Shown here: positions 1 through 64,000 of the stretch, piece by piece
Layout: each line of letters begins with the position of its first letter
Numbering within the stretch: position 1 is the first letter of the stretch
The notes under the pieces: model-generated
The model's database searches: none
What the model was told of the DNA's origin: nothing
The model's input: only the letters and a program-made list of their open reading frames with translations
Assembly: GCF_039645965.1 (NCBI RefSeq)
Contig: NZ_CP147917.1
Span: 558,001-622,000, forward strand
Length of the DNA stretch: 64,000 nt
Direction of reading: 5' to 3'
Origin: Sulfurimonas sp. HSL3-2
Lineage (GTDB): Bacteria > Campylobacterota > Campylobacteria > Campylobacterales > Sulfurimonadaceae
Translations under genes and position numbers: made by a program

Positions 1-755
1 CACTGATGCGCGATCATACTTATCATCTCACCCATGGCAGCCTGACGGGACTGAGACACTAAGATCCTGTCTTTGTTTAGAAGCTCGTTTACTTTTTGTT
101 CGACCTGCTTTTCGAGGTTCTGGTTTATCTCTAAAAGCTCTTTAGTCTTTTGTTTTACTTCCTCTTGAAGCTTTTGGGAGAAACTTTCAAGCTCCTGTTT
201 CTGTTTTTGTATGGTCGCTTCATCTTCGTCTATCTTTTTTCTGTACAGCTGAAGGATGACGGACATGACGATGAGCGCAAGTGCCAGATATGAGATCTGA
301 TATAAAGAGTAGTATGTCTGAACAAACGGCTGCAGTTGGAATAAGAACATAGTAGCTATAAATGCGGCTAGCCAGTACACTCCGTTTTTGTCTTTAAAAT
401 AGAGAAGGACTACGGGATAAGAAAATATCCAGATATGTCTCAGTTCTGAAGGCGGGTTAAAAAGGATAAGGAGGTTGAAAAAAAGAAGATACTCTGTACA
501 AAGGATAGTGGTTATATAGTCAAAATACTCTCGCTTGACTCTAAGAAGCAAAAAGAGGACGACATTGAACGCGATGAGCCCAAGTTCTGCATAAGAGAGG
601 GCGAACTCTCCTACAAAGTAGTTATGTATAGCTGCATAAAGAAGTGCAAGCGAAGATAAGATAAATGATATGTTTACCAGACTGTAATAGTTCTGTATTT
701 TTCGTTCGTGTTCGTCAAAAAACAGACCGCTGGTCAAAAAGTTATTTAAAGCCAT
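1..755 (-). CDS. Membrane sensor histidine kinase (C-terminus cut by window edge)
   Basis: The frame starts at ATG 753-755 and runs off the window, giving 251 complete codons. After a short charged N-terminus there are several hydrophobic segments (about residues 25-175), so the sensor region is a multi-pass membrane domain. A long Lys/Glu/Gln-rich coiled coil follows (about 178-232). Then comes the kinase H-box, reading GEMISMIAHQ, whose His is residue 250. The form RQAAMGEMI..IAHQW is typical of Campylobacterota hybrid or simple sensor kinases (family knowledge). The ATPase domain and any receiver lie outside the window. It ends the minus-strand run pyrB-pabB-kinase, starting only 9 bp after the pabB stop, so it is probably cotranscribed. 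The ligand is unknown. Confidence 0.85.
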   Translation of the reverse strand, partial: MALNNFLTSGLFFDEHERKIQNYYSLVNISFILSSLALLYAAIHNYFVGEFALSYAELGLIAFNVVLFLLLRVKREYFDYITTILCTEYLLFFNLLILFNPPSELRHIWIFSYPVVLLYFKDKNGVYWLAAFIATMFLFQLQPFVQTYYSLYQISYLALALIVMSVILQLYRKKIDEDEATIQKQKQELESFSQKLQEEVKQKTKELLEINQNLEKQVEQKVNELLNKDRILVSQSRQAAMGEMISMIAHQ

Positions 756-764
756 ATATCACCT

Positions 765-1703
765 TTAGGGAATATATATTTTATCAATAAGTTCTTTATA
801 TTCGCTTTTTGCGTCACTGTCAAGCGTTATTCCGCCGCCGCTTTTGTAGATAAGGGTATCATCCTGTCTCTCGATAAAGCGTATCATCACGGCACTCTGC
901 AGATCTTTTCCGTCAAAAAAACCGAAGACCCCGCTGAAAAAACCTCTCTCATACTTCTCGATGCTCTCTATAAGTTCGACCGTCTTTTTTTTCGGTGTCC
1001 CACTGATGCTTCCTGCGGGAAGAAGCTTTAAAAGAGTCTCGGAGAAGTTCTCCCGCCAGTTTGAAGGCAGATTTCCCGTTATCTTGGAGCTTACATGTAA
1101 GAGCTTTTTATCTCCTGCATTGATGATTTCGGTGTACCTGAACTTTTCCACCTTTATATCTTTGGCGATGATACCAAGGTCGTTACGAAGAAGATCGACT
1201 ATCATCACATGTTCCGCCATCTCTTTGTCGTTTGAGAGTATCTTCTCTTTTGCATTTTCTACCGAAGCGTCTATGGTTCCTTTCATAGGAAAGGTAGAGA
1301 TTTGATCGCCTTCTATGGTGATGAACCTTTCAGGTGAGAAGCAGATAAACTCCTCTCTCACTCTTAGTTTAAAAGGGGCGTTTGCGAGTTGAAATATCTC
1401 TTTAAAATCATGCTCGCACTCGACTCTTGTCGGAGCGGTAAGGTTGAAAAGATAGGTGTTCCCCGCTTTGATATTCTCGATCACCTCGTCAAACTTCTCT
1501 TTATACTCATGAAAAGAGATCGGATGTTTGACAAGCGAAGCGTTGTGTTTTTTGTATGTGAAGTTTTCATCAAATGTAAACTCGATGTCGTTTGTTGCAA
1601 GTTCGTCAACTCTGTAGACCTCTATATGAGAGGCTTTAAAATCTGTAAAGAAGAGAAAGGGCTCTTTGGCAGACGCCAGAGAGTCTAGTTTATTTAGCAT
1701 CAT
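765..1703 (-). CDS. pabB: Aminodeoxychorismate synthase component I
   Basis: This chorismate-utilising enzyme makes 4-amino-4-deoxychorismate for folate synthesis, using ammonia from a PabA subunit that is not encoded here. The 312-residue protein is the catalytic domain alone, as is usual for Campylobacterota PabB. Visible signatures are PMKGT (about 139-143, the PIKGT motif separating PabB from TrpE), DLLRND (about 169-174) and [10 protein letters not shown] (about 229-238), all part of the chorismate-binding fold. The start overlaps the end of pyrB by 14 bp, so translation is probably coupled. A double ATG (1701-1703 and 1698-1700) leaves the exact first residue open. TrpE is the main alternative, but the length and PMKGT favour PabB. 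Confidence 0.9.
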
Positions 1704-2568
1704 ATATGAGTTTTTTAAGGACTGCCATACGGATATTTACGCCGTTACTTACCTGATTAAGGACTTTACATCTCTCATCTGCAAGCAGTGCGTCGTCTAT
1801 GTCTATGTTTCTATGTACGGGCCCCGGGTGAAGTATGATGATATCGCGGTCACCTACAAGCCCTTTGGTCACACAGAAATCACTCGCATAGTCTTTAAGT
1901 GAAGCGTAGTTTTGTGAAGAGTGACGCTCTGTCTGCGTTCTAAGACTCATGATAGCATCGACGTTTTGTACCGCTTCTTTGAGATTATGTGTAGTCTTTA
2001 ACGATGTCTTGGGTAGAAACTGAGGCGGAGCGACAAGTATGACCTCCATTCCAAATCTTGTGAGCAGGTCTATGTTTGAGTTTGCGACACGTGAGTTTTT
2101 GATATCTCCGACTATGGCGATACGTTTGCCTTTAACGTCGCCAAAATGCTCTTTTAACGTGTAAAGGTCAAGAAGTGCCTGAGTAGGGTGGGCATGAGCG
2201 CCGTCACCCGCATTGATGATGGAAGCTCTCGTGTGGTTTGAGAGGATCTTCGGTACACCCGCGTTTTCATGGCGTACTATGATGGCGTGAGGGCCCATAG
2301 CGTCAAGGTTCATCGCCGTATCTACAAGTGTTTCGCCCTTTTTTGTAGAACTTTTTGCAACATCAAGATGGACTATCTCCGCACCAAGACGTTTTGCAGC
2401 TATCTCAAAAGAGCTTTTTGTCCTTGTAGAGTTCTCAAAAAAGAGGGTGATGATGATCTTGTCTTGTAAGATTCTGTCAAATCTGCCGTCGCTAAATCTT
2501 TTGGCATCATCTAAAATGGTGTTTATCTCTTCTATCGTCAAGTCATCTGTACGGATTAAATGTTGCAT
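1690..2568 (-). CDS. pyrB: Aspartate carbamoyltransferase catalytic subunit
   Basis: Catalyses carbamoyl phosphate plus aspartate to N-carbamoyl-aspartate, the committed step of pyrimidine synthesis in the cytoplasm. The 292 residues show the carbamoyl-phosphate motif STRTKSSFE (about 47-55), the HPTQALLDL segment, and HPGPVHR near the C-terminus, all diagnostic of the ATCase/OTCase family. The aspartate-type active site and absence of an ornithine motif support ATCase. No regulatory subunit PyrI is adjacent, consistent with the bacterial class that lacks it. It lies between bioD (21 bp upstream) and pabB (overlapping) on the minus strand. Confidence 0.95.
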
Positions 2569-2589
2569 GATTCTACTTCTTATAATTTT

Positions 2590-3234
2590 TTATAGATTAT
2601 ACAAGAGTTCACATATAGAATCAATATCATCGCCCACTTTTAACACCTTTTGCCCTGTTTTTATAAAGTAGGGCTCTGAGACGACGCTAAAACTGTCGTC
2701 ATCGTCTCTGCAGTTAAATGCCACTATATGGGGTATCTGTTTGGCTTCAAGCGCTTTTTGGCTCAAAAGAGTGTCGTTGATGCATCCAAGAGAACAGTGC
2801 GTGACCAAAAGGGCTTTTGCGTTTAAGAGTTTTATGAGGTCTATCATCATGGTCTGTTCGTCTATAGGTACGTAAAGTCCGCCTGCACCTTCGATGATGA
2901 CGATATCCGAAGATGCTTCCATCTCTTCGATCTTCTTGACGATCTTTTTCAAATCAAGCGGCATATTGTCCGAAGCGACAAAAGGGGCAGCAGGCAAGGT
3001 GTAGGTGATGGGAACGATATCTTCCACCTCGATCGACCATAGTTTCGGGTTCAACTCTTTGACACACTCCAAAAGCGCTTCTCCGTCGATCGGGTAATCG
3101 ACGACTCCCGTCTCGATGGGTTTGATCACACCGACTTTAAGACCGCGGGCTGCAAAAGCTTTTAAAAGCAGTTTTGTCGTATAAGTTTTTCCGATGTCAG
3201 TATTTGTCGCAGTTATAAAGATTCTTTTTTTCAT
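2590..3234 (-). CDS. bioD: Dethiobiotin synthetase
   Basis: ATP-dependent closure of 7,8-diaminopelargonic acid with CO2 to dethiobiotin, the penultimate biotin step. The 214-residue protein starts with the BioD P-loop form ATNTDIGKTY (about 9-18) and carries the second signature EGAGGLYVP (about 115-123); both are typical of the family. It is the first gene of the minus-strand group bioD-pyrB-pabB-kinase and is transcribed divergently from the PLP enzyme at 3281, with only 46 bp between them. No other biotin gene is adjacent. Confidence 0.93.
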   Translation of the reverse strand: MKKRIFITATNTDIGKTYTTKLLLKAFAARGLKVGVIKPIETGVVDYPIDGEALLECVKELNPKLWSIEVEDIVPITYTLPAAPFVASDNMPLDLKKIVKKIEEMEASSDIVIIEGAGGLYVPIDEQTMMIDLIKLLNAKALLVTHCSLGCINDTLLSQKALEAKQIPHIVAFNCRDDDDSFSVVSEPYFIKTGQKVLKVGDDIDSICELLYNL

Positions 3235-3248
3235 ATGCCAACTTTCGT

Positions 3249-3254
3249 TATAAT
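3249..3254 (+). promoter_or_regulatory. -10 box TATAAT for the Cys/Met PLP enzyme gene
   Basis: A consensus TATAAT lies 26 bp before the ATG at 3281, in the bioD intergenic gap. No clear -35 box is visible, as is common in Campylobacterota housekeeping promoters, which rely on T-rich upstream DNA. A second TATAAT-like run lies about 11 bp downstream. Confidence 0.5.
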
Positions 3255-3280
3255 GTCACAATTTTATAATAGGTTTACTA

Positions 3281-4516
3281 ATGAATCGCTTTGAGAACTT
3301 TTGTACAAGATTTGTTCAATCAACAGGAAAAAAAGAGGGTGCAGTCAGTCCGACTATCACGGGCTCTGCTTCATTTGGATATGGAGACAGCGAAACTGCG
3401 GAGGGGATATTTAACGGAAGCGTTAAAAAACCGCTTTACTCACGCATGGGAAATCCGACTTCGGCACAGCTTGAAGGCATACTTGCAGATATGGACGGAG
3501 GCGTGGGCGCAGTCGCTACGAGTTCAGGTATGGCTGCAACGACACTTGCGACGATGTCACTTCTAAAAAGCGGCGATGAGATCATAAGCATCGGCGGACT
3601 TTTCGGTGGGACTTACTCTTACTTCAGTGAGACACTTTCACGTTTTGGCATCACGACCTCTTTCTTTGACGTGGACGAACTAGATGCTGTCAAAGGCGCG
3701 GTCAATGAAAATACAAAGATCATCTTTTTAGAGAGCGTAGGCAATCCGAACATGCGTCTGCCGGACATCAAAGCAGTCGCAAAGATCGCAAACGATGCAG
3801 GAGTGGTGCTGATAGTCGACAACACGATAACGCCGATGAGCGTAGCCCCTTTAAAAATGGGTGCTGACATAGTCGTTTACTCTACGACAAAGATCATAAG
3901 CGGAAACGCTTCGGCTCTAGGCGGTGCAGTAGTGTTCCGTGCTATAGCTGAGGATGACGACAAGTTTAAGACTCCGAGATACGCCGAAGTTCATAAGTTC
4001 ATAGAGAAAATGGGCAAGATGGCGCTTATCGCAAATGCGAAAAAACGTGCGATGCGCGATTTTGGTATGAGTGCGAGTGCATACAACAGCTACCTTACGA
4101 TGTTAGGACTAGAGACGCTTCCTCTTAGAATGGACAGAGTCGTGGACAGCGTTGAAAAAGTGGTAAAAGCATTGAACGAGAGAGGCTTACATGTAAACCA
4201 TCCGTGTCTCTCTTTTCATCCGCACCATGAAAGATACGTAAACGAGTTTAAAAACGGATGCGGCACACTTTTTACCATAGATATGGGAAGTAAAGAGAAA
4301 GCGTTCGCATTTTTAAATAAAACGAAGATAGCGACTCTTACGGCCAATATCGGCGACAGCAGAACGCTTGCACTACATATGGCATCGACTATATACAGTG
4401 ATTTCGATGCGAAGACAAAAGAGTTTTTAGGCATAACAGAAGGGCTTATCCGTATCTCTGTAGGACTTGAAAATCCTCAGGATATTATTGATGATTTTTT
4501 AAATGCAGCAAAATAG
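3281..4516 (+). CDS. Cys/Met metabolism PLP-dependent enzyme (homocysteine synthase / sulfhydrylase type)
   Basis: A 411-residue fold-type I PLP enzyme of the cystathionine gamma-synthase superfamily. The N-terminal YSRMGNPT segment (about 53-60) and SSGMAA (about 81-86) bind the cofactor phosphate. The Schiff-base lysine is in STTKIISG (about K204), preceded by the ADIVVYS strand. The insert pattern and length fit O-acetylhomoserine or O-succinylhomoserine sulfhydrylases (MetY/MetZ) better than short gamma-lyases, but cystathionine gamma-synthase or methionine gamma-lyase cannot be excluded from sequence alone. A sulfide-consuming homocysteine synthase would suit a sulfide-exposed organism (inference). 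It is monocistronic or leads the clpS-clpA-aat group 82 bp downstream. Confidence 0.75.
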   Translation: MNRFENFCTRFVQSTGKKEGAVSPTITGSASFGYGDSETAEGIFNGSVKKPLYSRMGNPTSAQLEGILADMDGGVGAVATSSGMAATTLATMSLLKSGDEIISIGGLFGGTYSYFSETLSRFGITTSFFDVDELDAVKGAVNENTKIIFLESVGNPNMRLPDIKAVAKIANDAGVVLIVDNTITPMSVAPLKMGADIVVYSTTKIISGNASALGGAVVFRAIAEDDDKFKTPRYAEVHKFIEKMGKMALIANAKKRAMRDFGMSASAYNSYLTMLGLETLPLRMDRVVDSVEKVVKALNERGLHVNHPCLSFHPHHERYVNEFKNGCGTLFTIDMGSKEKAFAFLNKTKIATLTANIGDSRTLALHMASTIYSDFDAKTKEFLGITEGLIRISVGLENPQDIIDDFLNAAK

Positions 4517-4563
4517 ATATTTTTTTAAGCCAACAAATACGAAAAAATAGGTAAAGTTAATTT

Positions 4564-4569
4564 TATAAT
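4564..4569 (+). promoter_or_regulatory. -10 box TATAAT for clpS-clpA-aat
   Basis: A consensus TATAAT lies 29 bp before the TTG start of clpS in the 82-bp gap after the PLP gene, in a very AT-rich stretch. No convincing -35 is seen. It would drive the tightly packed clpS-clpA-aat transcript. Confidence 0.5.
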
Positions 4570-4598
4570 ATATAAAAGACTATTTTTAGGAAACTATT

Positions 4599-4898
4599 TT
4601 GGATACGAGAACAGATAACGAATTAGAGAGCGATCTCTCCGTAATGTTGCCAAAGCGCTATAAAGTGCTTCTTTTAAACGACGATTATACCTCTATGGAT
4701 TTTGTGATAGATATCTTGATGAACGTCTTTCACAAAAGCTATCAGCAGGCAGAGGTCATCATGCTTGAGATCCACAGGACCGAGCGGGGGCTTTGCGGAG
4801 TCTACAGCTATGAAATAGCCGAGACAAAAGTTATGCAGGTTCACAAACTGGCGCGTGAACAAGGATTTCCGCTAAAAGCTACAATGGAGGAAGAGTGA
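4599..4898 (+). CDS. clpS: ATP-dependent Clp protease adaptor ClpS
   Basis: ClpS recognises N-degron residues (Leu, Phe, Tyr, Trp) and delivers substrates to ClpAP. The 99-residue protein contains the conserved core LLNDDYTSMDFVI (about 26-38) and the HRTERGLCGVY segment, matching the hydrophobic pocket and ClpA-binding surfaces of the family. The start is TTG at 4599, chosen because AGGA at 4588 sits 7 bp upstream and the protein then has normal length. Its stop overlaps the clpA start by 4 bp (ATGA), so translation is coupled. Confidence 0.95.
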   Translation: MDTRTDNELESDLSVMLPKRYKVLLLNDDYTSMDFVIDILMNVFHKSYQQAEVIMLEIHRTERGLCGVYSYEIAETKVMQVHKLAREQGFPLKATMEEE

Positions 4899-7078
4899 TG
4901 ATAAGTGCTGAATTAAACTCAATATTTCAAAAATCTCTTTCGTATGCAAAAGACCAAAGACATGAGTACTTGACGATAGAACATGTTTTTTTCTCTATTT
5001 TAGGCTCGCCTGAGGGTATCGCTATCATCAAAGAGTGCGGTGCAGATCCTCATGCGATGCGCGAAGAACTGGCAGAGTACATCATGACGAGTATGGAGTC
5101 GCTTCCCGATGACGTCGTAAGTGATCCTTATGAGACGGTCGGACTCTCACGTCTGATAGACAAGATGATACGCCACATACAAAGCGCTCAAAAGACAAGT
5201 GCCGATGTCGGTGATCTGATAGCTGCGATATATGAAGAGGAAAACTCTTACTCATGCATGCTGCTTGAAGCCCACGGAATAGAAAGAGTAGACGTACTTG
5301 CCGCTATCTCTCATAAAGAGTCGGCATCCGCATCGGATGAGCAGCAAGAGAGCGCACTGGCAAAATACACTATCAATCTTTTAGAAAAAGCAAAAGAGGG
5401 TCTGATCGACCCGATCATCGGCAGAGATGATGAGATCGAAAGAGTGATACAGACACTTTGCAGAAGGAAGAAAAACAATCCTCTGCTTGTGGGTGAACCT
5501 GGGGTGGGTAAGACTGCCATCGCCGAAGGACTTGCTCTTCGTATAAGTGAAGAGAGTGTGCCTGAGATCATTAAAGACGCTCCTGTCTTTGGACTTGACT
5601 TAGGGGCTTTACTTGCAGGAACGAAGTACAGAGGTGACTTTGAAAAACGTCTCAAGGGCGTCATCGATGAACTCAAACTCATTAAAAATGCGATACTTTT
5701 CATAGATGAGATCCATACTTTAGTGGGTGCAGGAGCAGTAAACGGCGGAGGTATGGATGCATCGAACCAGCTAAAACCGGCACTTGCTTCGGGTGAACTA
5801 AAATGTATGGGAGCGACTACCTACGCAGAGTTTAGAAACATCTTTGAAAAAGACAAAGCGCTTTCACGCCGTTTTGCAAAGATAGATGTGGACGAGCCGA
5901 CACTTGACGACAGTTATCTGATACTAAAAGGTCTGGCTCCAAAATATGAGAAGCACCACGGTATAAAATATACCGATAAAGCGCTTCGCGCAGCAGTCGA
6001 TCTCTCTAAAAAATATATATCCGATAGATTTCTGCCTGATGTGGCGATCGACCTTATGGATGAGGCGGGTGCGTCGTTTCATCTGAAAAAACGTAAACGT
6101 CACAGTGTAACACCGCACGACATTGAGGCTATCATCTCGAAAATAACGGGTATGCCGACATCGAAGATCGGTGAAGACGATATCGAAAGACTGGCTTCTT
6201 TAGAGGAAGATCTAAAAGCTATCGTGATCGGTCAGGATGAAGCCGTCATCAAAGTAAGCGAAGCCGTAAAACGTTCGCGTGCAGGACTTACAGGCGAAGA
6301 CAAACCGATAGCGTCATTCCTGTTCTCAGGGCCTACGGGTGTCGGTAAGACTGAGCTTTCACGTGCTCTTGCATCGGTTCTGGGTGTGCATTTCGAGCGT
6401 TTTGATATGAGTGAATATATGGAAAAACATGCACTTTCACGTCTAGTGGGAGCACCTCCGGGATATGTCGGTTTTGAACAGGGCGGACTTTTAACCGAAG
6501 CTGCAAGAAAACACCCATATATGGTCCTGCTTCTTGATGAGATCGAAAAAGCGCATCCCGATCTTATAAACATCCTGCTTCAGGTGATGGACAGTGCGAC
6601 GCTGACAGATAACAACGGATACAAAGCGAACTTTAAAAACGTGATCCTTATCATGACCTCAAACGTAGGTGCGACAGAACGTAATGTCATGGGCTTTAAT
6701 GCCGACAGTTCACTTTCACGCGGAGAAGCTCTGAAGTCGTTCTTTACGCCTGAGTTTAGGAATCGTCTTGATGCCGTCGTCGAGTTTAAATCTCTGAAAA
6801 TAGAGATCGTCGAACGTATTGTCAGAAAATTCGTGAACAATATAAACAAAGAACTCGGCAAGAAAAAGATATCTTTACAAGTAAGCGATAAAGCAGTCGG
6901 ATATATAGCAGAGATGGGCTACGATAAAGAGATGGGCGCAAGACCGTTAGTCCGCTTTATCCAAGAAAACGTGAAAAATCCGCTGACAGATGAGATGCTT
7001 TTTGGAAAACTCAAAAGCGGCGGAAAAGTCTATATCGATTTTGACAAAAAGCTGACGTTCGACTTTCAAGAGAAATAG
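4895..7078 (+). CDS. clpA: ATP-dependent Clp protease ATPase subunit ClpA
   Basis: Hexameric AAA+ unfoldase partner of ClpP. The 727 residues comprise an N-terminal Clp_N domain (about 1-145), AAA-1 with Walker A GEPGVGKT (about 200-207), and AAA-2 with GPTGVGKT (about 478-485). It lacks the long coiled-coil M-domain found in ClpB, which distinguishes it from the clpB gene at 40.1 kb. It is encoded between clpS (4-bp overlap) and aat (3 bp downstream), so adaptor, unfoldase and N-degron-generating transferase are made together. ClpP is not in the window. Confidence 0.96.
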   Translation: MMISAELNSIFQKSLSYAKDQRHEYLTIEHVFFSILGSPEGIAIIKECGADPHAMREELAEYIMTSMESLPDDVVSDPYETVGLSRLIDKMIRHIQSAQKTSADVGDLIAAIYEEENSYSCMLLEAHGIERVDVLAAISHKESASASDEQQESALAKYTINLLEKAKEGLIDPIIGRDDEIERVIQTLCRRKKNNPLLVGEPGVGKTAIAEGLALRISEESVPEIIKDAPVFGLDLGALLAGTKYRGDFEKRLKGVIDELKLIKNAILFIDEIHTLVGAGAVNGGGMDASNQLKPALASGELKCMGATTYAEFRNIFEKDKALSRRFAKIDVDEPTLDDSYLILKGLAPKYEKHHGIKYTDKALRAAVDLSKKYISDRFLPDVAIDLMDEAGASFHLKKRKRHSVTPHDIEAIISKITGMPTSKIGEDDIERLASLEEDLKAIVIGQDEAVIKVSEAVKRSRAGLTGEDKPIASFLFSGPTGVGKTELSRALASVLGVHFERFDMSEYMEKHALSRLVGAPPGYVGFEQGGLLTEAARKHPYMVLLLDEIEKAHPDLINILLQVMDSATLTDNNGYKANFKNVILIMTSNVGATERNVMGFNADSSLSRGEALKSFFTPEFRNRLDAVVEFKSLKIEIVERIVRKFVNNINKELGKKKISLQVSDKAVGYIAEMGYDKEMGARPLVRFIQENVKNPLTDEMLFGKLKSGGKVYIDFDKKLTFDFQEK

Positions 7079-7081
7079 AGA

Positions 7082-7759
7082 TTGTATATTCCAAAACTCA
7101 CATACCAGCTTGTGTTTCCAGACCCTCGTGATGCAAGCGAAGAGGGGATCGTCGCCTACGGCGGTGATCTAAGCCCCTCTCGTCTTATCAGGGCGTATCA
7201 AAACGGTATCTTCCCTTGGTATGCCAAGGGCGATCCGATCCTTTGGTGGTCGCCGGACCCGCGTCTTATCCTTGAGCTTTCCGATTTTAAACTGCGCCGC
7301 TCTTTGAAAAAAAGGATGAAACATTTTACCTATAAGTTTGACAGCGCCTTTTTAGAAGTGATAACGGAGTGTTCCAAAGCACCGCGTGAGGGACAAGACG
7401 GGACATGGATACAGCCTGAGATCATAGAAGCCTACAATGTGCTTCACGGAATGGGAAAGGCTCACAGCGTGGAAGCTTATCTTGACGGTGAACTTGTAGG
7501 TGGAGCTTACGGAGTAGTAGTAGGCAGAGTGTTCTGCGGGGAGAGTATGTTCGCGAAGGTAAACGATGCTTCAAAAGCGGCTTTTGCCGTACTGGTAGAA
7601 CACCTCAAAAAATGGGGCTACAGCTTTATTGACTGTCAGGTTCCAACCGAACATCTTATAAGTCTCGGAGCGAAAGAGGTCTCACGCGATTACTTTCTAA
7701 TGCGGTTAAAAGATGTTGTATATGATGAGATTCAACACAGTTGGATAATGGATTCATAA
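7082..7759 (+). CDS. aat: Leucyl/phenylalanyl-tRNA-protein transferase
   Basis: Transfers Leu or Phe from aminoacyl-tRNA to N-terminal Lys or Arg, creating primary N-degrons read by ClpS. The 225-residue protein has the family landmarks FPDP near the N-terminus, the NGIFPWYAKGDPILWWSPDPR block (about 40-60), the CGESMF signature and the C-terminal DCQVPTEHL segment. The start is TTG at 7082, three bases after the clpA stop, giving the typical N-terminus; no upstream ATG exists. The adjacency completes an N-degron module with clpS and clpA. Confidence 0.95.
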   Translation: MYIPKLTYQLVFPDPRDASEEGIVAYGGDLSPSRLIRAYQNGIFPWYAKGDPILWWSPDPRLILELSDFKLRRSLKKRMKHFTYKFDSAFLEVITECSKAPREGQDGTWIQPEIIEAYNVLHGMGKAHSVEAYLDGELVGGAYGVVVGRVFCGESMFAKVNDASKAAFAVLVEHLKKWGYSFIDCQVPTEHLISLGAKEVSRDYFLMRLKDVVYDEIQHSWIMDS

Positions 7760-7832
7760 TACTTTTCCCTATAAGTTTTACTTAAGCAAAACATCTTTAT
7801 ACTTGTGGTGAATTAAAAAAAAGGAAGTCAAA

Positions 7833-8279
7833 ATGAAAAAGATTTTAGTAAGCGCGGTAGCAGTGTTAGCATTAGCAACGGCAGGTGTTGCATCGGTAAA
7901 TGACCAAACTGGTTGTGGTCTTGGTGCGGTAATCATTAAAGACGATTCATCAGCTGTATTGCTTGCTCTTCAAGCAACAACAAACGGTACTTCAGCGAAC
8001 CAGACTTTTGGTATCACTTCAGGGACTTTAGGTTGTAAAAAGACTAAACTTGTTATGAATGAAAGAGCAGAAGAGTTCGTTGCATCTAACATGGACCAAC
8101 TTGCTAGCGAAATCGCTCAAGGTCACGGTGAGTCTGTTGACACATTGGCAGAACTTTTAAATGTTCAAGATAAAGAAGGTTTTGCTTCATCTTTACAAGC
8201 AAACTACAACAATATCTATGCATCTCAAAATGCAAAAATGTCAGACGTACTTGACAACATCTCAACTACTGCTATCTAA
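7833..8279 (+). CDS. Secreted DUF3015-family protein
   Basis: A 148-residue protein with a clear signal peptide (MKKILVSAVAVLALATAGVAS, cleavage near residue 20). The mature start contains GCGLGAVI and later GTLGCKK, the two-cysteine pattern of DUF3015, so a disulfide in the periplasm is likely. The remainder is helical and Asn/Gln/Ala-rich. The function of the family is not known to me. A strong Shine-Dalgarno (AAGGAAG) lies 7 bp before the ATG, and a good intrinsic terminator follows the stop, so it is probably a separately transcribed, well-expressed gene. Confidence 0.8.
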   Translation: MKKILVSAVAVLALATAGVASVNDQTGCGLGAVIIKDDSSAVLLALQATTNGTSANQTFGITSGTLGCKKTKLVMNERAEEFVASNMDQLASEIAQGHGESVDTLAELLNVQDKEGFASSLQANYNNIYASQNAKMSDVLDNISTTAI

Positions 8280-8291
8280 TGCAGTCTTTTG

Positions 8292-8322
8292 CTAAGCGAA
8301 TTTTTCGCTTAGTACCCTTTTT
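8292..8322 (+). terminator. Intrinsic terminator after the DUF3015 gene
   Basis: A perfect 9-bp inverted repeat, CTAAGCGAA (8292-8300) and TTCGCTTAG (8304-8312), with a 3-base loop, is followed by CCCTTTTT. It lies 13 bp after the DUF3015 stop and just upstream of the next gene's Shine-Dalgarno sequence. Confidence 0.85.
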
Positions 8323-8345
8323 ATAATCTTCATTTAGGATTTTCC

Positions 8346-10163
8346 ATCAAATATTTTCGTACTCTTTTTTTCTTATCCATACTTATATCATTTTTAAATG
8401 CCGATGTTGAACAATATCATAAAAAAGCGGATGAACTTCATCTTGCAGATGAGAGGTACTGGCATCTTCTTCTTCACTTTACAGGTCATGAAAGCGAGAT
8501 AGACGATGAGAAGTTCTTTTTCGCAAAAGACGGTAAACAGAGTCCAAAAGATGAACTTCATGCGACTATAGACGCTTTTTACAATGAAACGACGTTTGAT
8601 GATAACTCCAGTGCATGTAGATTTCCGGCTCGCTTGGAGTGGCTAAAAGAGAAACTCGATCTAAAAGACCTGCCGGATGTTACATGTAAGAGATACGACG
8701 AGATAGTAAGAAGACTTGATCCCAAATCTGTTACTTTGGTCTTTCCTGCAGCGCATATCAACTCGCCTGCATCGATGTTCGGTCATACATTTTTACGTAT
8801 AAACTCATCATATAACTCAAAACTTCTTTCTTATGCGATCAATTACGCGGCTGCAGCGGACAGCACAAAAGAAAACGGAGTGGTATTTGCCATTAAAGGG
8901 CTTATCGGCGGCTATTACGGCAAGTATTCTATGCTTCCTTATTATGATAAATTAAAAGAGTACCGCGACACGGAAGCCCGCGATATCTGGGAATATGATC
9001 TTGATCTGACTCCCCAAGAGACGATGAGAATGGTCAGGCATATCTGGGAACTTAACGACACCTCTTCATTTTACTACTTTTTTACGGAGAACTGCTCATA
9101 CAATATGCTTTGGCTTATAGAAGCAGCGCGCCCGTCCTTACATCTAAGAGAGAACTTCACGTATCAGGTGATCCCGCTTGAGACGGTACATGTAGTCGAA
9201 GACCAGCATATAGTAAAGTCAAAAAACTACAGACCTTCAAAAAGAAGCGTACTTTTAGCATATGAGGACACATTAAACCAATACTCAAAAGACAAAGTCT
9301 TAGAGCTTACAGATGAAAAGATAGAGATCAAAGATATCGTTGACGACAGCAATCTGACATTACAGGAAAAACAGTATATTTTAGAGGCATCGACAAATAT
9401 CTTAGAATATAAACTGATACAGAACAAGATAAAAAAAGATGACTATCTGAAGCGTTTTCATCAGATCTCAAGTGCCCGTGCATCTTTGGGAAAAGGAAAA
9501 CCGCTGGAAGTGATCCCTCCGCATAACCCCGATCAGGGAAACAGAGCTTTGCGAACATCTGCAGCACATGGCTGGAGAGATGGCAGACCTATAGAATATC
9601 TCGGGATCCGTCCTGCTTATCATGACCTAAGAGACAGCAGTGTAGGGTTTTTAAGAGGTACGCAGATAGAGTTCTTGGATTTTGAACTAAACTACTATGA
9701 CAGTAAAGTCGAGTTAGAAAAGGGGACGATACTTTCTATAGAATCGATCGCGCAAAGAAGCACCTTCTTTAAAAACTTTTCATGGCGCATGAAAACGGGC
9801 TTTGACAGAGACTTTATGAACAGCGATCCTAACTATATCTTGACAGTCGGTGCGGGTTTGAGCTTTGGAAATAAATATGGGTATGCGTACCTTTTAGCCG
9901 ATCCGTTTACATATATTAAGAGTGACATGTCCGGAGGTATCGGCACATCATTAGGTCTTGTCTTGGATAGTTCATATGATTTCAATACAAATCTGGAAGT
10001 GACTCATAGGTGGTACTTTGACCAAAAGAACCAATGGCTTGCGACGTTTAGCGAGAATTACAGAATCTCAAAAGCATTTTCTCTGCAGCTGTCTTACCAG
10101 TATAAAGACAGAGACAGCAGTTCTGAAGATACCTATAAGGCTTCGCTAAATTACTTCTTTTAA
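8346..10163 (+). CDS. Lnb_N (DUF4105) envelope protein with barrel-like C-terminus, apparent ATC start
   Basis: The reading frame is open from 8313 to 10163, and family-like protein sequence begins well before the first canonical start (TTG 8634). Read from ATC 8346, 6 bp after AGGA, it gives a textbook signal peptide (KYFRTLFFLSILISFLNA, cleaved before Asp) and a 605-residue protein. The N-terminal half is Lnb_N/DUF4105: CRFPAR, then HINSPASMFGHTFLRI and TENCSYNMLW, the latter two supplying the candidate His and Cys of an NlpC/P60-like active site. The C-terminal half has alternating beta-type sequence ending in Phe, suggesting an outer-membrane barrel. Relatives include the Bacteroides lipoprotein N-acyltransferase Lnb; activity here is unproven. 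No ATG, GTG or TTG lies in frame between 8313 and 8634. Confidence 0.75.
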   Translation: MKYFRTLFFLSILISFLNADVEQYHKKADELHLADERYWHLLLHFTGHESEIDDEKFFFAKDGKQSPKDELHATIDAFYNETTFDDNSSACRFPARLEWLKEKLDLKDLPDVTCKRYDEIVRRLDPKSVTLVFPAAHINSPASMFGHTFLRINSSYNSKLLSYAINYAAAADSTKENGVVFAIKGLIGGYYGKYSMLPYYDKLKEYRDTEARDIWEYDLDLTPQETMRMVRHIWELNDTSSFYYFFTENCSYNMLWLIEAARPSLHLRENFTYQVIPLETVHVVEDQHIVKSKNYRPSKRSVLLAYEDTLNQYSKDKVLELTDEKIEIKDIVDDSNLTLQEKQYILEASTNILEYKLIQNKIKKDDYLKRFHQISSARASLGKGKPLEVIPPHNPDQGNRALRTSAAHGWRDGRPIEYLGIRPAYHDLRDSSVGFLRGTQIEFLDFELNYYDSKVELEKGTILSIESIAQRSTFFKNFSWRMKTGFDRDFMNSDPNYILTVGAGLSFGNKYGYAYLLADPFTYIKSDMSGGIGTSLGLVLDSSYDFNTNLEVTHRWYFDQKNQWLATFSENYRISKAFSLQLSYQYKDRDSSSEDTYKASLNYFF

Positions 10164-10172
10164 AAAAAATGA

Positions 10173-10178
10173 TATAAT
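10173..10178 (+). promoter_or_regulatory. -10 box TATAAT for tal-pilT
   Basis: TATAAT lies 31 bp before the tal ATG, directly after the stop of the Lnb_N gene. The Shine-Dalgarno is weak (ATAGGTG). There is no clear -35 box. Confidence 0.45.
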
Positions 10179-10209
10179 GATTATATAAATTTTTGATAGG
10201 TGTGTTTGT

Positions 10210-11190
10210 ATGTATATAAAAGATTTGAAGTTTTCTTTATGGGCTGATTTTATTGAGCGCGATTACTTGGATAAGGAGTTTAAACAGCTTATAGAAGAGG
10301 GCATCATAAACGGTGCGACAAGCAACCCTGCTATTTTTAAAAATGCTATTCTTTCCTCTCCTGCTTATAAAGAGCAGCTCTCCTCATTAAGCGGTCTCTC
10401 TGCAAAAGAGAAATATGAAGCTCTTGCTATTTTCGATATTCAAAAAGCGGCTGACATACTCAAACCGCTTCACGATGCAGGCAATGACGGCTATGTAAGT
10501 ATAGAGGTCGATCCCTTTTTATGTGACGATGCGCAGGCTACGATAACAGAAGGCAAGCGTCTTCATAAGACTATCGGCAGAGACAATATCATGATAAAAG
10601 TACCGGGGACAGAAGCTGGTTATGTCGCGATGGAAGAGCTTACCGCATCTGGTATACCGGTAAACGCGACGCTTATATTTTCTAAAGAGCAGGCGGTATC
10701 ATGTGCAAAGGCTTTTGCAAGAGCTCAAGAAAAGTCCGGCAAAGCGGTCGATACGGTCATCAGTGTTTTTGTCAGCAGGATAGACAGAGCCCTAGATGAT
10801 ACTTTAGCTGCAAAAGGGATGCGTACGTCCCTTGCCGGAGTATATAACGCTGCAGATATCTATAACAGCGTCGAAGCTTTACATGTAAGCAGATGCAGGA
10901 CGCTTTTTGCAAGTACGGGAGTAAAGGGTGATAACCTTAGAGCATCATACTATGTAGATGAACTGTTGGCATATAACAGTGTCAATACGGCGCCGATAGA
11001 TACGATAAAAGCATATGTGCAAGGCGGCGATAAAACGGCAAAACTTCCTATACCGCAGGAGAAAATAGACGCTCTATTTCAAGAATTAAAAGAAGCAGGG
11101 ATAGACTTTGACGAGGTGGTCCGTATTCAGATCGAAGATGGACTAGAAGCATTTAAAGTAGCATTCAAAGAGATATTGGAGAACCTATGA
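10210..11190 (+). CDS. tal: Transaldolase
   Basis: Cytoplasmic pentose-phosphate enzyme exchanging a dihydroxyacetone unit between sedoheptulose-7-phosphate and glyceraldehyde-3-phosphate. The 326-residue barrel has the N-terminal GATSNPAIF motif (about 35-43), the Schiff-base Lys in IMIKVPGT (about K130) and the NATLIFS segment that follows it. The long form matches the Campylobacterota/cyanobacterial-type transaldolases rather than the 220-residue fructose-6-phosphate aldolases. Its stop overlaps the pilT start by 4 bp (ATGA). Confidence 0.94.
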   Translation: MYIKDLKFSLWADFIERDYLDKEFKQLIEEGIINGATSNPAIFKNAILSSPAYKEQLSSLSGLSAKEKYEALAIFDIQKAADILKPLHDAGNDGYVSIEVDPFLCDDAQATITEGKRLHKTIGRDNIMIKVPGTEAGYVAMEELTASGIPVNATLIFSKEQAVSCAKAFARAQEKSGKAVDTVISVFVSRIDRALDDTLAAKGMRTSLAGVYNAADIYNSVEALHVSRCRTLFASTGVKGDNLRASYYVDELLAYNSVNTAPIDTIKAYVQGGDKTAKLPIPQEKIDALFQELKEAGIDFDEVVRIQIEDGLEAFKVAFKEILENL

Positions 11191-12395
11191 ACCAACCAAA
11201 ACCAGATCCAAATATAGACGTATCAAAACTGTCGTTTGAAACACTCAAAAAGATAAGAGCTTATCTAAAACGTATGATCGAGGCGGGCGGGAGTGACTTG
11301 CACGTCAAAGCAAATTCAGTCGTGCGTGCCCGTATAAACGGTGAGATCATCCCTCTTTCCGGTGAGATATTCTCGCATGAGGATTCGATAACTTTTGCAA
11401 AAGAGCTTTTAAGAGGCAGGTTCGGTGAATTTGTCGAGAAAAAAGAGCTTGACCTTGTCTATCCGTTTGATGAAAGAAACAGATTCCGTGTCAATATTTT
11501 CTTTCAGATGGAAGGGGTGTCTGCAGTATTTCGTATTATTCCTGTTAAGATCTTGACGATCGATGAGCTTTTACTTCCTAATGTCGTTCATCAGTTTACA
11601 CATATGGAACGTGGCCTTGTCCTTGTCACCGGAGTAACTGGTAGTGGTAAGTCAACAACGCTGGCAGCACTTATAAATGAGATAAACTGGTCAAAACGCA
11701 GACATATCATCACTATTGAAGATCCTATCGAATTCGTTCATAAAGATAGAAAGTGTATCGTCAACCAAAGAAGTGTCGGGCAGGATACCAAATCTTTTGC
11801 AAATGCGCTTCGTGCAGCACTCCGTGAGGATCCGGATATCATACTTGTCGGGGAGATGAGGGATAGGGAAACGATCGAGATCGCACTGCATGCAGCAGAT
11901 ACCGGTCACTTAGTTTTCTCTACTCTGCACACACTTGATGCAAAAGAAACGGTCAACCGTATTATCTCTACTTTCCCGACAGAGGAGCAAAACAGGATAC
12001 GTCTAACGTTGGGAAGTGTATTAAAAGGTGTTATTTCACAACGTCTTATCCCTACTGTCGATAACAAACGTATAGCGGCTCTAGAGGTCTTGGTACGTAC
12101 TCCGAGGATAGAACAGCTTATCAAAGAGAACCGTGATGATGAGATCGTCGATACGATGTACGAAGGAAAAGATATCTACGGTTCTCAAACATTTGACCAA
12201 GCCATATTGGATCTGTACTTATCAGGAAAGATAACTCAGGAAAAAGCGTTCGAATATGCAACATCTCCGTCTGACTTGAAACTCAAAATGGAAGGTCTTG
12301 ACGATAGGCTTATTGTCGCATCATCTTCTTCTGATGAAGAGCATAATGGTAAAAAAGAGTATAGAGAAGATGAAATTTTTGAATTAAAAGAGTAG
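11187..12395 (+). CDS. pilT: PilT/PilU-type pilus retraction ATPase
   Basis: A 402-residue GspE-family ATPase. It shows the PilT N-terminal SDLHVK segment, Walker A GVTGSGKST (about 147-155), the Asp box, Walker B in DPDIILVGEMRD and the His box HTGHLVFSTLHT-like sequence (written here with DTGHLVFSTLHT). No N-terminal assembly-type domain is present, which favours retraction (PilT/PilU) over PilB. A role in type IV pilus retraction, twitching or DNA uptake is expected from the family; dprA occurs at 57.3 kb, but no other pilus gene is in the window. The C-terminus is an acidic, low-complexity tail. It is cotranscribed with tal. Confidence 0.9.
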   Translation: MNQPKPDPNIDVSKLSFETLKKIRAYLKRMIEAGGSDLHVKANSVVRARINGEIIPLSGEIFSHEDSITFAKELLRGRFGEFVEKKELDLVYPFDERNRFRVNIFFQMEGVSAVFRIIPVKILTIDELLLPNVVHQFTHMERGLVLVTGVTGSGKSTTLAALINEINWSKRRHIITIEDPIEFVHKDRKCIVNQRSVGQDTKSFANALRAALREDPDIILVGEMRDRETIEIALHAADTGHLVFSTLHTLDAKETVNRIISTFPTEEQNRIRLTLGSVLKGVISQRLIPTVDNKRIAALEVLVRTPRIEQLIKENRDDEIVDTMYEGKDIYGSQTFDQAILDLYLSGKITQEKAFEYATSPSDLKLKMEGLDDRLIVASSSSDEEHNGKKEYREDEIFELKE

Positions 12396-12412
12396 ATTTA
12401 CATTTTTTTTGA

Positions 12413-12418
12413 TATAAT
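12413..12418 (+). promoter_or_regulatory. -10 box TATAAT for rplY-pth
   Basis: TATAAT lies 30 bp before the rplY ATG, preceded by a T-rich tract, with a good Shine-Dalgarno (AAGGA) before the start. Confidence 0.55.
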
Positions 12419-12448
12419 TACGCCCATTTTTAAAATTAAGGATTTAGT

Positions 12449-12985
12449 ATGTTAGAAGGCATAATTAGAGAGAGTATCGGTAAACGTGGTACTAAAGCGT
12501 TGCGTCGTGATGGATATCTAATTGCAAACATTTACGGAAAAGGTATTGAAAATATCAATGCTGCATTTAAATCAAATGAGTATATCCGTACTGTTCGCAA
12601 CAAAGAAACTATCGCATTCCCAGTAAAAGTTGGTGGAAATGAGATGAATGTTGTTGTTCAATCATACGAATCTCACCCTGTAACAGGTGAACTGTTACAC
12701 GTTGATCTAATGGTAGCTCAACCAGGTGTTAAAGCTCACTACTTTATCCCCGTTGAAACAGCTGGTATTGCATTCGGTCTTAAAAACAAAGGTATGGTAA
12801 ACATCTCTAAAAGACGTTTACGTGTTAAAGCTACTGTTGAAGATCTTCCAAGAGCAATCGTTGTTGACGTTACTAAAATGGACGTTGGCGATTCAAAAAT
12901 GATCCGTGACTTAGAAAAAATCGAAAACGTTACATTCACAGATTCTGATCGTGTGGCTGTAGTCAGCGTTATCAAAGCTAAATAA
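12449..12985 (+). CDS. rplY: 50S ribosomal protein L25 (CTC form)
   Basis: Binds 5S rRNA in the large subunit. The 178-residue protein has the L25 RNA-binding domain (about 1-90, beginning with [20 protein letters not shown]) and the C-terminal TL5/CTC beta domain with ARAxV-like PRAIVVDVT. This long form is common outside enterobacteria. Codon use is visibly biased toward frequent codons, as expected for a highly expressed gene. pth follows after 2 bp, the same order as in Campylobacter. Confidence 0.95.
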
Positions 12986-12987
12986 TA

Positions 12988-13536
12988 ATGCTTATAGTCG
13001 GACTTGGAAACCCAGGTTCGACGTATGCACAGACGCGTCATAACATCGGTTTTATGGTGATTGACGAGTTAGTACGAAGAACTTCCGCAACCTCTATATC
13101 AAAAGCCTCGTTCGAGGGTGAACTTTTTAAATTCAAAGAACATTATCTTCTTAAACCCATGACTTTTATGAACCTTTCCGGTCGCTCGGTGTTAGCCGTT
13201 AAAAACTTTTATAAAATTGATGAAGTTTTAGTCATACATGATGATCTGGACCTGCCTTTTGGTGCATTGAGATTTAAAAGAGGCGGCGGTCACGGCGGTC
13301 ATAACGGGCTCAAATCGATCGATGCAGCGATATCTAAAGAGTATATCAGAGTCAGGATGGGGATATCAAAACCGCAGCATAAAGGCGAAGTGGCGAACTA
13401 TGTATTGTCCGTGTTTAATGAGGCTGAAAAAGAGCATTTAGACAACTGGATAAAAACGGCAGCCGATGCTATTATGAAATTAGAAACAATGAGTTTAGAT
13501 GATGTCTCTTCACAGTACTCTATTAAACAAATTTAG
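12988..13536 (+). CDS. pth: Peptidyl-tRNA hydrolase
   Basis: Recycles peptidyl-tRNA released from stalled ribosomes. The 182 residues carry VGLGNPGSTYAQTRHNIGF (catalytic His in RHN, about residue 18-20), the KPMTFMNLSG segment and HDDLDLPFG with GGHGGHNGLKS, all Pth signatures. It begins 2 bp after rplY, so it is cotranscribed, and is followed by the LptF/LptG permease gene after 13 bp. Confidence 0.96.
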   Translation: MLIVGLGNPGSTYAQTRHNIGFMVIDELVRRTSATSISKASFEGELFKFKEHYLLKPMTFMNLSGRSVLAVKNFYKIDEVLVIHDDLDLPFGALRFKRGGGHGGHNGLKSIDAAISKEYIRVRMGISKPQHKGEVANYVLSVFNEAEKEHLDNWIKTAADAIMKLETMSLDDVSSQYSIKQI

Positions 13537-13549
13537 ATAGAATTACATC

Positions 13550-14614
13550 ATGCTGGCATTTAAATATATATCTTTTCATTACTTAAAATATTTTTTGATC
13601 ATTATGATCGCACTTGTCATGTTTATGGTTGGCTTTGACTATCTGCAAAATGTGAACGATCTTCCCAAATCTGCCAACTTATTGCTTATTTATTTAGTTT
13701 ACAGAATCTTTTTTGCCATAGATATGCTTCTTCCTTTAGCACTTGTCTTTGCCATGATAACGACAAAAATTTATCTGATAAGATCGAATGCACTTGTCTC
13801 TTTTTTCTCTCTGGGATACTCCCGTACAGATGTCTTAAAACCTTTTATATTCGTATCCACTTCTATTATTTTTCTTTTTATAGCCGCGCATGCAACGAAC
13901 TTTGCAAGGGCCGATGAATTTGCAAATAACATCAGAAAAACAGAGCAGTATCTCAATCCGACAAGAAATCTTTTTTTCACGTATGAAGACAAATATATCT
14001 ATTTTTCAAAACTCTCTCCACTGCAGAAAAAAGCGACCGATGTCAGAGTTTTTACGGTAAAAAACGGTGCATTAAGTGAAGTTATTACTTCAAAAGAAGC
14101 TGTATATGTCGGTGGAGACTGGCATCTTAAAAATGCTCATATTATCGAAAAACCCAGTGTCGTAGGATTGAAAAACAGCGGGATCAAAATATCCGATAAA
14201 GAAGACTTGGCGATGCTGCATGAGTTTAAACCGAAGATACTGGATCAGGTCTATGAGGGTAAAGTAAATTTTACTATCGGTGATGCACTCGATGCGCTTT
14301 ATCTGCTTCAAAATCAAAATATAAACACGTCACAGATAAAAAGTGCTTTGTATAAGATCTTTGTGTACCCGTTTTTTGTTCCTGCTCTTATAACCATTAT
14401 ATTTTTCTTTGTCCCGCCGAGCAGCAGGTTCTTAAATGTCTCGTTTTTCAGTTTTGTCGCAATACTCTCTACTCTAGTCGTCTGGGCAGTACTTTTTATG
14501 ATGATAGAATATGCAAATAATAAAACAGTTTCCAGTGAGATCGGCATAATCCTTCCGGTCGTAGTACTGATTTTTGCTTCAATAATACAGTACAAACGTT
14601 TCAATATCCGCTAA
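13550..14614 (+). CDS. LptF/LptG-family LPS export permease
   Basis: An inner-membrane protein of 354 residues. There are transmembrane helices near the N-terminus (about 15-35, 50-75 and 100-120), a large periplasmic beta-jellyroll region (about 130-270), and three C-terminal helices (about 275-350). This topology defines the YjgP/YjgQ family that, with LptB, extracts lipopolysaccharide from the inner membrane. Whether it is LptF or LptG cannot be told from this copy alone; no paralogue or lptB is in the window. Its place between pth and lysA matches Campylobacter gene order. Confidence 0.85.
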   Translation: MLAFKYISFHYLKYFLIIMIALVMFMVGFDYLQNVNDLPKSANLLLIYLVYRIFFAIDMLLPLALVFAMITTKIYLIRSNALVSFFSLGYSRTDVLKPFIFVSTSIIFLFIAAHATNFARADEFANNIRKTEQYLNPTRNLFFTYEDKYIYFSKLSPLQKKATDVRVFTVKNGALSEVITSKEAVYVGGDWHLKNAHIIEKPSVVGLKNSGIKISDKEDLAMLHEFKPKILDQVYEGKVNFTIGDALDALYLLQNQNINTSQIKSALYKIFVYPFFVPALITIIFFFVPPSSRFLNVSFFSFVAILSTLVVWAVLFMMIEYANNKTVSSEIGIILPVVVLIFASIIQYKRFNIR

Positions 14615-14695
14615 TCTATACAATTATTCCATTCCTCTATTAGATATCTCCTTAAGCAAATTTTGGATAAAATCAAAAAAAAATTAGGATTATTT

Positions 14696-15910
14696 GTGAT
14701 AAATTTTCAAGAATTAGCTGATAAATATAAAACACCGCTTTATGTATATGATTTTGACTATATGACAGAACAGTACAACTCTTTGAAAGAGGCATTTAGA
14801 GGTAGAAAATCGATTTTAGCTTATGCAGTAAAAGCAAATTCAAATCTTAGTGTCGTTAAACATTTCGCATCTCTTGGAAGCGGTGCGGACTGTGTTTCTA
14901 TCGGTGAGGTGAGACGTGCGTTGATGGCTGGAATCGCCCCTTACAAGATACTTTTCAGCGGTGTAGGAAAGAGTGACGATGAGATCCGTGAAGCGATAGA
15001 AAACGATATCTTATATATCAATGCAGAGAGTATTGCAGAGCTTGAACGTATAGATATTATCGCCCGCGAGCTTGACAAAGTATGCCGTATCAGTGTGAGA
15101 GTAAATCCGAATATCGACCCTAAGACGCATCCGTATATCTCGACAGGTCTTAGTGCAAACAAGTTCGGTGTCGATATAGACAGTGCAAAACGTATGTATA
15201 TCTTTGCAAAAAATTCTGCAAATCTAGACCCTGTAGGTATCCATTTTCATATCGGAAGCCAGCTGACAGAACTTGACCCGATCCGTGAATCATCAGAGAT
15301 AGTCGCTGACCTTGTGCGTTCTTTAAAAGTGATCGATATAGAACTGAAATTCTTTGATATCGGCGGCGGTATCGGTATAAAATACGATGATGAAAAGACG
15401 ATAACTCCATACGATTATGCACAGGCAATCCTTTCGACTTTGACAGGTCTTGACCTGACTGTCGTTTGTGAACCTGGTAGATTTTTAACGGCGAATGCGG
15501 GATATTTCCTGACGAAAGTACTTTATGAGAAAACAAATAAAGACAAACGTTTCGTGATAGTCGACGGTGCGATGAACGACCTTATCCGCCCGAGTCTTTA
15601 CAGCGCGTATCATAAGATCGAAGCATTAAAACAAAGCGATGAAAAGAGCAAAGCGGACATTGTCGGTCCTGTCTGTGAAAGCGGTGACTTTTTGGCAAAA
15701 GACTATGATCTGCCGGCACTTTCACATAACGACCTGCTGGTAGTACACAGTGCGGGAGCATACGGTTTTGGAATGGGAAGTAACTACAATACACGCGGAC
15801 GTAGTGCGGAAGTCGCACTGGAAAAAGGTGTAGATAGAATTATTCGCAGACGTGAGACTTTTGAAGATATAATAGCTCTAGAAAAAGATTATTTAAAAGA
15901 AGATAATTAA
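14696..15910 (+). CDS. lysA: Diaminopimelate decarboxylase
   Basis: Last step of lysine synthesis, meso-diaminopimelate to lysine, PLP dependent. I place the start at GTG 14696, because AGGA (14686-14689) sits 6 bp upstream and the protein then begins INFQELADKYKTPLYVYD, the usual LysA N-terminus; an upstream TTG at 14663 would add 11 unlikely residues. Key features are the PLP lysine in YAVKAN (about K46), HFHIGSQ, the GGGIG phosphate loop (FDIGGGIG) and CEPGR. Length is 404 residues, normal for the family. It is followed closely by the HAD gene. Confidence 0.94.
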   Translation: MINFQELADKYKTPLYVYDFDYMTEQYNSLKEAFRGRKSILAYAVKANSNLSVVKHFASLGSGADCVSIGEVRRALMAGIAPYKILFSGVGKSDDEIREAIENDILYINAESIAELERIDIIARELDKVCRISVRVNPNIDPKTHPYISTGLSANKFGVDIDSAKRMYIFAKNSANLDPVGIHFHIGSQLTELDPIRESSEIVADLVRSLKVIDIELKFFDIGGGIGIKYDDEKTITPYDYAQAILSTLTGLDLTVVCEPGRFLTANAGYFLTKVLYEKTNKDKRFVIVDGAMNDLIRPSLYSAYHKIEALKQSDEKSKADIVGPVCESGDFLAKDYDLPALSHNDLLVVHSAGAYGFGMGSNYNTRGRSAEVALEKGVDRIIRRRETFEDIIALEKDYLKEDN

Positions 15911-15915
15911 TCAAG

Positions 15916-16719
15916 ATGAACGATATCAATAAACAAAAAACCTACTTTATAGATGTTCAAGGCACTCTCATCGATGATGCTGACAGACTGCCTATTCGTG
16001 GGAGTGTAGAGTTTATAGATAGTCTAAACGAGCAAAAGATCCCATATATGGTGATCACAAACAATACTAAGCATTCTAGTGAAGAGTTTTTAAACTACCT
16101 GAACTCCATAGGTCTAAATATCAAAAAAGACCACTATCTTGATCCTTTGATGCTTTTAGAAAGTAAGATCGCTAAAGATGAAGGTCTTGCGGCATATGGG
16201 ACAAAAGAGTTTCTAAACGTAGTCGTTTCAATGGGTTATACATTGGATTATGAAAATCCTAAGACGGTCTTGGTATCGATCAAAAACGATTATAACTCTG
16301 AAGAGTACGCCCAGATCATAGACTTTTTACTAAGCGGTGCGAAGCTTGTAGGTATGCATGAGACGACGATCTATGCAAAGAATTCAAAAAGATATCCGGG
16401 TGTGGGTGCGATACTGAAGATGCTCTCTTTTGCCACTTCAGTCTCTTATGAAGTCGTCGGAAAGCCGAGTGACAACTTTTATAAAGAAGCGTTAAGCCGA
16501 GTAAAACAACAGGATGAAACGATCGAGTTTGGTGATATCACGATCATAAGTGATGATGTAAAAGGCGACTTGACGGGGGCTGCGATTTTCGGGATGAAGA
16601 CAGTCTTTGTTTTAAGCGGAAAATATAGAAAAGCCGAAGAGATCATCCCACTGTTAAAAGAGGATGAAAAACCGGATTTTATATTTAACGATATGCAAGA
16701 AGTGATGGAGAGATTATGA
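15916..16719 (+). CDS. HAD-IIA (NagD-like) hydrolase-fold protein with altered motif I
   Basis: A 267-residue haloacid-dehalogenase superfamily protein of the NagD-like IIA type. Motif II is ITNNT (about 47-51). The later KPSDNFY and ISDDVKGD segments give motif III Lys and motif IV Asp pair. Motif I reads DVQGT instead of the usual DxDGT, so the nucleophile Asp is present but the second Asp (general acid/base of phosphatases) is Gln. This may reduce or change phosphatase activity (inference). The gene sits between lysA and pheA, as in Campylobacter, and its stop overlaps pheA by 4 bp; a role in aromatic or lysine metabolism is only suggested by context. Confidence 0.8.
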   Translation: MNDINKQKTYFIDVQGTLIDDADRLPIRGSVEFIDSLNEQKIPYMVITNNTKHSSEEFLNYLNSIGLNIKKDHYLDPLMLLESKIAKDEGLAAYGTKEFLNVVVSMGYTLDYENPKTVLVSIKNDYNSEEYAQIIDFLLSGAKLVGMHETTIYAKNSKRYPGVGAILKMLSFATSVSYEVVGKPSDNFYKEALSRVKQQDETIEFGDITIISDDVKGDLTGAAIFGMKTVFVLSGKYRKAEEIIPLLKEDEKPDFIFNDMQEVMERL

Positions 16720-17804
16720 AGACTTTAGATGAATGCAGAGTACATATAGACAAGATAGATAATGAGATATTAGAGCTTTTAAACAAGCGTATGAAGGTCG
16801 TCGAACGTGTCGGAGAGATAAAAAACGAGACCGGTGGAGCGATATACAGACCTGAACGTGAAAAAGCTATTATCAAACGTTTGAGTGCAAAAAATAAAGA
16901 GGATAACGGTCTTTTAAACGATTCTGCTATTGAAGCCATATACCTTGAGATCTTTGCTGTAGCGCGTAACTTGGAGCTGCCTGAACGTATCGCATATCTT
17001 GGACCTGAAGGAAGTTTTACCCATCAAGCCGCAGAAAGCCGTTTTGGGGCGATGAGCAGCTACCTGTCTCTAAGTTCTATTCAATCTGTATTCAAAACTA
17101 TCGAAGCCGGACGTGCGAAATTCGGTGTAGTTCCTGTAGAAAATTCTCGTGACGGTGTTGTAGGCGAGACATTGGATCTTCTTGCAAAATCACCTATCAA
17201 GATAGTCTCGGAACTTTATATGCCGATCCATATGGCGTTTGCATCAAAAGCAAGAGAATTAAAAGATATCAAGCGTATCTATTCAAAAGATAAAGGTTTC
17301 GGACAGTGCAGGGAGTTCTTGCAGGAGCATGAGCTTATAAACATAGAACAGATCCCTGTCGAATCGACGGCAAAAGCGGCAATACTCGCAGCGGCAGATC
17401 CGGAAGCTGCGGCAATATGCAGTCATATAGCAGCGAAACTGTATGGTGTACCGACGATGTTTGAAAACGTCGAAGACACGGTAGATAATACGACTAGATT
17501 CGTAATACTCAGCGATTTCAAAAACGGTATCAGCAAAGATGACAAGACATCGATTTTGGTAAAATTGAAAGATCCGTTGAAAGCAGGTTCACTTGTGAAC
17601 TTTCTTCAAGATTTTAATAATGAAAAAATAAACCTTTCTAAGATAGAATCACGCCCGTCAAAAGAGAAAAACAAGATGGGCTACTGGTTCTTTATCGACT
17701 TCTTCGGTCACATAGATGATGAAGCGGTCCAAAGAGTTGTCAATAAACATGCCAAAGAGGTTACTTGGCTTGGCAGTTATGTAAAGGAAAAATATGGAAT
17801 TTAA
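16716..17804 (+). CDS. pheA: Bifunctional chorismate mutase / prephenate dehydratase
   Basis: Converts chorismate to prephenate and on to phenylpyruvate for phenylalanine. Of 362 residues, about 1-85 are an AroQ-type chorismate mutase ([18 protein letters not shown]). Residues about 90-265 are prephenate dehydratase, with [13 protein letters not shown] and the catalytic TTRF motif. The C-terminus is an ACT domain with ESRPS, the phenylalanine-binding feedback site. It overlaps the HAD gene upstream by 4 bp and hisC downstream by 11 bp. Clustering with an aminotransferase gene (hisC) may serve aromatic transamination too (inference). Confidence 0.96.
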
Positions 17805-18888
17805 TAAACATTTAGCAAATATCAAGACTTACGAAGCGGGAAAACCAATAGAGCTGGTAGTAAGAGAGTTTGGGATCGATCCAAAAGATATTATAAAATT
17901 AGCAAGTAACGAAAATCCTTTCGGATGTTCTGTTAAGGTGCAAGATGCGGTATCGGCTATCGTAAAAAACATGGCTTTATATCCTGATGATTCGATGCTG
18001 AAATTGAAAAATGGACTGGCAAAAAAATACGGCGTAGATATCAAAAATCTTATTATCGGTTCTGGAAGCGATCAGGTCATCGAGTTCATAGTCCATGCAA
18101 AACTTGATGAAAAATCGACTGTCCTTATGAACAGCGTGACATTCGCTATGTATGAGATCTATGCAAAACAAGTGGGTGCGAAGATCGTAAGAACATCTTC
18201 AGAGGAACATAATTTAGATGAGTTTTATGCAATGTATCAAGCGCATAAGCCGTCGGTAATATTTCTATGTACACCAAATAATCCGACAGGTGATGCGATC
18301 GATGCAAAATCTTTACTTGAGTTTATAGCGAAGATCGATGAGAACACTTTAGTCGTCATAGACGGTGCATATATGGAGTATGCGATCGCAAAAGATGCGT
18401 CTAAAAAGATCACTCCAAAAGAGATAGTAGACGGATTTAACAATGTCATCTATCTTGGAACATTCTCTAAAGCTTACGGTCTTGGCGGAATGCGTGTAGG
18501 ATACGGTATAGCATCGGCTTCTATCATCGAACCGTTGTATAAACTTCGTCCTCCGTTTAATATAACAACGCTTTCTCTTGAAGCCGCGAGCGTCGCACTT
18601 GAGGATGAAAAATTTGTACAAGACAGCATAGAAAACAACTTTACAGAGATGAAAAGATATGAGGAGTTCGCTGCTTCAAATTCTTTAAAAATAATAGAAA
18701 GTTATACCAACTTTGTTACATTGTGTTTAAATGATGGTCAAAATTCATCACAATTAGCTGATTCTCTGCTTAAAAAGGGTATGATTGTAAGAGATTTAAG
18801 CGGTTATGGTCTGAATGCTGTGAGGGTGACCGTAGGGACACCTTTTCAAAACGATAGATTCTTTGAACTGACTCCACAATTTTTATAA
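17794..18888 (+). CDS. hisC: Histidinol-phosphate aminotransferase
   Basis: A fold-type I PLP aminotransferase of 364 residues. It contains ASNENPFG near the N-terminus, NNPTGD, and the Schiff-base lysine in [10 protein letters not shown] (about K224), followed by the RVGYG phosphate loop. The pattern is that of HisC, which transaminates imidazole-acetol phosphate in histidine synthesis. Next to pheA, broad-specificity aromatic transamination of phenylpyruvate is also plausible (inference). It overlaps pheA by 11 bp and is followed by fliF after 9 bp. Confidence 0.92.
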
Positions 18889-18897
18889 CGGGTATAT

Positions 18898-20631
18898 ATG
18901 GATTTTAAGGTACTTTTTTCACAACTGGTTGTACTTTATTCGAAGCTAAGTAAGGCTCAGCGCATTATTATCGGCGGTGCTGTCGTCGGTATTGTCTCAT
19001 TTTTAGTCTTTTTGGTCGTGTTTACGTCAAAAGGCGAGATAAAAAATGATTACGAGGTCCTGTTTGAAAAGCTTAGCAGTGAAGATGCTTCTAAAGTAGT
19101 CCAACAGCTTGATAAAGAGAATGTACCCTATTCATTAGGTGAAAATAACACGATAAAAGTCCCGAAAGACATAGTCTATAAAGAACGTATATCCATAGCA
19201 TCTATGGGTATCCCGGCAAATAAAAATGTCGGTTTTGAACTTTTTGATTCTCAGGAATTCGGTGCTACGAGTTTCGATCAGAACGTGAAGTATTTAAGAG
19301 CGTTAGAGGGTGAGCTTTCACGTACCATCTCGGCACTGGATCCTGTTGAAGGTGCCAGTGTCTCGCTTGCACTTCCTAAAGAAACTCTGTTTGTTTCAAA
19401 GCAGACCGAACCTACAGCTTCCATCATGGTAAAACTCAAAGATGGAAGAACACTGACTCCAAAGCAGATAAGAGGTGTTAAGAACCTTGTCGCATCCGCA
19501 GTACCAAAACTTACAATAGAAAATGTCGCTCTAATCAACAGTAACGGTGAAGTACTTGGTGATAATGACGACATGGCGCAGCTTGGCGAACTTTCGGTCG
19601 TAGAGCAGAAATACAAGTCTAAAGAGGAGAAAAAAAGCGAGCAGAAGATCGTCGATGTTTTAGCTCCTTTCTTAGGCGGGAGTGATCATGTCGTCGCAAA
19701 AGTGACTATCGAGTATGATTTCTCGCAAAAAAGCTCTACCTCTGAAAAATATGACCCCGAAAATGTAGTAAGAAGCGAGCAGACTTTAGAAGAGAAGCGT
19801 GAAGGTTCGACTCCGGCAGACGTCGGTGGAGTCCCAGGAACGGTAAGTAATATCGGTCCTGTTCAAGGACTAAAGAACAATACGACTACAGATAAATATC
19901 AAAAAAACACCGGTACAACCAATTACGAGATATCAAAGACCGTTTCAACACAAAAAGATCAGTTCGCGCGTATCAAACGCATCACGGCGGCAGTCGTTGT
20001 TGACGGTAAATATCAGCATAAAGTAGATAAAGACGGTAATCCGACGGATGAGATGGAATATATTGCACTTGATCAATCACAGCTTGATGCGATCGCTTCA
20101 CTGGTATCGCAGTCTATCGGGATAAATCAGGACAGAGGCGATCAGGTATCTATTAAGAACTTTCAGTTTAAAAGCTATGCTGATACAGCAGCTGCAGGAA
20201 GTGAAGGTATTAATAAGTTCCTTACATTTACCGATACGTATATTACACCGTTTGCTTCAGTGTTTAAATATGCTTTTGTTCTTATCTTACTATTCATACT
20301 GTACAAAAAAGTCATCTCTCCGTTTGCAGAGAGAATGCTGGAAGTAACACGTGAAGATGAAGATGTCGAGAGACCTGTTCTAGCTATTGAAGATGACGAA
20401 GACGATGATCTGGTCGAGAGAGTCCAAGAGATGCGTAAGAAAGTTGAAGATCAGCTTGGTGTCGGTCAAAACTTTAACGAAGATGAACTTAAGTATGACG
20501 TCTTATTAGAGAAGATCAAAACAATAGCGGAAGATCATCCGGATGATCTAGCGGCATTGATCCAAAGTCTGCTGAGTGAAGAATCTGTCGCTACGGCGCC
20601 ATCATACGCAAAAATATTGGAGGGATTATAA
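18898..20631 (+). CDS. fliF: Flagellar M-ring protein FliF
   Basis: Forms the MS-ring of the flagellar basal body in the inner membrane. The 577-residue protein has an N-terminal membrane helix (about 22-43), the YscJ/FliF ring-building region (about 45-220) with LSRTISALDPVEGASVSLALP, a low-complexity Ser/Thr/Gly linker, a second helix (about 447-470), and an acidic cytoplasmic tail that binds FliG. It opens the fliF-fliG-fliH-dxs run. No flagellar-type sigma-54 promoter is evident in the 9 bp before it, so it is probably read through from hisC. Confidence 0.97.
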   Translation: MDFKVLFSQLVVLYSKLSKAQRIIIGGAVVGIVSFLVFLVVFTSKGEIKNDYEVLFEKLSSEDASKVVQQLDKENVPYSLGENNTIKVPKDIVYKERISIASMGIPANKNVGFELFDSQEFGATSFDQNVKYLRALEGELSRTISALDPVEGASVSLALPKETLFVSKQTEPTASIMVKLKDGRTLTPKQIRGVKNLVASAVPKLTIENVALINSNGEVLGDNDDMAQLGELSVVEQKYKSKEEKKSEQKIVDVLAPFLGGSDHVVAKVTIEYDFSQKSSTSEKYDPENVVRSEQTLEEKREGSTPADVGGVPGTVSNIGPVQGLKNNTTTDKYQKNTGTTNYEISKTVSTQKDQFARIKRITAAVVVDGKYQHKVDKDGNPTDEMEYIALDQSQLDAIASLVSQSIGINQDRGDQVSIKNFQFKSYADTAAAGSEGINKFLTFTDTYITPFASVFKYAFVLILLFILYKKVISPFAERMLEVTREDEDVERPVLAIEDDEDDDLVERVQEMRKKVEDQLGVGQNFNEDELKYDVLLEKIKTIAEDHPDDLAALIQSLLSEESVATAPSYAKILEGL

Positions 20632-20632
20632 G

Positions 20633-21658
20633 ATGAATCTTTCTTCAACACAGCAAGCTCAATTTGAAGAGATGTCGATGTCCGAAAAGATTGCAATACT
20701 TTTATTGCAGCTTGGAGAAGATATCACAGCCAACATATTTGCAAATCTATCTGTCGAATCTATTACGGAGATCTCAAAGTTCATTGCGACAAACAGATCT
20801 ATCGATAAAGCAGTTGCAACCGCAATACTAGAAGAGTTCCATGCGATACTCCAGTCTAGCCAGTATCTTACTTCCGGAGGTCTTGAGTATGCGAGAGAAC
20901 TTTTATATCGTACTTTAGGACCGGAAGAAGCTAAAAAAGTATTGGATAAACTCTCAAAAAGTATGCAGAACTCTCAAAACTTTGCATACCTTTCTAAGAT
21001 CAAACCGCAACAGCTTTCAGACTTTATTATCAACGAACATCCGCAAACAATTGCACTTATTTTGGCGCATATGGATGCTTCGGCTGCGGCTGACGTATTA
21101 GGCTATTTTTCTGATGACCTTCGTGCTGAAGTTGCGATGAGAATGGCAAAACTGGGCGATATTTCGCCTTCTGTCATCAAGCGTGTCAGTGCGGTGCTAG
21201 AGTCTAAACTAGAATCTCTTGCGAGCTACAAAGTGGAAGTCGGTGGACCTCGCGCTGTTGCAGACGTATTTAACCGTCTGGGTGCAAAAGCTTCTAAAGC
21301 TACTCTAAGCTCGATCGAGCAGATCGATGAAGAGCTTGCGTCAGCTATTAAAGAGATGATGTTTACTTTTGAAGATATCGCTAAACTTGATAATAATGCA
21401 ATAAGAGAAGTTCTAAAAGCTTCGGATAAACAAGATCTGATGCTGGCACTAAAAAGTGCGGCTGAAGACCTTAAAGAGAAGTTCTTTGCAAATATGTCAC
21501 AACGTGCACGTGATACTTTTGAGGAAGAGATGCAGTTTATGGGTGCAGTTAAGATGAAAGATGTCGAGACTGCGCAGCGTAAAATAGTTGAAGTCGTTAC
21601 ACAGCTTTCAGAGCAGGGTCTCCTTCAACTAGGTGAATCAGAAGAGATGATAGAGTAA
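20633..21658 (+). CDS. fliG: Flagellar motor switch protein FliG
   Basis: Rotor component that couples MotA/B torque to the MS-ring. I start it at ATG 20633, 1 bp after the fliF stop with AGGG about 9 bp upstream; the open frame extends 19 codons into fliF but that extension is not FliG-like. The 341 residues hold the three FliG domains, including the EHPQTIALILAHMD segment of the middle domain and the charged C-terminal torque helix (KEMMFTFEDIAKLD). The stop overlaps fliH by 1 bp. Confidence 0.96.
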   Translation: MNLSSTQQAQFEEMSMSEKIAILLLQLGEDITANIFANLSVESITEISKFIATNRSIDKAVATAILEEFHAILQSSQYLTSGGLEYARELLYRTLGPEEAKKVLDKLSKSMQNSQNFAYLSKIKPQQLSDFIINEHPQTIALILAHMDASAAADVLGYFSDDLRAEVAMRMAKLGDISPSVIKRVSAVLESKLESLASYKVEVGGPRAVADVFNRLGAKASKATLSSIEQIDEELASAIKEMMFTFEDIAKLDNNAIREVLKASDKQDLMLALKSAAEDLKEKFFANMSQRARDTFEEEMQFMGAVKMKDVETAQRKIVEVVTQLSEQGLLQLGESEEMIE

Positions 21659-22464
21659 TGGACACATTAATCACGACAGATCATTTAGCAAATCATAATA
21701 TCGATAAGTATAAGTTCAAAGTATTTTCTCATTCAGACAAAGAATTGGCGGAAAAAGAGTTTTCAGAGGGCCAGGATACAGTCGTAAGACAAGAGGTCTT
21801 TAGAAGTCTTGACGAGTTGAAATCTTCTGATGAAGATGAAGAAACATCTCATAGCGGCAACAGAGATGAACTTGTCGAATCACTGCTGAAAAAAACTGAT
21901 GAGATGTCATCAAACTTTATCAAACTTCAGATGAAATTGGAAGACTCCGAAGAGGAGTGTGCCAAAAAGCTTGAAGATGCTAAAAAAGAGGCTTATGAAA
22001 AGGGTCTAAATGATGCAAAAGAGCAGTTTAATACAAAACTTGATAATGATAAAGTAACAGCGATCAACCAGTTTTCAGAGTCTGTGAAAAAACTTGAAGA
22101 GAGTGCCAATGAGTACAAAACGGTCCTTGAAGGAATAAAAAAAGAGCTTTTAGAAGCTGCTTTGGATATCGCCAGAGAGGTCATCGAGGTCGAACTTAGT
22201 TCTAACTCATCGAAAGTGGCGGTCACTCTTGCACACGAACTGATAAAAGATCTGCAGACGGCAAGTAAGATAAAACTTAAAGTTAACCCAAATGATCACG
22301 GTGCAGTTTCAGAAAAAGTCGGTTCTTTAGAAAATATCGAGATAATTTCAGACAGGGCGGTAAGCCCTGGCGGCGTCATCGCAATTAGTGATGCCGGAAA
22401 TATAGATGCACAGATATTAAATCGTTATGAACGTGTGAAACAAGCGGCATTACAAGAAGATTAG
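21658..22464 (+). CDS. fliH: Flagellar assembly protein FliH
   Basis: Regulator of the export ATPase FliI. The 268-residue protein has an acidic N-terminal half, a long central coiled coil (about 75-165) rich in Glu and Lys, and a C-terminal domain (about 175-268) resembling the FliH/YscL and V-ATPase E-subunit fold. The position after fliG with 1-bp overlap supports the assignment. FliI is not in this window. Confidence 0.92.
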   Translation: MDTLITTDHLANHNIDKYKFKVFSHSDKELAEKEFSEGQDTVVRQEVFRSLDELKSSDEDEETSHSGNRDELVESLLKKTDEMSSNFIKLQMKLEDSEEECAKKLEDAKKEAYEKGLNDAKEQFNTKLDNDKVTAINQFSESVKKLEESANEYKTVLEGIKKELLEAALDIAREVIEVELSSNSSKVAVTLAHELIKDLQTASKIKLKVNPNDHGAVSEKVGSLENIEIISDRAVSPGGVIAISDAGNIDAQILNRYERVKQAALQED

Positions 22465-22470
22465 GAAGTT

Positions 22471-24312
22471 ATGAAAATAGACATAAAATCGTACAATATT
22501 GAACAATTAAATAATTTATGTAAAGATATCAGAGAGAGAATTTTAGAAGTCGTAAGCAAAAACGGGGGACACTTAAGTTCGACACTTGGTGCGACCGAGC
22601 TGATAGTGGCTATGCACAAGGTTTTCGATTCATCAAAAGATCCTTTTATATTCGATGTATCACATCAGGCATATGCGCATAAACTTCTTACCGGACGCTG
22701 GAATGAATTTGATACATTAAGAGAGTTTAATGGTATCAGCGGCTATACAAAACCGAGTGAAAGCAGTGATGATTATTTTGTTGCCGGACACAGTTCTACA
22801 TCGATATCATTAGGTATCGGTGCGGCAAAAGCGATCGCACTTAAAGGCGAACAAGAGACACGAGTCCCCGTCATTATGATAGGTGACGGTTCGATGACTG
22901 CCGGGATGGTATATGAAGCGTTAAACGAACTGGGTGAGAGAAAATACCCGATGATCATCATCTTAAACGATAATGAGATGAGTATAGCTGCTCCTATCGG
23001 TGCAGTAAGCCGTATGCTGAGTTCTGCAATGGCTTCTCCGTTTTACCAAAAGTTTAAAAAAAGAACTGAAAACTTTGTAGATAATTTCGGTGACGGTGCG
23101 AGATACATAGCAAAAAGACTTGAAGAATCTTTAAAACTTATAACACCCGGGATCATGTTTGAAGAGATGGGAATAGACTATATCGGTCCTGTCGACGGAC
23201 ATGATATTAAATCTCTTATAGATATTTTAGAACGTGCAAAGAGCATGAAAAAACCGGTTATCATCCATGCCCAGACATTAAAAGGCAAAGGCTATGAGAT
23301 CGCCGAAGGCAAGCATGAAAAATGGCACGGCGTAGGTCCTTTTAATATTGAAAGCGGTGACAGTTACAAAAAATCACCTGCAAAATCTGCTACTCAGATA
23401 TACACAGAAGCACTCTTACATGTAGCCGCTCATAACGAGAAGATAGTCGGCGTCACGGCAGCTATGCCGAGTGGAACAGGGCTGAGTGAACTTATGGAAA
23501 AATATCCTGAACGTTTTTGGGATGTAGCTATTGCAGAACAGCATGCCGTGACTTCGATGGCCGCGATGGCAAAAGAGGGATTTAAACCGTTTTGTACTAT
23601 CTATTCGACTTTTTTACAGCGCGGGTACGATCAGGTAATACACGATGTCTGTCTGATGGATCTGCCTGTTGTTTTTGCACTTGACCGTGCAGGAATAGTC
23701 GGTGAAGACGGTGAGACACATCAAGGGGTCTTTGATATCAGCTTTTTAAGAGCGATACCGAATATGACCCTTTTAGCACCTTATAACGAGAAATCTTTTC
23801 ATCAGGCGATAGGTTTTGCTTCGACGTATGAACACCCGTGCTCCGTACGTTACCCAAGAGGTTCTTTCATAGAGTCCGACCTGCCAGAATCGAAACCGTT
23901 TGAACTTGGAAGATCACAACTCTTAGTGAGCCATCAAAGCGATATCCTGTTTATCGGGTACGGAAATGGTGTAGGACGTGCATATCAGACTATGAAACTT
24001 TTAGACAAGGAAGTGTCACTGCTTGATCTAAGGTTTGTAAAACCGCTGGATGAAGAGATGCTCAGAGAGTTGGCTACAAAGCATAAAAAATGGTTTGTAT
24101 TTAGCGACAGTTCAAAAGCGGGCGGAGTAGGCAGTGCCCTTTTAGAATTTTTATCGAGTAACACCTTATCGGATGTAGAACTCGTCAGTTTTGAATATGA
24201 AGACAATTTTATTAAGCATGGGAATACTGTATTGGTAGAAGAATATTTAGGTATTCGTCCTGAACAATTAGTAAAAAAAATTAATAATATATTAAGTCTG
24301 AAGAAATTTTGA
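22471..24312 (+). CDS. dxs: 1-Deoxy-D-xylulose-5-phosphate synthase
   Basis: Thiamine-diphosphate enzyme joining pyruvate and glyceraldehyde-3-phosphate, first step of the MEP isoprenoid pathway. The 613 residues show the ThDP/Mg signature GDGSMTAGMVYEALNE-like block (about 136-150) with LNDNEMSI, the family DHP-like segment VAIAEQHAV, and a transketolase C-terminal domain. Its placement directly after fliH is a Campylobacterota gene-order trait; I recall the same order in C. jejuni. It starts 6 bp after the fliH stop. Confidence 0.96.
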   Translation: MKIDIKSYNIEQLNNLCKDIRERILEVVSKNGGHLSSTLGATELIVAMHKVFDSSKDPFIFDVSHQAYAHKLLTGRWNEFDTLREFNGISGYTKPSESSDDYFVAGHSSTSISLGIGAAKAIALKGEQETRVPVIMIGDGSMTAGMVYEALNELGERKYPMIIILNDNEMSIAAPIGAVSRMLSSAMASPFYQKFKKRTENFVDNFGDGARYIAKRLEESLKLITPGIMFEEMGIDYIGPVDGHDIKSLIDILERAKSMKKPVIIHAQTLKGKGYEIAEGKHEKWHGVGPFNIESGDSYKKSPAKSATQIYTEALLHVAAHNEKIVGVTAAMPSGTGLSELMEKYPERFWDVAIAEQHAVTSMAAMAKEGFKPFCTIYSTFLQRGYDQVIHDVCLMDLPVVFALDRAGIVGEDGETHQGVFDISFLRAIPNMTLLAPYNEKSFHQAIGFASTYEHPCSVRYPRGSFIESDLPESKPFELGRSQLLVSHQSDILFIGYGNGVGRAYQTMKLLDKEVSLLDLRFVKPLDEEMLRELATKHKKWFVFSDSSKAGGVGSALLEFLSSNTLSDVELVSFEYEDNFIKHGNTVLVEEYLGIRPEQLVKKINNILSLKKF

Positions 24313-24320
24313 TATAATCT

Positions 24321-24596
24321 ATGTTTAAATCAGGTAGACGGGGTCAGTTTTTGAGGTATTTATTTGTATTGATTCCAATAATATTGAATGCTAACAGCAT
24401 AGAACAGCTTGCGGCAAAACTGAATCTTTTGGCCGGAACGAAAGCTACAACGCAGTGGGAAAGAGTTTTCTCAAGCGACAGAAGACAAGTTCAGTACGGT
24501 ATCAATAATTTAAATGAGATAGAAAAGATGCGACTTAAAGAGTATCTAATCAAACATGCTGCAGATTCAGATCAGCCTATAGTTCCGGGATTATAA
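24321..24596 (+). CDS. Small secreted protein of unknown function
   Basis: A 91-residue protein I do not recognise. After a basic N-terminus it has a hydrophobic core (LRYLFVLIPIILNANS) that looks like a signal peptide, followed by a helical charged domain ending PIVPGL. A TATAAT at 24313-24318 lies only 2 bp before the ATG, so if that box is a promoter the true start may be TTG 24351 (residue 11), which still leaves a complete signal peptide. The stop codon TAA ends immediately before the ATG of the DUF3373 gene (no gap), so both are made together and may act together in the periplasm (inference). Confidence 0.65.
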   Translation: MFKSGRRGQFLRYLFVLIPIILNANSIEQLAAKLNLLAGTKATTQWERVFSSDRRQVQYGINNLNEIEKMRLKEYLIKHAADSDQPIVPGL

Positions 24597-26054
24597 ATGA
24601 AAAAACTACTTTTTTTAGCACTGCCGCTAATACTTTCTGCAGATAATGCAGCCTTACAAAAAAGACTCGATGAGCTTGAAGCAAAAGTAAGACTTTTAGA
24701 AAAAAATGATCAAGAGAACTCTCAAGATATAAAAGAGATGACTCCTATTTTAGAAAAAACGGAGATGAGATCGATCTTGGATAAGATAGATTTTTCACCT
24801 GAACTTGAACTTCGCGTAGATAAGTTCGATTATACTCTTGGAAAGATCGCAGGCGAAGATACCAGAATATACGGTAATCCTGATTATCAGCCTGACGGTA
24901 CATATCAAAGAAGAGATGAGTTCTCAAAGCATTTCGATCCTGCAGGATATATCCGTGTACGACTCAATATGAAAGCTCAGCTTGACGATCAGGTGAGTTT
25001 TTACGGGAGGATGGTATTTGCCACCTCTTCACAATCCTATCAAAGACTTTGTATCCTCTCTCGTGATATTAAGTCTGTTTCAGCTTCAAGTGCTTTTGAT
25101 ATAGAGCGTGCTTATTTTGATTACAGTGCCGATAAATCTTCACCCAATGCCTTTACTTTCAGTTTCGGAGTTTTGCCTACGACAGGCGGGACACCGATGC
25201 AGTTTGCACAAAATACAAAAAGAAAATCGATGTTTCCAGCACTTGTTTTCGATATGAACACATACGGTGTGATCGCAACACAAAAGTTCAATAACAATAC
25301 TTTTATCCGCGCGATCGCTGCAAAAGCTTATACGATGCGCGGACAGTTCTATCCATATCAGTGTAATCGGGAAAATATAGATAATGCGGATGTACTCGGT
25401 CTTTATGCTGATACAAAGTTTCATTTTTTCGGAAATGCACTGCTTTCTGGAGGGATCAACTATCTGTATAACTTAAAAGCGCATCCTTACCTTGGTCCAG
25501 ACGTTACATCGGACAATGCAAATGTCCTTGGTAATATGATGACACTCGGACTCGGTCTGGATATAGCAGAGTTCAATGAGAAGGATATTGATCTGTTCGC
25601 ACACGGAGCGATGTCTATTCCTGACGGTAACGGTAAAGTGGATGACTATCAGATAGTCAACGACGTGAACGGGACTACCGCTTCTGGAACGGTTGGTTTC
25701 TCAACGGCTGCCTATGCAAAAGGTCCGATGATCAGTTCTAACGGATATGCTTTTTATACAGGTACAAAGTACGGCATAAATGAACGTTTTGATCTTGGTC
25801 TGGAGTATAACTACGGAAGCAAGTACTGGTTCAGTGCTACTCAGGGTGCGGAAGATATATACAATAAACTCTCTACCCGCGGACATGTAGGTGAAGCATA
25901 TGTGATATGGAAGTTTCATAAGAACCTTTATACAAAGGTGGGTTATCTCTATACCAAAGAGGAATATACCGGCTCAGGATGGCATTTTGGAGAGCCTGCA
26001 AGCAAAGACGGAACCCAGCAAGTGGGATATATCTCAATCAATGCTAAATACTAG
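24597..26054 (+). CDS. DUF3373-family outer-membrane protein
   Basis: A 485-residue envelope protein with signal peptide MKKLLFLALPLILSA, a short coiled coil (about 20-45, QKRLDELEAKVRLLEK) that may trimerise, and a long beta-rich region with alternating aromatic/polar residues and Gly-Asp turns ending in a beta strand. This resembles porin-like DUF3373 proteins of Campylobacterota and sulfur bacteria; substrate is unknown. It begins directly after the stop of the small secreted-protein gene and precedes the GGDEF/EAL gene by 12 bp. Confidence 0.75.
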   Translation: MKKLLFLALPLILSADNAALQKRLDELEAKVRLLEKNDQENSQDIKEMTPILEKTEMRSILDKIDFSPELELRVDKFDYTLGKIAGEDTRIYGNPDYQPDGTYQRRDEFSKHFDPAGYIRVRLNMKAQLDDQVSFYGRMVFATSSQSYQRLCILSRDIKSVSASSAFDIERAYFDYSADKSSPNAFTFSFGVLPTTGGTPMQFAQNTKRKSMFPALVFDMNTYGVIATQKFNNNTFIRAIAAKAYTMRGQFYPYQCNRENIDNADVLGLYADTKFHFFGNALLSGGINYLYNLKAHPYLGPDVTSDNANVLGNMMTLGLGLDIAEFNEKDIDLFAHGAMSIPDGNGKVDDYQIVNDVNGTTASGTVGFSTAAYAKGPMISSNGYAFYTGTKYGINERFDLGLEYNYGSKYWFSATQGAEDIYNKLSTRGHVGEAYVIWKFHKNLYTKVGYLYTKEEYTGSGWHFGEPASKDGTQQVGYISINAKY

Positions 26055-26066
26055 GCTGAAAAGACG

Positions 26067-28046
26067 ATGAAATTTAAAAGAAAACTTTATTTTTATCTTT
26101 CTATCGGAATGGCTTTTATGCTTATTCCGCTGTACTTGAGTATCCAAAGTATGAAATCGACTACTGAGATGATCGATTTTATAGTAAATGAACAGATACG
26201 ACTCTCTGAGCTTTCATATAAACTCGATAATGATATAAAGATCAATAACTCCGATGTGCTAACAGCCATCATCCTCAATAATAAATCTACAAGAATAAAT
26301 GTCCAGGAATCCTTTAAAAATGTCAAAGATGATATCAATCAAGTAGACGAGTTTTTAAAAGAGATCGATTTTAAGCATGATAAACTGGTTGAAAAGGTGG
26401 ATGTCATCAGACGCAGGGTTGTCGGATATGAAGCTGTAAACCAATCAATAAACGAAGCATTAAAAAGTCAAAATACCGAAGATATAGAAGATGCACTGCT
26501 TGGATTCAGCAAGATAAACAAAAAGTTCAGTGAAGACACAAACGGCTTGTTAGAACTTGTAAAAAGTGAACTTGAAAAAGACATATACAATCTAAAGATC
26601 ACTAACAGTGATATGAAACTCAGGATATTTCTTTCGTTCAGCGGTTCATTTTTGATCATTATCTTCTCTATATATAAGCTTATATCGTTAAACACGAAAG
26701 TAAAGATACAGCTAAAACGTGCCGAAGATGCAGAGAAAGAGCAGAGATATTTAAAAGGTGAACTTGCGAAATATAATGATGACTTGGAAAAAGAGATAGA
26801 GAAGAAAACAGAGGAACTGCATTCGAAGATATATACGAACTATATAAGCGGATTGCCAAATAGAAATCAGCTGCTTTTAGATATGCAGGAGCAGAACTTT
26901 TTATATATGGCGATCTTAGATATCGACAAGTTCCAGCAGTTTAACGATATTTACGGAGAAGAGTTAGGCAATACCGCTATTAGGATGAGTGCCGACTTTA
27001 TAAGCAGATCTGTGCCGGCAGAAAATAATATGTTGTATCATATAACAGGGGATGAGTTTGTCATAGCTACTCAGAATAAAAAACTTTCTAAAACAGACTT
27101 TATTACGAAGATAGAGGAACTTTTAGAAGAGTATAAACATAATGAGTTTAGATATGAGGACAAAACATTTAATCTTATTATGAGTGCAGGTCTCTCCTTC
27201 TCAGGTGCTTCAAAGATGCTCGCATATGCTGATATGGCATTAAAAAATGCTAAAAAGAAAAACATCTCTTTAGGGATATTTGAAGACGACAAGAAGATAG
27301 AAGAGGAGCACATCAAGATAATAGAGTGCTACAATACTCTTCTTCGTTCTTTTGAAAACAATACTATTGTCTCATATTTTCAACCGATCTTACCGCTTAG
27401 CGATAAGTCAAAACCAAGAAAGTATGAATCACTGGTAAGGATTATAGATGACGGGAAGGTGATACCGCCGATCACTTTTATTGATGTGGCAAAGAAACAC
27501 AGACTCTATCAAAAGCTTACACAGGTAGTGATAGAGAACACACTGTCCGTAATAGAGAGATATAAAGTCCCGTGTTCTATCAATATCTCGGTCGACGACA
27601 TTATAAGTAAGTCTACTCTGGAGTTTTTATATAAAAAACTTGACAGTTTTGAATATAGTAACCTTATAACGATAGAGCTTTTAGAAACAGAAGATTTTCA
27701 GGACTATGAAGATGTCTTGGAATTTTGTAAGAACATACGTTCATACGGTGCGAAGATCGCGTTGGATGATTTTGGAAGCGGGTATTCTAACTTTTCGCAT
27801 GCACTCAATCTTCCTATCGATTATATAAAGATAGACGCTTCTATCATATCAAATATAGACAGAGATAAAAATTCTCAGGTGATGGTCGAGACCATAGTGG
27901 ATCTGGCTCGTAAGATGAACGTAGAGACGATCGCAGAGTTCGTTTCATCAGTCGAGATACTTGAGACGGTGACATCGCTTGGAGTTGATTATGCCCAAGG
28001 TTTTTATATAGGTAAACCGGAGCCGATCACATATTACATAAAATGA
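26067..28046 (+). CDS. Membrane GGDEF/EAL cyclic-di-GMP signalling protein
   Basis: A 659-residue inner-membrane protein. TM1 (about 8-27), a helical periplasmic sensor domain (about 28-185), TM2 (about 190-208), a coiled coil (about 215-255), a GGDEF domain (about 260-415) and an EAL domain (about 425-655). The GGDEF motif reads TGDEF (about 327-331), so the first Gly is lost, and the EAL motif reads ESL (about 453). Other EAL residues (NIS, LLETE, DDFGSGYSN, KID, AEFV, QGFYIGKP) are intact, favouring c-di-GMP hydrolysis with a degenerate or regulatory GGDEF domain (inference). It lies 14 bp before ovoA. Confidence 0.88.
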   Translation: MKFKRKLYFYLSIGMAFMLIPLYLSIQSMKSTTEMIDFIVNEQIRLSELSYKLDNDIKINNSDVLTAIILNNKSTRINVQESFKNVKDDINQVDEFLKEIDFKHDKLVEKVDVIRRRVVGYEAVNQSINEALKSQNTEDIEDALLGFSKINKKFSEDTNGLLELVKSELEKDIYNLKITNSDMKLRIFLSFSGSFLIIIFSIYKLISLNTKVKIQLKRAEDAEKEQRYLKGELAKYNDDLEKEIEKKTEELHSKIYTNYISGLPNRNQLLLDMQEQNFLYMAILDIDKFQQFNDIYGEELGNTAIRMSADFISRSVPAENNMLYHITGDEFVIATQNKKLSKTDFITKIEELLEEYKHNEFRYEDKTFNLIMSAGLSFSGASKMLAYADMALKNAKKKNISLGIFEDDKKIEEEHIKIIECYNTLLRSFENNTIVSYFQPILPLSDKSKPRKYESLVRIIDDGKVIPPITFIDVAKKHRLYQKLTQVVIENTLSVIERYKVPCSINISVDDIISKSTLEFLYKKLDSFEYSNLITIELLETEDFQDYEDVLEFCKNIRSYGAKIALDDFGSGYSNFSHALNLPIDYIKIDASIISNIDRDKNSQVMVETIVDLARKMNVETIAEFVSSVEILETVTSLGVDYAQGFYIGKPEPITYYIK

Positions 28047-28060
28047 CATAAGGGTTAGTT

Positions 28061-30160
28061 TTGAACAGATATTACAGTTATCCGCCTACACTTGAAGGCA
28101 GTGATAATAAACGTGAAGAGATACGCAGATACTTTCATAACAGCTATGATATGTTTGAGAGACTTTTCGATCTTTTAAAAGATGATACGGTTTTCTATAA
28201 ACAATCAGAACCCTCACGCCATCCTATGATATTTTACTTCGGTCACACAGCGACCTTCTTTATAAATAAACTCATACTTTCAGGCATCATCAAAAATCGG
28301 GTCAATCCTGAGTTTGAGTCGATCTTTGCGATCGGTGTGGACGAGATGGTATGGGACGATCTGGAAAGCTCGCATTACAGATGGCCTAAAGTAGAAGAGG
28401 TCAGAGCGTACAGGGCTAAGGTCAGAGAGATTGTTGATGAACTTATATCGACACTTCCATTGTCCCTGCCTATAAAATGGGATGATCCTTTTTGGATCAT
28501 CCTTATGGGGATCGAACATGAACGCATCCATATAGAGACATCTTCGGTACTGCATAGACAGATGCCTATAGAGTATATAAAAGAGGTCGAAGAGTTTGAT
28601 ATCTTCGAAGATGCAAAAAGCAGTTACCCGCAAAATGTGATGGTCGGTATAAGCGGCAACACACTGACTCTTGGAAAAGATTTTGATCATCATCTTTACG
28701 GATGGGATAACGAATACGGAACCCTTACATGTAAGGTCGATGATTTTAAAGTCTCAAAGTTTTTGGTAAGCAACGGCGAGTTCTTGGAGTTTGTAGAAAA
28801 CGGCGGTTATGAGGATGCGACCCTTTGGGATGAAGAGGGTCTGAGATTTCTACAGATCAAAGGTGCCAAGTATCCTGCTTTTTGGATCAAAGAGGGCGAT
28901 GAGTTGAAGTACAGGACGCTAAGCCGTGTCATAGAGATGCCTAAAAACTGGCCTGTCGATGTCAATGCCCTTGAAGCGCAGGCGTACTGCAGGTATATTT
29001 CAAGACGCGACGGTGTAACATACTCGCTTCCTAGCGAAGCACAGTGGTATAGACTCTATGAGTATGCTGATCTGAAAGATGTGCCGGATCTTGATGACAA
29101 AAAAGCCAATATCAATCTTTCTCATCATCTTTCAGCCTGCAGTGTGGACAGGTTTGCGTTTAAAGATATCTATGACGTCATCGGTAATGTCTGGCAGTGG
29201 ACGGATACGCCGATAGACGGGTTTGAAGGGTTTAAAGTCCATCCTGCATATGATGATTTTTCCACGCCTACTTTTGACACGAAGCACAATATCATAAAAG
29301 GCGGCTCTTTTATCAGTACGGGAAATGAGATAATGAAACATTCCCGTTACGCATTCCGCCGACATTTTTACCAGCATGCAGGCTTTAGATATGTCATAAA
29401 CTCGACACAAACAGAAGAGAAAGAACCTGATATCTATGAAAGTGATGAACTGGTATCTCAATACTGCGAGTTTCAATACGGTGAAGAGCATTTCGGTGTT
29501 AAAAACTTTGCGGTCACATGTGCAAAAAGAGCGGCGCTCTTAGCGGTGAACAAGACAAAAGCACTTGATCTGGGTTGTGCGACCGGACGTGCTTCGTTTG
29601 AACTAGCAGAGCATTTCGATGAGGTAGAGGGAGTCGATTTTTCAGCGAGATTCATCTCCGTTGCGACAAGACTCAAAGATGACGGCTACATTGCGTATCA
29701 TGCAAAAGAGGAGGGTGATCTCTTCCGTTTAAAAAGAGTCACCATAGAGGATCTTGGATATGATCACATCAAAGAGAAAGTGATGTTCTGGCAGGGAGAC
29801 GCCTGTAACCTCAAACCGAACCTTCACTCTTACGATCTGGTGATGGCGACGAATCTGATCGACAGGCTTTACAACCCAAGACTCTTTTTAGACACGATAG
29901 ACACCAGACTGAACAAAGACGGTGTTCTTGTCCTGACATCGCCGTATACATGGCAGGAAAGTTCGACTGAAAAAGAGTTTTGGCTTGGCGGATACAAAGA
30001 TGAAGAGGGCAATGAGATAAGAACGATCGATAATCTTAAAAAAATACTAGAAGATAGATTTGAGCTTATATACCTGGAAGATATCCCTTTTGTCATACAA
30101 GAGACGGCAAGAAAGTATCAGCACACGATCTCGCAGATGAGTGTATGGAAAAAAAGATGA
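28061..30160 (+). CDS. ovoA: 5-Histidylcysteine sulfoxide synthase / ovothiol methyltransferase OvoA
   Basis: A 699-residue ovothiol A biosynthesis enzyme. The N-terminal DinB-like domain carries the iron-binding HERIHIE motif (about 152-158). A formylglycine-generating-enzyme-like sulfatase-modifying domain (about 210-450) ends with GNVWQW and RRHFYQHAGFRYV. A C-terminal SAM methyltransferase has LDLGCATGR (about 501-509), and the tail ends in a KYQHTISQMSVW pattern typical of OvoA. Together they join cysteine to histidine C5 and methylate the product. The start is TTG at 28061. EgtB (ergothioneine) lacks the C-terminal methyltransferase, so OvoA fits better. Confidence 0.92.
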   Translation: MNRYYSYPPTLEGSDNKREEIRRYFHNSYDMFERLFDLLKDDTVFYKQSEPSRHPMIFYFGHTATFFINKLILSGIIKNRVNPEFESIFAIGVDEMVWDDLESSHYRWPKVEEVRAYRAKVREIVDELISTLPLSLPIKWDDPFWIILMGIEHERIHIETSSVLHRQMPIEYIKEVEEFDIFEDAKSSYPQNVMVGISGNTLTLGKDFDHHLYGWDNEYGTLTCKVDDFKVSKFLVSNGEFLEFVENGGYEDATLWDEEGLRFLQIKGAKYPAFWIKEGDELKYRTLSRVIEMPKNWPVDVNALEAQAYCRYISRRDGVTYSLPSEAQWYRLYEYADLKDVPDLDDKKANINLSHHLSACSVDRFAFKDIYDVIGNVWQWTDTPIDGFEGFKVHPAYDDFSTPTFDTKHNIIKGGSFISTGNEIMKHSRYAFRRHFYQHAGFRYVINSTQTEEKEPDIYESDELVSQYCEFQYGEEHFGVKNFAVTCAKRAALLAVNKTKALDLGCATGRASFELAEHFDEVEGVDFSARFISVATRLKDDGYIAYHAKEEGDLFRLKRVTIEDLGYDHIKEKVMFWQGDACNLKPNLHSYDLVMATNLIDRLYNPRLFLDTIDTRLNKDGVLVLTSPYTWQESSTEKEFWLGGYKDEEGNEIRTIDNLKKILEDRFELIYLEDIPFVIQETARKYQHTISQMSVWKKR
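28723..28736. repeat. 14-bp palindrome with TTACATGTAA (in ovoA)
   Basis: CCTTACATGTAAGG inside ovoA, reading ctt aca tgt aag (Leu-Thr-Cys-Lys). This frame differs from the Leu-His-Val frame used at most other sites. Confidence 0.85.
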
Positions 30161-31335
30161 AGTATGATTTTTCTACATCGGCAAAACGGGAAAACAGCAA
30201 TGCAGAGAAATACACTTTAAGAGAGAAGCTTTTCGGTAAAAACGACGTGCTGCCTATGTGGGTGGCTGATATGGACATAGATACGCCGCCTTTTATAATA
30301 GAAGCTTTGAAAAAAAGACTGGAACACCCGAACTTCGGATATGAAGAGATGCCCTCATCTGTTTATCAGGCGCAGATAGAATGGATGAAAAGACATCACG
30401 GCATCACATTTGAAGAGAAAGAACTTCTTTACTCCCACTCGGTCGTTGCGAGCATCAATGCAGCCATTGAAGCCTTCAGTGAAGAGGGTGAGAAGGTCAT
30501 CGTCCAAACACCCGTTTATCCGCCGTTTTTTAAAAGCGTGACACACCATAACAGAAAGGTGCTGTTCAATCCTCTTAAAAGAGATGAGAGGGGAAGATAT
30601 ACTTTTGATGTAGAAGACCTGATCTCAAAGATCGACAAAGAGACAAAGCTTCTGCTTCTGTGCTCGCCTCACAATCCCGTAGGTCGTGTTTGGAAAAAAG
30701 AGGAGCTTGAAAGGATCGCAGAGGTCTGTTTAGAGCATAATGTAGTCGTCTTTGCCGATGAGATACACAGCGACTTGGTCTATGCACCCAATAAGCATAT
30801 TCCCTTTGCAGGCTTAAGCGATGAGGTGAGAGATATCACTGTTACGGCGTTGGGTGTCGGAAAGACATTTAATCTTGCGGGTTTCGCCATCAGTACCGTT
30901 GCGATCTCAAATGAACTTTTGCGCCAAAAGTTTAAAAAAGTGTATGATAATATACATTTTGCACAGGGGACTACGCTCGGGCATGTGGCTATGCAGAGTG
31001 CTTATACAGACGGTAATGAGTGGCTTGAAGAGTTAAAAATCCATCTGCTGAAAAATAGTACGATGTTAATGGATATTTGCAAGAAATATAATGATAAAAT
31101 TTCGTATATCCAACCTGAAGGCACATATCTGGCATGGCTTGATTGTTCTAAAATGGGGTTTGGCGATAAAGAGCTGAGAGATTTTTTTATAAACAGAGCC
31201 GGACTGGGGCTTTCTCCGGGGATCTCGTTTTCAAAAGAGGGAAGCGGATTCATGCGGTTGAATTTTGCTGTATCGACACAGATCATGAAACAGGCTATGG
31301 ATCAATTGGATAAGGCATTGGGAGCAATGAAATGA
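30145..31335 (+). CDS. ovoB: PLP beta-lyase OvoB (MalY/PatB family)
   Basis: A 396-residue fold-type I PLP enzyme of the MalY/PatB C-S lyase family. It has PMWVADMDI near the N-terminus, SPHNPVGRVW, and the Schiff-base lysine in GVGKTFNLAG (about K240). Overlapping ovoA by 16 bp, it is very likely OvoB, which cleaves the 5-histidylcysteine sulfoxide to 5-thiohistidine before methylation. A cystathionine beta-lyase role is the fallback if the neighbour were ignored. A second ATG at 30157 is an equally possible start. Confidence 0.85.
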   Translation: MEKKMKYDFSTSAKRENSNAEKYTLREKLFGKNDVLPMWVADMDIDTPPFIIEALKKRLEHPNFGYEEMPSSVYQAQIEWMKRHHGITFEEKELLYSHSVVASINAAIEAFSEEGEKVIVQTPVYPPFFKSVTHHNRKVLFNPLKRDERGRYTFDVEDLISKIDKETKLLLLCSPHNPVGRVWKKEELERIAEVCLEHNVVVFADEIHSDLVYAPNKHIPFAGLSDEVRDITVTALGVGKTFNLAGFAISTVAISNELLRQKFKKVYDNIHFAQGTTLGHVAMQSAYTDGNEWLEELKIHLLKNSTMLMDICKKYNDKISYIQPEGTYLAWLDCSKMGFGDKELRDFFINRAGLGLSPGISFSKEGSGFMRLNFAVSTQIMKQAMDQLDKALGAMK

Positions 31336-31574
31336 TAGAAATAAATTGGGAAGAGTTTAAGCTGCATAAGCAGGCAAAGTTTTTAAAAGAGAATGATAAA
31401 GACAACTTTGATATCTTGATAGATTTTTTAAGAAGCTACTACAAGATAACAAGTGTGAATGAGATATTTGACACGATAAGTCAGGACGAAGTCGGTAAGC
31501 TGATGCTGCAAAAAAGAGAGCTGACGGATATTGAGCCTTTTGAGAAATATCTCTATAAAGATATAAAGTTTTAA
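31332..31574 (+). CDS. Small cytoplasmic protein of unknown function in the ovothiol operon
   Basis: An 80-residue, charged, helical protein without signal peptide, cysteines or motifs I recognise. Its ATG overlaps the ovoB stop by 4 bp and its TAA shares one base with the ATG of the flavin-binding-like gene downstream, so it is clearly part of this operon. It might assist ovothiol metabolism, but that is only context. Confidence 0.7.
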   Translation: MIEINWEEFKLHKQAKFLKENDKDNFDILIDFLRSYYKITSVNEIFDTISQDEVGKLMLQKRELTDIEPFEKYLYKDIKF

Positions 31575-31987
31575 TGGATAAAAATTTAGAGAAGATCATC
31601 TCTTTTTTGGATGAACACCATACGCTCTCTCTTGCTACATGTAAGGATCACGAACCATCTTCATGCACACTCTTTTATGCTTACGATAAAGAGCAGAACA
31701 GCTTTATCGTTGCGTCTGACATAAAGACAGAACATATTCAAAATGTTTTAACAAATACAAAAGTATCAGGGACCGTGCATCTTGAAACCGACGTTGTGGG
31801 AAAGATACAAGGTGTTCAGTTTAAAGGTGAGATGCTTCCATGTAAAGATGAGAAAAAGATCTACTTGAAACGATTTCCTTACGCTTTGGCTATGAATCCT
31901 ACGCTTTGGCGTATCAAGGTAGACTTTTTTAAGATGACGGATAATAAGCTTGGGTTTGGAAAGAAACTTATTTGGGAGCGGGAGTAG
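31574..31987 (+). CDS. PNPOx-like split-barrel (YhbP/UPF0306-type) flavin-binding protein
   Basis: A 137-residue small split-barrel protein of the pyridoxamine-5-phosphate-oxidase-like superfamily. LSLATCKDHEPSSCTLFYAYD (about 18-38) and SGTVHLETDVVGKIQGVQFKGE (about 63-84) give the flavin-barrel strands. The family includes flavin- and haem-binding reductases, not only PdxH. As last gene of the ovothiol operon it could be involved in reducing ovothiol disulfide or another thiol process (speculative). Its 3' end overlaps the opposite-strand four-Cys gene by 20 bp. Confidence 0.75.
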   Translation: MDKNLEKIISFLDEHHTLSLATCKDHEPSSCTLFYAYDKEQNSFIVASDIKTEHIQNVLTNTKVSGTVHLETDVVGKIQGVQFKGEMLPCKDEKKIYLKRFPYALAMNPTLWRIKVDFFKMTDNKLGFGKKLIWERE

Positions 31988-32147
31988 GTTTTAGGGTGAA
32001 AAACGAGCAATCGGCTCCGCTGCTCTGTTTGACGACTAAAGAGGGTATCATCTTAGACTTGAATCCGTAAGCTTTGCATCCATGCGGCTGCGCAGCATTC
32101 CATGTCACATAATAGTAAGCACATCTACGGCAATTAATACGTTGCAT
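31968..32147 (-). CDS. 59-residue four-cysteine protein (zinc-ribbon-like)
   Basis: A short minus-strand gene from ATG 32145-32147 to TAA 31968-31970. The protein begins MQRINCRRCAYYYVTWNA and contains four cysteines at residues 6, 9, 24 and 47 with CxxC spacing, a GCKAYGFKSK core and SSGADC near the end. The Cys pattern suggests a small zinc-binding fold; no enzymatic motif is visible. I have the impression of similar short proteins in many Proteobacteria carrying misleading names, but I cannot check. Reading frame, codon use and a purine-rich GAGAAGATGAT stretch before the ATG support a real gene. Confidence 0.65.
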   Translation of the reverse strand: MQRINCRRCAYYYVTWNAAQPHGCKAYGFKSKMIPSLVVKQSSGADCSFFTLKPTPAPK

Positions 32148-32259
32148 ACGATCATCTTCTCTTTTTACAAAATTTTATCATATAAAAAATAATAAACCCT
32201 AGGTAATAATCTTTTTATTAATAAGTCAGTAGAATACAACAATAGTTTTTTAAAGGTTA

Positions 32260-32949
32260 ATGATGGATAAGATATTAATGATGCTACAACTGCAACAGCA
32301 GTTAAACGACTCTACAAACGGTGAAAACTGGACGGAAGGTCTTACAAAAAACGGTAAAGAGATAAACTGGAAAAGATGTATCTATATGGAGTGTGCCGAG
32401 ATGATCGACAGCTTTTCATGGAAGCACTGGAAAAACATATCACAAGAGCCTGATTGGGACAACCTGAAGATCGAAGTCGTTGACGTATGGCATTTTATTA
32501 TGAGTCTTGCTATCGAAGAGTATGCAAAGAACATGCGCGGTCAACTAGAAGACCTGGCACAGCAGCTCTCAGAAGTCCCATCTTACCAAATAGTGAAAAA
32601 CCCCAATGATTCGTTTGCCACGCAAAAAGAGATAATTGAAAAAGTAGAACTTTTGATGATAGACGCGCTAAATCGTAAAAGTCTGGATATCTCAAATATG
32701 GCAAACGACTTTTTTGAATTAGTCGTGATGAGCGGACTTGATATCACGACTCTGTACCGTTTATATGTCGGAAAAAATATACTTAACCAGTTCCGCCAAG
32801 ATCACGGATACAAAGAGGGTACATATATAAAAAATTGGAACGGCGTGGAAGATAATGTTATAATGAAACGTATCTGGGAAGAAAACGGCGATATACAGCC
32901 CGCAGTTCTATATAAAAAGATGCAGGAAGTTTATGATAAGTTAGCATAG
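32260..32949 (+). CDS. dut: dUTP diphosphatase, dimeric type
   Basis: An all-alpha NTP pyrophosphatase (MazG-like fold) of 229 residues that converts dUTP to dUMP. Metal-binding motifs ECAEMIDS (about 43-50) and EVVDVWHF (about 71-78) match the dimeric Campylobacter-type dUTPase, which is unrelated to the trimeric beta-fold enzyme. A WKHWK segment near the nucleotide pocket supports this. It stands alone between two intergenic gaps (112 and 97 bp). Confidence 0.9.
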   Translation: MMDKILMMLQLQQQLNDSTNGENWTEGLTKNGKEINWKRCIYMECAEMIDSFSWKHWKNISQEPDWDNLKIEVVDVWHFIMSLAIEEYAKNMRGQLEDLAQQLSEVPSYQIVKNPNDSFATQKEIIEKVELLMIDALNRKSLDISNMANDFFELVVMSGLDITTLYRLYVGKNILNQFRQDHGYKEGTYIKNWNGVEDNVIMKRIWEENGDIQPAVLYKKMQEVYDKLA

Positions 32950-33046
32950 AGACGAATGATCTTTTTGGACTTATAGACACAACATAAATGACTAAATAGC
33001 AGATGAGCAAGTTTATCTGTTATGAGAAACAAAGATAGGTGATAGT

Positions 33047-34279
33047 ATGGAAAATTTTTTAAAAGAGGCAAAACAATCAAGTAGAGTTCTGAACGAACTA
33101 AGCGGAGCAGATAAGAACAGGATTTTGCGTGAGATGGCTAATTCTCTTCGTTCAAATACGATGAATATTATCGAGGCCAATGCTCTTGATATGAAAGATG
33201 CGGATGCAAACGATCTTTCATCTGCTCTGAAAGACAGACTTTATCTTGATGAAAAACGTATCGAAGCGATGGCTGTTGCCGTTGAGGAGATAGCAGCTTT
33301 AAAAGAGCCTGTCGGGCGCATACTTGACGGATGGGTGACAGAAGACGGTCTTAAAATAGAGAAGGTCTCGATCCCTATCGGTGTTATCGGGATCATCTAT
33401 GAATCACGTCCAAACGTCACAAGCGATACGGCAGCACTTTGTTTTAAAAGTTCCAATGTCTGTGTATTAAAAGGCGGGAAAGAAGCAGAAAACTCTAACG
33501 TCGCTATTGCTGAAGCATTAAGAGGGGTGTTAGAAAAGAACAACCTTCCAAAATCGATGATCTCTCTTCTGCCTGATTCTTCACGTGAAGGTGTGGCAAA
33601 ACTGATCAAGATGGATAAGTATGTCGATCTTATCGTTCCTCGCGGCGGCGAAGGACTGATCCGTTATGTAAGCGATAATGCTACAGTCCCAGTCGTAAAA
33701 CACGATAAAGGACAGTGCCATACTTATATCGATAAAGAGGCAGATATAGATAATGCCATCGATATAGCTATAAATGCAAAAGTACAGCGTCCGGGTGTGT
33801 GTAATGCGATGGAGACTCTTTTAGTCGACAAGGCAATAGCAAAAGATACTCTGCCAAGACTTAAAGAGGCTTTTGATGAAGCAGGGACATCACTTAAAGG
33901 ATGTACTTCGACTCAAGAGATCATCACCGTGACACATGCGACAGATGAGGATTTTGATACTGAGTATCTGGCGAATATATTAAATATAAAAGTAGTCGAC
34001 GGGGTAGAAGGTGCGATCGAACATATCGTAAGATTCGGTTCTGGACACTCTGAAGCTATCATCACACAAAACGTCACGACCGCAGAGAAGTTCTTAAACT
34101 CTATCGATGCAGCAGCGGTATATCTAAATGCCTCTACTAGATTCACTGACGGCGGAGCTTTCGGTTTTGGTGCCGAGGTCGGTATCAGTACAAATAAACT
34201 GCATGCCCGCGGACCGATGGGCATCGAAGGTCTAACGACATACAAATACAAGATATACGGAAGCGGTCAGATACGTTGA
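33047..34279 (+). CDS. proA: Glutamate-5-semialdehyde dehydrogenase
   Basis: Second step of proline synthesis, NADPH-dependent reduction of glutamyl-5-phosphate. The 410-residue aldehyde-dehydrogenase-fold protein has the IYESRPNVT segment (about 124-132), SDTAALCFKSSN, and the nucleophile Cys in RPGVCNAMETLL (about C252). ProB is not adjacent. Its stop codon overlaps the start of the next gene (TTGA). Confidence 0.95.
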   Translation: MENFLKEAKQSSRVLNELSGADKNRILREMANSLRSNTMNIIEANALDMKDADANDLSSALKDRLYLDEKRIEAMAVAVEEIAALKEPVGRILDGWVTEDGLKIEKVSIPIGVIGIIYESRPNVTSDTAALCFKSSNVCVLKGGKEAENSNVAIAEALRGVLEKNNLPKSMISLLPDSSREGVAKLIKMDKYVDLIVPRGGEGLIRYVSDNATVPVVKHDKGQCHTYIDKEADIDNAIDIAINAKVQRPGVCNAMETLLVDKAIAKDTLPRLKEAFDEAGTSLKGCTSTQEIITVTHATDEDFDTEYLANILNIKVVDGVEGAIEHIVRFGSGHSEAIITQNVTTAEKFLNSIDAAAVYLNASTRFTDGGAFGFGAEVGISTNKLHARGPMGIEGLTTYKYKIYGSGQIR

Positions 34280-34851
34280 AAGAACAAGTGTTACATGTAA
34301 AGGATCTGACTTTCGGATACAGCAAAGATAAACAGCTTTATAATGATTTTTCTTTATCTTTACATGTAGGCGAGATAAAGGCGATCGTAGGAGAGAGCGG
34401 GGCAGGAAAGTCCACTCTTTTTGAGCTGATCCTCGGAAATCTAAAGCCTTATCATGGAGAGATCACAGCTATGCGTGTCTCACAGGTGTTTCAAGACCCC
34501 TACAGCTCTTTTCATCCAAGTTATAAGATCATTGACCAGATAAAAGATGTAGCAGATACAGAGGGGATCCAGGTATATTTAGACACGATGAACCTAGAGA
34601 TGATGCAGCTGCAAAAACTTCCGCATGAGCTTTCAGGCGGACAGCTTCAGCGTGCTTCGATAGTAAGAGCACTTTTGATGAAGCCAAAACTTCTGCTTTT
34701 GGATGAGCCGACGTCGGCGCTTGATAATGTGATCCAGTTAGATGTCATGAAGATGCTTTTAACACAGCTGCCAAATATGGGGATGCTTTTGATCACTCAC
34801 GAGCTTGAACTGGCTTCGTGGTGTGCAGATGAGGTCATAAAGATCAGTTAG
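34276..34851 (+). CDS. Orphan ABC transporter ATPase (oligopeptide/nickel-type, short)
   Basis: A 191-residue ATP-binding cassette, start TTG 34276 overlapping the proA stop by 4 bp. It has Walker A GESGAGKST (about 38-46), Q-loop QDPYSSFHP, signature ELSGGQLQRASI, Walker B LLLLDEPTSALD and the H-loop THE. The PYSSFHP element after the Q-loop is typical of Dpp/Opp/Nik ATPases, but the usual C-terminal oligopeptide extension (about 100 residues) is absent and no permease or binding protein gene is nearby. Its partner is unknown. The 3' end overlaps crcB by 8 bp. Confidence 0.82.
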   Translation: MKEQVLHVKDLTFGYSKDKQLYNDFSLSLHVGEIKAIVGESGAGKSTLFELILGNLKPYHGEITAMRVSQVFQDPYSSFHPSYKIIDQIKDVADTEGIQVYLDTMNLEMMQLQKLPHELSGGQLQRASIVRALLMKPKLLLLDEPTSALDNVIQLDVMKMLLTQLPNMGMLLITHELELASWCADEVIKIS

Positions 34852-35242
34852 CAGTGTGTATGAAATACTTTGCTAAGTAGAATCCCCCGCCTGCCATAAA
34901 GACTGTACCAACAGCATTAAGTCCCATATTTATAAGTGCCAGACCGATACTCCCACCCTCTAAAAGCATAAAACTCTCTATCGCAAATGTAGAGTAGGTC
35001 GTAAGCGCTCCGAGTATCCCTGTTGAAAGAAAACTCTTTACATGTAAAGAAAAAAATGTGGTGTACATAAAGTAAGCCACAAGAATGCCCATAATGAAAC
35101 TTCCTATGAGGTTTACGCCAAGTGTCCCGTAAGGCAGATCGTGAGGCACTCTGTGAGAGATGACTCCGTTTAGATATGAACGCAGGACAGCTCCGATAAA
35201 GCCGCCGCTACCTATTGCCAGTATTGTTTGCCAACTCATCAT
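34844..35242 (-). CDS. crcB: Fluoride ion channel CrcB/Fluc
   Basis: A 132-residue inner-membrane protein with four transmembrane helices, GSGGFIGAVLRSYLNG at the N-terminus, GTLGVNLIGSFIMG (about 42-55) and FLSTGILGALTTYSTFAIE (about 70-88). These are Fluc hallmarks, including the TxS/T and Phe residues lining the pore. It forms dimers that export fluoride. The gene overlaps plsC by 35 bp and ends the ctpA-to-crcB minus-strand run. No fluoride riboswitch is visible upstream. Confidence 0.93.
   Translation of the reverse strand: MMSWQTILAIGSGGFIGAVLRSYLNGVISHRVPHDLPYGTLGVNLIGSFIMGILVAYFMYTTFFSLHVKSFLSTGILGALTTYSTFAIESFMLLEGGSIGLALINMGLNAVGTVFMAGGGFYLAKYFIHTAN
35036..35049. repeat. 14-bp palindrome with TTACATGTAA (in crcB)
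   Basis: CTTTACATGTAAAG inside crcB, encoding Leu-His-Val-Lys on the minus strand. Confidence 0.85.
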
Positions 35243-35906
35243 CGTACACCTTTTGCATCTTAGTTCTTAGATCATTCAGCCACTCAGGATCATTTTTATC
35301 AGCTACAAACGAATCTAAAAATATCGCTTTGATCTTCTTTGGCCTGTAGTAATACTTTTTTATATTGTAGCACGATGATGTCGCGATAAAGACCACAGGC
35401 TGAACGCGTAGTGCATATTTATCAGCTACTATCTTTGCGCCGGGCTTAAACTTGAGCATCTTCCCTGCTGTCGTCCTTGTGCCTTCAGGAAAGATCGTTA
35501 TTACCCTTCCTTTGTCAAGTCTGTCTTTACTTGCTTTTAGAAGTTTGACAAGTGAGCTTTTACTTTCGCGTTCTATGGGAATATCTTCAGGAAGACGAAG
35601 TGTAAGTCCGAAAAACGGTATGTCAAAAAGTTCTTTTTTTGCTACCCACGCCAGATCTCTTGGGCTTAACAGCTCCATTAAGGCGATATCGAGGTCACTT
35701 TGATGGTTGATAAGAAACATCTGAGCCTGCGGATCCTCTTTACCGACTTTTTCATAAGACCAAAACGTAAAAAGTTGTATAAATCTTGAAGCTATCTTTT
35801 GAGCTTTTGGTTTTGGAACAAGTTTAAATATCGCTATCATCAATGCCATAGCGGTAAATATTATGAAAGTGGCGTATGCCCAACTAATTCGAGCAAATAT
35901 CTTCAT
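35208..35906 (-). CDS. plsC: 1-Acyl-sn-glycerol-3-phosphate acyltransferase
   Basis: Makes phosphatidic acid by adding the second acyl chain, at the inner membrane. The 232-residue protein has an N-terminal membrane helix (about 8-30), the catalytic NHQSDLD motif (H68 and D73, the HX4D box) and FPEGTR (about 139-144). It overlaps both crcB (35 bp) and the upstream membrane-protein gene (23 bp), the same order as in Campylobacter. Confidence 0.94.
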   Translation of the reverse strand: MKIFARISWAYATFIIFTAMALMIAIFKLVPKPKAQKIASRFIQLFTFWSYEKVGKEDPQAQMFLINHQSDLDIALMELLSPRDLAWVAKKELFDIPFFGLTLRLPEDIPIERESKSSLVKLLKASKDRLDKGRVITIFPEGTRTTAGKMLKFKPGAKIVADKYALRVQPVVFIATSSCYNIKKYYYRPKKIKAIFLDSFVADKNDPEWLNDLRTKMQKVYDDELANNTGNR

Positions 35907-36984
35907 TACTAACCCATCCGATCTTATTATTATCTAGTTTTATTTTTTTGTATCCCTTTGTAGTACCTTCTACTTCAAGATAGTTCGTTACAGGCAGCTG
36001 TTCAAAGACAGTACCGTTTTTTAATGGAAGCAGATATATATTTGACCCCTCTTTAACACAGATGATCTCCGATGGTCTTATCGAGAAGATGATATATGCC
36101 GCAGGTATCGTCAATACAATAAGATAGATATATTTTTTCTTCCAAACTATCAAGAGCAACAAAACGACAAAAACAGCAGCCGCAGCCATGATCTTTATCT
36201 GCGAGAACTGCTGGTCTTTAGGCCTAAGATCACTTTGCGTCGTGACTCTGTCATCATCTACGACAACAGGAAAAGATATCTTTTTAAATCTTTGCTCTTG
36301 AAGATTGAAATATGAGAATGTAAAGTTCTCGATATCTTTTTTGATGATCGCATAATATGTGACTTTTGGGCTCATAAAGTTATTGTCAAGCGACTCGATA
36401 CCCTGTTTAGCAACGTTGTTTATATGAATATCAGCCAGATCGCTTCTTGAAGCAACAGCGGTAAAAAGGACAATATTATAGTTTTTATTGTAACTGGTGA
36501 TCTTATAGTTTGTTATATTAAAAGAATCAGCAATAATATTTGAAAAATTGTCTTTAGGATTCAGTGTGATGACATTAAGTTCCTGCCCTTTAAGCGTTGT
36601 TGTCGCAGGGTATTCATTACCGTTTGCATCTGTAGCAGTTGCTATAAAGTTTGGTAAAACTGCAGTGCTTTTTTCAGCTTGAAAGTAAAAAGTATCATAA
36701 AAATATTTTCCGACTTTTGTATGGCTTGCAGTCTCATCTATGAGATTGACACCACTGCCGTTTTCAAATGTAAAAGAGATGTTTTGATAGTCTGATTTTG
36801 TAGATAGTGATTTGATTGTGATAGGAAATATTTCGCCGTTGATGACTCTTTGGGGTACAGCATCATAAGACAGATAGATGATCTTTTGGCTTACTACTGT
36901 AGTGTCTTCCGGTTCAAAGATAGTCTCATCTTCGGCATATGAAAAACCGAAGATAAGAAAGATTGCAAGTATAAAGCGTATCAC
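35884..36984 (-). CDS. Membrane-anchored periplasmic protein with C-terminal SH3-like domain
   Basis: A 366-residue envelope protein. There is a signal peptide (about 1-17), a long beta-rich extracytoplasmic region (about 20-265, resembling BatD/oxygen-tolerance-like Ig folds only loosely), then two adjacent membrane helices (about 268-310), and a C-terminal 55-residue domain with VKEGSNIYLLPL and KIGWVSNEDIC, a bacterial SH3-type fold. Function unknown. Between purQ and plsC; this matches the position of a periplasmic protein gene in C. jejuni. The start overlaps the purQ stop by 4 bp. Confidence 0.7.
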   Translation of the reverse strand: MIRFILAIFLIFGFSYAEDETIFEPEDTTVVSQKIIYLSYDAVPQRVINGEIFPITIKSLSTKSDYQNISFTFENGSGVNLIDETASHTKVGKYFYDTFYFQAEKSTAVLPNFIATATDANGNEYPATTTLKGQELNVITLNPKDNFSNIIADSFNITNYKITSYNKNYNIVLFTAVASRSDLADIHINNVAKQGIESLDNNFMSPKVTYYAIIKKDIENFTFSYFNLQEQRFKKISFPVVVDDDRVTTQSDLRPKDQQFSQIKIMAAAAVFVVLLLLIVWKKKYIYLIVLTIPAAYIIFSIRPSEIICVKEGSNIYLLPLKNGTVFEQLPVTNYLEVEGTTKGYKKIKLDNNKIGWVSNEDICSN

Positions 36985-37655
36985 GCGCTTAAAAATCCCT
37001 CTAGCATTTTTACTCCGTCGTCACTTCCAAGAAGTACTTCCATTGCACGTTCAGGGTGAGGCATAAGACCAAATACGTTTTTCTCTTTGTTACAGATTCC
37101 TGCGATAGAATCAACAGAACCGTTAGGATTTGAGATCTCACCGTTTGCATCAGTATATTTTAAAAGAACCTGGTTGTTTGCATAAAGCTCTTTTAGACCC
37201 TCTTCATCTATGTAGTAGTTTCCGTCGTGGTGAGCGATCGGAACATTTACGACATCATCTACATTTAGTTTTTCCAAGAAGGTATTATCGTTAGATACGA
37301 CCTTTAGATGGTGGTGACGAGAGATAAAGTGAAGTTTGTCATTTCTCTTTAATGCGCCAGGAAGCAGTCTAGACTCTGTTAAGACTTGAAATCCGTTACA
37401 GATCCCCAGGACTTTCCCACCCTTGTTAGCATACTCTTTGACAGCTTTCATAATAGGAGAAAACTTAGCGATAGCACCGCTTCTTAGATAATCTCCGTAA
37501 CTAAATCCCCCGGCAACGACTACTAGGTCTGTATCAGCAGGAAGAGATTCCTCTTTATGCCAGACAACTTCTGTATCGGCACCCAGTTTTTTAAATGCAT
37601 AAACTGTGTCATATTCACAGTTCGTTCCCGGAAATTGCAGTATCGCTACTTTCAT
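36981..37655 (-). CDS. purQ: Phosphoribosylformylglycinamidine synthase, glutaminase subunit PurQ
   Basis: Class I glutamine amidotransferase feeding ammonia to PurL in step four of purine synthesis. The 224 residues show FPGTNCEYD at the N-terminus, the nucleophile Cys in GICNGFQ, and the catalytic His-Glu pair in PHPERAME near the C-terminus. Its start overlaps the purS stop by 4 bp, so the purS-purQ pair is coupled. PurL is elsewhere. Confidence 0.96.
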   Translation of the reverse strand: MKVAILQFPGTNCEYDTVYAFKKLGADTEVVWHKEESLPADTDLVVVAGGFSYGDYLRSGAIAKFSPIMKAVKEYANKGGKVLGICNGFQVLTESRLLPGALKRNDKLHFISRHHHLKVVSNDNTFLEKLNVDDVVNVPIAHHDGNYYIDEEGLKELYANNQVLLKYTDANGEISNPNGSVDSIAGICNKEKNVFGLMPHPERAMEVLLGSDDGVKMLEGFLSA

Positions 37656-37894
37656 TTTATAAGCTCTATGTCGTAATCTTCGATGACTGTGTTAGCAAGA
37701 AGGTCTTCACACATTTTCGTTACTTCTTCACGCGCTTTGTCATGATCTTCAGTATCAAGTTTTAAAACGATCTGTTTTCCGACTCTGACATCTTTGATCC
37801 CTTCGAAATGAAGTGAATCAAGAGCGTGGTGAACGGCTTTACCTTGAGAATCAAGTACACCGTTTTTTAGAGATATATTTACTATTGCTGTCAT
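37652..37894 (-). CDS. purS: Phosphoribosylformylglycinamidine synthase subunit PurS
   Basis: An 80-residue small structural subunit linking PurL and PurQ in organisms with a split enzyme. It has the typical NISLKNGVLDSQGKAV start and GKQIVLKLD middle, a ferredoxin-like fold. It lies between purC (2 bp) and purQ (4-bp overlap), confirming the purC-purS-purQ operon. Confidence 0.95.
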   Translation of the reverse strand: MTAIVNISLKNGVLDSQGKAVHHALDSLHFEGIKDVRVGKQIVLKLDTEDHDKAREEVTKMCEDLLANTVIEDYDIELIK

Positions 37895-37896
37895 TT

Positions 37897-38610
37897 TTAT
37901 TTTCCTAATATTCTATTTAAAACTTCTTCATAAGCTACTTTTAGTCCGCCTAGACCTTGACGAAAACGGTCTTTATCCATTTTCTCACCTGTTGCTGCAT
38001 CCCAAAAACGGCAGTTGTCAGGAGAGATCTCATCTACAAGGATGATATTTCCGCTGCTGTCTTTTCCAAACTCTAGTTTAAAGTCGACAAGATTCAGACC
38101 TTTTTCTGCAAAGTATGGACGCAGGATGTCATTGATCTGTCTTGCCATACGACGGATCTTATCAAGTTCATCTTGGAAATCTACAAGTCCAAGTATCAAA
38201 GCGTGCTGATCATTGAGTTTAGGATCACCAAGATCATCGTTTTTGTAATCAAACTCGACTAAAGTAAATGGAAGGACTTTCCCGTCTTCAATACCAAGGT
38301 TCTTACTTAGACTTCCTGTCGCGATATTACGTACGATAACCTCAATAAGGATAACATCAACTCTCTTATGTAACATATGATTGTCATCAAGCATCTTTAC
38401 AAAGTGAGTTTGAATACCCTTTGATTCAAGAAGCTTGAACAGTTCAGTAGAGATCTTATTATTAAGAGCACCCTTGCCGGCTTCACTCGACTTTTTTAGA
38501 CCATTGAAGGCAGTTAGATCATCTTTAAACTCAGAAATAACCAAATCTTTGTCATCTGTTGTAAACAGTTTTTTAGCTTTTCCTTCATAAAGAAGTTCAC
38601 GTTTTTCCAT
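37897..38610 (-). CDS. purC: Phosphoribosylaminoimidazole-succinocarboxamide synthase
   Basis: ATP-dependent joining of CAIR and aspartate to SAICAR. The 237-residue protein begins [13 protein letters not shown], and has the VRNIATGSL signature (about 94-102) and LVDEISPD(NCR) (about 195-204), all PurC landmarks. First purine gene in the run; it follows ctpA by 7 bp. Confidence 0.96.
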
Positions 38611-38617
38611 TTTTATT

Positions 38618-39931
38618 CTATCCTTGTGTTATGATTAATGCTTTGATTATGTCAACAGCTTCTTTTAGCTGCAGGTCTTTATGCAACTGTTCTGTTGTGA
38701 TTATTTGATCTTTCGGTTCTTTTTCCGTATCTTTCGTTACAGCTTTGCCGGAGTCTTTTTGTAACTCTTTTTCAAGATGTTTTTTAAGATCCGCTTCTTT
38801 TATCATAAACTCATTGTCTTCAGTTTTTACTTCACCAGCTTCTACTTGTATATCTGGCGTGACACCTACAGCTTGGATCGTACGTCCGCTTGGCAGGTAA
38901 TATCTGGCAATTGTAAGTTTGATAGCTTCATCTTCTGAGATAGGAAGTATAACCTGAACACTTCCTTTACCGAAACTTTTCTTTCCTACGACAACTGCAC
39001 GTTTATGGTCTTGAAGCGCACCTGTGACGATCTCTGATGCACTGGCACTTCCGCCGTTTATCAATACTACCATAGGCATATGCGTGATAGTCGCACTGGA
39101 AGTTGCACTATACACTTTGTTTTCAGATTCAGTACGTCCTTTTTGTGAGACGATAGGACCTTTGTCTACAAAAAGATCGACAAGTCCGACAGCTTGGTCT
39201 AGCAGTCCTCCAGGATTGTTTCTAAGATCCAGGACTATTCCTTTGTCTTTGTTCTTAAATTTGTTGATCGCTTTTTTGACACCCTCAACGACTTTCTTAT
39301 CAAAACTTGTGACTCTTATATATAGTATGTTGTCAGATATCTGTTTTGTATATACAGATTGTATCTTGATATTTCCTCTGATAATATGTACATGTAAAGG
39401 TTTTGCTTCGTTTTTTCTGACTATCGTGATGTCGATAGGTGTTCCGACTTTTCCGCGCATAAGATTGACAGCGTCATCGATCGTCATATTCAGTGTCGAT
39501 TTATTATTGATCTTTAAGATGATGTCTTCTGCTTTTAAGCCTGCTTTGTCTGCCGGAGTCCCCTCGATAGGTGCGATAACTGTAAGTGCACCGTCTTTCA
39601 TACCGACAGTGATACCAAGACCGCCAAACTCGCCGTCTGTTTGTACTTTTAGACTGTCAAAGCTTTTTTTATTTAAAAATGTAGAGTGTGCATCAAGGTT
39701 TGTCATCAATCCTTGAAGAGATTTGTCGATAAGTTCCTGAAGAGTGACATCATCGACATTGTATTGTTCAACAATGCCCAAAACTTTGGTGAATTTTGCT
39801 AAAGCTTGAAGTCTAGACTCTTCATTTGTAGGCTTTTGCGGAGTAGTCGCAAAAAGTGATGTAGAGTATAATAAACTAAGTGCGGCCGCCGTCGTGATGA
39901 AACCCATAGTAAGAAATTTTTTATTTAGCAT
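38618..39931 (-). CDS. ctpA: Periplasmic C-terminal processing protease (S41 family)
   Basis: A 437-residue secreted serine protease. After an N-terminal hydrophobic signal/anchor (about 8-28) comes a PDZ domain (about 95-175, [10 protein letters not shown]) and the S41 catalytic core with NPGG, the Ser in [10 protein letters not shown] (about S297) and the Lys in [10 protein letters not shown] (about K322), the Ser-Lys dyad of CtpA/Prc. The C-terminal tail is Lys/Glu/Asp-rich. It heads the ctpA-purC-purS-purQ run and is divergent from clpB. Confidence 0.94.
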
Positions 39932-39967
39932 TATTTACCTAGCAAGTGTTGAATTTTAAGATCGGAT

Positions 39968-39973
39968 ATTATA
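39968..39973 (-). promoter_or_regulatory. -10 box for ctpA-pur operon
   Basis: Read on the minus strand this is TATAAT, 37 bp before the ctpA ATG and with an AGGT ribosome site near the start. The -35 region is not clear. Confidence 0.5.
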
Positions 39974-40052
39974 CTTAAAACTCATTTACATAACAATAAA
40001 TTTGCTAAGCAGTTGTAAGATTGTTGATCGTTATGAAAATAGACTAAAAGAA

Positions 40053-40083
40053 CTTGACAACAACTGACTCAATTAGATATAAT
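40053..40083 (+). promoter_or_regulatory. clpB promoter with HspR/HAIR-like operator
   Basis: A complete promoter, TTGACA (40054-40059) and TATAAT (40078-40083), with an 18-bp spacer, lies 30 bp before the clpB ATG. Overlapping the -35 box is CTTGACA-N7-ACTCAAT (40053-40073), close to the HAIR repeat CTTGAGT-N7-ACTCAAG bound by the heat-shock repressor HspR (5 of 7 and 6 of 7 arm matches, exact spacing). HspR binding here would block RNA polymerase (inference). Confidence 0.7.
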
Positions 40084-40112
40084 TTTTCATCTTTAAGAAA
40101 AAAGGTTGAAAA

Positions 40113-42692
40113 ATGAATAATATTTTTGAAAAACTAACACACAATATGACTCAAGCCATTGAATCATCTATATCACTGGCTTTACACAATAAAAATATGG
40201 AAGTCGATCCCGTACACTTTTTATGGGCACAGCTGACAAATACAAACTCTGTTTTAAATCAGGCATTTAACAAGATGAATGTCGACAAGACAGCGATCGA
40301 GCTGGATATAAAAAGTATGGCAAACAAGTTTCCTACATCTTCATCGGTGAGCAAGGAAAATATAAAACTATCTAAAAAATTTGTAGACTCACTGCAGCGC
40401 GGTGCGGGAGAGATGACTAAAAACGGGGACTCGTTTTTAGCTGTTGACAGCTACATCATCGCAAATCTGAATGAATCGCCGTTTAAAGAGATAATCGCGA
40501 AATATGTAAATATAGTAGATCTTACCAAAACGCTTGAATCGTTCCGTGCGGGGCAGAAGATCGAGTCTCAAACGGCTGATGAGAACCTTGAAGCGCTTTC
40601 AAAGTATGGAATAGATCTGACAAAAGAAGCGGCAGAGGGCAAACTCTCACCTGTTATCGGGCGTGATGAAGAGATCAACCGTGCAATGCAGATACTTATC
40701 CGTAAGACAAAGAACAATCCTATTCTCTTAGGGGAGCCGGGTGTCGGAAAGACTGCTCTTGTGGAGGGGCTGGCACAGAGGATCTATAACAAAGAGGTTC
40801 CTCTTTCATTACAAAACAAACGTGTTATCGCTCTTGATATGAGTGCGCTGATCGCGGGTGCAAAATACCGCGGGGAGTTCGAAGACAGACTAAAAGCGGT
40901 CATCGATGAAGTGAAGCAGAGTGCGAACATCATCCTTTTCATAGATGAGATCCATACCATAGTAGGTGCGGGTGCAAGCGAAGGAAGTATGGATGCTGCA
41001 AACATTCTAAAACCCGCCCTTGCACGCGGTGAACTACATACCATCGGTGCGACTACTTTAAAAGAGTATAGAAAGTATTTTGAAAAAGATGCGGCGCTTC
41101 AAAGACGTTTTCAGCCTATCAGCGTGAATGAACCGACGGTCAATCAGGCGTTACAGATCCTTCGCGGTATCAAAGAGAACCTTGAAGCTCACCATAACGT
41201 GACCATCATCGACTCGGCGCTTGTCGCAGCGGCAAAACTGAGTGAAAGATATATTACTGACAGGTTCCTGCCGGATAAAGCGATAGACCTTATCGATGAG
41301 GCAGCGGCTGAGCTAAAGATGCAGATTGAGAGCGAGCCAAATGCACTTGCATCCATAAAAAGAAAGATCCAAGAGCTTAATGTCGAAAGAGAAGCTCTAA
41401 AAATGGAAGAATCGGTAGCAAACTCTAAAAGAATCGAGGAGATCGCAAAAGAGCTTGCAGATGCCGAAGAGGAAAAACGTGCGTTAGAGTCTCAGTTTAA
41501 CCATGAAAAAGAGATATTTGAGAAGATCGCAACGATCAAATCGGATGTAGAAGCGAAAAAACGCGAAGCAGAAGCGGCAAAAAACAGCGGTGATTATAAC
41601 AAAGCTGCAGAGATAGAGTACGGTGTCGTTCCAAAACTTCTTGAAGAGGAAAAAGCACTGCAGGAAAAATGGACAGAGATGCAGAAAGAGGGAACGCTGC
41701 TTAAAAACAGCGTCGACGAAGATGCGATCGCTTCGATCATCAGCAGATGGACGGGAATCCCGGTCAATAAGATGCTTCAAAGCGAGAAAGAGAAGATCTT
41801 ACATGTAGAGGATGAACTTAACATCTCGGTTATCGGTCAAGAGCGTGCGACACATGCCGTAGCGCGTGCTATCAAGAGAAATAAAGCGGGACTAAGCGAT
41901 AAAAACAGACCGATAGGAAGTTTCCTTTTCCTAGGTCCAACGGGTGTCGGAAAGACTCAGACAGCTAAGACATTGGCAAAATTCCTTTTTGATACAGAAG
42001 AGGCTATGGTCAGAATAGATATGAGCGAGTATATGGAGAAACATGCCGTTTCCCGTTTAGTTGGAGCGCCTCCGGGGTATGTCGGGTATGATGAAGGCGG
42101 ACAGCTTACTGAAGCGGTACGCCGTAAGCCTTACAGCGTCGTACTTCTAGATGAAGTGGAAAAAGCGCATCCGGATGTATTTAACATTTTGCTTCAAGTG
42201 CTCGATGACGGACGTTTGACGGACAATAAAGGTGTAACGGTAGACTTTACCAACACTATCATCATCATGACGAGTAACATCGCTAGCGATAAGATCATGA
42301 GTTTAAACAGCGACTATGACAAGATGCAAGATGCTGTTATGGGTGAGTTGAAGATGGCCTTTAAACCGGAGTTCTTGAACCGCTTGGATGACATTGTTAT
42401 ATTCAATCCGCTTGGAAGTTCTCAGATCAAAGGGATCGTGGATCTGTTCTTTAGCGAGATCGAGGCGAAAGTCGAAGAGAGAGATATCAAGATCACTCTT
42501 ACAGATGGAGCGAAAGAGCTTATTGCCGAGGCTGGATTTGACCCTGTTTATGGGGCTAGACCGCTTAAACGCGCACTTTACGAGATAGTAGAAGACAGAC
42601 TTGCAGACTTGATCCTGGGCGGAGAAGTAGAAGAGGGCTCAAGCGTTACTTTTGATGCAGAAGCCGGTGAGATCAAGGTCACTGTATCATAA
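40113..42692 (+). CDS. clpB: Protein disaggregase ClpB
   Basis: An 859-residue AAA+ chaperone that rescues aggregates with DnaK. It has the double-Clp N-domain (about 1-145), AAA-1 with Walker A GEPGVGKT (about 206-213), a long coiled-coil M-domain (about 405-525, rich in Glu, Lys and Ala), and AAA-2 with GPTGVGKT (about 606-613). The M-domain separates it from ClpA. The only HAIR-like operator in the window sits upstream. Confidence 0.97.
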
Positions 42693-42731
42693 GCCTTGCT
42701 CATGTTCCGTATTAATAAATAAAAAAAGGGT

Positions 42732-42737
42732 TATAAT
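42732..42737 (+). promoter_or_regulatory. -10 box directly before the tetraheme cytochrome ATG
   Basis: TATAAT ends 6 bp before the ATG at 42744. Transcription would begin at or next to the start codon, giving a leaderless or nearly leaderless mRNA. The nearest purine-rich tract (AAAAAAAGGG) is too far upstream to act as a Shine-Dalgarno. Confidence 0.4.
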
Positions 42738-42743
42738 TTCTTT

Positions 42744-43091
42744 ATGAAAATAATAACTTTAATATTAGCAGCTTATATATCTTTGATGGCATGTACTGGG
42801 GATTGTCTCACATGCCATCCAAACCTCGTACCGACCATAAAAGAAGACACCAGACACAAACCGATGCTTACATGTATAAAGTGCCATCCGGCAGATCCCA
42901 AGAAGATGGCGGATTGTGGAAGTGACTGTTTTGCATGTCACAGCATGGAGAAGATAGACAGACCAAACATTGCCGAGCATAAAGTGATACGCGGGTGCAG
43001 GGATTGTCATATGAAATTAAACAAGGAGCTTCTATCAGCTCCCGTACAGCAGTCAGTACAGCAGCCTTTAAAGCAGTTCTTGAATTTTTAA
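42744..43091 (+). CDS. Small periplasmic tetraheme cytochrome c
   Basis: A 115-residue exported protein with a hydrophobic N-terminus ending LMACTGD. The mature part carries four CXXCH haem sites: CLTCH, CIKCH, CFACH and CRDCH, with extra His residues between them for sixth ligands. LMAC could be a weak lipobox, making it a lipoprotein, or the Cys may be structural. The C-terminus is Gln/Pro-rich. The partner is unknown; it follows clpB by 51 bp with its own -10 box. Its stop shares TTAA with the convergent gene. Confidence 0.85.
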   Translation: MKIITLILAAYISLMACTGDCLTCHPNLVPTIKEDTRHKPMLTCIKCHPADPKKMADCGSDCFACHSMEKIDRPNIAEHKVIRGCRDCHMKLNKELLSAPVQQSVQQPLKQFLNF

Positions 43092-43612
43092 GCGTAGAGA
43101 CTTTTTATCGCAGTGTCAAAATTTTTGAGAGTCTTTTCTAGAAGTTTTTGAGCTTCGTCAAATACTTTATTGATATCTTTTATGTTCTTTGCCGCTTTAT
43201 CAAACATATCGACGATACTGTTTTTTGTATAGTTCTTCGTATTTTGATCTTTTGAACTCATCGGTTCAAATATATCCGAGACCTGTTTTGCTATCTTACT
43301 TATAGGTGAGGTCTGATCGCCGTTGTCCAGCTCTTTCATATACTTGTCTATATAGGGCTGTGCTATCTTCATTAAGTTTTGGATCTCTTTTTTGTCCTGT
43401 TCGTCAAGTCCGTTACCTTGGATGGAAAAGTGAAATGACTGCATCGATGAGAAAGAGAGTGAGTCTTTTGTCCCGTTTTGATTCTCTTTATGGCTCATAG
43501 AGAGGTTTTGTTCATTTGAAAAATCCATCTTTATAACGTCGCCGCTGGATGTCTTCATCATAATGTTTAGGTCATGTGATCTATATGCATCTAATGCAAA
43601 AGAGTTGTTCAT
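43088..43612 (-). CDS. Unknown protein (possibly flagellar regulon, DUF5610-like)
   Basis: A 174-residue cytoplasmic protein I do not recognise. The first half has Ser/Asn/Gln-rich beta-type segments (SSMQSFHFSIQGNGLDEQD), the second half amphipathic helices (EIQNLMKIAQPYIDKYMKEL, and a C-terminal helix with KNIKDINKVFDEAQKLLEK). Similarity to DUF5610 is an impression only. Upstream there is a sigma-28-type promoter, so its expression probably tracks late flagellar genes (inference). AGGA lies 9 bp before the ATG. Confidence 0.6.
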   Translation of the reverse strand: MNNSFALDAYRSHDLNIMMKTSSGDVIKMDFSNEQNLSMSHKENQNGTKDSLSFSSMQSFHFSIQGNGLDEQDKKEIQNLMKIAQPYIDKYMKELDNGDQTSPISKIAKQVSDIFEPMSSKDQNTKNYTKNSIVDMFDKAAKNIKDINKVFDEAQKLLEKTLKNFDTAIKSLYA

Positions 43613-43645
43613 AAAAAGTCCTGCAATTTTATATATTATAGAACT

Positions 43646-43672
43646 AAATCGGCGGTTTTTCTCTTTTATTTA
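43646..43672 (-). promoter_or_regulatory. Sigma-28 (FliA)-like promoter
   Basis: On the minus strand the sequence is TAAATAAA (43665-43672), an 11-bp spacer, and GCCGATTT (43646-43653). The E. coli FliA consensus is TAAAGTTT-N11-GCCGATAA, so TAAA, the spacer and GCCGAT all match. The predicted start of transcription is about 30 bp before the ATG of the unknown gene at 43612. Confidence 0.6.
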
Positions 43673-43761
43673 CATATAAGCGTTCCTTTTATGAAGCTTA
43701 ACCGATATTTAAGTAATATTTTTGTAACATTGCGGACTTAAATTTTAATAGAGGATTTGGC

Positions 43762-43896
43762 ATGAAAAGAACATACCAACCGCATAGTACACCACGTAAG
43801 CGTACTCATGGTTTTAGAACTCGTATGGCTACAAAGAATGGTCGTAAAATTATCAATGCACGTCGCGCTAAAGGTCGTAAATCATTGACAGTTTAA
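43762..43896 (+). CDS. rpmH: 50S ribosomal protein L34
   Basis: A 44-residue, very basic ribosomal protein beginning [19 protein letters not shown] and ending GRKSLTV, diagnostic of L34. GAGGA lies upstream of the ATG. It leads the conserved rpmH-rnpA-yidD-yidC-jag-mnmE-ruvX run. No dnaA or DnaA boxes are adjacent, so this is not the replication origin region as it is in some bacteria. Confidence 0.97.
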
Positions 43897-43910
43897 GTCA
43901 ATTTTCATTA

Positions 43911-44228
43911 TTGAAACAACATAGGGAGTTTCAATATGTTTATAACAAAGGTAAAAATGCACACTCAAGCAGTGTTGTTCTTTTTTATCTTCACGCTAAT
44001 GGAGTAAAGAAAGTAGGATTCACAGCCACCAAAAAGGTCGGCAATGCAGTTATCCGAAATCGTTCTAAAAGAAGATTTAGAGCTCTTTTTAGCGAATACG
44101 CTTCTTTCTTAAATGATGGGACTTATGTTTTTGTCGCAAAGACAGGTCTTAAAGAAACATCATATCTTTCACTCAAAAATGATTTCAAAAAAGTTTTAAC
44201 TAAAGTCGGTGCACTTTCCAATGCTTAA
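43911..44228 (+). CDS. rnpA: Ribonuclease P protein component
   Basis: Basic protein cofactor of RNase P, which matures tRNA 5' ends. The RNR signature appears as RNRSKRRFRALF, with ATKKVGNAV before it. The start given (TTG 43911) is the first canonical codon, but it has no purine-rich ribosome site and cuts the usual N-terminus short. The frame stays open back to 43881 and reads sensibly ([14 protein letters not shown]); a Shine-Dalgarno-like AAAGG (43870-43874) lies inside rpmH before an ATC/ATT pair (43881-43886). The real start may therefore be non-canonical. Length from TTG is 105 residues. Confidence 0.88.
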   Translation: MKQHREFQYVYNKGKNAHSSSVVLFYLHANGVKKVGFTATKKVGNAVIRNRSKRRFRALFSEYASFLNDGTYVFVAKTGLKETSYLSLKNDFKKVLTKVGALSNA

Positions 44229-44547
44229 GAAGTTTCTTTTATCCATTTTACATCTTTATCAACGATTTTTCACTCTAATAGGATATGGAAGTTGTAGATA
44301 TTACCCAACTTGTAGCGAATATGCTAAATGGGAGTTTGAAAATAATAAAATTTCAAGTGCTTTTTACCACAGTTTGACTAGAATACTCAGATGCAATCAG
44401 CTTTTTGACGGCGGAATAGATTATCCACTTCTGGATAAACTCTCTTTAAAGCCCAAAAACTTGGCTGTTGATACGATAAAATATTGGTTGGTTCCAAATA
44501 AAAAAAACCGGTTTTATATAATTAAAAATTTTGCTTTTAAAGGGTAA
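44221..44547 (+). CDS. yidD: Membrane protein insertion efficiency factor YidD
   Basis: A 108-residue protein beginning MLKKFLLSILHLYQRF, with the YidD signature GSCRYYPTCSEYA (about 24-36) and GGIDYPL. It is a membrane-associated helper of YidC. I choose ATG 44221 over GTG 44209 because it gives the standard N-terminus. Its start overlaps rnpA by 8 bp. The C-terminus is longer than usual, with a KNRFYIIKNFAFKG tail. Confidence 0.93.
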   Translation: MLKKFLLSILHLYQRFFTLIGYGSCRYYPTCSEYAKWEFENNKISSAFYHSLTRILRCNQLFDGGIDYPLLDKLSLKPKNLAVDTIKYWLVPNKKNRFYIIKNFAFKG

Positions 44548-44549
44548 TT

Positions 44550-46148
44550 GTGTTTGACAAGTTGACATCAAATCAGAGATTATTGGTAGCTGTGGGGCTA
44601 TCGTTTGTGTTTTTTATAGGGTATACAACAATATTTCCTCCAAAATCTGCGCAGTTGGATAGTAATGCGACTAAGCAGACAAGTAGCAGTAAAGAGGTTG
44701 TCGTTAATGATAAAAAGATCGTTGTCGCAGATGAGTCGACAAAACTTGACAATAGTCTCAAAACAGGGAATAAAGGCGATCTGGTAACGATCACATCAGA
44801 TGATTTTGTTTTAAAAATAGATACTTTAGGCCGTATCTCTTCAGATGTACTTTTAGAAAAAAAGTATGACAAGAGTGAAGGGCAGCATGCTGAGCTTGTC
44901 GATGCAGGCAGTGTAAAACCGCTTTTAGTGAGATTTGCGGATGATACTTTAAATCAGGAAGCTATGAAAACTCCGTACAGCTGTGACTGCTCGGATATCA
45001 CACTTACAGATAAACCGGCGACTATCACTCTTACTCAAAAACTTTCAGAGCTGAGCGTGACAAAGACTTTTACGTTTTACAAAGACGGTCACTATGATGC
45101 GAAGGTCTCACTTTCAAAAGATGCACGTTACTATCTTGATCTGGGTCAGCGTCCTCGTGTAGAGACAAAGATGATGACGGTAGCGGGTGCTATGGTCTAT
45201 TACTCTGACAACAAGACAAAGATCTTTGCAGACGGTGATGTCGAAGGCCGTTCTACTTTTACGGATGTTCATCTTATCTCTGCATTCGATCAATATTTTG
45301 CAAACATCATCTACGGATTTGATAAAAATCTAAATATTTTAGTAGACCGTGATACAAAGGGTGACCCTCGTGTTTATATAGATGCATCAAAAGAGATGGC
45401 ATTTCACGGATATGTAGGACCAAAAACATATACTACACTTAAGTCGATAGACCCTGTACTGGTAAATGCGATAGAGTACGGCTGGTTTACATTCGCATCT
45501 CGTCCGTTATTTGCAGTACTTGCATGGTTACATTCACTCTTTGGTAACTGGGGATGGGCTATTATCGGTCTTACTGCATTAGTACGTTTTGTGCTTTACC
45601 CGCTTACATACAAAGGCATGGTCTCTATGCAGAAGATGAAGCAGATCTCTCCAAAGATCAAAGAGCTTCAGGCAAAACATAAAGGCGATCCTCAGCGAAT
45701 GAACGCGGCTGTTATGGAGATGTATAAAAAGCATGGTGCTAACCCGCTTGGCGGATGTCTTCCGATGCTTCTTCAGATACCGGTTTTCTTTGCGATGTAC
45801 CGCGTGTTTTTAAATGCTCCTGAACTTCAAGGTGCTCCTTGGATACTCTGGGTACAGGATCTTTCACGTATGGACCACCTGTTTATTCTACCGATACTTA
45901 TGGGTGCTACGATGTACTACCAACAACGTATTACGCCAAGTAACTTTACAGATCCGTTACAAGAGAAAGTATTTAAGTTCTTACCTGTAATATTTACATT
46001 TTTCTTTGTAACTTTCCCTTCAGGTCTGGTATTATATTGGTTTGTAAATAACTTATTCTCAATCGCACAGCAGTTCATAGTAAACAAACAGTTTGCAGCA
46101 GCAGAAGCGATCGTCGAAGAAGCGAAAGTGGAGAAAAAAGATGATTAA
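44550..46148 (+). CDS. yidC: Membrane protein insertase YidC
   Basis: Inserts and folds inner-membrane proteins, alone or with SecYEG. The 532 residues comprise TM1 (about 10-28), a periplasmic beta-super-sandwich domain (about 80-310), and the conserved C-terminal 60KD_IMP core with five helices (about 325-510), including the PLTYKGMVSMQKMK and LPMLLQIPVFFAMY segments. The start is GTG 44550, 2 bp after yidD. Its stop overlaps jag by 8 bp. Confidence 0.97.
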   Translation: MFDKLTSNQRLLVAVGLSFVFFIGYTTIFPPKSAQLDSNATKQTSSSKEVVVNDKKIVVADESTKLDNSLKTGNKGDLVTITSDDFVLKIDTLGRISSDVLLEKKYDKSEGQHAELVDAGSVKPLLVRFADDTLNQEAMKTPYSCDCSDITLTDKPATITLTQKLSELSVTKTFTFYKDGHYDAKVSLSKDARYYLDLGQRPRVETKMMTVAGAMVYYSDNKTKIFADGDVEGRSTFTDVHLISAFDQYFANIIYGFDKNLNILVDRDTKGDPRVYIDASKEMAFHGYVGPKTYTTLKSIDPVLVNAIEYGWFTFASRPLFAVLAWLHSLFGNWGWAIIGLTALVRFVLYPLTYKGMVSMQKMKQISPKIKELQAKHKGDPQRMNAAVMEMYKKHGANPLGGCLPMLLQIPVFFAMYRVFLNAPELQGAPWILWVQDLSRMDHLFILPILMGATMYYQQRITPSNFTDPLQEKVFKFLPVIFTFFFVTFPSGLVLYWFVNNLFSIAQQFIVNKQFAAAEAIVEEAKVEKKDD

Positions 46149-47088
46149 AATCGAATCAGCTACATTGCAGGATGCTTATGAAAAAGCAGCCATGCATTTT
46201 AGCTGCTCTGTAACAGAACTTCAAGTAGAAGTCTTACAGCATCCAAGCTCTGGTATTTTAGGCTTTTTTAAAAAGTCTGCGATCATCGTTGCATCTTGTA
46301 AAAACAGTTTTGCAAGACCGCAAGAGAAAGAGGAACCAAAGCCTGAGATAAAAAAAGAGCCGATTCAGCCAAAAGCACAAAAGCAAAAGGTTGAAAAGCA
46401 AAAACCTGCAGAGGCAAAAAAAGAGACAAGATCTAAGCAAAAAGAGTATACAAAACAAAATATTTTAAATGACACTATCCTTCCTACCTCTTTTGTAAGC
46501 GATCAGGATGAAGAGTTCTATGAAGAGGAACTTTCAGCTGATGAGTACAAAAAAAGCTACAGTGACGATCTAGACAAAAACTACTTTTATGATGACAACG
46601 ATAACGCTATAGACGAAGTCTTAACGATTAATGAAGTCGTGCCTATCGTCAAACGCGAGATTAATAAACTATTTCAAGATATCTGTTTTGACATAGATCC
46701 TATAGATGTAAAAGCATATGACGAATCAACGCTTTTAGTCGAGATAACGGGTGAAGATTCAGCGTTGCTAATCGGAAAAGAGGGATACAGATACAAAGCT
46801 CTTTCATATATGATATTTAACTGGATCAACTCAAAGTACCAGCTGCAGCTTCGTTTAGAGATCGCAGAATTTTTGAAAAACCAAGAGGAATCCGTATCAC
46901 GCTATCTTGTCGGAGTCTGTGAGACTGTCGAGAGAGAAGGGCGTGCACAGACAAAGATACTTGACGGTGTTTTAGTCCAGATCGCACTTAAGCAGCTTCG
47001 TAATACATACCCTGATAAATATGTAGCTATCCGTTCAACACGCGACGGGCTGAAATTTATCATCATTAACGATTATAACGGATATTAA
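46141..47088 (+). CDS. jag: RNA-binding protein Jag/KhpB
   Basis: A 315-residue RNA-binding protein. There is an N-terminal Jag_N domain (about 1-50), a Lys/Pro/Glu-rich linker (about 60-110), an acidic linker, a KH-type domain with LIGKEGYRYKALSYMI, and a C-terminal R3H domain (YLVGVCETVEREGRAQTK). The start ATG 46141 overlaps yidC by 8 bp; the frame continues 16 codons upstream but those read from yidC. Jag is usually linked to yidC and interacts with RNA and cell-division factors in other bacteria. Confidence 0.92.
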   Translation: MIKIESATLQDAYEKAAMHFSCSVTELQVEVLQHPSSGILGFFKKSAIIVASCKNSFARPQEKEEPKPEIKKEPIQPKAQKQKVEKQKPAEAKKETRSKQKEYTKQNILNDTILPTSFVSDQDEEFYEEELSADEYKKSYSDDLDKNYFYDDNDNAIDEVLTINEVVPIVKREINKLFQDICFDIDPIDVKAYDESTLLVEITGEDSALLIGKEGYRYKALSYMIFNWINSKYQLQLRLEIAEFLKNQEESVSRYLVGVCETVEREGRAQTKILDGVLVQIALKQLRNTYPDKYVAIRSTRDGLKFIIINDYNGY

Positions 47089-47090
47089 AA

Positions 47091-48434
47091 ATGAACGATA
47101 CCATTAGTGCCGTTGCTACGGCACATGGGATAGGTTCTATCGCCATTATAAGAATCAGCGGTGATAAAGCGCTAGATATTGCAAAAACACTTTCACGCAG
47201 GTCTGATTTTAAAGTCAGATATGCAACTCTTACATCCATATACAACCAAAAAAACGAACTCATCGATGAAACGATCATCATATATTTTAAAGGCCCTCAA
47301 AGCTTTACGGGTGAAGATGTCATAGAGATACAGTGTCACGGCGGGATGATAGTTGCCGAACTGATCCTAAAAGCCACACTTGATGCGGGTGCAAGACTTG
47401 CAAATCCGGGAGAGTTTAGCAAACGTGCGTTCTTTAACGGCAGGATAGACCTGAGTGAAGCAGAGGCAATATCTAAACTCATCGAAGCAAAAAGTGAGGA
47501 TGCGGCAAAGATACTTGCGACTCAGATGAAGGGTTCACTCAAGAACTACATCGAAGAGGTACGCGATGAGATGCTTCATATCCTGGCGTATTCGGAGGTC
47601 AGTATCGATTATGCCGAAGAGGACCTGCCTGAAGATCTGATACAGCAGATCATCGCCAAGCTTGACGCCTTACATGTAAGGCTGACGAAGACACTTCGTG
47701 CGAGTGAATCAAGACAGGGACTTATGCAGGGATTTAAAGTTTCCATCATCGGAAAACCAAATGTCGGCAAAAGCTCGCTTTTAAATATGCTCTTAAACTA
47801 TAATCGTGCAATCGTAAGCGATATAGCAGGGACGACACGCGATACGATAGAGGAACAGGTAAAGATAGGTACACATCTGATCCGTATCATCGATACCGCA
47901 GGAATACGCGATGCTAGTGATGAGATAGAACGCATAGGGATAGAGCGCTCTATCGAGGCGATAGAAAAAAGCGAGATAGTCGTAGCACTTTTTGACAACT
48001 CAAGAGAGAGTGACAGCGAAGATGAAGTGATCTTAGAGTGGCTGGACAAATATAAAGATACAAAAGAGATAATCGTCATCTTAAATAAGGTCGATTTGCC
48101 GTCAAAGTTCGACCTCTCAAAACTTGCAGGATATGAGTATATCGAGCAAAACTCAAAAGAGAGTGCAGAAAAACTGGTAGACAATCTTGAAAAGATCATG
48201 GATAAAAATAATGCATCGGATGAGATGATGCTTATCTCTCTGCGCCAGATAGAAGCTGTTAAAAAGACGTTAAGTTCGATCCAAGAGGCAAAAGAACCTC
48301 TAGTAGATGGGGAACTTGAGATATTCTCGTTTCATGTCATAGAAGCGATCAATGCGATGAGCTCTATCACAAGACCTTTTGAGACCGATGAGATGCTTGA
48401 CAAGATGTTCGGTAGTTTCTGTTTGGGAAAATAG
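47091..48434 (+). CDS. mnmE: tRNA modification GTPase MnmE
   Basis: With MnmG, installs the 5-carboxymethylaminomethyl group on tRNA wobble uridine. The 447 residues have the N-terminal folate-binding domain (IAIIRISG near the start, FNGRIDLSEAEA), the GTPase inserted with G1 GKPNVGKSS (about 221-229), G2/G3 AGTTRDT and DTAGIRD, and the C-terminal catalytic Cys in FCLGK. That end is usually CIGK, so Leu replaces Ile only. Confidence 0.96.
   Translation: MNDTISAVATAHGIGSIAIIRISGDKALDIAKTLSRRSDFKVRYATLTSIYNQKNELIDETIIIYFKGPQSFTGEDVIEIQCHGGMIVAELILKATLDAGARLANPGEFSKRAFFNGRIDLSEAEAISKLIEAKSEDAAKILATQMKGSLKNYIEEVRDEMLHILAYSEVSIDYAEEDLPEDLIQQIIAKLDALHVRLTKTLRASESRQGLMQGFKVSIIGKPNVGKSSLLNMLLNYNRAIVSDIAGTTRDTIEEQVKIGTHLIRIIDTAGIRDASDEIERIGIERSIEAIEKSEIVVALFDNSRESDSEDEVILEWLDKYKDTKEIIVILNKVDLPSKFDLSKLAGYEYIEQNSKESAEKLVDNLEKIMDKNNASDEMMLISLRQIEAVKKTLSSIQEAKEPLVDGELEIFSFHVIEAINAMSSITRPFETDEMLDKMFGSFCLGK
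47667..47682. repeat. 16-bp perfect palindrome around TTACATGTAA (in mnmE)
   Basis: GCCTTACATGTAAGGC, the longest of eleven TTACATGTAA sites; it encodes Ala-Leu-His-Val-Arg inside mnmE, so it is not an operator in a promoter. The others are at 1091, 4187, 8680, 10879, 28725, 34291, 35038, 50752, 53944 and 60557. Confidence 0.85.
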
Positions 48435-48833
48435 TTGAAATATATTGCTATCGACTTAGGTCTTAAACGCATAGGACTGGCGTATTCTCCCGATGCAAAG
48501 ATGGTAACGCCACTTGATGCCGTTGAGCGAAAAAACCGCAATCAAGCTGCGGGTGATGTTAAAAAAGTCATAGAAGAGTGGGACGCCGATGCCGTAGTGG
48601 TAGGTATCCCTATGGGTGGAAGTTCCGAAGATGAGATGCGCCGCCGTGTGGCTCATTTTATGAATCTTGTTGATTTTAAAGGTGAAGTTTTTTATCAAGA
48701 TGAAAGCAATACTTCTGTTGAAGCAGAGGAGATGATGAAGGGACAGATGCGATATAAAAGAGATGGAAGGGTGGATTCCATCTCTGCAATGATAATACTT
48801 GAGAGGTTTTTAAGAGCCGTTAAACAGCCTTAA
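48435..48833 (+). CDS. ruvX: Putative Holliday-junction resolvase RuvX/YqgF
   Basis: A 132-residue RNase H-like nuclease. It starts TTG 48435, immediately after the mnmE stop, with catalytic Asp in AIDLGLKRIGLAYS (about residue 6) and YQDESNTSVEAEE downstream. YqgF acts in 16S rRNA 5'-end maturation and may also be a resolvase. It ends the rpmH run and overlaps the convergent gene by 14 bp. Confidence 0.93.
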   Translation: MKYIAIDLGLKRIGLAYSPDAKMVTPLDAVERKNRNQAAGDVKKVIEEWDADAVVVGIPMGGSSEDEMRRRVAHFMNLVDFKGEVFYQDESNTSVEAEEMMKGQMRYKRDGRVDSISAMIILERFLRAVKQP

Positions 48834-49470
48834 AATATTCGGCAGCTTCAAGCTCGTCGTCTGTCAGGTTTTCTTTTGCAAAGTTCTCATCGTTTTGTAT
48901 CAAGTCTTTTACCTTTTCTTGACAATAACTGTAAAGCAGTTCATAACTTTTTTCATGTTCTTCTATAAACCCAAGTCCGCTGAACTGGTAAGGTTCATCT
49001 TGTTCTATACATAGTAAAGTTCCTTCGCACTTTTCTTCTATGATCTCGACAAGATCGCGGTAAGAGATATTGAACTCAGTCGCATGCCATCCAAGATCTT
49101 CTAAATTTTTGTCAGAAAACTCAGATATCCCGTCACCCGTCGTATCGTCATAAGATGCTCTAGGGACATTGAGCTTTATGATGCTCTGCCATGCAGGAGC
49201 TGCTTTGATAAGCACTCTCTCATCATCTATGACGACTCTTAGGTCTTTACCCAGAGCAGTTTCAAGGTCAAGAGGTTTCGGCATAGCGATGCCGATATTT
49301 TGAGTTGCACTGTGTGCGCCTTCATAGATAAGCATCTCGTTATCTGCATAGGGCGGGAAAACTACTTTGCCATGGATATTTATACCAAACGTCTTGCCGG
49401 AGTTTATCGCTTGCAGAAGTTCCTTTTTAGACATAACTATTATTTCATTAAAAAGATTGAATTTTTTCAT
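48820..49470 (-). CDS. Conserved protein of unknown function
   Basis: A 216-residue cytoplasmic protein not recognised by me. It is acidic, with no signal peptide or membrane segment. Trp/Tyr/Gly-rich patches such as GDGISEFSDKNLEDLGWH and a cysteine pair (CEGTLLCIEQ) occur in the middle, and the C-terminus is helical (EEHEKSYELLYSYCQEK). The start ATG 49470 is supported by AGAGGT, about 10 bp upstream; MSKKE at residue 13 is a weaker alternative. Convergent with ruvX (14-bp overlap). Confidence 0.6.
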   Translation of the reverse strand: MKKFNLFNEIIVMSKKELLQAINSGKTFGINIHGKVVFPPYADNEMLIYEGAHSATQNIGIAMPKPLDLETALGKDLRVVIDDERVLIKAAPAWQSIIKLNVPRASYDDTTGDGISEFSDKNLEDLGWHATEFNISYRDLVEIIEEKCEGTLLCIEQDEPYQFSGLGFIEEHEKSYELLYSYCQEKVKDLIQNDENFAKENLTDDELEAAEYFKAV

Positions 49471-49535
49471 ATATTGTTACCTCTTTTTGACGAATTATAC
49501 TTATTATAAAGTACAATATTCTTAAATAATTTTCG

Positions 49536-49541
49536 TATAAT
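49536..49541 (+). promoter_or_regulatory. -10 box TATAAT upstream of ilvC
   Basis: TATAAT lies 88 bp before the ilvC ATG; a second TATAAT at 49564-49569 lies 60 bp before it. The 159-bp gap therefore holds one or two promoters and a leader of 50-80 nt. I see no obvious attenuator. Confidence 0.5.
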
Positions 49542-49557
49542 GAAAATTTTTGCTTAA

Positions 49558-50652
<1,095 letters not shown>

Positions 50653-50770
50653 AATAGTAACGCACTTGCTGCGTTGCTACATTCGTCACGCACATTAGTG
50701 CGCTTCCTCGTTATGCGCCTTGCAATTACGTCACTCTTTTAGTTTTAACTCTTACATGTAAGGTACTTGT
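50653..50770. other. Hairpin-rich gap between ilvC and the YdcF gene
   Basis: Two nearby inverted repeats: GTAACGCA/TGCGTTGC (50657-50664 with 50670-50677, one G-U pair) and CGCAC/GTGCG (50689-50693 with 50698-50702, loop ATTA). No T-run follows the first. The block also holds repeated TGCGTT, CGCAC and TGCGC-like elements and reads unlike flanking DNA. A TTACATGTAA palindrome (50752-50761) is 9 bp before the next ATG. No coding potential seen. Confidence 0.5.
50751..50762. repeat. Intergenic TTACATGTAA palindrome
   Basis: CTTACATGTAAG, 8 bp before the ATG of the YdcF-family gene; the only one of the eleven exact copies outside a gene. Confidence 0.8.
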
Positions 50771-51520
50771 ATGGAATTTCTTTTTTTTATTAAAAAACTT
50801 ATCGCTTTTTTTGTCGAACCTTTTGGTTTGGTTTTACTTCTTTTATCTCTTGGTCTTTATTTTTTAACTCGATGTAGTTATAAAAAAGCTAAACTATTTA
50901 CAACTTTATCTTTTTTATTGCTATTTCTTTTTTCTTATCCTCCCTTTTCAAATATGCTTGTCACGAACTTGGAAAACCGCTATCCTAAGTTTGAATCGAC
51001 TGATCTCAATGTTTCATATATCCATGTACTTGGAAACGGAAACAATGATGACTATACTCAGCCTCTTTCAAGTATGGTAAGCGGAGTGGGGCTTAAGAGA
51101 GTCGTAGAGGGTGTCATAATACAAAAGAGATATCCTGATGCAAAGTTGATCTTTACGGGATATGAGGGCGGCACAACGCTTGCAAGTGCAGTGGCAAATG
51201 CAAATATTGCTACAGCAATAGGCGTAAAGAAAGAGATGCTTATCATCAATCCCGAGCCGCATGATACAAAAGAGGAAGCACTTTTTACAAAGACGCTTGT
51301 AAAGGAGGAACCGTTTATCTTGGTGACTTCTGCTGCTCATATGCCGCGTGCGATGAAACTGTTTCAAGAGTTGGGGATGAATCCGATCCCAGCACCAACA
51401 GATTATAATAAGCGAAAGACAAGATCGCTATTTGAGGCACCAAACATCTATGCTTTTGAAAATTCACAGAGTGCGGTACATGAGTATATCGGGATGCTTT
51501 GGGCTAAGTTAGTCCACTAG
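50771..51520 (+). CDS. YdcF/ElyC-family (DUF218) membrane protein
   Basis: A 249-residue inner-membrane protein with two N-terminal membrane helices (about 5-30 and 35-58) and an extracytoplasmic DUF218 domain. Landmarks are HVLGNGNND (about 74-82), TLASAVANAN, EPHDTKEEA and SAAHMPRAMKLF. The family includes ElyC and SanA, linked to envelope integrity; the enzymatic activity is unresolved. It overlaps the convergent OmpA-type gene by 12 bp. Confidence 0.85.
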   Translation: MEFLFFIKKLIAFFVEPFGLVLLLLSLGLYFLTRCSYKKAKLFTTLSFLLLFLFSYPPFSNMLVTNLENRYPKFESTDLNVSYIHVLGNGNNDDYTQPLSSMVSGVGLKRVVEGVIIQKRYPDAKLIFTGYEGGTTLASAVANANIATAIGVKKEMLIINPEPHDTKEEALFTKTLVKEEPFILVTSAAHMPRAMKLFQELGMNPIPAPTDYNKRKTRSLFEAPNIYAFENSQSAVHEYIGMLWAKLVH

Positions 51521-53227
51521 GTAGATCTTAAAAGTTACTCTTCTTGAACTCTCTTTGTCCTCATCGCCCTTTTTATCCATCACTTTCTTAGAGTAGCTGT
51601 AACCGCTTTGTTTTAAGATCTCCGTCAGCCATTTCTTTGTGGGCATATCCTGTTTGTTAAAGATATAACTTATAACGCTGAAAGATCTTTGATATGAAAG
51701 ATTGGCGTTATTTAAGTAGCCTTTAGAGAAGTCGGCATCAGCCCATTCGCTTGATGTATGACCATTTATCTCTAATGTCTTTATACTGCTTTTATATTTG
51801 TTCATAACAGCAAAGACTCTTGGCCAAAAGCTGTCTAAAAAGCTCTTCTGTTCATCTGTCAGTTTATAAGCTCCGACTTTAAAATAAAGAGGATCATTAA
51901 AAGAGATGCTCAGATCCTCTTTTATAGTTATCTTTTTTGCAGCTATCTCATCTTTAAATGTCTCGGACAGCTGCTTAAAAAAAGATTTTGTAGATGTGGA
52001 TCTTTGCGCGATAGAACCGTCGCTGTTAAGTTTTAATATCCACATATTAGGTATTTCACTTCCCGCTAATGTCTTAGTCCCGACGGCTACGTATTTGCCG
52101 TTTCGAAGTATCGCGACATTATGAAAGACATCGTAGTTGTCATTTCCAAAATGTTCCTGCCATGCAAGTTTCAGCGAAGCGTCAAGCTTGACTGCCAGTC
52201 CGTCAGTATCGGAGTTCTCAGGGTCGCTTACATACCCGACGCCGATGATAGAACCGTTTGCTGCTTGTTTGATGTCATAGAGGGCAGATGAATACGCCGT
52301 GTTGATAGTTCTTTTTAGAAGTATGTTTTGCTGCAGATCGAATTTGACTAGATTGATTTGCTCTTTTTTATTCTCCTCAATCGAACCGATCGAAGCTAGA
52401 AAACTGTTGTCTCTTAGCTTGATAAGTGCATAAGGGTTTAAAGGCTTATCCAGAGAATAAGTTTTATACCATATCTTGTCACCACGTTCGTTTATACGCA
52501 TAAAGACAGCATCATTACTACTGTCATAAGATGTCTTCCCTAAGACTACGATTGTGCCGTCAAACGCTTCAGCCGCATCTATGCCTCTGTCATCGTTTTG
52601 GGTACCGTATTTTCTGCTCCATAATATTTGTCCGTCTTTTGAAAATCTGGTTAAAAATATATCGTTCAGACCAAGTCCTGTGTTATACATTGGGTCATAA
52701 GCATCACGTGTCGTGATAGATGAACCGACAGCCAAGACACCGCCGTCTCTTAATGCTATTAATCTATTCATCTGATCATAGTTTTTTGTACCGAACTCTT
52801 TAAGAAACAACTGATTGCCCATAGCGTCCAGTTTTACTACCAGCATCTGGCCGTTAAGCGTATATCCGCCTATAAAGTATCCGTTTTGTGTGGTTTTGAT
52901 AACAGAAACCGCTTTATTAAAGCGTGATAGATCAGCACTTTTTTCAAGAGTGATCTTAGCGGTGTCATCAGCTCTTACAATATGCATCTGTGTCCCATAT
53001 GCAGCATGGACGCTAGATAAATAGTCAAATGGATTTGTGTAACTCTTTGGGGCTGCATTTGCACTTTTGAGATCATCTAAAAACCCAACGGCACTTATCT
53101 GATCGTCATTGTCCTGGACTACATCATAGAGGTTGCTGTCAAATTTTTTATTGATGACCAGTTCATAGTCATTATTTGATGCATTGAGCCAGAGGAACAG
53201 AAAACTGAGTGCTAGAATATATCTCAT
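51509..53227 (-). CDS. Periplasmic beta-propeller-like protein with OmpA C-terminal domain
   Basis: A 572-residue secreted protein. Signal peptide about 1-16. Residues about 20-425 hold repeated beta units of the form GGVLAVGSS, DGTIVVLGK, NSFLASIGS and NGSIIGVGY, as in bacterial beta-propeller proteins. The C-terminal domain (about 445-570) is OmpA-like, with ITIKEDLSISF and NGHTSSEWADADF, which normally binds peptidoglycan diaminopimelate. It probably lies at the cell wall. No barrel is present. Confidence 0.78.
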   Translation of the reverse strand: MRYILALSFLFLWLNASNNDYELVINKKFDSNLYDVVQDNDDQISAVGFLDDLKSANAAPKSYTNPFDYLSSVHAAYGTQMHIVRADDTAKITLEKSADLSRFNKAVSVIKTTQNGYFIGGYTLNGQMLVVKLDAMGNQLFLKEFGTKNYDQMNRLIALRDGGVLAVGSSITTRDAYDPMYNTGLGLNDIFLTRFSKDGQILWSRKYGTQNDDRGIDAAEAFDGTIVVLGKTSYDSSNDAVFMRINERGDKIWYKTYSLDKPLNPYALIKLRDNSFLASIGSIEENKKEQINLVKFDLQQNILLKRTINTAYSSALYDIKQAANGSIIGVGYVSDPENSDTDGLAVKLDASLKLAWQEHFGNDNYDVFHNVAILRNGKYVAVGTKTLAGSEIPNMWILKLNSDGSIAQRSTSTKSFFKQLSETFKDEIAAKKITIKEDLSISFNDPLYFKVGAYKLTDEQKSFLDSFWPRVFAVMNKYKSSIKTLEINGHTSSEWADADFSKGYLNNANLSYQRSFSVISYIFNKQDMPTKKWLTEILKQSGYSYSKKVMDKKGDEDKESSRRVTFKIYLVD

Positions 53228-53266
53228 ATTAAATCTTTTTTAGATTTAAGTAGCAAATATTATTCC

Positions 53267-54658
53267 TTATTTATTATGTTCGTATGCACCGTAATCTTTT
53301 AACATATTTACAAGATCATGATTCTCTTGCTGTGTCGCTATCTGTAAAGCGGATTGACCGCTGTTTGTCATTATATTGATGTCAGAACCTGAATCAAGAA
53401 GCTCTTTTGTTACATGCATCTGTGAGTAATATACGGCAAAAATAAGTGCACTCCATCCAAAATTATCGGTCATATCGATATCGGCATAGTTTTCCAGTAT
53501 GCGCTCTAAAAAGTAGCTGTTGCCCACTGATGCTGCGAGCATCAAAGGAGTCCTGCCGTTAACATCTGCTTTGTTGAGATTTGCACCAAGCTGTATCAGT
53601 ATCTCAAAATGATCTTTTATCACGGAAGACTCTTTTTGGATACAGCAGTGCATCAGCGGCGTCCAGCCAAGCTTGTTGATACTGATATCGACAGTCGCAC
53701 CTTTAGTGATCAGTTTTGTCTGTATCTCTCTAAATCGATCCGCTTTATCTTTATATGTGTGGATCGCAAAATGGCAGAGTGTCAACGAAGTGTTTACACT
53801 CTCAACGATGTTTATATTCGCACCGATGTCTATCAAAAAGTCAGCTATCTCATCATGTCCGTTTTTGATCGCAAGAAGAAGAGGAGACTGGGCATGTCTG
53901 TTTTTAACATCGAGACTTGCTCCTTTTTTGCATAAAAACTCTATTACATGTAAAGGTGATGCATTTAAGACGGCATATATCAGAGGCGTGTTGAGATTGA
54001 CATCTTTTTCGTCGATATTGAGCCCTTTGTTGTACAGATAATTGATCAGTTTGATATCACCTGTTATTATCGCTGTAAACAGGAGTGACTGACCGATGCT
54101 GTTCTTTTCAAAAAGATCTGATTTATGTTTTATACTTCTTGAAAGGTCATGCAGTTTTGCATTCTTTACACAAGTAGAGATATTGCTGCTGGATACTTCA
54201 ATGGGACTAGTCGTCTGAAGCAGTTTTATACTTTTTTTATCTTGATAATTGAGGGCATAATCAAGCGGACTCATATCTTTATCATCTTGTAAAGCCGGAT
54301 CTGCTCCATATCTCAGAAGAAGATATACCAACTCATATAGACATAGATTGACGGCAAAATGCAGAGCAGTCCTGTTGTTTTTATCTGTAATATTGATATT
54401 CGCACCGTTTTGTAAAAGCAGGTTTATACAATCGACTCTGTTGTGGATCGTCGCATAGATAAGCGCCGGCAGATGATGCGAACTTTTGAGATCTACATCG
54501 TATCCGTTATATATCTTCTCTTGGACTCTTTTTGTATCATTTTGTTCGATCGCTTTATATATCTTTTTTTCCGGATGCTCTAGTATATTGGTCTCATAGC
54601 TGTGGTGCAGGGAGGTCTTTAATATCATAGCACTTTGTAGTCTTTCCATAAACGGCAT
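53267..54658 (-). CDS. Ankyrin-repeat protein
   Basis: A 463-residue protein with about eleven ankyrin repeats from residue 60 to the C-terminus. Repeats such as NRTALHFAVN, NTPLIYAVL, QSPLLLAIKNG, WTPLMHC, RTPLMLAAS and QSALQIATQ recur every 33-36 residues. Residues 1-45 are non-repeat. There is no signal peptide. Partner unknown; ankyrin proteins usually mediate binding. A strong GGAGG lies 7 bp before the ATG. Confidence 0.88.
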   Translation of the reverse strand: MPFMERLQSAMILKTSLHHSYETNILEHPEKKIYKAIEQNDTKRVQEKIYNGYDVDLKSSHHLPALIYATIHNRVDCINLLLQNGANINITDKNNRTALHFAVNLCLYELVYLLLRYGADPALQDDKDMSPLDYALNYQDKKSIKLLQTTSPIEVSSSNISTCVKNAKLHDLSRSIKHKSDLFEKNSIGQSLLFTAIITGDIKLINYLYNKGLNIDEKDVNLNTPLIYAVLNASPLHVIEFLCKKGASLDVKNRHAQSPLLLAIKNGHDEIADFLIDIGANINIVESVNTSLTLCHFAIHTYKDKADRFREIQTKLITKGATVDISINKLGWTPLMHCCIQKESSVIKDHFEILIQLGANLNKADVNGRTPLMLAASVGNSYFLERILENYADIDMTDNFGWSALIFAVYYSQMHVTKELLDSGSDINIMTNSGQSALQIATQQENHDLVNMLKDYGAYEHNK

Positions 54659-54760
54659 ACGTAAACCTCCATCTTGTAATAAAACTATTTTATATATATT
54701 ATCGGAATTTTTTGTTTAAATAAAAAGGTAGGGGAGTTTAGAAAGTGTTTTGTAAGGTTT

Positions 54761-54782
54761 GCGAGTGTTTTTAAACACTCGC
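54761..54782 (-). terminator. Perfect 10-bp hairpin after rpsR without a U-tract
   Basis: GCGAGTGTTT and AAACACTCGC are separated by TT, a strong inverted repeat 10 bp beyond the rpsR stop in the minus direction. The minus strand then continues AAACCTTACA, so there is no U-tract as in a classical intrinsic terminator. It may be a 3' end stabiliser or a processing site. It sits before the ankyrin gene. Confidence 0.5.
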
Positions 54783-54791
54783 GGGTTCTAC

Positions 54792-55055
54792 TTAACGTAG
54801 GTTTTCAAATGGTGCAGTTACAACTGCTTTACGAGTTACAGTGTATGGAACTAACGCAGCTGAACGAGCACGTTTGATCACTGTAGATATCATATCTTGG
54901 TGACGTTTACAGTTACCTGTAAGACGACGAGGCATGATTTTGTAACGCTCTGAAAGAGAGAAACGTAATGATGCAACATCTTTGTAGTCCATGAAGTCTA
55001 TTTTTGCTTCACAATATTTACAAAATCTTTTTTTGTATTTTCTTTTTTCTGCCAT
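54792..55055 (-). CDS. rpsR: 30S ribosomal protein S18
   Basis: An 87-residue basic protein containing [11 protein letters not shown] (about 48-58) and [11 protein letters not shown], typical of S18, with a CKYCEAK start that includes a CxxC pair (zinc-ribbon-like, as in some bacteria). Last of the rpsF-ssb-rpsR operon. S18 binds S6 in the small subunit. Confidence 0.96.
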
Positions 55056-55078
55056 TGTATTTTCCTTATATTATATTT

Positions 55079-55618
55079 CTAGAATGGTATTTCATCTTCA
55101 TCGATGTCTATTACCGGAATATTTGGCTCAGGCATTACTTTTCTCGGCTGTTGTGCAGAAGGCTGTGGCTCTGAATAACTTTGTTGAGTATTCATCGCAC
55201 TATTGCCGTATGACTGATTCGGCTGTGAATAGTTTTGTGGTTGCTGTGTATAGTCTTGGTTAAAATCACCGCTAGGCATACCAGAACCGCTATCCCCTTT
55301 TGAATCAAGCATCTGCATAGTCTCGACAGTAACAGAATGCTTTGAGCGTTTTTGTCCGTTTTGATCTACCCATTGTTCAAATGTCAATCTTCCTTCGACT
55401 AGGATCTTACTCCCTTTACGAAGATATTGGTTGGCAACTTCGGCACTGCGTCCAAAGAAAGTGATATCAACAAAACATACCTCCTCTTTTTTCTCTCCGT
55501 TTGTAGAGAATCTGCGAGATGTAGCTATAGCACTTTTTGCTATACCCATTCCTGTTTGTGAGTATCTTAATTCGATGTCACGAGTTAAGTTTCCTACCAA
55601 TATGATCTTATTAAACAT
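55079..55618 (-). CDS. ssb: Single-stranded DNA-binding protein
   Basis: A 179-residue SSB with an N-terminal OB-fold (about 1-105, KIILVGNLTRDIELRY and VEGRLTFEQW), a Gln/Ser/Pro-rich linker, and the acidic C-terminal tip DEDEIPF that recruits repair and replication partners. It lies between rpsF and rpsR, 18 and 23 bp away. Confidence 0.96.
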   Translation of the reverse strand: MFNKIILVGNLTRDIELRYSQTGMGIAKSAIATSRRFSTNGEKKEEVCFVDITFFGRSAEVANQYLRKGSKILVEGRLTFEQWVDQNGQKRSKHSVTVETMQMLDSKGDSGSGMPSGDFNQDYTQQPQNYSQPNQSYGNSAMNTQQSYSEPQPSAQQPRKVMPEPNIPVIDIDEDEIPF

Positions 55619-55636
55619 GGATGTCTCCTCTTAAAT

Positions 55637-56038
55637 TTACGCTTGAGCTTCTTCTGTTACTTCTTCAGTAGCTGCAGCTTCCTCTTTTACAGGAGCTTTT
55701 TTAGGGTTGTTTGCTTTTTCAACAAGTTGATTCCAAGCAGTTACTTCACGTTTTGTATCATATTTGATAGTAACGAAACGTAAAAGTTCTTCGTTGATTC
55801 TAAAACGTCTTTCAATCTCGCTGATTGAAGATGGTTCAACAGTATAATAGATTACATGGAAATATCCACGCTCATTTTTAGCGATAGGGTATGCAAGTTT
55901 GCGGATTCCCATAGCGTCGCGAGCAACGATTTCGCCGCCGTTTGATGTGATCACTTCTTCAACAGCTGCGATGCTGCTTTTGATCTCTTCTTCAGTTAGT
56001 GTTGGTTTTACGATTACTAGGTTTTCGTAATGTCTCAT
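55637..56038 (-). CDS. rpsF: 30S ribosomal protein S6
   Basis: A 133-residue protein that starts MRHYENLVIVKPTL. ATG 56036-56038 is preceded by AGAGGAG about 9 bp upstream; the frame runs back to a TTG at 56128 but that would add 30 non-homologous residues. KLAYPI and GYFHVIYYT mark the S6 fold. The Ala/Glu-rich C-terminal tail (KEEAAATEEVTEEAQA) extends past the core. First of the rpsF-ssb-rpsR operon. Confidence 0.96.
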   Translation of the reverse strand: MRHYENLVIVKPTLTEEEIKSSIAAVEEVITSNGGEIVARDAMGIRKLAYPIAKNERGYFHVIYYTVEPSSISEIERRFRINEELLRFVTIKYDTKREVTAWNQLVEKANNPKKAPVKEEAAATEEVTEEAQA

Positions 56039-56151
56039 AGAGTATAGTCTCCTCTTGGAATATAGGCCTAAAATTAGGCTTTTGTTTCCCTTTCGGATAT
56101 CAATACATTGCAATAGTATGCAATACAAAGAGAAAGGAACGCGTGATTATA
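56039..56151 (-). promoter_or_regulatory. rpsF promoter and structured leader
   Basis: Minus-strand -10 TATAAT (56146-56151) predicts a leader of about 100 nt. It holds a UCCGAAAGGGA stem-loop and GCCTAATTTTAGGC inverted repeat (about 56064-56077). A CCG-containing bulge is a feature of known S6:S18 autoregulatory leaders (family knowledge); the match here is only suggestive. Confidence 0.45.
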
Positions 56152-56254
56152 CAAAAATTTTACTTAATTCTGCTTTTACCCAAAATGGTAATAAAAACCA
56201 TGTCATAATGCAATAATAAGTCTTTTCTTAGTTCTATTTTGGTCTAATGCTGTT

Positions 56255-57274
56255 ATGAAAAAGAAAAGAAATACAAAAAGTAAAAACAGCTCAAATAAAA
56301 TATTAAAAGTTTTTGTTTGGATATTAGTCGCAGCATTGTTTTCAATTGCATTTATCGGAGTAGGTTATTACCTTGGTTATGAAGACGGTCTGAAGTACAG
56401 TGATATAAGCAGTGCAAAGCAGAAAGAGAAAACGCTAAAAGCGATAAAAAAGCTTGACACTGTAACTGTATCTTCAAAAAAAGAGGAAGATATCAAAGAG
56501 AGGTTAAAAACTGTCCTCAAAGAGGAGCAAAACAAATATGCTCAAGAGGGAGCTTCTCATGAATATGAAGAGACACCTGAACAGTTAGAACATCCGCCGG
56601 TTATAAAAGTGATCAAAAAAGACAAAGTCAAAACGAAGCCAAAACTGGCGATCATCATAGATGATGTCTCGTTTTCCAGAGATGTAAAAGAGATAAAAAA
56701 GTTAAACCTAAACGTCACGATGTCATTTTTACCGCCAAATGCGATACATCCAAACTCTGCAGTTCTTGCTTCTAAAGAGCCGTTTTACATGGTCCATCTT
56801 CCTATGGAAGCTATGAACTTTAACGCTTCAGAACCTATTACATTAAAGGTAAAAGACTCACAACAGGTGATAATGCACAGGATAGATAAGATCGTTTCTC
56901 TTTTTCCAAGAGTCAAGTTTATAAACAACCATACCGGCAGTAAGTTTACATCAAATGAAGTGGCTATGAACAGGCTTATTTTTGCTTTAAACAGATACAA
57001 AATAGAGTTTGTAGACAGCAGGACGATCGCTGAGACAAAAGTTCCAAAGGTGATGAAAGCATACGGCGAAAGATATATGGCAAGAGATGTTTTCTTGGAT
57101 CATAAAATGGAAGTAGACTATGTCAAAAAGCAGATAAAAGAGGCTGTAAAAGTAGCGAAATTAAAAGGGTATGCTATTGCTATAGGGCATCCGCATGAAA
57201 ATACCTTAGAGGCTCTTCGCGAGTCAAAAGATATACTCTCTCAAGTAGATCTTGTACAGATAAACAAGATATAA
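56255..57274 (+). CDS. Divergent polysaccharide deacetylase (YibQ/DUF610 type)
   Basis: A 339-residue protein with a cytoplasmic basic N-terminus, a membrane helix (about 22-44), a coiled linker (about 45-125) and a periplasmic NodB-like barrel (about 128-335). Key segments are AIIIDDVSF (about 131-139, the metal-binding DD pair), SFLPPNAIH and HLPMEAM, NNHTGSKFT, and IGHPHENT. The family is a divergent member of polysaccharide deacetylases, envelope location. It is followed by dprA 9 bp downstream. Confidence 0.87.
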   Translation: MKKKRNTKSKNSSNKILKVFVWILVAALFSIAFIGVGYYLGYEDGLKYSDISSAKQKEKTLKAIKKLDTVTVSSKKEEDIKERLKTVLKEEQNKYAQEGASHEYEETPEQLEHPPVIKVIKKDKVKTKPKLAIIIDDVSFSRDVKEIKKLNLNVTMSFLPPNAIHPNSAVLASKEPFYMVHLPMEAMNFNASEPITLKVKDSQQVIMHRIDKIVSLFPRVKFINNHTGSKFTSNEVAMNRLIFALNRYKIEFVDSRTIAETKVPKVMKAYGERYMARDVFLDHKMEVDYVKKQIKEAVKVAKLKGYAIAIGHPHENTLEALRESKDILSQVDLVQINKI

Positions 57275-57283
57275 AGTAAAACG

Positions 57284-58060
57284 ATGAGAGGTTTGATTGA
57301 AGAAAAGATCGAATCTCTCACTTCCATGAAGAACTATCCAAAACAACTTTCATACAGCGGGAACTTAGATCTGCTTGAACACCTAAAAGTATCCATCATA
57401 GGAAGCAGAAAACCAACACCCTATACCAAGACGATGACGCATAATCTCAGTCAGGCATTGAGCCACGTCGGAGTATGTATCGTCAGCGGAGGTGCCATGG
57501 GTGTGGACGCCATCGCCCACGCCGGAGCAGGGGCTGGTAATACCGTTGCAGTCCTGCCAAACGGTCTAGATCACAAGTATCCTGCTATCAACAAAAAACT
57601 GCTCTCATCGATAGAGCAAGAGGGACTGTTGCTAAGTCAGTTTGATGACGACTTTATAGCGACACCATGGAGCTTTGTCGTTAGAAATGAGCTTGTAGTC
57701 GCACTTGGTGAGGTTCTAGTAGTAATGCAAGCCGATATAGACAGCGGGAGCATGAGAAGTGCCGAGTTCGCACTCGAGATGGGTAAAGAGATATATGTAC
57801 TTCCACACAGGCTGGGCGAAAGCAAAGGGACGGATGAACTTTTAAAAAACGGTAATGCTAAACTCATCTTGGATATAGAGGAGTTTGTCGCACAATTTAC
57901 AGGTCGTAAAAAAGAGGTCACATTTAATGATGAGTTTTTAGAGTTTTGTAAAACAAACCCTACTTGTGATGAAGCGGTACAAAACTATCCGGATAGAGTC
58001 TATGAAGCGGAACTCGAGGGGCTTATTAAAGTTGAAAACGGAAAAATATTTCTACTTTAA
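57284..58060 (+). CDS. dprA: DNA-processing protein DprA
   Basis: Loads RecA on incoming single-stranded DNA during natural transformation. The 258 residues form the core Rossmann domain with VSIIGSRKPTPY, the SGGAMGVDAIAH motif, NGLDHKYP and SGSMRSAEFALEMGKEIYVLPH. It lacks the N-terminal SAM domain and has only a short C-terminus, as in Campylobacter. Its presence suggests competence (with PilT at 11.2 kb). It overlaps queA by 4 bp (TTAA). Confidence 0.94.
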   Translation: MRGLIEEKIESLTSMKNYPKQLSYSGNLDLLEHLKVSIIGSRKPTPYTKTMTHNLSQALSHVGVCIVSGGAMGVDAIAHAGAGAGNTVAVLPNGLDHKYPAINKKLLSSIEQEGLLLSQFDDDFIATPWSFVVRNELVVALGEVLVVMQADIDSGSMRSAEFALEMGKEIYVLPHRLGESKGTDELLKNGNAKLILDIEEFVAQFTGRKKEVTFNDEFLEFCKTNPTCDEAVQNYPDRVYEAELEGLIKVENGKIFLL

Positions 58061-59088
58061 AGAATAAGCATTGCGTCGCCGTAAGAATAGAAACGGTAAC
58101 CCTTCTTAATCGCCTCTTCGTACAGAGCTAGAGCTTTTTCCACACCGACAAAAGAGGCTACGAGCATCAACAGCGTTGATTTAGGAAGGTGAAAGTTTGT
58201 CAGCAGATAGTTCACTCTTTGAGGTGGATTGTTAGGGTGCAGGAAAAGGTTTGCTTCACCTTTTGGTTTCTTACCGTGCTGTACATAGTACTCGACTGTA
58301 CGAGTCGATGTCGTTCCGACACAAAGTATGGGAGTGTCTGAGTCCAGTATCTCTAATGCTTTAATCGAGATATCATAGTATTCGCTGTGCATAGGGTGTT
58401 TTAAGATCTCTTTTTCTTCTACGGGTTTAAATGTTCCGGCACCTACATGTAAGGTAACATATGCGTGCTTAAAAGTTTTGCAGACTCTTTCATGCTGCTC
58501 TTTTGTAAAGTGCAGAGATGCCGTCGGTGCAGCGACCGCACCCTCATACTGAGCGAAAACACTCTGGTAGTCTTTTTCATCTTCGGATGAGTCTTCTCTT
58601 TGCATATAGGGAGGAAGCGGGATATGTCCTATTTTATCTATAACAGGCAGAAGCTCTTCAAATCTCAGTTCTTTGTCGTCTTTAAAAAAGAGGACATCAC
58701 GTGAACCGTCTTCATGCAGTCTGATCACTTTGGCATAAAGATTTTCGTTAAAAACTATCTTTGTATCGACTTTTACTTTTCCTCTTATATAAACGTTGAT
58801 CTCAGTAGCATTCAGTGGTCTGTTGATAAGAAGTTCTATCTTGCCGCCGCTCTCTTTTTTACCGTAAAGACGTGCTTTTATGACTTTGGTATCGTTAAAT
58901 ATGAGAGCAGCATCTTTTGGAATATAACGTTCGAGTTCATAAAAGTAGGTGTGGATGACAGTGTCTGTTTTTCTGTCGTAGACCAGCAGCTTTGCAGCAT
59001 CTCTGGGCTCTACGGGATGAGTGGCTATAAGCTCTTCTGGGAGCTTAAAGTCATAGCTTGAAGTTAGAAGCGGGTCGAGGTTATTCAC
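58057..59088 (-). CDS. queA: S-adenosylmethionine:tRNA ribosyltransferase-isomerase QueA
   Basis: Adds the cyclopentene group to preQ1-tRNA, late in queuosine synthesis. The 343 residues contain PLLTSSYDFKLPEELIATHPVEPRD-type start, FNDTKVIKARL, the GAVAAPTASLHFT block (about 191-203) and HVGAGTFKPV. The start overlaps tatC by 4 bp. Confidence 0.96.
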   Translation of the reverse strand: MNNLDPLLTSSYDFKLPEELIATHPVEPRDAAKLLVYDRKTDTVIHTYFYELERYIPKDAALIFNDTKVIKARLYGKKESGGKIELLINRPLNATEINVYIRGKVKVDTKIVFNENLYAKVIRLHEDGSRDVLFFKDDKELRFEELLPVIDKIGHIPLPPYMQREDSSEDEKDYQSVFAQYEGAVAAPTASLHFTKEQHERVCKTFKHAYVTLHVGAGTFKPVEEKEILKHPMHSEYYDISIKALEILDSDTPILCVGTTSTRTVEYYVQHGKKPKGEANLFLHPNNPPQRVNYLLTNFHLPKSTLLMLVASFVGVEKALALYEEAIKKGYRFYSYGDAMLIL

Positions 59089-59891
59089 TTCGCTTGTTCG
59101 TCCTCTTCTTCTTCATCAGTAGCATCATTTTCTTCTTCGTCGTCCTCTTCATCTTTGGGTGCAGGATTCACAAATTTTACGATGATGATAGAAAGACCGT
59201 ATAAAAGGATAAGTGGAAATGCCATAAGAAGCTGTGTAAGTACATCAGGCGGTGTAAGCAGTGCAGAGACTATAAAGATCAGGACAATTGCATATTTGAA
59301 AAAAGATGTTAATGTCTTGTCTGTAATAAGACCGATAAGTGCTAAAAAGTATGCAAAGACAGGAAGCTCAAAAGCGATACCGAATCCAAACATGATCTTG
59401 GTAAAGAATCCTACATAATCTTCGATGTTGATAAGCGGAGTAAACTTGAAACTACCGAAAGTGATAAGAAAGTCAAAACCAAAAGGAGTGACCACATAGT
59501 ATGCAAAAGCGACACCGATAGCAAACATGATCGTACCGCCGAAAACGAAAGGCAGAAGCATCTTCTTCTCGTTGTCATAAAGGCCTGGAGCGACAAAAAG
59601 CCATATCTGAGAAAGTATGATAGGAAGTGCACCTAGTATCGCAGCAAAGAAAGCAACTCTTAAAGCAACGAAGAACGCTCCACCGACCTGACTTGTCGTG
59701 ACCATACCGTTAGCAGCGAGTGCTGAGACTCTACCTACATCGATCAGTGCTTGATTCAGCGGTGCTACCATCCATGTAAGAAGCGGTTCATGGAAATAAA
59801 ACATAATCATAAACATAACAAAAAGTGAGACTGCTGATATTGTCAGTCTCTTTCTTAATTCAACGAGATGCGGTTTTAAATCTTCAAACAT
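59085..59891 (-). CDS. tatC: Twin-arginine translocase subunit TatC
   Basis: Signal-recognition component of the Tat pathway. The 268-residue protein has six membrane helices, HLVELRKRL near the N-terminus (E and R conserved), and FGIAFELPVF. It ends with an unusual very acidic tail of about 27 residues (mostly Glu/Asp), longer than the usual short cytoplasmic end. It shares one base with tatB and overlaps queA by 4 bp. Confidence 0.96.
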   Translation of the reverse strand: MFEDLKPHLVELRKRLTISAVSLFVMFMIMFYFHEPLLTWMVAPLNQALIDVGRVSALAANGMVTTSQVGGAFFVALRVAFFAAILGALPIILSQIWLFVAPGLYDNEKKMLLPFVFGGTIMFAIGVAFAYYVVTPFGFDFLITFGSFKFTPLINIEDYVGFFTKIMFGFGIAFELPVFAYFLALIGLITDKTLTSFFKYAIVLIFIVSALLTPPDVLTQLLMAFPLILLYGLSIIIVKFVNPAPKDEEDDEEENDATDEEEEDEQAK

Positions 59892-60271
59892 TAATTATTC
59901 TCTTCTTCTTTAGGTGTTTTATCTTTTTTCTTGAAAGTGACTTCCTCTTTTACAGGCTCATTTGTTTTTTTTGGAACATTTGTTTCCATCGTTACATCAT
60001 ACAAGTCTTGTTTTATATTATTTATAGGGTTGATGCTTTTTAACTCATTACCGGCACTGGTAAGCTCTTTTTTGTATGCAAGTGCTTCATCTTTGATGTC
60101 AGCCAAGTGAAGTTCCTCTTCAATAGAGTCTTTTGCATTGGCTACTGCACTTTTTATTTTTTTGATTGTTCTTGCTATCTCTACCATGGCTTGAGGAAGC
60201 TTATCTGGTCCTAAAAATATTATTGCTACAACGGCGATAAGGAGTAACTCTGTAAAACCCATACCAAACAT
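59891..60271 (-). CDS. tatB: Twin-arginine translocase subunit TatB
   Basis: A 126-residue protein with one N-terminal membrane helix (about 6-20, TELLLIAVVAIIFLGPDKLPQ), the Gly-Pro hinge, an amphipathic helix and a charged Lys/Glu tail. The GMGFTELL and FLGPDKLP features favour TatB over TatA. It precedes tatC by a one-base overlap. Confidence 0.93.
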   Translation of the reverse strand: MFGMGFTELLLIAVVAIIFLGPDKLPQAMVEIARTIKKIKSAVANAKDSIEEELHLADIKDEALAYKKELTSAGNELKSINPINNIKQDLYDVTMETNVPKKTNEPVKEEVTFKKKDKTPKEEENN

Positions 60272-60340
60272 ATATTGTTTCCTCGTAAAAAAATTTTCTG
60301 ATTTTATCCAAATTAAGATTTAAATCGACTTAGTATTCTA

Positions 60341-61396
60341 TCAGTTTAAGATAAATAGAGATATCTCATCGCTCAATAAATAGTCAAGATTGTAGAATCT
60401 ATGCACTTTTTTGAGAAGTTTCTTTTCATCTGCAAGAAGATCGGCTCTTTTTAACTCATCTGAGGAGAGTATCTTTTCATCCACGCCGACAATGCTTCGT
60501 AGACCTAAAAAGAGTTTTTCCGCTTTTTGATCATCCTGAGTCAGCTTTTCCTCTCTTACATGTAAGGGGTTCTGGATGTAAAAATCTATATCGGTCGAAG
60601 GATAGTATCTCACGCCATCTTTGCACCCCACGGCTCCGCTTCCGGCACCTATGTAATCTTTGTACTGCCAGTATCCAAGGTTGTGTCTGCTTTGGTATTT
60701 GCCGAAGTTTGAGATCTCATACTGGGTAAAACCGTTTGCTTTGATAGTGTCAAATACAAAGTTTGTAAGTGAAAGCTTTTCATGTGCGACATCGGGCGTC
60801 TTTTCAAAAGGGGTTCCCTCTTCGATGGTAAGTGCATAAGCACTCAGGTGGTTGATAGGAAGTGAAAATGCAAGATCGAGATCTGCTTGTAAAAGCTCTT
60901 TGGTATCTAACGCCGTAGCATAGATGATGTCGATAGAGATGTTTTGTACTCCCGCGTCTGCCGCATCTTTGACAGCACGAACGGCATCATCTCTATTGTG
61001 TGCACGGTTTAAGAACTTGAGCTTTTTATTATCAAAGCTCTGTACACCGAAACTGATACGGTTGACTCCGAGCTCTTTCATCCCCTCTATCCAAGTACGC
61101 GTCGCACTATTTGGATTGGCTTCCGTCGTTATCTCTGCATCATCGGCTACGTAGGGCTTTATCAGCTCAAATATCTTCTTATAAAGTGCTGTAGATACGG
61201 TTGATGGAGTCCCTCCGCCTATAAAAACGGTCTCGATCTCTTTTTCTTTTACCTCAAACTTTTGAAGTTCATGAGAAAGCTGCAGATACAGAGCATCCAT
61301 ATATTTCTCTTTAAGATGAAACTTATCGACATAAGAGTTAAAAGAGCAGTAAGAACATTTGGAATCACAAAATGGGATATGTATATAAAGTAGCAT
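60341..61396 (-). CDS. hemW: Radical SAM haem chaperone HemW (HemN-like)
   Basis: A 351-residue radical SAM protein. The 4Fe-4S cluster Cys are in FCDSKCSYC (C10, C14, C17). GGGTPS (about 61-66), EANPNS, and GVQSF follow. It lacks the second SAM-binding HemN features and is short, so it fits HemW, which transfers haem, rather than oxygen-independent coproporphyrinogen oxidase. Order queA-tatC-tatB-hemW matches Campylobacter. Confidence 0.9.
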   Translation of the reverse strand: MLLYIHIPFCDSKCSYCSFNSYVDKFHLKEKYMDALYLQLSHELQKFEVKEKEIETVFIGGGTPSTVSTALYKKIFELIKPYVADDAEITTEANPNSATRTWIEGMKELGVNRISFGVQSFDNKKLKFLNRAHNRDDAVRAVKDAADAGVQNISIDIIYATALDTKELLQADLDLAFSLPINHLSAYALTIEEGTPFEKTPDVAHEKLSLTNFVFDTIKANGFTQYEISNFGKYQSRHNLGYWQYKDYIGAGSGAVGCKDGVRYYPSTDIDFYIQNPLHVREEKLTQDDQKAEKLFLGLRSIVGVDEKILSSDELKRADLLADEKKLLKKVHRFYNLDYLLSDEISLFILN

Positions 61397-61412
61397 TTGA
61401 AATTATAACTAA

Positions 61413-61440
61413 AAGTGTCAAGAAAGTGTCAAGAAACTGT
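61413..61440 (+). repeat. 11-bp tandem direct repeats before the cytochrome operon
   Basis: AAGTGTCAAGA occurs twice head to tail (61413-61423 and 61424-61434), followed by a partial third copy (AACTGT, 61435-61440). The period of 11 bp is one helical turn, as in response-regulator operators. It lies between hemW and the DUF1924 gene. A weak -10-like AATAAT is at 61466-61471. Confidence 0.6.
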
Positions 61441-61503
61441 ACTGAAGCTCTTGATTGTTTTGGGGAATAATTTTGAGTGTAAAGATGATTTCAGGAGAAG
61501 GTT

Positions 61504-61908
61504 ATGAAAAAGATTTTAACAGTTTTAGGTCTATCTGCAGCTTTTAGTCTTGCGGCTCCGATTGAGGGATATATGCAGACGTTGGCAGACGAGGCAAAAA
61601 AAGCGGATGCAGGCTTTAGCGGCTTTGATGCCAAGAGAGGCGAAAAGATATTTATCTCCGAGCATATCGGCAAAAAAGGAAAGAGCATCTCTTGTGCAAG
61701 CTGTCATTCAAACGACTTGAATAAAGCCGGAGAGAACGTGTTCACTGCAAAAGTGATAGAACCGTTGTCGCCAAAGGCAAACAAAGAGAGATTGACGGAT
61801 ATCAAGAACGTGGAAAAATGGCTGAGACGCAACTTTAACGACGTCTATAAAAGAGAGGGTACAGCGCTTGAAAAAGGCGATGTGCTTACATACATCCAAA
61901 ACTACTAA
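61504..61908 (+). CDS. Periplasmic monohaem cytochrome c (DUF1924)
   Basis: A 134-residue secreted cytochrome. Signal peptide about 1-17. One haem site CASCH (about 61-65), followed by SNDLNKAGENVFT and the WLRRNFNDVYKREGTALEKGD segment that marks DUF1924 (sphaeroides haem protein-like). It leads the cytochrome operon, with GGAG before the ATG. Electron carrier or sensor role unknown. Confidence 0.85.
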   Translation: MKKILTVLGLSAAFSLAAPIEGYMQTLADEAKKADAGFSGFDAKRGEKIFISEHIGKKGKSISCASCHSNDLNKAGENVFTAKVIEPLSPKANKERLTDIKNVEKWLRRNFNDVYKREGTALEKGDVLTYIQNY

Positions 61909-61920
61909 GAGGAGAGAGTT

Positions 61921-62499
61921 ATGAAAAAGTATTTGATAATGGCAGCAGGTGCCGCAGCACTCATAACAGGAGTCGCACTGTTCGCAGATGATGATGAAAG
62001 ATATGAGAGAAGAGTCTATGAACATAGTAAAACGTACATGCAGACAAACCCACAAAAAAGAGCTCTAAACGAGTTTGAAACAACATATCAAAAGGAGTGC
62101 GGTTCTTGCCATATGGCATATCAGCCGGAGTTTCTGCCAAAACGCTCATGGAGCAAGATGATGGATACCCTCGATAACCATTTTGAAGTGGATGCGACGC
62201 TGAGTCCAAACGATCACAAGACCATACTTGCATATCTGACAAGCAATGCAGGGGATTCAAAATACACGACGAAGCATTTTTCAAGGATGTCAAACAGTGT
62301 GCCAAGAGATGAAGCACCGCTAAGGATCAGCGAAACGCCGTACTTTATGAAAGAGCATAAAGGTATACCAAAACGTTTCATAGAACAAAAAGAGGTCAAA
62401 AGCCTTGCAAACTGTAGTGCGTGTCATACTACGGCAGAAAAGGGGATCTACTCTGAGAGAGCTATAAACATCCCTAACTACGGAAGATGGGACGACTAA
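61921..62499 (+). CDS. Periplasmic diheme cytochrome c (DHC family)
   Basis: A 192-residue exported protein with signal peptide about 1-21 and two haem sites, CGSCH (about 60-64) and CSACH (about 164-168). The block SWSKMMDTLDNHF between them is diagnostic of the diheme cytochrome c family. The C-terminal half of the next gene is a clear paralogue. It starts 12 bp after the DUF1924 gene. Confidence 0.88.
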   Translation: MKKYLIMAAGAAALITGVALFADDDERYERRVYEHSKTYMQTNPQKRALNEFETTYQKECGSCHMAYQPEFLPKRSWSKMMDTLDNHFEVDATLSPNDHKTILAYLTSNAGDSKYTTKHFSRMSNSVPRDEAPLRISETPYFMKEHKGIPKRFIEQKEVKSLANCSACHTTAEKGIYSERAINIPNYGRWDD

Positions 62500-62509
62500 G
62501 GAGTCTGAT

Positions 62510-63619
62510 ATGAAAGCATATATCTGGAGTCTTCCTACACGCGTGTTTCATATGATGTTCGCCGCTTTTATCTTGGCGGCAATCATAAGCGGAGATGAGG
62601 ACAACCTTTTAAACATCCATGCAAGTCTGGGTTACGCGATAGGCATACTTGTCATATACAGGATCATCTGGGGATTTATAGGACCGCAGTACTCAAGGTT
62701 TTCCGATTTTCCTCTAAGTATGAAAGAGCTAAAAGAGTTTGCATCAAACATCTTCAATCATAAAAAATATGCAGGGCATAACCCTGCCGCATCTTTTGTG
62801 ATGCTCTCTATGCTGATAGTCGTTGTTTTAACGGTCGCAACAGGTGTGCTTACATATGGCATTCAAGAGGGACGGGGATTACTCGGTTTTTTAAACACAC
62901 CTTACTTTAAAGAGATGGATCTGTTTGAAGAGGTGCATGAGTTTTTCTCGACACTGTTGCTAGTACTTATCGCCGCGCATCTTGGAGGTGTCGCATTTGA
63001 CAGACTCATAGATAAAAAGACCGATACGTTGGGTTCGATCGTAAACGGACATAAAAACATAGAAGCATCAAGTGTGACGCTGAACTGGTTCCAAAAACTG
63101 TTTTCACTTTTTGCACTTGTCTTGGCGGCAGGAGTCCTTTTTTATTCGCTGTTTTTTAACTCTGTTTTGACAAAAAGCAGCTATAACGAAATATCTTATG
63201 AAAAAGAGCATCCCGCTTTCGTAGCGGAATGCGCTTCTTGCCATACTTTGTATCCGCCGCACTTGTTATCTCGTGAATCATGGAGCAAAGTGATGGATAC
63301 CCTCGATGACCACTTTGGCGATGATGCTTCACTAGATGACACGACAAGGCTGTCCATTAAAGAGTATCTGCTGAAAAATTCGGCTGAGAGCTCGAGTAAA
63401 GAGAGTGCGTTTTATATATTAAAATCATTGAAAGAGAATGAGGATATAATAGCCGTAACACAGACATCCTATTGGAAAGCACGGCATCAGGGCATAGATA
63501 AAAATATATTTAGCTCAAATGAGATAAAATCTAAAGCAAACTGTAAAGCCTGCCACTCTGATATAGAGAAAGGTCTTATAGAGGACAGCAATATAAAAAT
63601 ACCTAAGACAGGGGCATAA
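62510..63619 (+). CDS. Cytochrome b561-type membrane protein fused to a diheme cytochrome c
   Basis: A 369-residue fusion. The N-terminal half (about 1-180) is a four-helix cytochrome b561-type protein, starting WSLPTRVFHMMFA, with paired His (HASLGYAIG, HEFFSTL) for two b haems. A fifth helix (about 195-220) leads to a periplasmic domain with CASCH (about 243-247) and CKACH (about 345-349) and SWSKVMDTLDDHF, a copy of the preceding DHC gene. The fusion would pass electrons across the membrane from quinol or b haem to periplasmic c haems (inference). Confidence 0.88.
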   Translation: MKAYIWSLPTRVFHMMFAAFILAAIISGDEDNLLNIHASLGYAIGILVIYRIIWGFIGPQYSRFSDFPLSMKELKEFASNIFNHKKYAGHNPAASFVMLSMLIVVVLTVATGVLTYGIQEGRGLLGFLNTPYFKEMDLFEEVHEFFSTLLLVLIAAHLGGVAFDRLIDKKTDTLGSIVNGHKNIEASSVTLNWFQKLFSLFALVLAAGVLFYSLFFNSVLTKSSYNEISYEKEHPAFVAECASCHTLYPPHLLSRESWSKVMDTLDDHFGDDASLDDTTRLSIKEYLLKNSAESSSKESAFYILKSLKENEDIIAVTQTSYWKARHQGIDKNIFSSNEIKSKANCKACHSDIEKGLIEDSNIKIPKTGA

Positions 63620-63620
63620 G

Positions 63621-64000
63621 ATGAAAATTGTTTTGATCTTTTTACTGTTTTTCTCTTTTGGGACTGCCAAAGAGGAACACGAACATAAGCACCATGAGTT
63701 TCATATGCCAAGAGATCTCGGATATCTGGACCTGGATAGTGAACAAAAGGCGAAGATATCCAAGATCGTGTCTGAAAATGAGAGAAAACTGGAACTTCTG
63801 CATGATAAAAAAGAGCTTGTCGAGATGAAGATGAAACGGTTTTTCTTAGAGGATGATTTTGATAAAGAGAAGTTTGCAAAACTCATTTTAGAGTTAAAAA
63901 CGGAGTCGATAACCATCGAGGCAGATATGTTTAAACAGATGCACGATGCATTGAACCCAAAGCAGAGAGAACTTTTTTTATACTATATGAAGGAGTGGGA
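63621..64000 (+). CDS. CpxP/Spy-like periplasmic protein (cut at window end)
   Basis: The frame opens at ATG 63621 and runs off the window (126 complete codons). A signal peptide (about 1-17) is followed by a His-rich stretch (EEHEHKHHEFHMPRDLG, about 18-34), then long charged helices with LTxxQ-like LNPKQRELF. Such proteins sense metal or envelope stress and often lie next to a two-component system. The stop lies outside the window. Confidence 0.75.
   Translation, partial: MKIVLIFLLFFSFGTAKEEHEHKHHEFHMPRDLGYLDLDSEQKAKISKIVSENERKLELLHDKKELVEMKMKRFFLEDDFDKEKFAKLILELKTESITIEADMFKQMHDALNPKQRELFLYYMKEW

Follow-up and report, generated by a model that had tools for sequence, protein, structure and literature searches.

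Nearly certain use of ATC or ATT as the start codon of an Lnb_N gene in Sulfurimonas sp. HSL3-2 and dozens of related bacteria

Comparison across genomes makes it nearly certain that the Lnb_N gene has ATC or ATT as its start in Sulfurimonas sp. HSL3-2 and in dozens of related bacteria. In the window (the whole stretch of DNA analyzed, 64,000 nucleotides), this non-NTG start is real and is explained by no sequencing error or one-off mutation, and the comparative data strongly support ATC 8346 as the codon at which translation is initiated. We give a probability of roughly 0.83 to the joint reading that ATC 8346 is where translation of the gene starts and that a selected, weak codon, discriminated against by IF3, acts with an intergenic hairpin to keep the product scarce. 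To our knowledge, gene finders treat starts other than ATG, GTG, and TTG as near-absent, and few bacterial genes with conserved ones have been documented.

The start region and the predicted product

The features of the gene are as follows, in window coordinates.

8346..10163, + strand: Lnb_N gene, entire coding sequence (605 residues; stop codon 10161-10163)
8310..8312, + strand: TAG, in-frame stop shutting the frame 5' of the start (read directly)
8336..8339, + strand: Shine-Dalgarno (SD) core AGGA, 6 nt before ATC (read directly)
8346..8348, + strand: ATC, probable start codon (ATC, ATT, or ATA at the equivalent place in 82/86 loci of six genera)
8346..8402, + strand: predicted signal peptide, residues 1-19, IKYFRTLFFLSILISFLNA (sequence inspection; conserved hydrophobic stretch; helix 2-17 in the model)
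8439..8654, + strand: DUF7843 (PF25225), residues 32-103 (Pfam E 2.7e-25; in 31/31 family members scanned)
8634..8636, + strand: TTG, first in-frame NTG (codon 97), rejected as start (weak SD, -1.7 kcal/mol)
8697..9203, + strand: Lnb_N (PF13387), residues 118-286 (Pfam E 6e-56; His147 at 8784-8786, Cys250 at 9093-9095)
9519..10157, + strand: DUF7840 (PF25222), residues 392-604, predicted 12-stranded outer-membrane beta-barrel (Pfam E 7.3e-47)

The first-pass annotation had placed a signal peptide at ATC 8346, 6 nt past AGGA, and had reported that no ATG, GTG, or TTG lies in frame between the stop at 8310 and TTG 8634; direct reading of the sequence confirmed both statements and all of their coordinates. 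AGGA 8336-8339 forms the best anti-SD duplex of the region (-4.0 kcal/mol). By inspection, the predicted signal peptide reads IKYFRTLFFLSILISFLNA from ATC 8346, with DVEQY following, and no NTG can serve as the start of the conserved protein. The gene also stands out from the rest of the genome. Among 372 genes in 464 kb, no other came close to it in coding signal ahead of the first NTG, and it still ranked first among 676 genes when the baseline was extended to 864 kb, or ~39% of the genome, scored in stretches.

TTG 8634 is the sole start that an ordinary gene finder could use, and translation might in principle begin there, the upstream frame being a relic. We consider this extremely unlikely. 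DUF7843 begins 65 codons before TTG 8634, and an internal start would therefore cut a conserved domain and destroy the export of a product predicted to be periplasmic or in the outer membrane; the earlier claim that such a start costs the signal peptide and family sequence thus held. Moreover, residues 20-97 are highly conserved among relatives, the stretch before TTG 8634 scores as coding, and the SD of this TTG is weak.

The Lnb_N match scored 189 bits (Pfam cut-off 22.2), and DUF7843, Lnb_N, and DUF7840 all lie far over their Pfam cut-offs and were found in 31/31 relatives scanned. His147 and Cys250 are invariant in the alignment of 31 relatives. A conserved His and Cys are expected in permuted NlpC/P60 enzymes, and by motif these two residues are putatively catalytic. 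The AlphaFold model built from 31 family sequences (pLDDT 88, pTM 0.84) comprises a helix at the N terminus, a domain mixing helices and strands, and a barrel of 12 strands, with Phe605 as the last residue, and its best PDB matches in Foldseek were outer-membrane barrels, e.g., KdgM, NanC, and FapF. The product thus bears the marks of an outer-membrane barrel protein: in the model, a C-terminal antiparallel barrel that ends in an aromatic residue, and, by inspection of the sequence, a signal peptide. One DUF4105 member is Lnb, which in Bacteroides acts as the lipoprotein N-acyltransferase (PMC12994826) and shares with the present protein the Lnb_N domain, the invariant His and Cys, and a predicted periplasmic location. 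In contrast to Lnb, the protein here carries DUF7843 on one side of the Lnb_N domain and an outer-membrane barrel of 12 strands on the other, and N-acylation is putative. Sequence and model together make the product likely to be an outer-membrane-anchored, acyltransferase-like protein.

Start codons across relatives

A homology search (E 1e-60) located the gene in 134 of 228 genomes of the bacterial family, and 80 further loci were added for the start comparison. All four species of the same genus (g1) found with the gene have ATC at the start. In the three g1 carriers other than HSL3-2 (78, 72, and 72% identity), ATC AAA occupies the equivalent spot a few nucleotides past AGGA, and NTG is absent upstream of the core of the signal peptide. 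We then located starts by the SD only, choosing, among the in-frame codons, the one whose upstream sequence paired best with the anti-SD at a normal distance and assuming no start codon. Over 124 loci, this returned ATT 44 times, ATC 25 times, ATA 5 times, TTG 14 times, and ATG once. SD-like matches internal to hairpins misled this test in genera such as g5, g6, g11, and g15, and it was replaced by a rule combining SD and spacing. Under the latter, the non-canonical codon proved conserved at the SD-defined place: of 86 loci in six genera, 82 had ATH, made up of 45 ATT, 31 ATC, and 6 ATA. By genus, the starts were as follows.

g1 (this genus): 4 ATC
g2 (sister genus): 40 ATT, 24 ATC, 3 ATA, 1 GTG, 3 unclear
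g4: 3 ATA
g5: 2 ATT
g7: 3 ATT, 1 ATC
g9: 2 ATC

ATG did not occur at the SD-defined place in any of the 86 loci, with two ambiguous cases one codon earlier; these are the g2 loci L049 and L077, where ATG precedes ATT by one codon and lies just 4 nt past AAGG. G was found at position -9 in 98% of the 82 ATH loci. The SD is usually just AGGA or AAGG (~ -4 kcal/mol), short of an extended SD. Elsewhere, g15 (25/27) and g11 use TTG or GTG. Distant homologues (L130-L132; 43-44% identity, one being a second copy in its genome) also show ATC. Among homologues outside the bacterial family, three close ones from family f4 seem to have ATT, ATA, and ATC or TTG, respectively; others start at TTG or ATG. 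In one further genome (L087, G238), the Lnb_N gene retains its SD-ATC, but out of frame with the remainder, through either an indel or an assembly error.

These data bear on the three options that the first-pass annotation had offered, that is, initiation at ATC, a mutated ATG, or a sequencing error. A sequencing error or a recent point mutation of ATG confined to this genome is vanishingly improbable: homologues in other genomes carry ATC or ATT at the equivalent place, and the same class of codon recurs there in dozens of separately assembled genomes, some of them complete. An isolated mutational event likewise fails against a non-NTG start in 82/86 loci of six genera, which leaves initiation at ATC as the surviving option. 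Nor did the alignment of starts, in which an internal start without a signal peptide was sought, reveal one; the ATH loci keep a signal-peptide-like stretch. What had not been foreseen was the conservation of the codon across genera, the alternation of ATT, ATC, and ATA, and the existence of other genes that behave alike.

To follow the codon through evolution, we used a FastTree tree of 124 proteins from which the first 30 codons were left out. ATH and NTG interchanged 4 times on this tree, whereas ATT, ATC, and ATA interchanged 18 times, and the third base never turned to G. The third base of the start in the 82 loci (T45 C31 A6, or ATT 55%, ATC 38%, and ATA 7%) differs from Ile codon usage elsewhere in the same genes (ATA 41%, ATT 38%, ATC 21%) at p ~4e-9, a value that serves as a guide only since the rows are related. 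At conserved fourfold sites in the 82 ATH sequences, G appeared in all 36 columns (in 2-33 rows), and none of the 36 columns had 6 or fewer A; as this control ran on rows already called ATH, the avoidance of G is carried by the absence of ATG from the 86 loci, apart from the 2 ambiguous cases. Given the codon usage, the fourfold columns, and the 0 ATG in 86 loci, the start behaves neither as an ordinary Ile codon nor as a start drifting back to ATG.

Poor starts may be tolerated by weakly expressed genes, and the non-NTG start could be a neutral or slightly harmful accident of that sort, free of selection; with ATH and NTG exchanging just 4 times, a few ancestral events could have been inherited. 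Such an account is unlikely in our view. It has to contend with a third base that changes 18 times and never becomes G, as every conserved fourfold site in these genes does, with the retention of the SD, and with two further genes with conserved ATH starts (see below), which argue for function. A broad survey found in addition that switches off GUG and UUG go mostly to AUG (202/241 and 43/79, respectively), with AUG changing to AUU once in 61,358 (PMC5622118). Over dozens of species the third base has moved between T, C, and A while avoiding G, and this is comparative evidence pointing to selection on weak initiation, the reading that we prefer.

The upstream neighbor and the proposed mechanism

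Two features lie immediately upstream of the Lnb_N gene.

7833..8279, + strand: DUF3015 gene (PF11220), ATG start (Pfam E 6.7e-37; SD AAGGA before the ATG)
8290..8314, + strand: intergenic hairpin, 11-bp stem, terminator-like (structure kept, sequence not conserved across the family)

The DUF3015 gene is directly upstream of the Lnb_N gene in 123/126 loci of the bacterial family, which suggests a functional link between two uncharacterized envelope proteins. It starts with ATG in 118/123 loci, and the genomes therefore behave normally in this respect. The intergenic gap has a median of ~62 nt; in it, the hairpin follows the DUF3015 stop by ~7 nt and precedes the Lnb_N start by 29 nt. Stems of at least 8 bp were present in 89/106 intergenic regions, although these share no common sequence. 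The first-pass annotation had the gene directly follow a terminator. A terminator-like hairpin does stand at 8290-8314, but a general role as terminator across the family is unsupported: a T-rich tail (at least 5 T in 8) was seen in just 18/106 loci, and the hairpin was rejected as a conserved terminator. It is plausible that it is a processing or stabilizing element favoring the DUF3015 mRNA, the weak codon being a second brake. The sigma-70 scan, whose promoters were at chance level, did not report TATAAT 8322-8327 as a promoter of the Lnb_N gene's own. This motif is still a possible promoter because a -35 box may be missing from promoters in this lineage. A 15-codon ORF at 8279-8326, whose ATG overlaps the DUF3015 stop (TAATG), spans the hairpin and ends before the ATC; it is probably due to chance.

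Ribosomes could also enter the frame by a frameshift or by stop readthrough from upstream translation, with no initiation at ATC. The frame is shut merely by a stop 12 codons upstream of the ATC, and in much of g2 the stop, whose TAG contributes to the SD, lies ~three codons before ATH, as this explanation would allow. It is nonetheless very unlikely. An ORF in another frame that opens with an ATG no more than 150 nt away and runs across the start was present in just 11/82 loci, in no consistent frame; no common shift site or stop context was seen; the hairpin parts the two genes; and nearly all loci have an SD at normal spacing. In family f7 (L264, L265, L267, L273, and L276), the Lnb_N start seems to be a TTG a few nucleotides past an upstream stop. 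That stop looks like the end of DUF3015 (..GCAGGTTAA), with the SD inside this 3' end, and the arrangement suggests that the Lnb_N gene of f7 is translationally coupled to the upstream gene.

We propose that initiation at ATC 8346 takes place on an mRNA that the Lnb_N gene would share with the co-oriented, ATG-started DUF3015 gene. The initiator tRNA (anticodon CAU) would pair with the first two bases of AUC and be mismatched at the third, a mismatch that IF3 would tolerate poorly, making initiation inefficient. Selection would keep this weak codon, and together with the hairpin it would hold the Lnb_N/barrel protein at a small fraction of the DUF3015 protein. The reason for scarcity may be that harm or waste is likely if an outer-membrane acyltransferase-like protein is overmade. 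Low, IF3-sensitive output is proposed by analogy, on the strength of AUU/AUA reporters in Staphylococcus aureus and of the sigR precedent in Streptomyces. The SD is a counterpoint, as it is a 4-base core (AGGA or AAGG) here, versus extended SDs in sigR and the S. aureus cases.

An altered initiator tRNA was rejected for this genome, as its anticodon arm GGGCTCATAACCC is intact and present in two copies, and so was an unusual IF3, since the IF3 of this genome is present and ordinary. The infC gene (L165:1222-1737, - strand) has a TTG start, conserved in the clade, after TGAGGT, and not ATT as in Escherichia coli.

Known weak starts and further ATH genes

Conserved weak starts under IF3 discrimination are a known, rare kind. 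infC, which encodes IF3, starts with ATT in E. coli and ATC in Streptomyces and is autoregulated by IF3 (PMC5472188). Like the Lnb_N gene, it combines an ATT or ATC conserved across relatives with a Shine-Dalgarno sequence and a third-base mismatch with the initiator tRNA; unlike it, infC closes an autoregulatory loop, whereas the product here is an envelope protein. E. coli pcnB has an AUU start (Binns and Masters 2002, as cited in PMC13009471) and, as far as the citing text goes, is a case of a weak start limiting a product other than IF3, namely, poly(A) polymerase; the weak start here varies among ATT, ATC, and ATA across several genera. In Streptomyces, the GTC start of sigR is repressed by IF3, and its canonical replacement deregulates the system (PMC5472188). 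sigR shares with the present gene a non-canonical start conserved in the genus and a canonically started neighbor, with the ratio of products set thereby. It differs in its very extended SD (AGGAGGTG) and its overlapping downstream gene, versus a 4-base SD and a hairpin-separated upstream neighbor here, and IF3 repression was tested experimentally for sigR, whereas here it would hold by analogy. Finally, S. aureus cvfC1 (AUU) and ccpN (AUA), the latter with an AUA start in Bacillus subtilis as well, gave ~10% (up to 30%) of the AUG level in reporters (PMC13009471). Their AUU/AUA starts are likewise conserved, and there they lower yield, but they have extended SDs and belong to Bacillota, in contrast to the short SDs of this Sulfurimonas-like lineage. 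Our literature search on the DUF3015/Lnb_N gene pair and on Sulfurimonas start codons found nothing relevant; as far as we found, the gene, the lineage, and the breadth of the ATH start are undescribed.

Partial genome scans gave two more genes with ATH starts.

L174:9241-11013 (G000:C1:369241), + strand: recQ (TIGR01389), without an NTG start; ATT in the window's genome
L260:3326-4696 (G120), - strand: NhaC-like antiporter (PF03553), ATA GAA; from the scan of G120 stretches

In the baseline scan for coding signal ahead of the first NTG, recQ ranked second. HSL3-2 has ATT at its start and the seven other species of the genus have ATC (ATH in 8/8), mostly past AGG-type SDs, whereas other genera mostly have ATG, GTG, or TTG. 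The NhaC-like antiporter has ATA in 25/28 relatives in the sister genus g2 and ATG in three. By sequence comparison, ATH starts are kept in three or more gene families of this bacterial family, each favoring its own codon. It is possible, though we hold this tentatively, that such unrelated genes (the Lnb_N barrel gene, recQ, the NhaC-like antiporter, and probably others) form an IF3-responsive group whose output tracks the balance of IF3 to ribosomes. The two added cases suggest that ATH starts are commoner than annotation shows, and the N termini of ATH-start genes are likely misannotated. The Lnb_N gene offers a test system for IF3 control beyond infC. In G120, a multidrug-transporter-like gene (L256, - strand, near 2283) and another gene (L244, - strand, near 4861) are further candidates, each with apparent coding sequence and an SD plus ATH ahead of the first NTG.
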